32,572 bases of DNA from Clostridia bacterium. Its GTDB lineage: Bacteria > Bacillota > Clostridia > Oscillospirales > CAG-272. Each line of letters starts with the position of its first letter. Position 1 is the stretch's first letter. Shown one piece after another: positions 1 through 32,572 of this stretch. The translations under genes were made by a program, and so were the position numbers. A model generated the notes under the pieces. It saw only the letters and a program-made list of their open reading frames with translations. It did not search any database and had not been told where the DNA came from. The stretch lies in the NCBI GenBank assembly GCA_017621085.1, contig JAGATW010000075.1, forward strand, positions 1 through 32,572, given 5' to 3'.

Positions 1-67
1 AAACAGAAACAGCAAAAACACACGAAATCATAGCAACCATTGCAATAATCAGTAAAATTTTTTTCAT
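1..67 (-). CDS. Secreted protein, N-terminal signal peptide only (cut by window edge)
   Basis: The minus strand starts at an ATG (65-67) preceded by AAAGGAG at good spacing and encodes a Lys-Lys start followed by a long hydrophobic stretch (MKKILLIIAMVAMISCVFAV), then runs off the window. It is a typical Gram-positive signal peptide and closely resembles those of the four BspA-like proteins in this window, including the central Cys. The mature protein is not visible, so it could be another LRR protein or an extracytoplasmic sugar-binding protein. It lies downstream of the MerR-kinase/GH32 pair on the same strand and has its own MerR-type promoter, so it probably belongs to that regulon. Confidence 0.75.
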   Translation of the reverse strand, partial: MKKILLIIAMVAMISCVFAVSV

Positions 68-114
68 TTTTTTCTCCTTTAATTCGTATTTTTTGATTAA
101 GCATACTACTGCTC

Positions 115-151
115 ATTATAATTGTAAACTATAACCTTGGGTCAAGGTCAA
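115..151 (-). promoter_or_regulatory. MerR-type promoter/operator (site 1) of the truncated secreted gene
   Basis: On the minus strand a TTGACC (146-151) is followed by a 19-bp spacer and TACAAT (121-126). A second register, TTGACC (140-145)-19-TATAAT (115-120), overlaps it. The spacer holds a perfect inverted repeat ACCTTG-ACC-CAAGGT. A 19-bp spacer with a dyad between -35 and -10 is the hallmark of MerR-family activated promoters. The same layout and core sequence recur twice before the MerR-kinase gene. Confidence 0.75.
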
Positions 152-180
152 GTGTTTTTCGAAATTTTTTTGAATTTTTA

Positions 181-1380
181 TTAAAGGTCCTCGAAAACAA
201 GCTCGCCATTTTCCTTGGCGGTGGCGCATTTAAAGGTCATTGAGCCTGCGTATCCGTTTATTGCCTTAAATCCCGTAAATACAAGCTCGCCCTTCCATTC
301 GGCGCATTTCGGTACACCGGCGCAGGGAATCAGCTCGTTATCAACGGATACAAATCCGTCAAAGGGCTTATCTGACACTAAATACTTAGCTCTGCCGCGA
401 ATACTAAACACAAGATAGTATTTTCCCTTGTACTTAAAGTAGTCGGGACACTCAGGATGGTCACTATTTTCAACCACGTGTATGGGTTTTTCTGCCTCCT
501 CCCACTTTTCCAAGTCCTTTGATATGTAGTGAGCAAGACAGCCCTTATTTTCCTTGACAAGCACTGTTGTTAAAAACATATGATATAACCCATCCTCACC
601 CATTATTACCTTTGGGTCTCTTGTAACGGGTCCGTTATATTTTTCCGATATGGTAAAGCCAAAGGCCTCGTCCTTTTTAAAATGATAGCCATCATAGGAT
701 ACGCTTCTTGTAATTATTGCAGGCAAGCCACTGCGTCTTACGGTATAGTATAAATGCTCCTCATTTCCCTTTCGTATCCAAGAGCCTGTACATATAGAGC
801 CCTCCTCCTTTTTGGTAATAGGCACTGCCATCGGATGTATGCTCCATTTTTTAAAGTCCTTAGTTGATATATGCTCCCATTGGTGTGCACCCATTCCCCA
901 TTTGCTTTTATGATGGTGTCTATCCTTTAGATACAAAACGTGGTATTCACCATCTCTTACATAAGGCATACAATCTCCTACAAACACTCCATTACCAGGA
1001 TACCAGTCTTGTGCATTTTCAAAGGTGCCAATTACGCTTGGCTCTTCCTTTTCCTCTGCTACATACTCCTTAGCCTGTATATCTATGCTACCTACAATTG
1101 TATCACCAATTTCAAAAAGCCTTGTGCCACAGGGCCATTCCTCGTCCATTATTACGCCATTTGCATATAATTCTATTCTGTAATCAAGGAATATTGCCTC
1201 TATTTTGTCCCCATTGGCAACCTCACAGGTTAATTCAAGTGGACGCTTATTAAAATCATACTGTGCTGATACGGTAAGAGTGCCGTCAAATGCTTGTACC
1301 TCTAAGGTTTTTCTGCCGTTTTTAAAGGACACTAAATAAATAGGCTCGTTTATTTCAAAAGCTATTTTAAAATCACTCAT
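181..1380 (-). CDS. GH32-like glycoside hydrolase (beta-fructofuranosidase-type fold), cytoplasmic
   Basis: A 399-residue protein starting at the ATG 1378-1380, which has GGAGAG 8 nt upstream; the longer frame from GTG at 1389 lacks this spacing. No signal peptide is seen. Residues 1-110 look like a beta-sandwich. From about 125 on it resembles the five-bladed propeller of GH32: an Asp in GDCMPY (about 136) in the place of the NDPNG nucleophile, RDPK (Asp about 255, transition-state stabiliser) and ECPD (Glu about 310, acid/base). The putative nucleophile loop is not the canonical WMNDPNG, so the substrate may differ from sucrose or fructan. It follows the kinase gene by 2 nt and is surely co-transcribed. 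Inference: it cleaves an imported glycoside and the kinase phosphorylates the released sugar. GH43/GH68-like alternatives cannot be excluded. Confidence 0.7.
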   Translation of the reverse strand: MSDFKIAFEINEPIYLVSFKNGRKTLEVQAFDGTLTVSAQYDFNKRPLELTCEVANGDKIEAIFLDYRIELYANGVIMDEEWPCGTRLFEIGDTIVGSIDIQAKEYVAEEKEEPSVIGTFENAQDWYPGNGVFVGDCMPYVRDGEYHVLYLKDRHHHKSKWGMGAHQWEHISTKDFKKWSIHPMAVPITKKEEGSICTGSWIRKGNEEHLYYTVRRSGLPAIITRSVSYDGYHFKKDEAFGFTISEKYNGPVTRDPKVIMGEDGLYHMFLTTVLVKENKGCLAHYISKDLEKWEEAEKPIHVVENSDHPECPDYFKYKGKYYLVFSIRGRAKYLVSDKPFDGFVSVDNELIPCAGVPKCAEWKGELVFTGFKAINGYAGSMTFKCATAKENGELVFEDL

Positions 1381-1382
1381 GC

Positions 1383-3107
1383 TTAACACTCTCCTATATA
1401 ATTTGAAAATCCCTTATTATACTCAATTTTTTCAGCTACAAAGGCTGAGAAAAGAGCAACACCTGTTGATGATTCCTCGTCAACTCTATTAGTTGAAACA
1501 GTTGCCCCAAAGCACTTGGCTATTATGTCCTTTAAAATTTCTGTTCTTTTAATAGCTCCACCGGATGCAACTATATGAGATTTTTTGCAAGGAACTTTTT
1601 CATAAAGCTCATAAAGCTCATTACACATTCCCTTAAGAACTCCTAAGGCAAGTGCTTGTGGGGTAAAGCTATGTCTATCTATATTTTTAATAGAGCCTCT
1701 TAGGTTAGGGTCGCTACGCTTTCCACAGAAAAAGGCATCAACCAAAAGTCCCTCTTCTCCGTTTTCATAGGCTTGCTTGGCTAACTGATTTATTACGCTA
1801 TATTGAGATTTTTCCTGCGCTCCTGCGCTTACCATATAGCTTCTGAAAAATTCCTCAACCATTGAATAGGCAAAGCCACCACAAAGGGCAGAGCCACAAA
1901 CTAAGTATTTTCCCTCAATAAGCGGTCGTAATTCTAACTCCTTATCTACCTCTTGATATTCATCCGTTGCATAGGAAATTTGGGACCCTGTGCCTATATT
2001 TACAAGCATACTGTCCTCATTTTTACTAACTGAGCCTAAAAAGCTTGCTTGGTTATCTCCTATTGGAATAGCTACCGGTATGCCCTTACAGTTACCTATA
2101 ATCAGGCTTTTATTACTTACCTGTGGTAAAAGCTCCTTATCTATTCCGAGAAGTGATAGCTTATCAAATTTAAAGCTACCGTTTTTAACATCAAGCATTC
2201 CAAGGCTTGCACCAATTGAGGTGTGGGTTATGGGCTTTTTGTTGCCGCATATTTCCATAGCAAACAAATCCATTATTGTACAAATACCACAAGCGCCCCT
2301 TGGCACAAGTCCCTTTAGCATATTGTAATAATGTGTTGCTATACCGTAGCCTGTTGAAATATGCTCCTTTGTTATATCGTAAATTAAATCACAGGTTGTT
2401 TTTTCGTCCCTTATTATTTGGTCTGCTCGCTTGTCCTGCCAATTTATAAGGTTAGATACTGCCTGTCCGTTTTCATCTATATACACAATTCCGTGCATTT
2501 GACCTGTTATGCCAATGCTTACTATATTCTCATAGGTTGAAAGAATATGGTACAAAAGCTTTTTTGCTTTTTCCATAATTATCGACACGTCCTGCTCCGA
2601 AAACACCCCTTTTTGGATGTAGGAGCTATGTGGCAGGGTATATGCTTCTATTTGCTCCTTATTATCAATATCGTACACAAGTGCGCTTATAGTTGTTGTG
2701 CCAAGGTCAATACCTACACAGGGTGTGCCATAACCACCGTTTCTTGCTTTTTCGTTTTCGGTAAAGCTTTCATTATTTTCAAGAGCTTCCAATGAGCTTT
2801 TTGCAGAAATGCTTTCGCAAATGCCATATATTTCAGAATTTTTGCCGCTTTCCTTTAGAATTTCAGCCTTTCTTTTTTCTATTAGCTCCTCTAAGCTAAC
2901 CACCCCAAACAGATACAGCTTAATATCGGATATAGCTATGCCAATTCTTCTAAAAAGCTTTATTTCCTTTAAGGCTTCAACGTCACTCTCACTATAATTG
3001 CGATAGCCGTTTTCCTCTCTTGAAACGTTAATTAGCCCCTTGCTTTCATATAAGCGAATTGCCTTAGCCGTTAAGCCTGTTAATTTTTCCACATCATTTA
3101 TCTTCAT
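1383..3107 (-). CDS. MerR-family regulator fused to FGGY sugar kinase (sedoheptulokinase-like)
   Basis: A 574-residue fusion. The start is the ATG at 3105-3107, with GAGGTG 5 nt upstream. Residues 1-70 are a MerR helix-turn-helix (MKINDVEKLTGLTAKAIRLY, then a winged segment with GYRNY), followed by a helical dimerisation segment (about 70-105). From about 130 a complete FGGY kinase follows: phosphate-1 motif GIDLGTTT, a GQMHG/WQDKRAD sugar-site region like sedoheptulokinase or xylulokinase, IGTGSQ, and a C-terminal SGGAIKR. Family knowledge: FGGY kinases phosphorylate ketoses and polyols using ATP. Inference: the kinase domain is both enzyme and effector-sensing module for the DNA-binding head. 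Two tandem 19-bp-spacer MerR promoters lie just upstream (autoregulation) and a third precedes the downstream secreted gene. The sugar is unknown. Confidence 0.88.
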   Translation of the reverse strand: MKINDVEKLTGLTAKAIRLYESKGLINVSREENGYRNYSESDVEALKEIKLFRRIGIAISDIKLYLFGVVSLEELIEKRKAEILKESGKNSEIYGICESISAKSSLEALENNESFTENEKARNGGYGTPCVGIDLGTTTISALVYDIDNKEQIEAYTLPHSSYIQKGVFSEQDVSIIMEKAKKLLYHILSTYENIVSIGITGQMHGIVYIDENGQAVSNLINWQDKRADQIIRDEKTTCDLIYDITKEHISTGYGIATHYYNMLKGLVPRGACGICTIMDLFAMEICGNKKPITHTSIGASLGMLDVKNGSFKFDKLSLLGIDKELLPQVSNKSLIIGNCKGIPVAIPIGDNQASFLGSVSKNEDSMLVNIGTGSQISYATDEYQEVDKELELRPLIEGKYLVCGSALCGGFAYSMVEEFFRSYMVSAGAQEKSQYSVINQLAKQAYENGEEGLLVDAFFCGKRSDPNLRGSIKNIDRHSFTPQALALGVLKGMCNELYELYEKVPCKKSHIVASGGAIKRTEILKDIIAKCFGATVSTNRVDEESSTGVALFSAFVAEKIEYNKGFSNYIGEC

Positions 3108-3128
3108 TTTCACACCTCGCACAACTAT

Positions 3129-3159
3129 ATCTTAAGCTATAACCTTGGGTTAATGTCAA
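3129..3159 (-). promoter_or_regulatory. MerR-type promoter/operator (site 2) of the MerR-kinase gene
   Basis: TTGACA (3154-3159), 19-bp spacer, TAAGAT (3129-3134) on the minus strand. It carries the shared core ACCCAAGGTTATAG, which is identical in site 1. The predicted start lies about 15 nt before the ATG, just ahead of the ribosome binding site. Confidence 0.72.
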
Positions 3160-3181
3160 GCGTTTTTCACAATTTTATTTT

Positions 3182-3212
3182 ATCATACACTATGCCCTTA
3201 GGTCAATGTCAA
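3182..3212 (-). promoter_or_regulatory. MerR-type promoter/operator (site 3), upstream tandem copy
   Basis: TTGACA (3207-3212), 19-bp spacer, TATGAT (3182-3187). The spacer core ACCTAAGGGCATAG matches sites 1 and 2 with few changes. It is 53 bp upstream of site 2 and also close to the divergent transporter promoter, so binding here could affect both directions. Confidence 0.68.
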
Positions 3213-3229
3213 GAATATTTTAAAAACTA

Positions 3230-3257
3230 TTGAATTATTTTAAAAAAGTGATATACT
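3230..3257 (+). promoter_or_regulatory. Promoter of the EamA transporter
   Basis: TTGAAT (3230-3235), 16-bp spacer, TATACT (3252-3257), about 30 nt before the start codon. It is divergent from the MerR-kinase promoters. Confidence 0.55.
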
Positions 3258-3286
3258 AATTAAGAAAAAATAATTAGAGGTAAAAA

Positions 3287-4159
3287 ATGGATATTCTTTC
3301 TGCCTTTTTATTGCTTTTAAGTGCTTCCTTTGCCTCTGTAAGAAATGTGCTTACAAAGGGGTTTTCAGGCTTTTCATTTAAAAGCCGTGAGTTTTTTGGA
3401 ATACAGGCAGCTATCTTCGGTGCAGGCAGTCTTGCCTTGCTAATTGTTAATTTAGTAAGCTTTGATGGCTTTTCAATTTATACTCTTTTACTTGCATTAG
3501 CTTATGGTGCTGTGCTTTTGTGCGCACAATGGTGCTACACCATTGCTCTTGCCAGAGGCAAAACTGCTATTTGCGCAACCCTTTATTCCTTCGGCTTTTT
3601 AATTCCCACTCTTTCCGGTGCTATTTTTTGGGATGAAAAAATAACAGTATGTGGCTACTTAGGTATTTTAACTATCATTCCTGTGCTTATAATTTCCGGT
3701 ATGGGTAAAAAGTCAAATGATAAGAAAAACAGCTCCCTTGCTTATTTGCCACCTGTTATAATTGCCCTTATTTGCTCGGGTGGGCTTGGTGTTATTCAAA
3801 AAATTCAGCAAAAATCATCATATGCTATGCAAACAAAAACGTTTGTTTTCTTGGCATTTACCTTTTGCTTTGTTGTTTCGCTTTTGTTTTTCCTTATACT
3901 CAAAAGGGGTGAAAACAAGATTGTTCCAAGAAATTTAATCTCCTGCTCAATAATCGGCGTTTTCTTTGCTTCCTGTAATATTTTAAATACATATCTTGCA
4001 GGAAGATTAGACAGTGCAATTTTCTTCCCGCTTTTAAACATTGGCAGTATTTTGTTATCTTTAATTTTAGGCTTTATTATATACAGAGAAAGACTGACAA
4101 AAAAGGACTTAATTGTTCTTTTACTGTCGGTTGTGGCAATTATTTTAGTTAATTTTTGA
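3287..4159 (+). CDS. EamA/DMT-family transporter
   Basis: A 290-residue, very hydrophobic protein with about ten predicted membrane helices arranged as two halves, the usual size and layout of drug/metabolite transporter (EamA) permeases. The second half ends with the typical pattern of a last helix preceded by YRERLTKKD. The ATG at 3287 has AGAGG 6 nt upstream. It is transcribed divergently from the MerR-kinase, and its stop lies 11 nt before the next gene, so the two form an operon. The substrate cannot be read from sequence; position next to the sugar kinase raises the possibility of a metabolite or sugar, but this is only context. The inner loop (about residues 143-150) is Lys-rich, fitting the positive-inside rule. 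Confidence 0.75.
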   Translation: MDILSAFLLLLSASFASVRNVLTKGFSGFSFKSREFFGIQAAIFGAGSLALLIVNLVSFDGFSIYTLLLALAYGAVLLCAQWCYTIALARGKTAICATLYSFGFLIPTLSGAIFWDEKITVCGYLGILTIIPVLIISGMGKKSNDKKNSSLAYLPPVIIALICSGGLGVIQKIQQKSSYAMQTKTFVFLAFTFCFVVSLLFFLILKRGENKIVPRNLISCSIIGVFFASCNILNTYLAGRLDSAIFFPLLNIGSILLSLILGFIIYRERLTKKDLIVLLLSVVAIILVNF

Positions 4160-4170
4160 AAGGGTTAATA

Positions 4171-4710
4171 ATGAACATTTTAGCACAGGGCTTAGGCATT
4201 GTAGGAATGCTTTTTAATATTCTTGTTTTCCAGCAAAGAAAGCAACGTGGTGTTTTGATTTGTCAATTTTTTGCCGCTGTTTCCTTTGCATTTAATTATT
4301 TGTTATTAGGTGCTGTAATTGGCGGAGTGCTTAATTTAATAGGCGCTGTGCGTGCCCTTGTTTTTCTTTTTGAAAAAAGAACTAAGGCAAACAGTATTTC
4401 TTGGTTAATTATATTTATAATTGCCTTTGCCTCATCCTACCCGCTTACATTTTTAGTTTTTAAAACACCTATCACACCAAAAAACTTAATAATAGAGCTT
4501 TTACCTGTAATTGCTATGATTTTAATAACTGTCAGCTTGCGTCTTGGCAAGGCTAAGGCTGTACGTGCCTTTAGTCTTTTCAGCTCACCTATGTGGCTTG
4601 TTTATAATTGCTTTAGCGGCTCCTTTGGTGCAATTGCAAGTGAAATACTAAATCTTATTTCTATTATTGTTGGTATTATCAGACTTGATACTAAAAGAAA
4701 AAAGAGTTAA
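4171..4710 (+). CDS. YgjV-like inner membrane protein
   Basis: A 179-residue membrane protein with about six hydrophobic segments. The start chosen is the ATG at 4171, preceded by GAAAGGG; the in-frame TTG at 4156 overlaps the upstream gene and has no such site. It begins with a short helix followed by the VFQQRKQR loop and repeated small helices, as in the YgjV family of uncharacterised bacterial membrane proteins. It ends inside the left arm of a strong terminator. Its role is unknown; co-transcription with the EamA transporter suggests a linked transport function. Confidence 0.6.
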   Translation: MNILAQGLGIVGMLFNILVFQQRKQRGVLICQFFAAVSFAFNYLLLGAVIGGVLNLIGAVRALVFLFEKRTKANSISWLIIFIIAFASSYPLTFLVFKTPITPKNLIIELLPVIAMILITVSLRLGKAKAVRAFSLFSSPMWLVYNCFSGSFGAIASEILNLISIIVGIIRLDTKRKKS

Positions 4711-4734
4711 TGCGAGAAATCGCATTAACTCTTT
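4701..4734. terminator. Bidirectional intrinsic terminator
   Basis: A perfect 15-bp stem (4701-4715 with 4720-4734) closed by a GAAA tetraloop, with T-runs outside the stem on both strands. The left arm contains the stop codon of the YgjV-like gene and it serves the convergent LRR gene ending at 4739. Confidence 0.9.
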
Positions 4735-4738
4735 TTGT

Positions 4739-7129
4739 TTATGCCACAGGATTTATAATGCCATTGTATGTAACAAATGAGTATTTGTTATCTTCTTTCG
4801 GGTCATCCGCCTGCATATATGAATATACAGTATTTTCACCGTCATTAACAATTACATACGCGCCAAGAGCAAGGAAAGCATCCTTTTGTGCATCTGTTTC
4901 AAAGCCTATTATCTTTATATCAAAGCCTGCAAAATCTGTTCTTGCAATATTGAAGCTAATAACACCATCTGCTACGCTTCCGTCATTGCCAAAGATGTCA
5001 CCATCCTTAAGCTTATCCTGTGATACAGCAAACACACCATACTTTATTGTGTTGCCTGTAACCTCTATGTAATTATCAATAGCTACGCTATTTGTCTTAA
5101 AGCCAAGGGAAATTCCATTGCCTGTTTTTGATGCTGAGTAGCCTTGACAAGTAAATAGTGCTGATTCTTTTTGCTCACTGTTTACATCGTCACATCTTGC
5201 ACATTGATACTCGTAATTGCCTTCCTTTAAGAAGCTTTCATATACCAAGCCGATAAATATTGTATGGTCGTGACCAAGTGCTGTGTTTTCCTCTTCTACT
5301 GTGCCAATCTTTTCACCACAGAAGCAATAGGTTGTAACAACCTTGTTTTCTGTACAGGTAGCATCTGTTTCTTCTGTTTCTTTTGGATTTGCAACATGCC
5401 AATATTGGTTTTCTTCCTTAGTTGCTGCTATATCATCTACACTTGCCTTAGCCATTGTGTATTTATAGCCTGTTGAGCAGAAATAGAAGTAGCAATTTTC
5501 ATTATTTCTGTTATAGAAGGCTGTAAATGTAAGTGTGCTCAAATCAGTATTGCCTTTGTTAGCAAATACAAAGTCAATATACTTGTTCATTTCAGACCAA
5601 GCATAATTTGTAATTTTACCAAGATATACAACTGTTTTACGTTGAGACTGACTTGCAGTGCCACGGAACATTTGTACAACTGTTGAGTCGGTAAATGCCT
5701 CAGGCATTACTATAACATTGTTTAAGCTTGCACAATCACGGAACAATGTTCCTGAGCTTACATTACCATCTGATCTTGCAAAATTTTCAGGCATATAGTA
5801 AAGCTCGGGCTTTTGGGGCATTTTAAATTTATCGCCAAAGAAATAACCGTTTGCGTCACGAACCTCGAATGCTTTTTGTACAAAATACATTTTGCCATTA
5901 AAGCAGAATGGACCCTGACCGTTACCGTTTGTGTTCATTTGCTCAAGGTTTGCAGGTAGATAAACTGCTTGAAGGTTAGCACAGTTATTAACAAATCTAT
6001 TGCATAAAGTCTTAAGATTGTTAGGTAAGGAAAGTGCCTTTAAGCTTGGACAGTTATTAAAGTGACCCCAGTTATCAAGATTTATATCGTTAGGGTTATC
6101 ATTAAAGTCAACAAATTCAAGCGCTGCGCTATCACGACAAATTGATGGACCGAGCTTTGTTATTGTTGATGGAAGTGATAGATACTTAATGCTATCACAG
6201 TTATAAAACGCCTCTTGGTCAATGAGTGTAACACCCTCAGGAATTATTACTGCGCCATCTTGGTCAACACCTGAGCTTATAATTTTACTTAATGAGGTAC
6301 AGCCGGAAAATGCATATTTACCTATACTAACCATATTGGTTACACCGGACAAATCAACAATTGTAAGTGCTGTGCAACCGGAAAATACGCTTTCCCTTAT
6401 TTCGGTAACTGTTGAAGGGAGCTTAATACTTGCAAGAGCTGTACATCCACTAAATGTGCCTTTACCTATATAGGTCACGTTGCCAAGCACAACGCTTTCA
6501 AGTGCTGTACACTGGAAAAATGCATAGGCATTACCGGCAAATTCGGTAGGTCCTTCAAACTTAACGCTTTTCAAGCTTTCGTTTTTTGCAAAGGTCCTAC
6601 TGTAAAGGTGTGTTATGGTTGATGGAATAACAAGCTCTTCAAAGCCACAGCCCTCAAAGGAATTGTCACCAAGCTTCTTAAGGTTTCCAAAATCAAAGGA
6701 CTTTAAGCTACTCCAGCCATTAAACAATGAGCTTGGAGTTACATAGTCCATTGCACCCTCCTGTGTAAACCACTTAACCTCTGTACAATTTACATAAGGT
6801 GCTTTTGGCTTAACCATTCTGGTAGGTGCTTTGCCCTGTACTCCGCTTGCATAAGTTTTGCTAACAGAAAAGTCGATACCTGTAACGGTTGACATATCAA
6901 CCTCTTGGGTAAAATCAACATCAGAATAAAACTTGCAGTTAGCAAAATCAATTCTTGGGTTGCTTGTATCTTCAGCATTTTGAGTATAGACGGTTATGTA
7001 CTCGTCACTACCCGGGAACCTTGCGCCAAATTCAATATAATTACTTGGCGTTTCAGCGCTTATGCCTATTACCATTAGGCAAGAAAGCAAAGCCACCATT
7101 AATGAAATAAAGATAATTTTCTTTTTCAT
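4739..7129 (-). CDS. BspA-like secreted leucine-rich-repeat protein (copy 1)
   Basis: A 796-residue protein beginning with a signal peptide (MKKKIIF..., likely cleaved after ISA) and preceded by AAAGGAGAAACACA. Residues about 140-520 carry BspA/LRR_5-type repeats with the recurring FxGCTxLxxI-LPxTxTxI pattern. A Cys-rich stretch follows (about 590-630, with YCFCG) and a CARC pair, then a C-terminal domain of about 140 residues opening with LFTCQGYSASKTGNGISLGF that is shared with the other LRR proteins here. No LPXTG motif or late membrane helix is present, so attachment to the cell is unexplained. Family knowledge: BspA-type LRR proteins of gut and oral bacteria are surface or secreted binding proteins. 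Binding partner unknown. Confidence 0.85.
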   Translation of the reverse strand: MKKKIIFISLMVALLSCLMVIGISAETPSNYIEFGARFPGSDEYITVYTQNAEDTSNPRIDFANCKFYSDVDFTQEVDMSTVTGIDFSVSKTYASGVQGKAPTRMVKPKAPYVNCTEVKWFTQEGAMDYVTPSSLFNGWSSLKSFDFGNLKKLGDNSFEGCGFEELVIPSTITHLYSRTFAKNESLKSVKFEGPTEFAGNAYAFFQCTALESVVLGNVTYIGKGTFSGCTALASIKLPSTVTEIRESVFSGCTALTIVDLSGVTNMVSIGKYAFSGCTSLSKIISSGVDQDGAVIIPEGVTLIDQEAFYNCDSIKYLSLPSTITKLGPSICRDSAALEFVDFNDNPNDINLDNWGHFNNCPSLKALSLPNNLKTLCNRFVNNCANLQAVYLPANLEQMNTNGNGQGPFCFNGKMYFVQKAFEVRDANGYFFGDKFKMPQKPELYYMPENFARSDGNVSSGTLFRDCASLNNVIVMPEAFTDSTVVQMFRGTASQSQRKTVVYLGKITNYAWSEMNKYIDFVFANKGNTDLSTLTFTAFYNRNNENCYFYFCSTGYKYTMAKASVDDIAATKEENQYWHVANPKETEETDATCTENKVVTTYCFCGEKIGTVEEENTALGHDHTIFIGLVYESFLKEGNYEYQCARCDDVNSEQKESALFTCQGYSASKTGNGISLGFKTNSVAIDNYIEVTGNTIKYGVFAVSQDKLKDGDIFGNDGSVADGVISFNIARTDFAGFDIKIIGFETDAQKDAFLALGAYVIVNDGENTVYSYMQADDPKEDNKYSFVTYNGIINPVA

Positions 7130-7164
7130 TGTGTTTCTCCTTTAATATATATTTATCCAAATTA

Positions 7165-7193
7165 ATTTTAACATTAAATCTTTCATATGTCAA
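7165..7193 (-). promoter_or_regulatory. Promoter of LRR copy 1
   Basis: TTGACA (7188-7193), 17-bp spacer, TAAAAT (7165-7170) on the minus strand. Sequence from -35 through -10 and the last 19 nt before the ATG closely matches the promoter of copy 2, indicating duplication of gene plus control region. Confidence 0.85.
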
Positions 7194-7225
7194 GAAAAAT
7201 TTAGCAAGGTCTGTTTATTGGCAAA

Positions 7226-7250
7226 AAAGCAAGGGAAAGTCCCTTGCTTT
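7226..7250 (-). terminator. Terminator after LRR copy 2
   Basis: An 11-bp stem (7226-7236 with 7240-7250) around GCAAGGGA/TCCCTTGC with a 3-nt loop, followed by a T-run in the minus-strand transcript. It lies just beyond the stop at 7260. Confidence 0.85.
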
Positions 7251-7259
7251 TGCGTCAAT

Positions 7260-9055
7260 TTATAAGCTTGCTGTTTCGTTATTAAAGGTTGTAAAGGAAT
7301 ATTTTTCGCCCTCTAACGGAGTGCCTGCTTGAATGTACGAATATGTTGTTTCCTCACCGTCAGTTACTTCTACATATGCGCCCATTGCAAATAGGCTGTT
7401 TTTATTACCGTTTTCACCATCTGTAAAGCCTACCACCTTAATGTCAAAGCCTGCAAAGTCTGTCCTTGCAATTTCAGTTTTGATAACCTTATTGCTCAAG
7501 CCTTCGTCAAAAAGATCTGTTGTGCCAAGGAATGCTTGTGAGCCTGCAAATACGCCATATTTTATTGTTTTGCCTGTTACCTTAGTATAATCGGCAATTG
7601 CTGTATTGTTCACATCAAAGCCAAGGGAAATTCCATTTCCTGTATTAGAGGCTGAAAAGCCCTTGCAAACAAAGAGTGATAATGCTTTCTCTGTACATTA
7701 TGACCACAGCCTGCGTTTGTACAAAGGGTAACCTTAATTCCCTCATTAGCATAACCCTTTTCATACTTGATAGTTGTATTTAAGCTATGCTCAGGGTTTT
7801 CCTTCTTTGTTGCTAACTCGCACTCAATACATATCTCAACACAAGGATTTGTATTATTTTTGTGCTTACCTGTTATTGCAAGAGCTGAGCAGTAGTTTTC
7901 TATAATTGTGTGGCTTGTTATTGCGCCACCCGGCACGTATGTCCAAGGACTTGCAGGGTCCTTATAATCAACTACGGTTGCACCTGTAATAGCAGGGTAT
8001 GTATTTGCTTGAATAAAGCTTTCCTTTGTAACATTATCGCCTATTAAAACAAATTCAATTTTTGCCCCTGAATCACGGAAGGGATAATACTTTGTTCCAA
8101 ACTGAACATTACTTTGAACATATACTGTAAATGTATTTATTGTTTGATTTCTTCTTGCTGAATGGAATGCCTCATCTGCTATTGTTTCCATAGTTGCAGG
8201 AAGAACAATTGATTGTAGCTTATAGCAATGAGCAAGTGCCTTGCCTTCCATGGTTTTTAGGTTTGGCGGTAAAATTACATTAACCAAATTATCGCAACCT
8301 GAAGCAAAGTTGCCCTTTAAATATGTTAAGTTAACACAGCCACTTAGGTCAAGGGTTGTAATATTATCATTGTCGGTAAACGGTCCACCGTAGCCACCAC
8401 CTGCCACAGTTAAATTTGCACACCTGCTTAAATCAAAGCCCTCAAAGCCTGTGTTTTGGAAGGAATACTCTTGTATTTTTTCAAGTGTAGATGGGAATAC
8501 AACTGTGCCTCTTAGCGATTTACAGCCATTGAATGCGTGACCACCAATTTCAGTCATACCCTCAGCAAGCACAAGCTCATTAGTAGCTACCATGTTGGAG
8601 CATGCTTGAAATGCACTTCCCGCTAACTTTTTGAATTTTGGAAATGTAATCTCTGTAAGACTTGTACAGCTTGAGAAATTACCCTTTCTTATTTCCACAA
8701 CGCAGTTAGGGTTAAAGGTGATTTTCTTAACTGAACATCCTGAAAATATACCATCTCCACTGATAAAAAATGTATCTGTTGCCTCAAAGGTAAGAGAGTT
8801 AAGCTTAGAAGCCTTGTTAAACAGTACATTTGCCTCTATGCCTTCAATTTCGTCAGGGAAAATAACGTCTGTTACACTGTCCTTTGTATAACCGTCATTA
8901 AAGCCTGTTATTTGGTTGTTTTTTACTTTAAAAACAGTTGTCAAGTCAGCCTTTTCTCCACTCACTAAGGTAACCTCATTTGAAGCACTAATTGTAAGTG
9001 AAAAAAGACAAGCTATGATAACTACAAATAAAGCAACTAAAAATTTCTTTTTCAT
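7260..9055 (-). pseudogene. BspA-like LRR protein (copy 2), broken by a frameshift
   Basis: The N-terminal frame (7610-9055, 481 codons) has a signal peptide (MKKKFLVALFV..., cleavage near ISA), LRR_5-type repeats (about 60-320) and a CTNAGCGHN Cys segment, then goes out of frame and stops at 7610. The shared C-terminal domain resumes in another frame (about 7260-7690) with LSLFVCKGFSASNTGNGISL, 65-70% like copies 1 and 3 by eye. The frames meet around 7689-7699; adding one base there would give a continuous protein of about 597 residues. Either a real single-base deletion, a phase-variable state or a sequencing/assembly error. Promoter, ribosome binding site and terminator look intact, so loss would be recent. 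Confidence 0.85.
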
Positions 9056-9089
9056 TGTGTTTCTCCTTTAAGTATAATTATACATATTT

Positions 9090-9118
9090 AGTTTAACATT
9101 AAATGCTCCACATGTCAA
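9090..9118 (-). promoter_or_regulatory. Promoter of LRR copy 2
   Basis: TTGACA (9113-9118), 17-bp spacer, TAAACT (9090-9095), followed by AAAGGAGAAACACA before the ATG. The leader is identical to that of copy 1 in the last 19 nt. Confidence 0.82.
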
Positions 9119-9148
9119 GGATTTTTTCCGCGTATAAAGATAAGCTAA

Positions 9149-9340
9149 CCCTTTAAAATTTCTAAAAATGCTTGTAGCGATACGATTATAGACGCCTTTC
9201 GCTACTCGTCCTTTAAAAAGTACAAGTACAAGAAAAAAATTCTCGGAAAAGATATTTACTTTTGGCGTATATTTAACTTGGCAGCTTATACTTTCTTAGC
9301 ACTATTAACCGTTCTTGTGCTTTTTTTAATTTTCCACTAA
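9149..9340 (+). pseudogene. Remnant of a membrane protein C-terminus, no start codon
   Basis: In the 332-nt gap between the LRR gene and the next gene, the plus strand has a stop-bounded 63-codon frame without any ATG, GTG or TTG start near its beginning. It reads as plausible protein: a mixed segment (DTIIDAFRYSS), a Lys/Tyr-rich basic stretch (KKYKYKKK) and one C-terminal hydrophobic helix (FLALLTVLVLFLIF). It is followed 13 nt later by a terminator hairpin. The basic stretch before a final helix looks like the tail of a lost gene, not chance. I cannot assign a family. Nothing else is seen in this gap apart from the promoter of LRR copy 2. Confidence 0.45.
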
Positions 9341-9353
9341 AGGCTATAAAATA

Positions 9354-9382
9354 CCCCCGATGAGATAAGCACTCATCGGGGG
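9354..9382. terminator. Intrinsic terminator, possibly bidirectional
   Basis: An 11-bp GC-rich stem CCCCCGATGAG/CTCATCGGGGG (9354-9364 with 9372-9382) with T-rich tracts on both sides. It sits just after the stop of the zinc-ribbon gene (minus) and the membrane-protein remnant (plus). Confidence 0.85.
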
Positions 9383-9387
9383 TTGTT

Positions 9388-9630
9388 TTAGCTTTTTCTT
9401 GCGTTTTTGTTTTGCTTTTCTTGTGGCTGAAGGTCTTTTACCTTCCACATTTTCATTCTTGAGAAAAATCTTATTCCTACAACAATGTTTTTAACCTCGC
9501 CACATTTAACGCAGGTTTCAGGAAATTCCCAATACTCGCAATCCTTGTGTACATAATGTATTCCAAGTCTTTCATTAATACATCTTCTGCAATATCCGTG
9601 AAATTCCTTTTTAAAATCCTTATATTTCAT
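9388..9630 (-). CDS. Small zinc-ribbon-like protein
   Basis: An 80-residue basic protein with two Cys pairs, CRRC (about 14-17) and CVKC (about 40-43), spaced as in a treble-clef or zinc-ribbon fold; the ends are Lys/Arg-rich. The start ATG (9628-9630) has only a poorly spaced GAGGAG 17 nt upstream. A candidate promoter is CTGAAC-17-TATAAT at 9665-9693. It lies between two LRR genes but has its own terminator, so it is probably a separate unit. No enzymatic motif is visible; nucleic-acid binding or metal binding is the likeliest role. I do not recognise the family by name. Confidence 0.6.
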   Translation of the reverse strand: MKYKDFKKEFHGYCRRCINERLGIHYVHKDCEYWEFPETCVKCGEVKNIVVGIRFFSRMKMWKVKDLQPQEKQNKNARKS

Positions 9631-9664
9631 AATTTAGCTGAAGCTTACTCCTCTCTTGTATGGA

Positions 9665-9693
9665 ATTATAAGTCAAGTACCGAAGCAGTTCAG
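9665..9693 (-). promoter_or_regulatory. Possible promoter of the zinc-ribbon gene
   Basis: A perfect TATAAT (9665-9670) with a weak -35, CTGAAC (9688-9693), 17 bp away on the minus strand. Confidence 0.4.
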
Positions 9694-9708
9694 TTTATGT
9701 CATAAAGC

Positions 9709-11445
9709 TTAATTGGCAACTGCCTCATTGTAGGTAACAAATGAGTACTTTTCACCCTCAAGTGGGTTTTCTGATTGCATATATGAATACTCAACACCCT
9801 CGCCATTTGATACCATAGCATATGCGCCAAGAGCAAGCTTTGTAGCCTTTTGCGCATCTGTTTCAAAGCCCATAACCTTAATGTCAAAGCCTGCAAAATC
9901 CATTCTCTTGATTTCTACAGTAACAGCACCGTCAAATGCATTGCCCTGCTCATCAAATATATCATTGTCCTTAAGCTTTTCCTGTGCTACTGCAAATACA
10001 CCGTACTTTACAGTATTACCTGTTACCTTAGTGTAGTTTTCAATAGCTGCGCTATCTACCTTAAAGCCAACGGAAATACCGTTACCAACCTTAGATGCAG
10101 AAATACCCTGGCAGCTGAATAATGGTAATGCGCTTGGTGTTGCCTCAGCATAACCGTCACAGGTTGGACAGGAGTAGTAGTATGTACCGTTTGTTAAGAA
10201 GCTTGTATATACTAAATCTGCTACTGTATTAATATCGTATGTATGGTTACCAAAGAATACTACACATTTTGTTTCAATAGGTGTGTTATATTTAATTCTT
10301 TCATCATTTTCTGCATTAATCGCGGTGATAAATGGGTCTTTGTTGTTCTCCGAATTGTTAATAGTAATGTTGTTTGTTGCAGTGGTGAAATAGAATGTAA
10401 CTTTTAAACCTGCACCGCACTGACCAAATATCTGCTTATCAAATGTAGAAGGTTGAGATGGCATCCAAACAGCCTCTAAAGCTGTACATTTTTCAAAGCA
10501 ATAAGCTCCAAGGGAAACAGGGCCATTTGGAAGAATAACCTTTTTAAGGGATGTGCAGGATTCAAAAACGGTTTCAGTTGTGCCGATTTCGGTTACTGTA
10601 TCCGGAATTACAATGCTTGTAATTGCTTTACAATTGCCAATAGCTCTGCCCTCTATTTTCTCAAGTCCCTGTGGAAGAACGATTTTTTCAAGCACATAGC
10701 AATCGGAGAAGGTTCTGTAATTGAGAGTTTTATCGCCCTTAAAGAAGCCTTCCATGTTATCAATTGTCTTAAGCTTTTTGCAGCCATGGAACATATAGTT
10801 TGTAGCATAATCCATATACGTACCGTCAGCCTGTAGGTAAGCATTTGGAAGCTTAACATATTCAAGTTCATCGCAATATTCAAGCAATGAATATGTGCCT
10901 TGAGACTGGTCGATTATCATTCCGGAGAGGTCAATTGACTTTAACTTTTTACAGTTTGTAAACGCCTTTCTCTGACCGTTGTCCCAGAAATAAACGCCGT
11001 CGTTCATTATGCACTCTACCATGTTTGCACAACCGCTTAGGTTTTCGTTATTACTGCAAATAAATTTAATGTCAGATGGAAACTCAATTCTTATAATGCT
11101 GTTCTTTGAAACGCTAAAGCCAAGCTTTGCGCTAATTTCACCAAAGCTAAGGTTGAACATTTCGCCCTCTACGCCATTACCACGGTTTTTGTGATGCTCT
11201 GTAAGAACATAAACCGTTGGAACGGTGTAGTAGTTGCCGTTACCATCAGTTAATACTGTACGTGCAACTGTTCCGTCGTCCTTTTTGTCGCTGATTTGAG
11301 TGTTACCAATTGCTTCATCAAATTGGCAAAGTGTGCCATAAGCATCGCTTGTTGAAGAAACAACGGTATCAGCACTTACGCTAATAGCAAATAAGCATAC
11401 AAGCATTGCTACAATTGCAAGTGTTAAAAGAATTTTCTTTTTCAT
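9709..11445 (-). CDS. BspA-like secreted leucine-rich-repeat protein (copy 3)
   Basis: 578 residues from the ATG at 11443-11445, with AAAGGA upstream. A longer frame to 11562 runs through the promoter and is not used. The signal peptide (MKKKILLTLAIVAMLVCLFA, cleavage near VSA) is followed by a region of about 90 residues and LRR_5-type repeats (about 140-370, with FxxCKxLxSI and FESCTSLKKVILP). A CPTC pair (about 420) and the shared C-terminal domain (LFSCQGISASKVGNGISVGF to the end) follow. This domain is closer to that of copy 1 than the repeats are, suggesting selection on the tail or recombination. No sortase motif is present. Probably a surface adhesin or binding protein; ligand unknown. 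Confidence 0.83.
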   Translation of the reverse strand: MKKKILLTLAIVAMLVCLFAISVSADTVVSSTSDAYGTLCQFDEAIGNTQISDKKDDGTVARTVLTDGNGNYYTVPTVYVLTEHHKNRGNGVEGEMFNLSFGEISAKLGFSVSKNSIIRIEFPSDIKFICSNNENLSGCANMVECIMNDGVYFWDNGQRKAFTNCKKLKSIDLSGMIIDQSQGTYSLLEYCDELEYVKLPNAYLQADGTYMDYATNYMFHGCKKLKTIDNMEGFFKGDKTLNYRTFSDCYVLEKIVLPQGLEKIEGRAIGNCKAITSIVIPDTVTEIGTTETVFESCTSLKKVILPNGPVSLGAYCFEKCTALEAVWMPSQPSTFDKQIFGQCGAGLKVTFYFTTATNNITINNSENNKDPFITAINAENDERIKYNTPIETKCVVFFGNHTYDINTVADLVYTSFLTNGTYYYSCPTCDGYAEATPSALPLFSCQGISASKVGNGISVGFKVDSAAIENYTKVTGNTVKYGVFAVAQEKLKDNDIFDEQGNAFDGAVTVEIKRMDFAGFDIKVMGFETDAQKATKLALGAYAMVSNGEGVEYSYMQSENPLEGEKYSFVTYNEAVAN

Positions 11446-11479
11446 AGTTTTTCCTTTCAAAAATAAAAATTCGCAATTA

Positions 11480-11508
11480 ATTATAACACAATAGTTCAAT
11501 GATTTCAA
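11480..11508 (-). promoter_or_regulatory. Promoter of LRR copy 3
   Basis: TTGAAA (11503-11508), 17-bp spacer, TATAAT (11480-11485) on the minus strand. It lies inside the upstream extension of the reading frame, supporting the start at 11445. It differs from the copy 1/copy 2 promoters. Confidence 0.85.
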
Positions 11509-11578
11509 GTGTAAATTGTTAATGTTCAACAGAAAGATTAATTTATTTAGAAAGCAAGGCAATCTTACATCAATGATA

Positions 11579-11607
11579 TTGAAATAATGGTCATTTTGTG
11601 CTACAAT
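11579..11607 (+). promoter_or_regulatory. Promoter of the beta-mannosidase gene
   Basis: TTGAAA (11579-11584), 17-bp spacer, TACAAT (11602-11607), followed by CGGAGG (11626-11631) 8 nt before the ATG. Confidence 0.75.
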
Positions 11608-11639
11608 AACTCCATAACAAAAAAACGGAGGCTTGCTTT

Positions 11640-14039
11640 ATGGTAATTAACAGCTGGAAAATGGATTTTGATAAATACAAGGGACTTAATTGCACTCCCC
11701 CATGTGACATGTATAGTATTTTATACGACTATGGCTACATAGACGACCCTTACTATGGAGCAAATGAGGAAGGCTTAACCTCTCTTTCAAGACAGGACGC
11801 TATTTTTTACAGCGAATTTTCTTTAAGCCAAGAAGAACTGAAATGCGAAAAAATCGACCTTACCTTTTTTGGCGTTGATACCATATGTGAAGTATATTTT
11901 AACGACACTCCCTTGGGCAAAATACAAAATATGCATCGTATGTATGAGTATGATGTTAAGGCTTTGGCTAAAGAAAAAAATGTAATTAAGCTACACATAA
12001 AAGCCCCTATTCCTTATTTTGAAAAAATGGAGGCAAGCCACCATTTATACACAAATGGTGATACCATACCCGGTGCTGCTCACTTAAGAAAGGCACTTTA
12101 TATGTCAGGGTGGGACTGGGCGCCAAAGCTACCTAATATGGGCATTTTCCGACCCGTTGCAGTTCGTTGCTATAATACGGATAAGCTGGGGGACGTGTCT
12201 ATAATTCAGCATCATAAGGGCGATTTTGTAAGGCTTGACGTTTCCTGTACAACTAAGCATAATTCAAGCAAGGTTACCATTGATTGCATAGTTGACGGTC
12301 AAAAAATTACACTTGAAAACGGCAAGGGCGAAATAGTAATTAAAAATCCTCGCCTATGGTGGCCAAACGGATATGGCAAGCAGGAATTATACCATATTGA
12401 ATTTTTAATGTACGAAAATGATACATTAATTGATAAGGTGGAAAAGGACATCGGCTTACGCACCTTGACCTTAAGTCAAGAAAAGGATGAATACGGACAA
12501 GAGTTTTGCTTTAAGGTAAACGGAGTTAAAATTTTTGCAATGGGCGCAAACTATGTGCCAATTGATATTCTCTTATCACGCATTACTAAGGACCGTGTTG
12601 AAAATCTTATAAAGGATTGCATTTTTGCTAACTTTAACTGTATAAGAGTTTGGGGTGGCGCATTTTACCCTGAGGACTACTTTTACGACCTTTGCGACAA
12701 ATACGGTCTTATTGTTTGGCAGGACTTTATGGTTGCTTGTGCTAACGTATGGTTAACTGATGAAATGGAAAAGGAATTCATAGAGGAGGCTACCTATAAC
12801 GTAAAAAGAATTAGGCACCATGCCTGTCTTGGCTTGCTTTGTGGCAACAACGAAATGGAGGAGGCTGTTTGCTACTGGGAAGACGCGGATGGCAATGACC
12901 CACTTGTACGCAAGGACTATTTAAGGCTTTATGAGGAGATTTTACCCTCGATTTGCAAGGAGCATGCGCCTTACATTTCCTACACTCCATCCAGCCCTAC
13001 ATCCGGAGGTGGCTTTGATGACCCTAAGGACTACACAAGGGGAGATGTGCATTTTTGGAATGTTTGGAACGGAGATTGTGAGTTTGACGAATACAGACGC
13101 CATAAATTCCGTTTTTGCTCCGAATATGGCTTCGAAAGCTTGCCGTCTATGAAAACTATTAAAGAATTTTGCCCTTTGGATGAAATGAATTTGCTTTCAT
13201 ACACCATGGAAAGCCATCAAAAGCATTGGCACGGCAATGTAAAGCTAATACGCTATTTGGCAGAAAGATATTTGATGCCAAAGGATTTAGAGACAACCGT
13301 ATATGCAACCCAGCTTAATCAAGCTACTGCTATACAGTACGGAGTTGAGCATTTCAGAAGATGTCGTGGCTATACTATGGGCTCAATCTATTGGCAGCTA
13401 AACGACACATGGCCCGTTGCTTCCTGGTCAAGCCTTGATTATTTTGGAAGATACAAGGCGCTTCACTACTTTGCAAAAAGGTTTTATCAGGGTATTGCCC
13501 TTGGCTTGTTTAATGAAAGCGATAAAATTACAATTAATGTTTCTAACGAAACAATGTGCAATTTTTCCGGCTACATAAAATATGGTGTTATGAAAAATGA
13601 TTTTTCCTCTGTTTCCTTCTCGGTAAAACAGGTAAGCGTTGACGCTCTTTCCTCTAAGGATACAGTAAGTGTTACCAATGAGGAGTTTAATGGCTCCTTT
13701 GATAAATACTTTTTTGCAGAGCTATATGATAACGACAATAATTTAATTGCAAGAAGCACAGAGCTTGGCACAAAGCCAAAGTACTTTAAATTTCTAAAGC
13801 CGGATATTAAAATTGAAGCAAGAAACGGAGATAATGGTGTTTATTTAACATTTAAATCAAGCGTGCTTGCGAAAAATGTATTTGTTAGCTTTGATGGACT
13901 TGATGTCTACTTAAGTGATAACTTCTTCGATTTATCAAGCAAGGAGCCATTTACAATTTTTGTAAAGACTGACTTAAGTACAACTGAGCTTATGAGCAAA
14001 ATTTCTTTAATGTCGGTTTACGATATTCCACCAAGATAA
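11640..14039 (+). CDS. Beta-mannosidase, glycoside hydrolase family 2
   Basis: A 799-residue cytoplasmic enzyme without signal peptide. The N-terminal half holds the GH2 sugar-binding jelly roll and immunoglobulin-like domain (about 1-275; MSGWDWAPKLPNMGIFRPV is typical of beta-mannosidases). A TIM barrel follows from about 285 with NFNCIRVWGG, the acid/base Glu in CGNNE (residue 405) and the nucleophile Glu in CSEYGF (residue 495), then C-terminal beta domains. Known reaction: removal of terminal beta-1,4-mannose from mannooligosaccharides or glycan cores. Length is normal for the family. It has its own promoter and is followed by a weak stem-loop before a hydrolase of the EEP fold. Role: use of host or plant mannans/N-glycan fragments, by inference. 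Confidence 0.9.
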   Translation: MVINSWKMDFDKYKGLNCTPPCDMYSILYDYGYIDDPYYGANEEGLTSLSRQDAIFYSEFSLSQEELKCEKIDLTFFGVDTICEVYFNDTPLGKIQNMHRMYEYDVKALAKEKNVIKLHIKAPIPYFEKMEASHHLYTNGDTIPGAAHLRKALYMSGWDWAPKLPNMGIFRPVAVRCYNTDKLGDVSIIQHHKGDFVRLDVSCTTKHNSSKVTIDCIVDGQKITLENGKGEIVIKNPRLWWPNGYGKQELYHIEFLMYENDTLIDKVEKDIGLRTLTLSQEKDEYGQEFCFKVNGVKIFAMGANYVPIDILLSRITKDRVENLIKDCIFANFNCIRVWGGAFYPEDYFYDLCDKYGLIVWQDFMVACANVWLTDEMEKEFIEEATYNVKRIRHHACLGLLCGNNEMEEAVCYWEDADGNDPLVRKDYLRLYEEILPSICKEHAPYISYTPSSPTSGGGFDDPKDYTRGDVHFWNVWNGDCEFDEYRRHKFRFCSEYGFESLPSMKTIKEFCPLDEMNLLSYTMESHQKHWHGNVKLIRYLAERYLMPKDLETTVYATQLNQATAIQYGVEHFRRCRGYTMGSIYWQLNDTWPVASWSSLDYFGRYKALHYFAKRFYQGIALGLFNESDKITINVSNETMCNFSGYIKYGVMKNDFSSVSFSVKQVSVDALSSKDTVSVTNEEFNGSFDKYFFAELYDNDNNLIARSTELGTKPKYFKFLKPDIKIEARNGDNGVYLTFKSSVLAKNVFVSFDGLDVYLSDNFFDLSSKEPFTIFVKTDLSTTELMSKISLMSVYDIPPR

Positions 14040-14049
14040 AACGATATTT

Positions 14050-14087
14050 CAAACATATTATCATATTTACATATTATCATATGTTTG
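14050..14087 (+). repeat. AT-rich stem-loop with a 14-bp direct repeat
   Basis: ACATATTATCATAT occurs twice in tandem (14053-14066 and 14069-14082, period 16 bp), framed by an inverted repeat CAAACATAT/ATATGTTTG. It sits 10 nt after the beta-mannosidase stop. It may be a weak terminator; no clear T-run follows. Confidence 0.5.
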
Positions 14088-14145
14088 TAAAAGCTTGATT
14101 TGAAGCGATTTTTTGATGATTTTTATATTATTTGAGGTGATTATT

Positions 14146-14859
14146 ATGAAAATTATGTCCTTTAACACACAGCACTGCTTGAATTTTCTTGAACAGAAGA
14201 TTGATTACGAATGTATGGCAAATGCTATTTTAAAATGCCGTGCTGATATTGTTGGCTTAAATGAAATGTACGGCATTTCAAAAAACGCAAGCGAAAATTC
14301 CCAAGAATTAGGAGAGCAGGTTAAAATACTATCAAGGCTTACAGGACTAAAGCATCACTATTTTGCAAGAGCCATTACGGACCTACCGTGGGGAGATTAC
14401 GGAAACGGCTTTATAAGTAAGTACAAGATTGTATCAAGTGAAACAATTATGATTCCTGACCCAATCGAGAAAAGCTCCGATGGCCATTACGAAACAAGAT
14501 GTATTTTAAAGGTCGTATTAGAAAATGGCTTAACTGTCCTTGTTACTCACTTTGGTCTTTGCCCTGATGAGCAAGAAAATGCAGTTAAGACGGTTTTAGA
14601 AAATGTTAAAAGCGAAAAATGTATTCTTATGGGAGATTTTAATGTAGCTCCCGATAATCCTTTGCTAAAGCCGATTTATGAAAGAATGAAGGACACAGCT
14701 ATTCTATTTAACGAAGAAAAGCTTAGCTGGCCATCCGATAAGCCAAAAATGAAAATTGATTATATTTTTGTTTCCCCCGATATTGAGATTGTCAACGCTG
14801 ACATTCCCGAGCTTGTAGCCTCCGACCATAGACCCCATTTAACTGAAATTAAATATTAA
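14146..14859 (+). CDS. Endonuclease/exonuclease/phosphatase-family hydrolase
   Basis: 237 residues from the ATG at 14146, with GAGGTG 7 nt upstream; the longer frame from 14113 is hydrophobic nonsense overlapping the leader. EEP-fold motifs are visible in order: MKIMSFNTQH (metal-site Asn), LNEMYG (catalytic metal Glu), GDYGNGF, THFGL, GDFNV (Asp/Asn catalytic pair), KIDYIFV and the final SDHRP (catalytic Asp-His). Family knowledge: Mg-dependent phosphodiesterases or phosphomonoesterases acting on nucleic acids, phosphoinositides or sphingomyelin. The absence of a signal peptide argues for a cytoplasmic role. Substrate not assignable. Confidence 0.8.
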   Translation: MKIMSFNTQHCLNFLEQKIDYECMANAILKCRADIVGLNEMYGISKNASENSQELGEQVKILSRLTGLKHHYFARAITDLPWGDYGNGFISKYKIVSSETIMIPDPIEKSSDGHYETRCILKVVLENGLTVLVTHFGLCPDEQENAVKTVLENVKSEKCILMGDFNVAPDNPLLKPIYERMKDTAILFNEEKLSWPSDKPKMKIDYIFVSPDIEIVNADIPELVASDHRPHLTEIKY

Positions 14860-14865
14860 AAATGT

Positions 14866-14893
14866 CCCACCAAATGTTTTTTCATTTGGTGGG
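14866..14893 (+). terminator. Terminator after the EEP hydrolase gene
   Basis: An 11-bp perfect stem CCCACCAAATG/CATTTGGTGGG (14866-14876 with 14883-14893) with a T6 loop, followed by a T-rich stretch a few bases later. Confidence 0.75.
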
Positions 14894-14964
14894 GGTGTGA
14901 TTTTAATTTTTGTTTTTTTCGGGAGGACGATATCCCCCCTACTAATTATTAATAACATAAATTT

Positions 14965-14991
14965 AGGTGTACTTTTAAAATTAGTACACCT
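14965..14991. terminator. Second hairpin, same stem as at 28375
   Basis: AGGTGTACT/AGTACACCT stem (14965-14973 with 14983-14991), followed on the plus strand by TGTTTTTTAT. The same 9-bp stem is found at 28375-28402 with a different loop. It lies in the 227-nt gap before the lipid kinase gene, where I see no gene. Confidence 0.65.
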
Positions 14992-15085
14992 GTTTTTTAT
15001 GTAATATACCCTTGTTACGTGGGATTTTATGATTGCTTTAATTGCATTTCTGCCCATAGGGGCAGTTTTGCAATCGTACTTTTTA

Positions 15086-15991
15086 TTAGTCCTTGATGTA
15101 GTTTATAGCGCCCGGGATAACCTTAATATCTACACAGCTTTCTTCAAAAATTTCACCGTCTGCGCACACAGCGTGACAGCCCTCGATTTTTATGCCGACG
15201 CATCTTTTGTAAATAAGAATATCTGCAACGTCATTACGTACAATACCGTCATCATCAACAAGAGCGCCCTTTTTAAAGTCGCCAACAATGCTAATAAATC
15301 TTGCTCTTGATACATTCTTTATTAAAACTGCGTCTAAAAGTCCGTCGCTAACGTCAGCAATAGGGGCAACCTTAAAGCCACCGCCATACCATTTTGCATT
15401 TGCAACGGCAGCGAGTAAAAATTCGTCCTCTAAGGTTTCGGTGTCCCCATTTTCATAGGTAATGGTTACCTTAAGATTTAATGGCTTTTTGCCAACAAGC
15501 TCTCCAACTACTCCTAAAATGTAGGACGCTTTACCTGTAACTAATGGGAGCTTTTTAATTCTTGATGCTCTTCTTACAACCTCACAGTCAAAGCCCATAT
15601 TAATTACATTGATAGCATATTTGTCATTAAACTGCATAACATCAACTAAATGCTCACCAAATTCGCCATCAAAGGTTTTTACAAAGTCATTTCCACTTCC
15701 TGTTGGGATTATTTTAAGTGAGGCTCTTTCATTATTTCCATCAGCCATTAGGGCATTTACTGCCTTAAATACTGTACCGTCACCACCATATACTGTAAAG
15801 CAGGTGTCCGGGTCGGTTTTACAGGTGTTTTTAATGAACTCCGTTGCCTCATCAGCAGATTGTGACATATAAACAATCTCACTGCTGCCAAGTGTTTCTT
15901 TAATTTTGGAAGCTGTTCCCTTTCCTGCCATTGGATTAAGAACGTGCATTATTTTTTTAATTTTTCTTGAAACTGTTGTTTTTTGTTCCAT
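15086..15991 (-). CDS. Diacylglycerol/lipid kinase family protein (YegS/BmrU-like)
   Basis: 301 residues if started at the ATG 15989-15991, where AGGTGG sits 5 nt upstream; the GTG at 16000 is less likely. The DAGK catalytic domain signatures are clear: NPMAGKG near the N-terminus, YGGDGT (nucleotide binding) at about 70-75, and IPTGSGNDF. The C-terminal half has the usual beta-sandwich with DGLLDAVLI. Family knowledge: ATP-dependent phosphorylation of diacylglycerol or related lipids at the inner face of the membrane, recycling lipids from lipoteichoic acid synthesis. It lies 12 nt after the esterase gene on the same strand, so the pair is an operon. Confidence 0.85.
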   Translation of the reverse strand: MEQKTTVSRKIKKIMHVLNPMAGKGTASKIKETLGSSEIVYMSQSADEATEFIKNTCKTDPDTCFTVYGGDGTVFKAVNALMADGNNERASLKIIPTGSGNDFVKTFDGEFGEHLVDVMQFNDKYAINVINMGFDCEVVRRASRIKKLPLVTGKASYILGVVGELVGKKPLNLKVTITYENGDTETLEDEFLLAAVANAKWYGGGFKVAPIADVSDGLLDAVLIKNVSRARFISIVGDFKKGALVDDDGIVRNDVADILIYKRCVGIKIEGCHAVCADGEIFEESCVDIKVIPGAINYIKD

Positions 15992-16003
15992 ATCTGCCAC
16001 CTG

Positions 16004-16660
16004 TTATTGTATTTTATTATAATCTGCAAGCCATTCTATCAGGTCAGTTTCCTCAAAAGCTCTATCCCAGCAATTGTGTGATAAATCATCAAAAGCTATA
16101 AATTCTACATTTCCGCCATTTGCCTTAACGGAATTTACCATTGCCTCGCTTAGGCAAAATGGCACAACGTCGTCACGACGACCGTGATATACTCTAATTG
16201 GCATATTAAGTGCCCACGCGCGCCAGTTCATTCCACCACCACAAAGTGGGGCAATTTTGTAAAATCTATCAGGGTAAGTCATTGCCATTTCCCAAGTGCC
16301 AAAGCCACCCATACTAATGCCACACAGAGAAACACGATTTTTATCTATATTATTATTTGCAACTATGTAATCAATTAAATTTAAAAGCTCTTTTTTATAG
16401 TCAATCCAAGTGGTATTATGCGGACACTGCGGACTTAATGTATATGCTCTTAACCCCTTATAATTAACATCATTGGTAAAAAGCTTTGGTACACAGTAAA
16501 TTTTTACCATATTTATGTCGTCCCCACGCTCGCCTGCACCATGAAGAAACACTATCAAAGGAAGCTTTTCGTTTTCCTTTACATCATCGGGTGAGGTTAA
16601 AATATAGTTAAGCTGGGTTGATAAAATTTCAAATTTTTCTGATTTATTATATGTTACCAT
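16004..16660 (-). CDS. Alpha/beta-hydrolase, esterase/peptidase-like
   Basis: 218 residues from the ATG at 16658-16660, which has TGGGAG 6 nt upstream; the ATG at 16666 is too close to that site. Visible motifs: LIVFLHGAGERGDD (oxyanion region), nucleophile Ser in GISMGG, Asp in GRRDDVVPF and His in DLSHNCWDRAF, a complete catalytic triad. The HGAGERG sequence is typical of the predicted peptidase/phospholipase-carboxylesterase group. No signal peptide, so it acts inside the cell, perhaps on deacylating sugars or lipids. It is first in an operon with the lipid kinase, with a consensus-like promoter at 16697-16725. Confidence 0.8.
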   Translation of the reverse strand: MVTYNKSEKFEILSTQLNYILTSPDDVKENEKLPLIVFLHGAGERGDDINMVKIYCVPKLFTNDVNYKGLRAYTLSPQCPHNTTWIDYKKELLNLIDYIVANNNIDKNRVSLCGISMGGFGTWEMAMTYPDRFYKIAPLCGGGMNWRAWALNMPIRVYHGRRDDVVPFCLSEAMVNSVKANGGNVEFIAFDDLSHNCWDRAFEETDLIEWLADYNKIQ

Positions 16661-16696
16661 AGCCATCTCCCATTAATAAAAAGTTCATACATAATA

Positions 16697-16725
16697 ATTT
16701 TACCATATATATAATAATTTGTCAA
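16697..16725 (-). promoter_or_regulatory. Promoter of the esterase-lipid kinase operon
   Basis: TTGACA (16720-16725), 17-bp spacer, TAAAAT (16697-16702) on the minus strand. Confidence 0.82.
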
Positions 16726-16728
16726 TAA

Positions 16729-16760
16729 AAAAAGGCTGTTGTGGGAGCAACAGCCTTTTT
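16729..16760 (-). terminator. Terminator after pduL
   Basis: A 13-bp stem AAAAAGGCTGTTG/CAACAGCCTTTTT (16729-16741 with 16748-16760) ending in a T7 run on the minus strand, just before the next promoter. Confidence 0.9.
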
Positions 16761-16771
16761 ATGTAGCTTAA

Positions 16772-17344
16772 TTATTTAATGATTTCGCCATATACTAAGC
16801 CAAAAGCACAGGATGCATTTGACTCGTCTGTATCAATGTGCATAGCAGCACTAAAGTTTGGATGCACTCTTACTACAACATCATCAAAAATTGTTGTTCT
16901 GTCAGATACAATCTTAACCTTAACGATTTCCTTATCGCTAACTCCGGCAGCCTCAGCCTCAGCAGGAGTAAAGTGAATATGTCTTTTTGCTACGATAACA
17001 CCCTTATCGATTTCAACCTCACCACAAGGGCCAACAAGCTTACAACCTGGTGTGCCTGCAATGTCGCCACTTTCCTTAACAGGGGCGGAAATTCCAAGAG
17101 TTCTTGCATCTGTAAATGAAACCTCAACCTGTGAAGCAGGTCTTACAGGACCAAGAATACCAACTCTTTCAATAGACTTTTTAGGTCCTACAACTGTTAC
17201 TCTTTCCTCGCAAGCGTACTGACCTGGCTGGCTTAAGTCCTTTTTAACTGTAAGCTCATAGCCCTTTCCGAAAAGAACGTCTAAATCCTCTCTTGAAAGG
17301 TGCACGTGACGTGCGCTTGTTTCAACTAATACCTTGTTACTCAT
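16772..17344 (-). CDS. pduL: Phosphate propanoyltransferase (PduL-type phosphotransacylase)
   Basis: 190 residues from the ATG 17342-17344, which has AAAGGAGA upstream. It has the two PduL half-domains, each with its metal-binding His motif: ARHVHLS near the N-terminus and AKRHIHFTPAEA in the second half, plus HPNFSAAMHIDTDESNA at the end. Known reaction: exchange of CoA and phosphate on acetyl- or propionyl groups. No microcompartment shell genes, encapsulation peptide or Pdu/Eut neighbours are seen, so it most likely substitutes for Pta in making acetyl phosphate for ATP, as in many anaerobes. It is a single-gene unit with its own promoter and terminator. Confidence 0.92.
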   Translation of the reverse strand: MSNKVLVETSARHVHLSREDLDVLFGKGYELTVKKDLSQPGQYACEERVTVVGPKKSIERVGILGPVRPASQVEVSFTDARTLGISAPVKESGDIAGTPGCKLVGPCGEVEIDKGVIVAKRHIHFTPAEAEAAGVSDKEIVKVKIVSDRTTIFDDVVVRVHPNFSAAMHIDTDESNASCAFGLVYGEIIK

Positions 17345-17376
17345 AATGTATCTCCTTTTAATTTTATTCCGTATAT

Positions 17377-17405
17377 ATATTAGCACACTTTTTTGTGAAT
17401 GTAAA
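17377..17405 (-). promoter_or_regulatory. Promoter of pduL
   Basis: TTTACA (17400-17405), 17-bp spacer, TAATAT (17377-17382) on the minus strand. Confidence 0.65.
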
Positions 17406-17449
17406 TAAATAACAGAATTTTTTATCAAAAAAAGTAAAAAAATATTTTT

Positions 17450-18223
17450 ATGAATACCTTTGTTTTTAGATTAATTAAAAGCTACTCACGAGACAAATTA
17501 AGAATATATTCCTCAAGCGCCACCTTTTATATAGTTGTTAGTGCTATTCCCTTGATTGCAATATTAATTTTTTCCTTAACCCATCTTTCCCCTGCCTTAA
17601 TTTATGAGCTTGAGTCATTTCTTGGGGAAATTTTACCAAATGAGCTGTTTTTAGAGTTGAACACTATAATTGCAAGCTTAAGCCAAAAGGGGGCTAGTGC
17701 TTATGTTCCGTTTAGTATAATTGCTGCAATATGGGGCTCAACTAAGGGAGTTGGCGGGCTTTGCCACGGAATTGAAAATATATACGGTATAAAGGGAAGC
17801 TGTCATTTTATTTTAAGAGCTATAAAAAATATTTGGCGAACCCTTGTTTTTTATGCAATTATTATTGCTTCTCTTTTAGCCTTTGCCATTAGCAAGCTGA
17901 TTTATGTAAAATCCCCTATTGGTATGATTTTTGTCAAGGGACGTGTGGTTGTTTTTGCTATTTTGTTCTCTTTTGCACTTTCTATGTTTTTTGCCAAAAT
18001 TTCACGCACAAGATTAAAAAAACAGATACCTGGTGGCATTTTTTCATCAATTGGGTGTATGATATTTACCTATTTTTACTCAATTTATATAACCTATGCA
18101 CTAAGAGTGCAAAGCATATATGCCGAGGTTGGCACGCTTATATTTTTTATGCTTTGGGCATACTTTTGTGTAAATATAATTTTAATAGGTGCTGAATTTG
18201 GCAAAAACCTTAATAAAAGATAA
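17450..18223 (+). CDS. YihY/BrkB-like membrane protein
   Basis: 257 residues with about six membrane helices. The start SSSATFYIVVSAIPLI, the middle segment WGSTKGVGGLCHGIENIYG and the C-terminal GTLIFFMLWAYFCVNIILIGAEF are the conserved blocks of the YihY/virulence factor BrkB family. Despite the old RNase BN name, the family has no shown nuclease activity; transport or envelope roles are suspected. No Shine-Dalgarno sequence is visible before the ATG at 17450, unusual in this window, so translation may be weak. The stop codon lies in the left arm of a long terminator shared with lysA. Confidence 0.85.
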   Translation: MNTFVFRLIKSYSRDKLRIYSSSATFYIVVSAIPLIAILIFSLTHLSPALIYELESFLGEILPNELFLELNTIIASLSQKGASAYVPFSIIAAIWGSTKGVGGLCHGIENIYGIKGSCHFILRAIKNIWRTLVFYAIIIASLLAFAISKLIYVKSPIGMIFVKGRVVVFAILFSFALSMFFAKISRTRLKKQIPGGIFSSIGCMIFTYFYSIYITYALRVQSIYAEVGTLIFFMLWAYFCVNIILIGAEFGKNLNKR

Positions 18224-18260
18224 AAGAAGAATTTTTGTGTTTCACAAAAATTCTTCTTTT
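18222..18260. terminator. Bidirectional terminator between yihY-like gene and lysA
   Basis: A perfect 18-bp stem (18222-18239 with 18243-18260) with a 3-nt loop. A/T tracts on both ends allow use on both strands of the convergent gene pair. Confidence 0.9.
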
Positions 18261-18263
18261 GGA

Positions 18264-19580
18264 TTATAAAATATTATCTAATTTAGACACGTCCTCGGGT
18301 GTTTCACGTCTTATGGCTACTCTTTCCTCGTTTCCTAATAACAATACAAGTGGGCGAGGAACTCTATTGTAGTTAGATGCCATTGCGTAGTTATAAGCGC
18401 CTGTTACAAGAACAGCTATATTGTCCCCTCTTTGTACCTTTGGGATTTTTACATTTTCCTGTATTAAATCTCCACTTTCACAAAGTCTGCCTGCTATTGT
18501 ACATTCATAGCTTGCTTCATCATTCATTTTGTTTGCACAAAGAACTGTGTATTGTGAGCCATATAGCGCGTATCTTGGGTTGTCGGACATACCACCGTCA
18601 ATTGCTACATAATTCTTATAGCCTGTAATTTCCTTAACACTGCCAACTGTGTAAATGGTCATTCCACTATCGGCAACCATGCTTCTGCCCGGCTCCATTA
18701 AAATCTTTGGCTTGTGTAGGTCGTTTTCCTCACAATATGAATTAATATGCTCAGCTATTCTTCTGATATTATCGGTGTAGTCAATTACAGGGTCACTTTC
18801 CACATATCTTACGCCAAAACCACCGCCTAAGTTAAGGTATTCTGCCTCGTAGCCCGTTTCTGCCCTTACGTCGTCAATAAATTTAATCATTATATCGGCT
18901 GCGTCGCAAAATGGCTCTATTTCAAATATTTGTGAGCCTATGTGACAGTGAAAGCCTCTTAAATCAATATTTTCAAGGCTAATAGCCACCTTTGTAATTT
19001 CCATAGCCTGACCTGTTTCAATAGCTGTACCGAACTTACTGTCAACCTTACCTGTGGAAATGGCTGCATGAGTATGGGGGTCAATGCCCGGGGTTAATCT
19101 TAAAAGAATCTTTTGTTTTATTCCCTTTGACCCTGCTATTTTGTTAATTGCATAAAGCTCATCATATGTATCAACGTTGAAAAAGCCTATACCATTATCA
19201 ATTGCATATTCTATATCATAGTCAGTCTTACAGTTTCCGTGAAAGAATGCTCTTTCAAGGGGAAAGCCTGCCTTAATTGCTGTATAAAGCTCTCCTATGG
19301 AAACAATATCGGTATTAATTCCCTCCTCCTTGGCAATTTGATAAATGCCGACAAAGGAAAGTGCCTTTGATGCGTAAAGAGGAACAGAATCATTACCAAA
19401 ATATGTCTGCATTGCGCTTTTATAGGTACGCATTGTGTTTCTTATTTTGTTTTCATCAAGAAGCATTAATGGAGTACCGTACTTTTTTGCAAGTGCTACT
19501 GTATCGTAGCCTGCAAAGGTAAGGTTGTTTTCCTTAATGCCCAAGTTATTATGTAAAAGATTATTTTCCTTGCAAATCAT
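18264..19580 (-). CDS. lysA: Diaminopimelate decarboxylase
   Basis: 438 residues from the ATG 19578-19580, which has GAGGT 5 nt upstream; the longer GTG start at 19607 lies in the intergenic hairpin. A PLP fold type III enzyme: the PLP Lys in YASKALS (residue 72), HGNCKTD, the GGGFGVRY phosphate-binding loop, EPGRSMV and the active-site CESGDL near the C-terminus. It decarboxylates meso-diaminopimelate to L-lysine, the last step of lysine synthesis. It is the third gene of dapA-dapB-lysA, separated from dapB by 32 nt that fold into a hairpin. Confidence 0.95.
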   Translation of the reverse strand: MICKENNLLHNNLGIKENNLTFAGYDTVALAKKYGTPLMLLDENKIRNTMRTYKSAMQTYFGNDSVPLYASKALSFVGIYQIAKEEGINTDIVSIGELYTAIKAGFPLERAFFHGNCKTDYDIEYAIDNGIGFFNVDTYDELYAINKIAGSKGIKQKILLRLTPGIDPHTHAAISTGKVDSKFGTAIETGQAMEITKVAISLENIDLRGFHCHIGSQIFEIEPFCDAADIMIKFIDDVRAETGYEAEYLNLGGGFGVRYVESDPVIDYTDNIRRIAEHINSYCEENDLHKPKILMEPGRSMVADSGMTIYTVGSVKEITGYKNYVAIDGGMSDNPRYALYGSQYTVLCANKMNDEASYECTIAGRLCESGDLIQENVKIPKVQRGDNIAVLVTGAYNYAMASNYNRVPRPLVLLLGNEERVAIRRETPEDVSKLDNIL

Positions 19581-19595
19581 AGTAACCTCTTTAAC

Positions 19596-19621
19596 AAAAG
19601 CTGACACGTAAGTCAGCTTTT
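19596..19621 (-). terminator. Hairpin between dapB and lysA (possible attenuating terminator)
   Basis: A 10-bp stem AAAAGCTGAC/GTCAGCTTTT (19596-19605 with 19612-19621) that includes the dapB stop codon, followed by only a short T-rich tail (CTTTTGTT) on the minus strand. It probably lets part of transcription through to lysA. Confidence 0.55.
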
Positions 19622-20359
19622 GAACATATCTCTCATAGTATAAAGACCTGTTTTTTGTTCTGCAAGATAACGGGCAGCCTTTATAGCACCGTCTGCGAAC
19701 AAGGAACGGTCATATGCGTTATGGCGAAGTACAAGCTGTTGTGATGAGGTTGTAATATAAACCTCGTGCTCACCAACTATATTAGCCATTCTAAGTGCGT
19801 GAATTCCTATTTCGTCAGGAGTTCTTTTGGATTCTCCACCTCTACCGTAAACATACTTAGCATTTGGTCTTACCTCTTTTATGGAGTCAGCAAGCATTAC
19901 TGCTGTTCCGCTTGGAGCATCTACCTTTCTGTTATGGTGTGCCTCAACAATTTCAATATCAGCATCAGGAAATGCGCCGGCTGCCTTTTTTGCAAAGTCG
20001 CAAAGAAGGGCAACGCCAATTGACATATTGTAGGCTAAAAATACAGGTATTTTATTAGCGGCTAAGGACACCGCATTTTTTTCATCATCATTGAGTGCAG
20101 TTGTAGCTATAACAACGGGAACGCTTTCCTTTACTGCATATTCAAGCACACTCTTAACAAGGGTATGAAAGGAAAAGTCAATAATTATATCAGGCTTACC
20201 TACTACCTTGTCAAAGCTATCATAGCATTTGAATGCTTCATTTCCCTTTGCCATATGGTCAACGCCACAGAAAAGCTCCATATCCTCGCATTTGGATAAA
20301 GCCTCTATTACGTGACCGCCCATTTTACCGCAAGCGCCGTGTACTAAAACCTTAATCAT
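19613..20359 (-). CDS. dapB: 4-hydroxy-tetrahydrodipicolinate reductase
   Basis: 248 residues. An N-terminal Rossmann fold with GACGKMG (8-14), and the substrate/catalytic motif EAHHNRKVDAPSGTA (His141/His142, Lys145). It reduces the DapA product to tetrahydrodipicolinate with NAD(P)H. Its start overlaps the dapA stop by 4 nt, which indicates translational coupling. Length is normal for the family (about 240-270). Confidence 0.96.
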   Translation of the reverse strand: MIKVLVHGACGKMGGHVIEALSKCEDMELFCGVDHMAKGNEAFKCYDSFDKVVGKPDIIIDFSFHTLVKSVLEYAVKESVPVVIATTALNDDEKNAVSLAANKIPVFLAYNMSIGVALLCDFAKKAAGAFPDADIEIVEAHHNRKVDAPSGTAVMLADSIKEVRPNAKYVYGRGGESKRTPDEIGIHALRMANIVGEHEVYITTSSQQLVLRHNAYDRSLFADGAIKAARYLAEQKTGLYTMRDMFKS

Positions 20360-21246
20360 ACATCAAGGCCCTGCGCTCTCATAAGAGTAAGCATTTTTTC
20401 GTACTTGTCCTCACTCATAGGAGTAAGCGGTAAACGTAGAGTATTTGTACCAAAGCCCATTTTAGCAGTAGCTGCCTTTACAGGAATTGGGTTAACCTCA
20501 GAGAACAAGCTATCAATAACTGCGTGTAAATCGTATTGAATTTTAGCAGCACCTGCATAGTCACCCTCTAAGCACTTTTTAGTCATAAGAACTGTTTTTG
20601 CAGGTAAAATGTTGGAAACAACGGAAATTACACCCTTTCCACCCAAGGACATAAGAGGTACAACTTGGTCGTCGTTACCGCTATAAAGGTCAAGCTTGCC
20701 ATTAACATAAGACATAGTTTCAACAATCTTACTAATATCGCCGTTAGCTTCCTTGATAGCTATAATATTTTCGTGGTCTGCAAGTGCCTTATATGTAGTA
20801 GGAGCTATATTAACTCCTGTACGGCTTGGCACGTTATAAAGAATAACAGGAGCACGGCTTGCGTCGGCTAACTTATTGTACATTTGAATTAAGCCTGCCT
20901 GTGTAGCCTTGTTATAGTACGGTGTTACTGTTAAAACAGCATCAGCACCTGCATCGCAAGCATATTTTGTTAATGAAAGTGCATACTCAAGGTCGTTACT
21001 GCCTGTACCGGCAATAACAGGAACTCTCTTATCAGCTCTTTCAACTACTCTTGCAATAACATCTCTGTGCTCATCATCTGTAAGAGTTGAGGCTTCACCT
21101 GTTGTGCCACAGGCTACAAGAGCATTAATGCCCTGCTCAATTTGCCAATCAACTAATTTATCTAAAGCGGCATAGTCAACACTACCGTCCTTATTCATTG
21201 GAGTAACTAAGGCTGTTGCAACGCCTTCAAACAATGTTTTTTTCAT
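20356..21246 (-). CDS. dapA: 4-hydroxy-tetrahydrodipicolinate synthase
   Basis: 296 residues, the normal length for this TIM-barrel aldolase. Schiff-base Lys165 in IIAIKEANGD, Tyr137 in LYNVPSRTG, the GTTGE motif (47-51) and Arg142 for substrate carboxylate binding are present. It condenses pyruvate with aspartate semialdehyde, the entry step to diaminopimelate (cell wall) and lysine. First gene of the operon; the ATG is preceded by TAGGTAGG. The leader is about 65 nt, too short for a lysine riboswitch. Confidence 0.97.
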   Translation of the reverse strand: MKKTLFEGVATALVTPMNKDGSVDYAALDKLVDWQIEQGINALVACGTTGEASTLTDDEHRDVIARVVERADKRVPVIAGTGSNDLEYALSLTKYACDAGADAVLTVTPYYNKATQAGLIQMYNKLADASRAPVILYNVPSRTGVNIAPTTYKALADHENIIAIKEANGDISKIVETMSYVNGKLDLYSGNDDQVVPLMSLGGKGVISVVSNILPAKTVLMTKKCLEGDYAGAAKIQYDLHAVIDSLFSEVNPIPVKAATAKMGFGTNTLRLPLTPMSEDKYEKMLTLMRAQGLDV

Positions 21247-21280
21247 AATTCATACCTACCTAAGCATAGAATATTATAAT

Positions 21281-21300
21281 TACTTTAATTAAATAAAGTA
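21281..21300. repeat. Palindrome in the dapA leader
   Basis: TACTTTA-ATTAAA-TAAAGTA, an inverted repeat with 7-bp arms located just downstream of the dapA promoter, in the position of a repressor operator. No regulator can be named. Confidence 0.4.
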
Positions 21301-21311
21301 AATTTGATTTA

Positions 21312-21340
21312 ATTATAACAGTATTTTAAATATGTGTCAA
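21312..21340 (-). promoter_or_regulatory. Consensus promoter of dapA-dapB-lysA
   Basis: TTGACA (21335-21340), 17-bp spacer, TATAAT (21312-21317) on the minus strand: a perfect match to the housekeeping sigma consensus. Confidence 0.93.
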
Positions 21341-21392
21341 GAAGTTTTTATTACATATATAAAGATTTTTTTCAAGTTGTTTTTGTTTATTA

Positions 21393-21421
21393 TTGACAAA
21401 AGGCAGTGCGAGTTGTATAAT
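21393..21421 (+). promoter_or_regulatory. Consensus promoter of the pyridoxamine kinase gene
   Basis: TTGACA (21393-21398), 17-bp spacer, TATAAT (21416-21421): a second perfect consensus, divergent from the dap promoter. Confidence 0.93.
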
Positions 21422-21455
21422 TGAGCAAGAAAACACTCGGTAAAGGAGGCAATTT

Positions 21456-22289
21456 ATGAAAAGAATAGTTACTATACAAGACGTTTCCTGCTTTGGAAAA
21501 TGCTCCGTTACTGTTGCATTACCTATTATTTCCGCAATGGGCATTGAGTGTGCTATTATGCCTACCTCCATCCTTTCCACACATACAGGTGGCTTTGAGG
21601 GCTTTACATTTAGAGATTTAAGTGACGATATTCCAAAAATCGCCGAGCATTGGAAAAAATACAATATTTCCTTTGATACCATATACACAGGCTACTTAGG
21701 GTCTGTTAAACAAATTGATTATACAATTGATTTTATAAATAGCTTTAAGAAAAGGGACACTCTTGTTTTTGTTGACCCTGCCATGGCAGATAAGGGCAAA
21801 ATGTACACAGGCTTTGATTTAAGCTTTCCCTCCCATATGGCAAGGCTATGCGCTTTAGCTGACATAATTGTTCCAAATATAACCGAGGCTTCATTTTTAA
21901 CAAACACTCCATACACGGAAAATTACGATGAGGAGCATATAAAATCACTTTTGAAAAAGCTAACCGATTTGGGTGCTAAAAAAGCTGTTATAACCGGTAT
22001 CGCCTTTGAAAAAGCGACACAGGGTGCGTATTTTTACGATAGTGAGGCAAAAGAGTATTACTATTATAAGGCAGAAAATATAGAAAGAAATTTCCACGGA
22101 ACAGGGGACACCTTTGCAAGTGTTTTTGCAGGTGCTATTACAAAGGGCTTTACAATAAAGCACGCCTTGGAAATTGCTGTTAACTTTACTGTTGAATGCA
22201 TTAAGGCAACACTTCCCGAGGCTGATGAGCATAAATATGGCGTAAAATTTGAGGAATGTATTCCTTCATTAATAGAAAAGATAAAATAA
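21456..22289 (+). CDS. Pyridoxal/pyridoxamine kinase
   Basis: 277 residues of the ribokinase-fold PdxY/PdxK group. N-terminal IQDVSCFGKCSVTVALPI, a Thr/His-rich lid (STHTGGFEG), GYLGS, VDPAMADKGKMY and the ATP anion-hole motif HGTGDTFASVF (catalytic Asp). It phosphorylates pyridoxal, pyridoxine or pyridoxamine to make PLP, which fits the neighbouring PLP enzyme LysA only loosely. AAAGGAGG lies upstream of the ATG, and a terminator follows, so it is transcribed alone. Confidence 0.9.
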   Translation: MKRIVTIQDVSCFGKCSVTVALPIISAMGIECAIMPTSILSTHTGGFEGFTFRDLSDDIPKIAEHWKKYNISFDTIYTGYLGSVKQIDYTIDFINSFKKRDTLVFVDPAMADKGKMYTGFDLSFPSHMARLCALADIIVPNITEASFLTNTPYTENYDEEHIKSLLKKLTDLGAKKAVITGIAFEKATQGAYFYDSEAKEYYYYKAENIERNFHGTGDTFASVFAGAITKGFTIKHALEIAVNFTVECIKATLPEADEHKYGVKFEECIPSLIEKIK

Positions 22290-22291
22290 GC

Positions 22292-22323
22292 AAAGACCAA
22301 TCCTAAAGTTAGGATTGGTCTTT
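22292..22323. terminator. Bidirectional terminator
   Basis: A 14-bp stem AAAGACCAATCCTA/TAGGATTGGTCTTT (22292-22305 with 22310-22323), 4-nt loop, between the convergent kinase and LRR copy 4 genes. Confidence 0.9.
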
Positions 22324-22327
22324 TATC

Positions 22328-24004
22328 TTATTTTGCTAAATTGTAGGTAGTCGAGGTTGCTGTAGTGCCTGTTATTCCATTGTTGATGTAATAGCATTCA
22401 CCACCAAGCTTTACATATGCACAGAAGAACAAGTATGCATCAAGCTTTGTATCGTCAAGACCTGCAATCTTTATTTCAAAGAAATCAAATTTTGCATTTG
22501 AAAGGTTGCAAGAAATGTTGTTTTCAACAGCAAATACATCTACACCCTCGTCCTTATTTTCTCTTAAGTCTGCTGCTGCAATTACGCCAAATTCAAGCTT
22601 GCCAAGAACCTTTTCATACTCTGCTCTTGCATTTGCGTCTATTGAGAAGCCCTGAACTATTGAGCCCTGATTATTTGATGAATAGCCAAGGCAAGTAAAT
22701 AAAGGAGCAAGCTCACTCTTATCAACTGCAAATGTACAGTTAGCGCAGGATTTTGATTTTGTAGCCTTGCTTAAGAATTTTTCGCCCTCGTATGTAATTG
22801 TGTAGCTGTCTGATACTGCGTGAACTCCGTTATTGAAAGCCTCACAAGCACTGTAATTATATACAATTATGCTATAACCAAGTGTGTCCGCATAGGTTGT
22901 GTAGTCAACGTCGGGTGAAAATTCAACAATTTCTGCATTTCCGATTGCCTTGTTTGCATTTGTTGCCTTGAATTTATCTCTTGCTTCAAGGGCATTATCA
23001 TAGCTACCAACCAAGAAGAATGTTGCCTTTTGGCTGTTATTGAAAATGTTCTTAAACTGGTTATTTGTTGCAGTTACATTATCTGCAAAGGATGCAGGCA
23101 AATAAACGTACTTTAATTTGTTGGAGTTTAAAAATGTTTCATAGTCATTATTTGGGCTTGAAAATTTGTTAAAGCCTGAGCCAAATTTGAAGGTAACAAG
23201 GCTTGTGCAGTTTGCAAAAGCCATTTTATTAAGAGTTGTCACGCTGTTTGGCAATGAAACCTCTGTAAGGGATGAGCATTCATTAAAGCATCTTAGACCA
23301 ATAGAGGTAGCCGTTTGTGGGATTTTAATTTCCTTTAATTCCTTGCAGCCTGCAAATCCGTCTTGATTTCCTTCAACAAGTGCCGCAGGAAGAAATTCGG
23401 AATTATGAACATACTCAAGGCTTGAGCAGATTGAGAAAAGATTTTGTCCTGCAATTGAGGTTACGTAAGCTACCTCCTTTTCCAAGCCTGTTTCCTCGTC
23501 AACAACTATGTGAGTTGGGAAATACACCTCTTTAAGATTAGTGTCACCCTCAAACTTTGATGTTCCTGAAAAGGATGTAACATATGTTGGCACCTCATAT
23601 CTTATAAGGTACTTGCAGCCACCACCTGACCATCCACCACCAATTCCAGCATAGCCTGCAAATGCGCTTGGGTCTGCTGCTGCAATGGCATCGTTCAATT
23701 TGGTAAGATATCCCCAAACGGTATTATTTGTTGTTCTCATATAATAATATGATGGGAACACGTAATAGGTTGGTGTTTCTGCAAGGTCACTTAAGACAAC
23801 CACTGATGTAGAATCTATCTCTCCCAATGAATCTCCATCAAATGCGTCCAAATGGGACACATACGCATCTCTGTTTGCGTGAATTTCCTCTAAGGTTGGC
23901 AAGGTAGTATGCTTTATAATTTTATCCTCTGCAAAAACAGAAAAGGCAAAAAGGCAAGCAAGCACTAATGCCATTAAGGAAACTAATAATAATTTCTTTT
24001 TCAT
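22328..24004 (-). CDS. BspA-like secreted leucine-rich-repeat protein (copy 4, divergent)
   Basis: 558 residues from the ATG 24002-24004 (GAAGGAG upstream); the longer frame to 24064 is upstream sequence. A signal peptide (MKKKLLLVSLMALVLACLFA, cleavage near VFA) precedes a region of about 160 residues without clear repeats and LRR_5-type repeats at about 190-310 (FAGCKELKEIKIP, FNECSSLTEVSLP). A CANC pair then opens a divergent version of the shared C-terminal domain (LFTCLGYSSNNQG). This domain keeps its LFxCxGxS start and the alternating aromatic pattern but has lost much of the sequence identity of copies 1-3. No sortase signal. It has its own promoter. Confidence 0.8.
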   Translation of the reverse strand: MKKKLLLVSLMALVLACLFAFSVFAEDKIIKHTTLPTLEEIHANRDAYVSHLDAFDGDSLGEIDSTSVVVLSDLAETPTYYVFPSYYYMRTTNNTVWGYLTKLNDAIAAADPSAFAGYAGIGGGWSGGGCKYLIRYEVPTYVTSFSGTSKFEGDTNLKEVYFPTHIVVDEETGLEKEVAYVTSIAGQNLFSICSSLEYVHNSEFLPAALVEGNQDGFAGCKELKEIKIPQTATSIGLRCFNECSSLTEVSLPNSVTTLNKMAFANCTSLVTFKFGSGFNKFSSPNNDYETFLNSNKLKYVYLPASFADNVTATNNQFKNIFNNSQKATFFLVGSYDNALEARDKFKATNANKAIGNAEIVEFSPDVDYTTYADTLGYSIIVYNYSACEAFNNGVHAVSDSYTITYEGEKFLSKATKSKSCANCTFAVDKSELAPLFTCLGYSSNNQGSIVQGFSIDANARAEYEKVLGKLEFGVIAAADLRENKDEGVDVFAVENNISCNLSNAKFDFFEIKIAGLDDTKLDAYLFFCAYVKLGGECYYINNGITGTTATSTTYNLAK

Positions 24005-24068
24005 AATATTCTCCTTCATAATTGTGTAAATTGCACAAATAATATTCAATAAACACTTGTACATTGTA

Positions 24069-24097
24069 ATTTTATCACATATTTATAATTAAGTCAA
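24069..24097 (-). promoter_or_regulatory. Promoter of LRR copy 4
   Basis: TTGACT (24092-24097), 17-bp spacer, TAAAAT (24069-24074) on the minus strand. Confidence 0.75.
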
Positions 24098-24119
24098 TAG
24101 AATTTTAATATTTTATTTA

Positions 24120-24148
24120 TTGCTTTAATTTGTAATATATGATAGAAT
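24120..24148 (+). promoter_or_regulatory. Promoter of nrdG
   Basis: TTGCTT (24120-24125), 17-bp spacer, TAGAAT (24143-24148), about 30 nt before the ATG. Confidence 0.55.
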
Positions 24149-24179
24149 ATTATTATAGCTCTTGAAGGGGGATTTTTTT

Positions 24180-24866
24180 ATGTTAATAGGCGGATTTCAA
24201 AAAATGACAATGCTTGACTATCCTACAAAGATAGCTTGCACAATTTTTACACACGGCTGTAATTTCAGATGCCCATTTTGTCACAATGCAAGGCTTGTTG
24301 TAAGGGAGCCTGATTTGTTTGATGAAAATGAAATTCTTTCCTATATTAATAAAAGGCGTGGTGTTTTGGACGGTGTTTGCATAAGCGGTGGCGAGCCTAT
24401 GCTACAGGGTGACCTTTTTGATTTTATGAAAAAGGTAAAGGATATGGGTATGCTTATTAAGCTTGATACAAACGGTTATTTTCCCGATAAGTTAAGTGAT
24501 GCCATTAATTCAGGTCTTGTTGACTATGTGGCAATGGACATTAAAAACTGCAAGGACAAGTACGCTCTTACCGCAGGTCTTGACAATATGGATATTTCAA
24601 AAATCGAAAAAAGCGTTGATATTTTAATGTCGGGAAAAATAGATTTTGAATTTAGGACAACTGTAACTCGTGAATTACATTCTCCCGCTGATTTTGTAAA
24701 AATCGGTGAGTGGATTAAGGGAAATGAAAAATACTATATACAGAGCTTTATAGACAGTGGCGAGCTTATTGAAAACAGCTCTTCTCCCCTTGATATGCAA
24801 GGCTTAGAAGCACTTAAAGAGGCTGTTTTGCCCTATGTTCCTAACACATTATTAAGAGGGGTTTAA
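24180..24866 (+). CDS. nrdG: Anaerobic ribonucleotide reductase activating protein (radical SAM)
   Basis: 228 residues from the ATG at 24180, preceded by GAAGGGGG; the TTG at 24162 lies upstream of this site. The radical-SAM cluster motif is CNFRCPFC (C27, C31, C34), followed by SGGEPML. MLDYPTKIACTIFTHGCNF is the usual N-terminal pattern of this class. It uses S-adenosylmethionine and a [4Fe-4S] cluster to make the glycyl radical on NrdD, encoded 134 nt downstream. The stop codon touches the first NrdR box. An NrdG2/pyruvate-formate-lyase activase-like activase is the alternative, but the neighbourhood settles it. Confidence 0.93.
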   Translation: MLIGGFQKMTMLDYPTKIACTIFTHGCNFRCPFCHNARLVVREPDLFDENEILSYINKRRGVLDGVCISGGEPMLQGDLFDFMKKVKDMGMLIKLDTNGYFPDKLSDAINSGLVDYVAMDIKNCKDKYALTAGLDNMDISKIEKSVDILMSGKIDFEFRTTVTRELHSPADFVKIGEWIKGNEKYYIQSFIDSGELIENSSSPLDMQGLEALKEAVLPYVPNTLLRGV

Positions 24867-24881
24867 CACAACATTTAGTGT
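24866..24881. promoter_or_regulatory. NrdR box 1
   Basis: ACACAACATTTAGTGT matches the known NrdR consensus ACACWATATATWGTGT at 14 of 16 positions. It begins at the last base of the nrdG stop codon. Confidence 0.85.
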
Positions 24882-24897
24882 TGCTTTTGAAAAAATA

Positions 24898-24913
24898 ACA
24901 CAATATCTTGTAT
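24898..24913. promoter_or_regulatory. NrdR box 2
   Basis: ACACAATATCTTGTAT matches the NrdR consensus at 14 of 16 positions. It lies 32 bp (three helical turns) from box 1, the spacing known for NrdR operators, and just upstream of the nrdD -35 element. Confidence 0.87.
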
Positions 24914-24920
24914 TTTCCTC

Positions 24921-24949
24921 TTGACAAACTTTAACAAAAGTGATAGAAT
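24921..24949 (+). promoter_or_regulatory. Promoter of nrdD
   Basis: TTGACA (24921-24926), 17-bp spacer, TAGAAT (24944-24949); an AAAGGAGA ribosome site precedes the ATG at 25000. Confidence 0.88.
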
Positions 24950-24999
24950 AGTTGTGCGACACAAATTTGAAAAAATAAAGATTAAAAAAGGAGAAAATT

Positions 25000-27372
25000 A
25001 TGTACAACGTTATTAAGCGTGATGGCAAAAATGTTAGCCTTGACCTATCCAAGATTAGCAGAGCCATCGTACAAGCATTTGAGGCTTGTGAAAAAAATTA
25101 TCATCAAGATGTAATTGATTTCTTAGTTTTGAAGGTAACTGCTGAGTTTGCTCCAAAGGTTGAGGACAACTCTATTACAGTTGAAAACATTCAGGACAGC
25201 GTTGAGTCTGTTCTTATTAAGGCTGGCTACGATGATGTTGCTAAGGCATACATTCTTTATCGTAAGCAAAGAGAAAAGCTTCGTAACCTTAGCTCAACAA
25301 TTCTTGACTATAAGGAAATTGTTGACAACTACCTAAAGATTAATGACTGGAGAGTTAAGGAAAACTCCACTGTTACTTATTCTGTTGGTGGTCTTATTCT
25401 TTCAAACTCCGGCGCTATTACAGCTAACTACTGGTTAAGCGAGGTTTACGATGAGGAAATCGCAAACGCACACAGAAATGCAGATATTCACATTCACGAC
25501 CTTTCAATGCTTACAGGCTACTGTGCAGGTTGGTCACTTAAGCAGCTTATTCAAGAGGGTCTTGGTGGCGTAACAGGTAAGATTACCTCTGCTCCTGCTT
25601 CTCACTTATCCACACTTTGCAACCAAATGGTTAACTTCTTAGGTATTATGCAAAATGAATGGGCAGGTGCTCAGGCATTTAGCTCATTTGATACTTACCT
25701 TGCTCCATTTGTAAAGGTTGATAACCTTTCATACAGAGAGGTTAAGCAATGCATCCAATCCTTTATCTACGGTGTAAATACTCCTTCTCGTTGGGGTACA
25801 CAGGCTCCATTCTCTAACATCACTCTTGACTGGACAGTTCCTGCTGACTTAGCTGAGCTTAACTGTATCATCGGTGGTAAAGAGGTTGACTTTAAGTACA
25901 AGGATTGTAAGGCAGAAATGGATTTGATAAACAAGGCGTTTATCGAAATTATGATTGAGGGCGACGCAAACGGTCGTGGCTTCCAATACCCAATTCCTAC
26001 CTACTCAATTACAAGCAACTTTGACTGGAGCGAAACCGAAAACAACAAGCTCCTATTTGAAATGACAGCTAAGTATGGTACACCATACTTCTCTAACTAC
26101 ATTAACAGTGATATGGAGCCAAGCGACGTTCGTTCTATGTGCTGTCGTCTTCGTCTTGACCTTCGTGAGCTTCGTAAGAAGTCCGGTGGCTTCTTCGGCA
26201 GTGGTGAGTCCACAGGCTCTGTTGGTGTTGTAACAATTAATATGCCAAGAATTGCTTATCTTGCAAAGGATGAAAAGGATTTCTATGCTCGTCTTGACAG
26301 ACTTATGGACATTTCCGCTCGTTCACTTAAGATTAAGCGTACTGTTATTACTAAGCTTCTTGATGAGGGCTTGTACCCATACACAAAGAGATACTTAGGC
26401 ACATTTAACAACCACTTCTCTACAATCGGTCTTGTTGGTATGAACGAGGCTTGCTTAAATGCAAACTGGGTAAAGGAAGACCTGACACACGAAAAGGCTC
26501 AAGAGTTTACAAAGGATGTTCTTAACCATATGAGAGAGCGTCTTTCTGACTACCAGGAGCAATATGGCGACCTTTACAACCTTGAGGCTATTCCTGCTGA
26601 GTCAACCTCATATCGTCTTGCTAAGCATGACCTAAAGAAGTTCCCTGAAATTATTAATGCTTCTACCGGTAAGGGTGGTACACCTTACTATACAAACTCC
26701 TCACACTTGCCTGTTGGCTACACAGAGGATATCTTTACAGCTCTTGATATTCAGGATGAGCTTCAAACACTTTACACATCAGGTACAGTATTCCACGCAT
26801 TCTTGGGTGAAAAGCTTCCTGACTGGAAGAGTGCTGCTAACCTTGTTAAGAAGATTGCTGAAAACTACAAGCTTCCATATTATACTCTTTCCCCAACATA
26901 CTCTGTATGTAAGAACCACGGTTACTTAACAGGTGAGCAATTTGTTTGCCCTGAGTGTGGCGAAAAGACAGAGGTTTACAGCCGTATTACAGGCTACTAT
27001 CGTCCTGTTCAAAACTGGAACGACGGCAAGAGCCAGGAATACAAGGACAGAGCTGTTTACGACATTAAGAACTCAAAGCTAAAAAGAGATGGCAAGCCAA
27101 CAGAAACTGTTGAAATTTCAAGCGAATGTGATTGTGTTGGCGCACAGCCAAACGGCGTATATCTTTTCACAACTGCTACTTGCCCTAACTGTAAGATAGC
27201 TTGTGCCCTTCTTGAAAAGGCAAACATTCCATATGTAAAGCTTCTTGCAAATGAGCATGTTGAGCTTTCTAAGAGCTATGGCATTAAGCAAGCTCCTACA
27301 CTTGTTGTAGTAAACGACGGAAGCGTTGAAAAATACACAGGTCTTTCTGATATTAAGAAATATTTGAACTAA
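25000..27372 (+). CDS. nrdD: Anaerobic ribonucleoside-triphosphate reductase with fused C-terminal glutaredoxin-like domain
   Basis: 790 residues. 1-95: ATP-cone allosteric domain (VIKRDGKNV start). About 110-670: glycyl-radical barrel with Cys381/Cys382 (SMCCRL) at the catalytic loop, zinc site Cys637-x2-His640...Cys650-x2-Cys653, and the radical Gly665 in RITGYYRPV. About 670-715: a linker with CDC (710/712). About 716-790: a compact glutaredoxin/NrdH-like domain with the redox motif TCPNC (Cys728, Cys731) and QAPTLVV (cis-Pro). It makes dNTPs from NTPs without oxygen. Family knowledge: some NrdD enzymes use glutaredoxin or thioredoxin instead of formate as reductant; the covalent domain and the downstream flavoprotein suggest that mode here. 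Codons are strongly biased to C-ending Asn/Asp/Tyr, as in highly expressed genes. Confidence 0.95.
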   Translation: MYNVIKRDGKNVSLDLSKISRAIVQAFEACEKNYHQDVIDFLVLKVTAEFAPKVEDNSITVENIQDSVESVLIKAGYDDVAKAYILYRKQREKLRNLSSTILDYKEIVDNYLKINDWRVKENSTVTYSVGGLILSNSGAITANYWLSEVYDEEIANAHRNADIHIHDLSMLTGYCAGWSLKQLIQEGLGGVTGKITSAPASHLSTLCNQMVNFLGIMQNEWAGAQAFSSFDTYLAPFVKVDNLSYREVKQCIQSFIYGVNTPSRWGTQAPFSNITLDWTVPADLAELNCIIGGKEVDFKYKDCKAEMDLINKAFIEIMIEGDANGRGFQYPIPTYSITSNFDWSETENNKLLFEMTAKYGTPYFSNYINSDMEPSDVRSMCCRLRLDLRELRKKSGGFFGSGESTGSVGVVTINMPRIAYLAKDEKDFYARLDRLMDISARSLKIKRTVITKLLDEGLYPYTKRYLGTFNNHFSTIGLVGMNEACLNANWVKEDLTHEKAQEFTKDVLNHMRERLSDYQEQYGDLYNLEAIPAESTSYRLAKHDLKKFPEIINASTGKGGTPYYTNSSHLPVGYTEDIFTALDIQDELQTLYTSGTVFHAFLGEKLPDWKSAANLVKKIAENYKLPYYTLSPTYSVCKNHGYLTGEQFVCPECGEKTEVYSRITGYYRPVQNWNDGKSQEYKDRAVYDIKNSKLKRDGKPTETVEISSECDCVGAQPNGVYLFTTATCPNCKIACALLEKANIPYVKLLANEHVELSKSYGIKQAPTLVVVNDGSVEKYTGLSDIKKYLN

Positions 27373-27377
27373 AAATT

Positions 27378-27404
27378 TAAGGGTGTTGGTTGCCAACACC
27401 CTTA
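27378..27404 (+). terminator. Intergenic hairpin between nrdD and the reductase gene
   Basis: A 12-bp stem TAAGGGTGTTGG/CCAACACCCTTA (27378-27389 with 27393-27404) with a 3-nt loop and a short T-rich tail. It sits 6 nt after the nrdD stop and 14 nt before the next start, so it may be a partial terminator or mRNA processing/stability hairpin. Confidence 0.6.
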
Positions 27405-27418
27405 TTTAAGGAGATTAT

Positions 27419-28324
27419 ATGTACGATATTATAGTAATCGGCGCAGGTCCTGCCGGTCTTACTGCTGCACTATATGCTTTAAGAGCAAATAAAAGCGTTT
27501 TAGTTCTTGAAAAAAGTGCCTTTGGTGGTCAAATTACATTTTCACCAAAGGTAGAAAATATTCCCGGCTTTGTTTCCTTAACAGGTAATGAATTTGCCGA
27601 CAAAATGGTTGAGCAGGTTATGGAGCAGGGGGCTGAAATTGACCTTTGCGAGGTTTTGGAAATTAAGAATGGAGATATCAAAACTGTTATTACTGACTCG
27701 GGAGAGTATGAGGCTAAGGCTGTTGTTATTGCAACAGGCGCTAAGCATCGCTTACCCGGTATTGAAAGAGAAACAGAGTTTATAGGAAACGGTATTTCCT
27801 TCTGCGCTGTTTGTGATGGTGCTTTTTACGAGGGCAAGGACGTTTGCGTTCTTGGTGGTGGAAACTCTGCTTTACAGGAGGCGCTCCTTTTGTCTGACCT
27901 TTGTAATAAGGTTTACGTTGTTCAAAACCTTGAAAAGCTAACAGGCGAAGGCAAGCTTGCCGATATGCTTTACCAAAAGAGTAATGTTGAAATTATTACA
28001 AGTACAGTTATTACCTCTCTTATAGGAAACGAGGAATTAAAGGGCGTTACCATAAAGAGTGATAATGGCAATACAAGAGATTTGATGGTTGAGGGCTTGT
28101 TTGTAGCAATAGGACTTATACCACAAAATGAAATGTTTAAAAACGTATTACCTCTTGATAGCTATGGCTATGCAGATGTTGACGAAAGCTGTAAAACAGC
28201 AACTAAGGGTATTTTTGTAGCAGGCGACTGTCGCAAAAAGCGTGTTCGTCAGGTTGCAACTGCTTGCTCCGATGGAGCAATTGCATCTCTTGCTGCCTGC
28301 GATTATATCGAGGGACGAGGCTGA
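27419..28324 (+). CDS. Thioredoxin-reductase-like flavoprotein
   Basis: 301 residues. FAD site GAGPAGL (8-14), GGQI, the redox-active CAVC (Cys129, Cys132), second nucleotide fold GGGNSA (146-151) and C-terminal FVAGDC with RQVATACSDGA. It lacks the HRRxxxR motif that binds the NADPH phosphate in E. coli TrxB: the aligned stretch is VVQNLEKLTGEGK (167-179). It therefore may use NADH or ferredoxin, like the pyridine-nucleotide-independent clostridial thioredoxin reductases, although those also lose the GxGxxA motif kept here. A strong ribosome site (AAGGAG) precedes the ATG. Only 46 nt separate it from NrdD, so reduction of the fused glutaredoxin domain is the likeliest job. Confidence 0.85.
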   Translation: MYDIIVIGAGPAGLTAALYALRANKSVLVLEKSAFGGQITFSPKVENIPGFVSLTGNEFADKMVEQVMEQGAEIDLCEVLEIKNGDIKTVITDSGEYEAKAVVIATGAKHRLPGIERETEFIGNGISFCAVCDGAFYEGKDVCVLGGGNSALQEALLLSDLCNKVYVVQNLEKLTGEGKLADMLYQKSNVEIITSTVITSLIGNEELKGVTIKSDNGNTRDLMVEGLFVAIGLIPQNEMFKNVLPLDSYGYADVDESCKTATKGIFVAGDCRKKRVRQVATACSDGAIASLAACDYIEGRG

Positions 28325-28374
28325 CACCTTAGGGCAAAACCAAAGCTCAAAAATAATATAGTAAATAAAAATAT

Positions 28375-28402
28375 AGGTGTACTGACAACGGTTAGTACAC
28401 CT
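28375..28402. repeat. Hairpin repeat, same stem as at 14965
   Basis: AGGTGTACT/AGTACACCT stem (28375-28383 with 28394-28402, extendable by 2 bp each side) after the reductase gene. The stem is identical to the one at 14965-14991, and flanking A/T-rich sequence is similar. It may act as a terminator, though the T-run is weak. Confidence 0.6.
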
Positions 28403-28483
28403 ATTTGCGTTCATTTGTAAATCGCTTAGGTTGAAAAGCAAAGCTTTTCTCCTTCTTATTATAATTTTTTGGTTTTTATTTCC

Positions 28484-28528
28484 GTTCTCCCACCTCGACG
28501 TACGAAGTACGCCTATCAGCGTGAGAAC
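28484..28528. repeat. Nested palindrome in the gap after the reductase gene
   Basis: A 45-nt structure: outer arms GTTCTCCCAC/GTGAGAAC (one mismatch/bulge) and an inner hairpin CGTAC-GAA-GTACG (28499-28511). The 269-nt gap 28325-28592 holds no convincing gene; the reading frames that cross it have no ribosome site and low-complexity composition. Confidence 0.5.
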
Positions 28529-28592
28529 GAAAATTTTTGCACCTAATCTGTCAAGCCTTGCTTTTCTTTTGATGGGGGGAAGGCTTTTGCTT

Positions 28593-29396
28593 TTATTGAG
28601 CAATTGCTACTGCTTCAGCTTGTTGTATCGGCTTACTTACCTTTTTCTTGATTAAGAAATAAATATAATAGAAAAGTGAAATATAAATAAGGAACAATAC
28701 TACAACTATTATTGGGTAGAGGATTTGGTTACCGTTTACAAGGTTATAAAAGATGTCGTATGGTGTGCCGTCCCCTCTCATTAAGAACATATAGTTATAA
28801 TCAATGGTAATGTTGGCTATATAGGCAAGGACGCAAAAGCTGCCTAAAATGCCAAAGCTGATGAATATATTTTTCTTTTTCATGCTTGCCATACCTGAAA
28901 TTACTATGTAAAGGGACGCAAAGCCTGAAATTGTATGTGTTATGCCCGACACTACATTATCAAAGGACATAACAGGGTAGCTACCGTAGTTATTGCCTGC
29001 CCCATATGTACCCATAATAGCGCCTAAAATACCAAAAATAAATACAAAGTCAAGAGCACTTTCTCTTATTCTTCCCTTTGCAAAGGCTGCAAGGGGGATT
29101 GTGATTAATTGAATACTGCAAAGGAATAGTGGTAGGTTATAAATCCAATCCAATGGGTTGCTTGATCTTATGCACAAAAGAACTATTTTAAAAAGCTCAA
29201 AGGAATCAATTAATATTGCTGATATAATTAAAACCTTGTTCTTTTTACTTTCATCCGAGTGTCTGTATTTTCTACCGAGCCAAATTGCCAAAGCAACCAT
29301 TGCCACCATAAGCAAGGTAACAAAAAGCAGGTGTTGCCAGGACATAAAGCCCTCTGGCTCTCTTTCATATCCACCAAAGCCAAAAAATTCCTTCAT
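28593..29396 (-). CDS. YwaF-like (TIGR02206-type) integral membrane protein
   Basis: 267 residues with about seven membrane helices. NLPLFLCSIQL, the long middle helices and a NYMFLMRGDGTPY-like loop near residue 200 are the typical blocks of the YwaF/TIGR02206 family. The function of this family is unknown; the conserved polar loop suggests a ligand or ion. ATG at 29394-29396 with GGAGAG upstream. Single-gene unit on the minus strand, divergent from the amidohydrolase. Confidence 0.7.
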   Translation of the reverse strand: MKEFFGFGGYEREPEGFMSWQHLLFVTLLMVAMVALAIWLGRKYRHSDESKKNKVLIISAILIDSFELFKIVLLCIRSSNPLDWIYNLPLFLCSIQLITIPLAAFAKGRIRESALDFVFIFGILGAIMGTYGAGNNYGSYPVMSFDNVVSGITHTISGFASLYIVISGMASMKKKNIFISFGILGSFCVLAYIANITIDYNYMFLMRGDGTPYDIFYNLVNGNQILYPIIVVVLFLIYISLFYYIYFLIKKKVSKPIQQAEAVAIAQ

Positions 29397-29548
29397 TATT
29401 TCTCTCCTGTGAACTTTTTTGTCAAATTTTAAACAATTTTATCACATATTGTTAGGAATTTGTTAAAAAATCCCAATAATTAACATTTAAGACACAATTA
29501 AAGGTCTTAAGATTTGATTTAAATTTGCTTGCTTTTTTTATTGTTGCA

Positions 29549-29577
29549 TTGACTTTATGCTTCCTTTGTTGTAAAAT
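29549..29577 (+). promoter_or_regulatory. Promoter of the amidohydrolase gene
   Basis: TTGACT (29549-29554), 17-bp spacer, TAAAAT (29572-29577), about 29 nt before the ATG. It lies within the upstream extension of the open frame, supporting the start at 29606. Confidence 0.75.
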
Positions 29578-29605
29578 GTTATTAGCAATTTTTCGAGGTG
29601 ATTTT

Positions 29606-30712
29606 ATGTCAAAATATTTAGAAAAGCAATTCCCCTTAGTTGAAAATGGTTTTGATGGCCATATACATATGCACAGATGGATTGATGAGGAAACAGGCGA
29701 GGAGTTTTTACACGGACTTGAAGGATACAGAAAAGAGTGTAATCTTAAGTATATTGCTCTTGCTCCACTTCCATCAGGTAGGCACGTTCCTGTTTTCCGT
29801 GATGTTAGCAATAACATTATTTGTGCATTTTACAAGCTTTTAAATGAAAATACCTTTTCATACGGTGGCTTTATTTACCCTACATACCCTGCAACCAACG
29901 AAAATATGGCAGGGATGTCCTTGTTAGAGCAATATAAGGAGCTTAAGGAGATTGGCTTTGATGGTATAAAAATGCTTGAGGGTAAGCCGAATTTATATAA
30001 AATGGTAAACAACCCATTAGACAGTGAGTTTTTTGCTCCTGTTTTTGAAAAAATGGAAAAGGACAAAACGTATATTCTTATGCACGCCTGTGACCCACAT
30101 CAATTTTGGGTTGATGTTGACGAGGAATGCAAACAGAAGGGCTGGTTTTACGGGGACGGCACTTACCCAAGTGATGATGAAATTTATGCTCAAATAGATA
30201 ATGTGCTAAGAAAATATCCAAAATTAAACCTTTGTCTTGCCCACTTCTTTTTCTTGTCTGAAAATCCCGAAAAACTATCAAATATGCTTGATACCTACAA
30301 GAATTTAACAGTTGACCTAACTCCCGGTGGGGAAATGTATATTGGCTTTGATAAACGCAAGGACTACTTTAAGGACTTTTTTGTAAAGTATGATGATAGA
30401 ATTTGCTTTGGCACAGATATGGACTTTCCTGCACGTGGGGAGAGTGGTATTTGGCTATGCGACAGAGTTTATCGCTATCTTGCAACAAATGAAACACTTT
30501 CCTCCTTCGACGACCATATGCTACAGGGTATTCAAATTCCAACATCAAGCTTACAAAAAATATTCTCACAAAATCTTTTAAATAAGTTAGGTGGCTCACC
30601 AAAGCCAATAAACAAGGAAGCCTTAAAGAGATACATTGAAAAGTATAAGCACCTAATTATTGACAAGCGACTAACTAAAAGAATTGAGGATTTGTCTAAA
30701 GAATATCTATAA
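29606..30712 (+). CDS. Amidohydrolase-2-family metal hydrolase
   Basis: 368 residues from the ATG at 29606 (CGAGGTG upstream); the frame extends to 29525 but that part is the promoter. Amidohydrolase TIM-barrel features: DGHIHMH (metal-binding HxH) near residue 18, GIKMLEGKP with a Lys in the place of the carbamylated or metal-bridging Lys, MHACDPHQFW (His), CLAHFFF (His) and the metal/catalytic Asp in CFGTDMDFP. Family knowledge: PF04909-type hydrolases or decarboxylases of amide or carboxylate substrates. Substrate cannot be inferred. Single gene with its own terminator. Confidence 0.75.
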   Translation: MSKYLEKQFPLVENGFDGHIHMHRWIDEETGEEFLHGLEGYRKECNLKYIALAPLPSGRHVPVFRDVSNNIICAFYKLLNENTFSYGGFIYPTYPATNENMAGMSLLEQYKELKEIGFDGIKMLEGKPNLYKMVNNPLDSEFFAPVFEKMEKDKTYILMHACDPHQFWVDVDEECKQKGWFYGDGTYPSDDEIYAQIDNVLRKYPKLNLCLAHFFFLSENPEKLSNMLDTYKNLTVDLTPGGEMYIGFDKRKDYFKDFFVKYDDRICFGTDMDFPARGESGIWLCDRVYRYLATNETLSSFDDHMLQGIQIPTSSLQKIFSQNLLNKLGGSPKPINKEALKRYIEKYKHLIIDKRLTKRIEDLSKEYL

Positions 30713-30719
30713 ATTACAA

Positions 30720-30752
30720 AAAACACCTTCTCCTGTGGTGAGAAGGTGTTTT
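30720..30752 (+). terminator. Terminator after the amidohydrolase
   Basis: A 13-bp stem AAAACACCTTCTC/GAGAAGGTGTTTT (30720-30732 with 30740-30752), followed by a T-rich stretch. Confidence 0.9.
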
Positions 30753-30778
30753 ATTTTATTCTACAGCTGTTAATCCTG

Positions 30779-30988
30779 CGTAGGTTACTAACAGATAATT
30801 CAATTTTTGAAAATCAAATTAGCAAAACTATGATGGAATGCTCAAAAAAATCGGTTTTGCTTTTAAACTCGCAAAAAATAGGCGAGGCACAGCTTAACAC
30901 ACTATGTACACTTAATAGCGTTGATTTTGTAGCATCAGAAAAGGATTTGTCAGACAAATTCCCTGAATATAAGGAAAAATTTATTTAA
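30779..30988 (+). pseudogene. DeoR-family regulator, C-terminal remnant
   Basis: An open stretch of about 69 codons reading LLTDNSIFENQISKTMMECS, then VLLLNSQKIGEA (like the DssKfG motif), TLNSVDFVASEKDLSDKFPE. This is the end of the DeoR sugar-sensing domain. No HTH and no start with a ribosome site are present, and the upstream part runs into the previous gene's terminator, so the N-terminal two thirds are gone. It ends 13 nt before ybaK, which suggests that the lost gene formed an operon with it. Confidence 0.65.
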
Positions 30989-31001
30989 CAAGGAGATTTT
31001 T

Positions 31002-31475
31002 ATGTCAATAGAAAGAGCAAGAAATTATTTAAAGGAATATGGCTTAGATAAAGATATTATGGAGTTTGATGTTTCCTCGGCAACTGTTGCAATGGCAGCG
31101 CAAGCCCTTAATTGTAAAGAGGCAGAAATTGCAAAAACACTTTCCTTTATGGTTAATGATGAGCCGATTTTAATAGTTGCAGCAGGAGATTGCAAGGTAG
31201 ATAACAGCAAATTTAAATCAGAGTTTTGCACAAAGGCAAAAATGCTTTCCTTTGAGGTGGTTGAAGAGTTAATAGGTCACGCAGTTGGTGGCGTTTGCCC
31301 CTTTGGAGTAAACGAGGGAGTTAAAATTTACTTAGATGCTTCCTTAAAAAGCCACGAAGCAATTTACCCTGCCTGTGGTAGCTCTAACAGTGCCATTAAA
31401 TTAACTCCCGAAAAATTAGAGTCAATTACCAAATACGAAAAATGGGTTGACGTTTGTAAAAGCACTCAAGCATAA
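31002..31475 (+). CDS. YbaK/EbsC-family aminoacyl-tRNA deacylase
   Basis: 157 residues of the YbaK/ProX editing fold: an N-terminal helix, STVAMAAQ-like VSSATVAMAAQALN, EIAKTLSFMV (conserved Lys), the IVAAGDCKVDNSKF loop, and GHAVGGVCPFG. Family knowledge: hydrolysis of mischarged Cys-tRNA(Pro) or Ala-tRNA(Pro), i.e. proofreading in trans. AAGGAG lies upstream of the ATG. It follows the DeoR remnant and is followed by a stem-loop with a T-run. Confidence 0.88.
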   Translation: MSIERARNYLKEYGLDKDIMEFDVSSATVAMAAQALNCKEAEIAKTLSFMVNDEPILIVAAGDCKVDNSKFKSEFCTKAKMLSFEVVEELIGHAVGGVCPFGVNEGVKIYLDASLKSHEAIYPACGSSNSAIKLTPEKLESITKYEKWVDVCKSTQA

Positions 31476-31540
31476 AACGGGGAAATGATGTCATCCCCTA
31501 CAATTATAGATATTAGACTGTGTAGGCATAAAAAATCACA

Positions 31541-31588
31541 CCTTTTGGGGTGTCTGCGATAAAGCAGGTGCCCCAAGATATTTTTTTA
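31541..31588 (+). terminator. Terminator after the YbaK gene
   Basis: An imperfect stem between CTTTTGGGGTGTCTGC and GCAGGTGCCCCAAG, with loop GATAAA, followed by TTTTTTT. Confidence 0.7.
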
Positions 31589-31625
31589 ATACCAAAGTCG
31601 TTTTAATCAAAGCATTTATTCATTA

Positions 31626-31654
31626 TTGAAAAACACTGAAAAATATGATATAAT
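31626..31654 (+). promoter_or_regulatory. Promoter of the small membrane protein gene
   Basis: TTGAAA (31626-31631), 17-bp spacer, TATAAT (31649-31654). The -35 overlaps an in-frame TTG, so that TTG cannot be the start. Confidence 0.85.
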
Positions 31655-31679
31655 ACATCCAAGAAAGGCGGTGAAAATT

Positions 31680-32213
31680 ATGATTATGGTGTATTTGATT
31701 TTTGCTTTATCAATATTTTTTGTCCGACTTTTGGCAGGATATGATAGCCGTTTTCAAAAAGGAAAATATATTTCCATCAAAAATACCGTTTTAAGTATTG
31801 TTTTGTTAGACAGTATGTCGATTTACGGAAGAACCAGACGCCTGAAGAAAGACAAAAACAAGATGTCTTTTTGTGGCATTCCTTTTTATCTCGGCACAGG
31901 AATTGTTTTAATAACAAACATAGTTTTCTTGATAATTCCGGATATGCCTATTGAACCTTGGGGAATAGAAACAAATAAATTTATTGTTTATGCGAATACG
32001 CTTAATGATAAAATATCTGCCATTGCTATTTTAATACTATTTGTTTCAGTTATAGATTATATTGCGATTTCAATTATAAATTCAACGAAAGAAACAAAGC
32101 CGAAGTGGATAAAAGTATTTATTTGGATTGTATCAGCTTTAATGATTGTTACAGTTACTGCATCCGCTATCTATTTTATAGTTGAGTTAATTTCTTGTTT
32201 TTATATATGCTAA
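31680..32213 (+). CDS. Uncharacterised four-helix membrane protein
   Basis: 177 residues from the ATG at 31680 (AAAGGCGGTG upstream), with four hydrophobic segments at about 3-20, 70-90, 115-135 and 150-172. The loops are Lys/Arg-rich (RTRRLKKDKNK), as expected for cytoplasmic sides. I do not recognise the family. It lies between the core genes and a recombinase fragment and is followed by a strong terminator; it may belong to the accessory region at the right edge. Confidence 0.6.
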   Translation: MIMVYLIFALSIFFVRLLAGYDSRFQKGKYISIKNTVLSIVLLDSMSIYGRTRRLKKDKNKMSFCGIPFYLGTGIVLITNIVFLIIPDMPIEPWGIETNKFIVYANTLNDKISAIAILILFVSVIDYIAISIINSTKETKPKWIKVFIWIVSALMIVTVTASAIYFIVELISCFYIC

Positions 32214-32234
32214 AACGCTTTTGTGTCCACAAAA

Positions 32235-32277
32235 GCAGTGCTTCGTATGCCTTAATTAAAGACATACGAAGCACTGC
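32235..32277 (+). terminator. Strong terminator at the edge of the recombinase region
   Basis: A perfect 15-bp stem GCAGTGCTTCGTATG/CATACGAAGCACTGC (32235-32249 with 32263-32277), 13-nt loop, then TTGTTTTATA. It separates the small membrane protein from the recombinase, which ends 17 nt further on the other strand. Confidence 0.88.
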
Positions 32278-32293
32278 ATTGTTTTATATTCGG

Positions 32294-32572
32294 TTAAAAT
32301 TCGATTTTGCCTATGAAGCGGTAGAAGATTTCAACCTCTTGGTCTTTGAAGCCGTCGGGGCTTGTTACACCTTGATGGATAACGATCTTCTCAATCAGCT
32401 CGTGAAGTAGCGGGGCGGTCAGCTCCGAGATCACTGTGTATTTCTGTATCAGAGCAATCCACCGTTCTGCGTTACGCTGCGTTTCCACGCTTTCGGCAAG
32501 TCTTGCATTTAAGGCGGCGATCTTTTCGTCCAAACCTCTTTGCTCGTCTTGATAGCGTTCCCGAAGCATATC
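32294..32572 (-). mobile_element. Large serine recombinase, C-terminal fragment (window edge)
   Basis: The minus-strand frame is open to the right edge and ends at 32294. About 92 residues are visible: a charged helical segment (MLRERYQDEQRGLDEKIAAL) followed by YTVISELTAPLLHELIEKIV and a beta segment ending FYRFIGKIEF. This is the coiled-coil/DUF4368 tail of large serine recombinases of integrative and mobilizable elements. The DNA here is clearly more GC-rich than the rest of the window, supporting recent acquisition. The catalytic N-terminal domain lies outside the window. Confidence 0.85.

Follow-up and report, generated by a model that had tools for sequence, protein, structure and literature searches.

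A MerR DNA-binding head joined to an FGGY sugar kinase in Clostridia: a candidate trigger enzyme for glycan use

The window, by which we mean the whole 32,572-nucleotide stretch of Clostridia bacterium DNA that was analyzed, carries a minus-strand gene (3107 to 1383) for a 574 aa protein in which a MerR-type head and an FGGY sugar kinase are joined in a single open frame (window ORF and Pfam). The gene is inherited: most copies belong to a single clostridial family, with scattered cases in others. Judging from its sequence, we propose a bifunctional "trigger enzyme," in which an FGGY ketose kinase still able to catalyze would, through its substrate state, gate a MerR activator controlling a regulon for glycan use, and we give this reading a probability of about 0.6. 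We also lean, if not strongly, toward a more general statement: that these proteins form a conserved MerR class with a working sugar kinase as effector, in which the same active site would both phosphorylate a ketose and switch a regulon of hydrolases and surface or secreted proteins.

The fusion gene and its relatives

An earlier note on this DNA had described one protein with both domains intact in one unbroken frame. The open frame and the Pfam domains confirm this; the architecture given at 1383..3107 was right, and the strand, which had been left out, is minus (Table 1). The N-terminal helix-turn-helix scores above the Pfam cut-offs for MerR_1 (57.8 bits, cut-off 21.6) and MerR (38.9, cut-off 28.2), and the kinase part, which spans residues 131-555, does so for FGGY_N (85.6, cut-off 28.8) and FGGY_C (33.8, cut-off 27). 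Between the two lies a region that, going by MerR structures, we take to be the place of the dimerization helix in MerR proteins, and the structure model predicts helices 72-86 and 92-101 at the position expected for it. The fold-match list (VIA-align) of the fusion model was occupied by the kinase domain and was silent on the head, and PADLOC matched only the head.

Table 1. Positions of the fusion gene, its domains, its neighbors and the predicted promoters in the window
Feature	Position	Strand	Basis and remarks
MerR-FGGY fusion gene	1383..3107	-	Start ATG 3107, alternative GTG 3122; open frame; 31 distinct intact relatives including the window's
MerR helix-turn-helix and wing, residues 1-66	2910..3107	-	Pfam MerR_1 1.2e-15, MerR 7.4e-10; phmmer match to CueR structures
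Residues 67-128: predicted helices 72-86 and 92-101, then linker 101-128	2724..2909	-	Structure model and domain statistics
FGGY_N, residues 131-356; GIDLGTT, GQMHG, presumed catalytic Asp351 (codon 2055-2057)	2040..2717	-	Pfam; residue counts in 31 fused proteins
FGGY_C, residues 369-555	1443..2003	-	Pfam; fold match
GH32-like glycoside hydrolase, 399 aa	181..1380	-	2 bases downstream of fusion; Pfam GH32N 3.5e-22
Start of next gene, signal-peptide-like MKKILLIIAMVAMISCVFAVSV	1..67	-	Sequence; cut by contig end
Operator/promoter 1 of fusion gene, TTGACA-N19-TAAGAT	3129..3159	-	Predicted
Operator/promoter 2 of fusion gene, TTGACA-N19-TATGAT	3182..3212	-	Predicted
Operator/promoter before next gene, TTGACC-N19-TACAAT	121..151	-	Predicted

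A search for the two-domain architecture, as the earlier note had suggested, gathered 31 distinct intact fusions from related Clostridia, the window's own included, after duplicates across collections (L193, L194, L195, L095, and L199) had been taken out by hand. Identity to the window's fusion was 55-93% in one set of 16 and 38-39% in two diverged ones. The genomes were examined in samples that overlap, all but the genus sample being drawn from larger groups. Among the 30 genomes of the genus, 11 contained an uninterrupted full-length fusion, one (G012) contained a fusion with a broken frame in the linker, and two (G020 and G022) contained the kinase only. In the family sample (395 genomes), where "uninterrupted" denotes a match from position 3 or earlier to position 556 or later, there were 31 uninterrupted fusions, one with a single stop (G920), and broken copies in G012, G943, and G120. 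The order sample (394 genomes) gave the broken copy in G120 and eight uninterrupted fusions, of which those of G115 and G182 belong to other families. No uninterrupted fusion was found in the class sample (391 genomes) outside the window's own genome; G714 had a fusion with one stop that ended at a contig end, and G761 had a remnant of the head. In the phylum sample (398 genomes), the fusion was found in the window's own genome only. The copy in G714 (L174, G714:C86), which comes from another family of the class and is interrupted by an in-frame TAG, lies behind an operator with the dyad TTCACCTAAGGTGAA. The named collection comprised 22 loci; the titles of 16 place them in gut assemblies of sheep, roe deer, water deer, or goat. 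L052 and L053, also among the 22, resemble the fusion in the MerR part alone and have tails that look like membrane proteins. In the plasmid collection, 303 records matched, none over 80% of the query, and the eight matches listed covered the kinase part only.

Could a misassembly or a frame error have joined two genes? The window's genome is a draft of 128 contigs, the named relatives are metagenome assemblies, and in one relative (L049/G012) the frame is broken by a single base within the linker. The fusion is, however, uninterrupted at 31 distinct loci in several genera and at least three families, from independent assemblies, which already refutes an artifact and leaves it practically no chance. 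The earlier note had named as contrary evidence related strains in which the two domains are separate proteins; none was encountered, the head being fused, missing, or reduced to a remnant. G012/L049 is not a clean two-gene split, as it reads as a one-base frame break in an A-run of the linker, and G943 is not a split gene, as its frame break lies within the kinase and leaves two overlapping pieces. G020 and G022, which contain a headless kinase and are 61% and 69% complete, had no stand-alone head match at E 0.001. L054 (G000:C94) was rejected as a headless paralog because its head is cut off by the contig end; it represents a second such locus in that genome (71% identity), complete with a GH32-like gene and an operator, the latter in front of a 469-aa protein.

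The wider kinase tree (midpoint root) requires seven changes in the state of the head, at least six of them on well-supported branches. A tree with more distant kinases requires six changes, one of them caused by L054, which was wrongly labeled unfused there and which we excluded from the wider tree and from the residue counts. There, the fused proteins group with four true headless kinases (L045, L048, L050, and L101; support 93/88), next to unfused kinases, which points to one early fusion followed by several losses of the head; by the midpoint-rooted wider tree, whose root is uncertain, more than one gain of the head is possible. In other families, kinases that are more distantly related and have no head (L105, L106, L108, L109, L111, and L112) lie beside a conserved gene of ~780 aa, and five of these six loci also have a gene of ~235-290 aa. 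By their appearance the two genes could encode a glycyl radical enzyme with its activase, and these kinases possibly belong to another kinase pathway.

Promoters, operators and the predicted regulon

The predicted promoters of the fusion bear the hallmark of MerR-activated promoters, namely 19-bp spacing with a dyad in the spacer. We scanned 160 bases upstream of each gene, demanding TTGAC or a near-perfect pair of boxes and treating fused and control genes identically. The best promoter upstream of the fusion had TTGAC, and -35 and -10 boxes exactly 19 bp apart, at 31/31 distinct loci (36/36 rows when duplicates are counted). Of 274 other genes in these loci, 87 had a promoter by the same scan; the boxes were most often 17 bp apart (46 genes), and in six they were 19 bp apart. 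Four of these six belong to operator-bearing genes downstream of GH32; the fifth is a short frame inside the broken L100 fusion, with its site 74 bases before the fusion start; and the sixth looks like background. Published accounts describe the 19-bp spacer as typical of MerR-type promoters (PMC11049809) and place a palindrome inside a 19-20 bp promoter spacer (PMC1526738). The window has three candidate sites, two before the fusion gene and one before the next gene, each of the MerR-type 19-bp form.

The commonest bases of the dyad-containing spacer are roughly TTGACATTGACCTTGGGTTATGGTTTATAAT, with near ties at columns 10, 15, 18, and 22. Pairing was best when centered at positions 13.5-14 of the 31-mer, with z values of 7.4 and 9.6 against shuffled spacers, which are not probabilities, since the sequences are related; lesser peaks (z 3.4-4.0) were centered at 11, 14.5, and 17. 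The exact CC-N3-GG core is missing in 8/31 fused promoters. The broken fusion L100 (G120:C3) has a promoter, TTGACC-N19-TATAAT, with a different dyad, ACCTTC...GAAGGT, as if the specificity of its head had shifted.

The operator and the head occur together. A 27-base operator pattern (up to three mismatches) was found at 27 sites in 12 of the 30 genus genomes, and these are exactly the 12 that contain the MerR head; in one of the 12, the frame is broken after the head. The pattern was absent from the 18 headless genomes, two of which have the kinase alone; several of the 18 are incomplete, so that absence is weaker evidence than presence. The reversed pattern, used as a control, was found in 0/30 genus genomes. 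With a looser 31-base pattern, 15 of 20 chosen genomes had hits, all of them head-bearing, the five chosen headless genomes had none, and there was one control hit overall; sites with three mismatches in head-bearing genomes (G016:C13, G003:C75, and G009:C33) were set aside as chance by their appearance. The headless kinases L045, L050, L101, L202, and L205 have no 19-bp operator promoter in the region scanned, and L048 has a 19-bp promoter that lacks the dyad. In a test of independent pairs on the tree, 4.4 of 6 pairs agreed on average and none was opposite (median p 0.125), a result that favors an association between the head and the 19-bp promoter, in the right direction and short of significance. 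At L178 (G761:C91, reverse strand, ~1.36-2.85 kb of the reversed locus), an operator-like promoter, TTGACC-N19-TATAAT, is kept before a head that has been cut to 21 residues, MRIKDVEAITGLSMKSIRLYE, and runs straight into the kinase; this is most simply a relic of a natural in-frame deletion.

The gene directly after the fusion scores 79.8 bits for GH32N in Pfam (cut-off 22.1). The best PDB match of its model (pLDDT 89) is the endo-levanase BT1760 (TM 0.61, 21% identity), followed by invertases, with GH43 enzymes further down the list. A GH32-like gene directly follows the fusion at 26 of the 31 distinct loci and was not found after it in L097, L206, L208, L209, or L204 (for L204, 868 bases downstream only).

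Of the 27 genus sites, 13 lie before the fusion, seven lie between the GH32-like gene and a further gene downstream of it, six precede glycoside hydrolases, and one (G003:C4) has no explanation. The hydrolase targets are a GH29 fucosidase (G000:C59), a GH36 melibiase (G000:C120), a GH4 enzyme (G016:C7; G003:C39 and G014:C94, each running off its contig, have the start of the same protein), and a GH38 enzyme (G040:C56), identified by Pfam through the same gene in L034. The site without an explanation, G003:C4:24621, has no convincing target, only a short frame that by eye resembles the tail of an LRR-type protein. As at 121..151 in the window, the operator in L032, L033, L035, L049, and L054 stands before proteins that by eye bear signal peptides. 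Those that follow GH32 in L032, L033, L035, and L049 are BspA-type LRR_5 proteins; that of L054, the end of which is cut, had no Pfam match, and those of L034 and the window are truncated by contig ends. The gene at 1..67 in the window is a probable member of the regulon.

Elsewhere in the window, two stretches on the minus strand (4739-11562 and 22328-24064) encode several large proteins with signal-like N termini and a C-terminal domain that by eye seems to be shared with the LRR_5 targets; no operator pattern was found before them. A GH2 β-mannosidase-like enzyme (Pfam) is encoded at 11640-14039 (+), and in L040 and L051 relatives of this enzyme come directly after the GH32-like gene.

The GH32 partner and the GH36 and GH4 targets suggest that the substrate may be a ketose from fructosides or raffinose-type sugars. 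The combination of an α-galactosidase with GH32 fits raffinose-type sugars or fructans, which would not explain the fucosidase and the mannosidase. We infer that the kinase acts on a ketose freed by the GH32 enzyme, such as fructose. Nothing points to sedoheptulose or xylulose, which the earlier note had listed among the sugars to try: the NCBIfam model of the xylulokinase XylB (TIGR01312) gave 118.9 bits, short of its cut-off of 380.25.

The kinase domain and how it may act on the head

Mean pairwise identity among the 31 distinct fusions was 61% for the helix-turn-helix (residues 1-70), 53% for the kinase, 45% for region 71-100, and 23% for linker 101-128, which changes fast and is 23-45 residues long. 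In five species pairs, pN/pS was 0.05-0.20 for the helix-turn-helix and 0.11-0.19 for the kinase. All 31 proteins keep Arg18, Tyr20, Glu21, Arg30, Tyr35, Arg36, and Arg53 of the MerR head, and all keep Asp134, Gly136, Thr137, Thr138, Gln203, Met204, His205, Gly206, Trp223, Asp351, Gln353, Gly372, Thr373, and Gly516 of the kinase. Asp351 aligns with an Asp of the FGGY kinase 3gbt, and from this and FGGY chemistry we presume it to be the catalytic base. The loss of catalytic residues that would have counted against the earlier note was thus not seen, with Asp134, GQMHG, and Asp351 present in every fusion. The fusion matched 24 NCBIfam and 4 Pfam models (E up to 0.01), none of them a ROK model, and its score reached the cut-off of none of the NCBIfam models.

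These residues bear on the possibility that the kinase domain senses but does not catalyze, like ROK repressors or BzdR. Regulators that combine a helix-turn-helix with a kinase fold are known (BzdR, PMC3602430; ROK, PMC4856308), and Asp225 and Arg227, present in 27/31 fusions, are changed to Asn and Phe in four, L098, L099, L203, and L204, which are among the most diverged; because of these replacements, substrate or activity may differ in the four. The invariant residues and the low pN/pS of the kinase nevertheless argue against a sensor that has given up catalysis, as does the retention of Asp134, His205, and Asp351 in 11/11 headless kinases, and we regard such a sensor as quite unlikely. 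Because headless kinases within the fused group keep the same residues, the kinase seems worth keeping as an enzyme in its own right.

For the trigger enzyme, we envisage the following mechanism. The FGGY kinase sits where MerR proteins carry a small-molecule-binding domain, and its cleft would be the effector pocket. The MerR head, as a dimer, would occupy the overlong promoters with 19-bp spacers. Binding of the ketose (with or without ATP/ADP), or the catalytic cycle, would alter the dimer, and the altered dimer would realign the -35 and -10 boxes, turning on its own operon (the fusion and the GH32-like hydrolase) together with other glycan-use genes. The earlier note had likewise proposed that DNA activation is set by occupancy of the kinase domain with sugar or ATP. 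We infer each of the elements on which this scheme depends: binding of the head at the sites, activation, kinase activity, and the substrate as signal.

A simpler arrangement is that the head activates its promoters ungated by the kinase, the fusion serving to fix the ratio of enzyme to regulator, with constitutive or concentration-dependent autoregulation. The predicted autoregulatory site at every fusion would suit such an arrangement, and so would the linker, whose variable sequence and length do not point to a rigid allosteric connection. MerR proteins as a class, however, switch through a C-terminal ligand domain, and a sugar signal is suggested because operators also precede other glycosidases. 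We consider an ungated head somewhat unlikely and continue to prefer a kinase whose substrate state gates the head.

Relation to known systems

The earlier note knew of no characterized example, and in the literature searched (titles and abstract starts, subscription papers lying mostly outside it) we found no description of a MerR-FGGY fusion. If the proposal is true, substrate availability and enzyme occupancy would be read directly at the promoter. The predicted regulon would be a first map of glycan use for these uncultured bacteria, and the fusion would offer, from gut Clostridia, a compact candidate for a switch that responds to sugar.

Trigger enzymes with a DNA-binding domain, such as BirA, PutA, and NadR, combine an enzyme and a transcription factor in one chain. 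The fusion resembles them in this respect, by sequence only; they use DNA-binding folds and enzymes other than MerR and FGGY. With members of the MerR family (CueR, BmrR, MerR, and CarH), it shares an N-terminal MerR helix-turn-helix and a dyad operator in a 19-bp spacer, but its effector is a complete FGGY kinase of ~445 residues and its predicted targets are glycan-use genes. Unlike FGGY kinases such as xylulokinase and glycerol kinase, it carries a DNA-binding head, and it is ~19% identical to the Lactobacillus acidophilus FGGY kinase (3gbt/3ll3) in a structural alignment.

ROK proteins (repressor, ORF, kinase) and BzdR are standard examples of enzymes that became regulators. The ROK family also joins a helix-turn-helix to a sugar-kinase fold and controls sugar genes; ROK proteins are described as either kinases or regulators (PMC4856308), whereas the fusion chain is apparently both. 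BzdR likewise has a DNA-binding head on a small-molecule kinase domain, a helix-turn-helix with a shikimate-kinase-like domain, but has lost catalysis, and the loss of shikimate kinase activity is reported as essential (PMC3602430); the fusion, in contrast, keeps the key kinase residues. The fusion family looks like a stage at which the two functions coexist, and its natural variants with heads on, heads off, and heads half deleted, together with a readable operator, would allow direct tests of how an enzyme turns into a transcription factor. MerR regulators, FGGY kinases, regulators that join a helix-turn-helix to a kinase fold, and trigger enzymes are all known; what looks new is a MerR protein with an apparently intact FGGY kinase as its effector.
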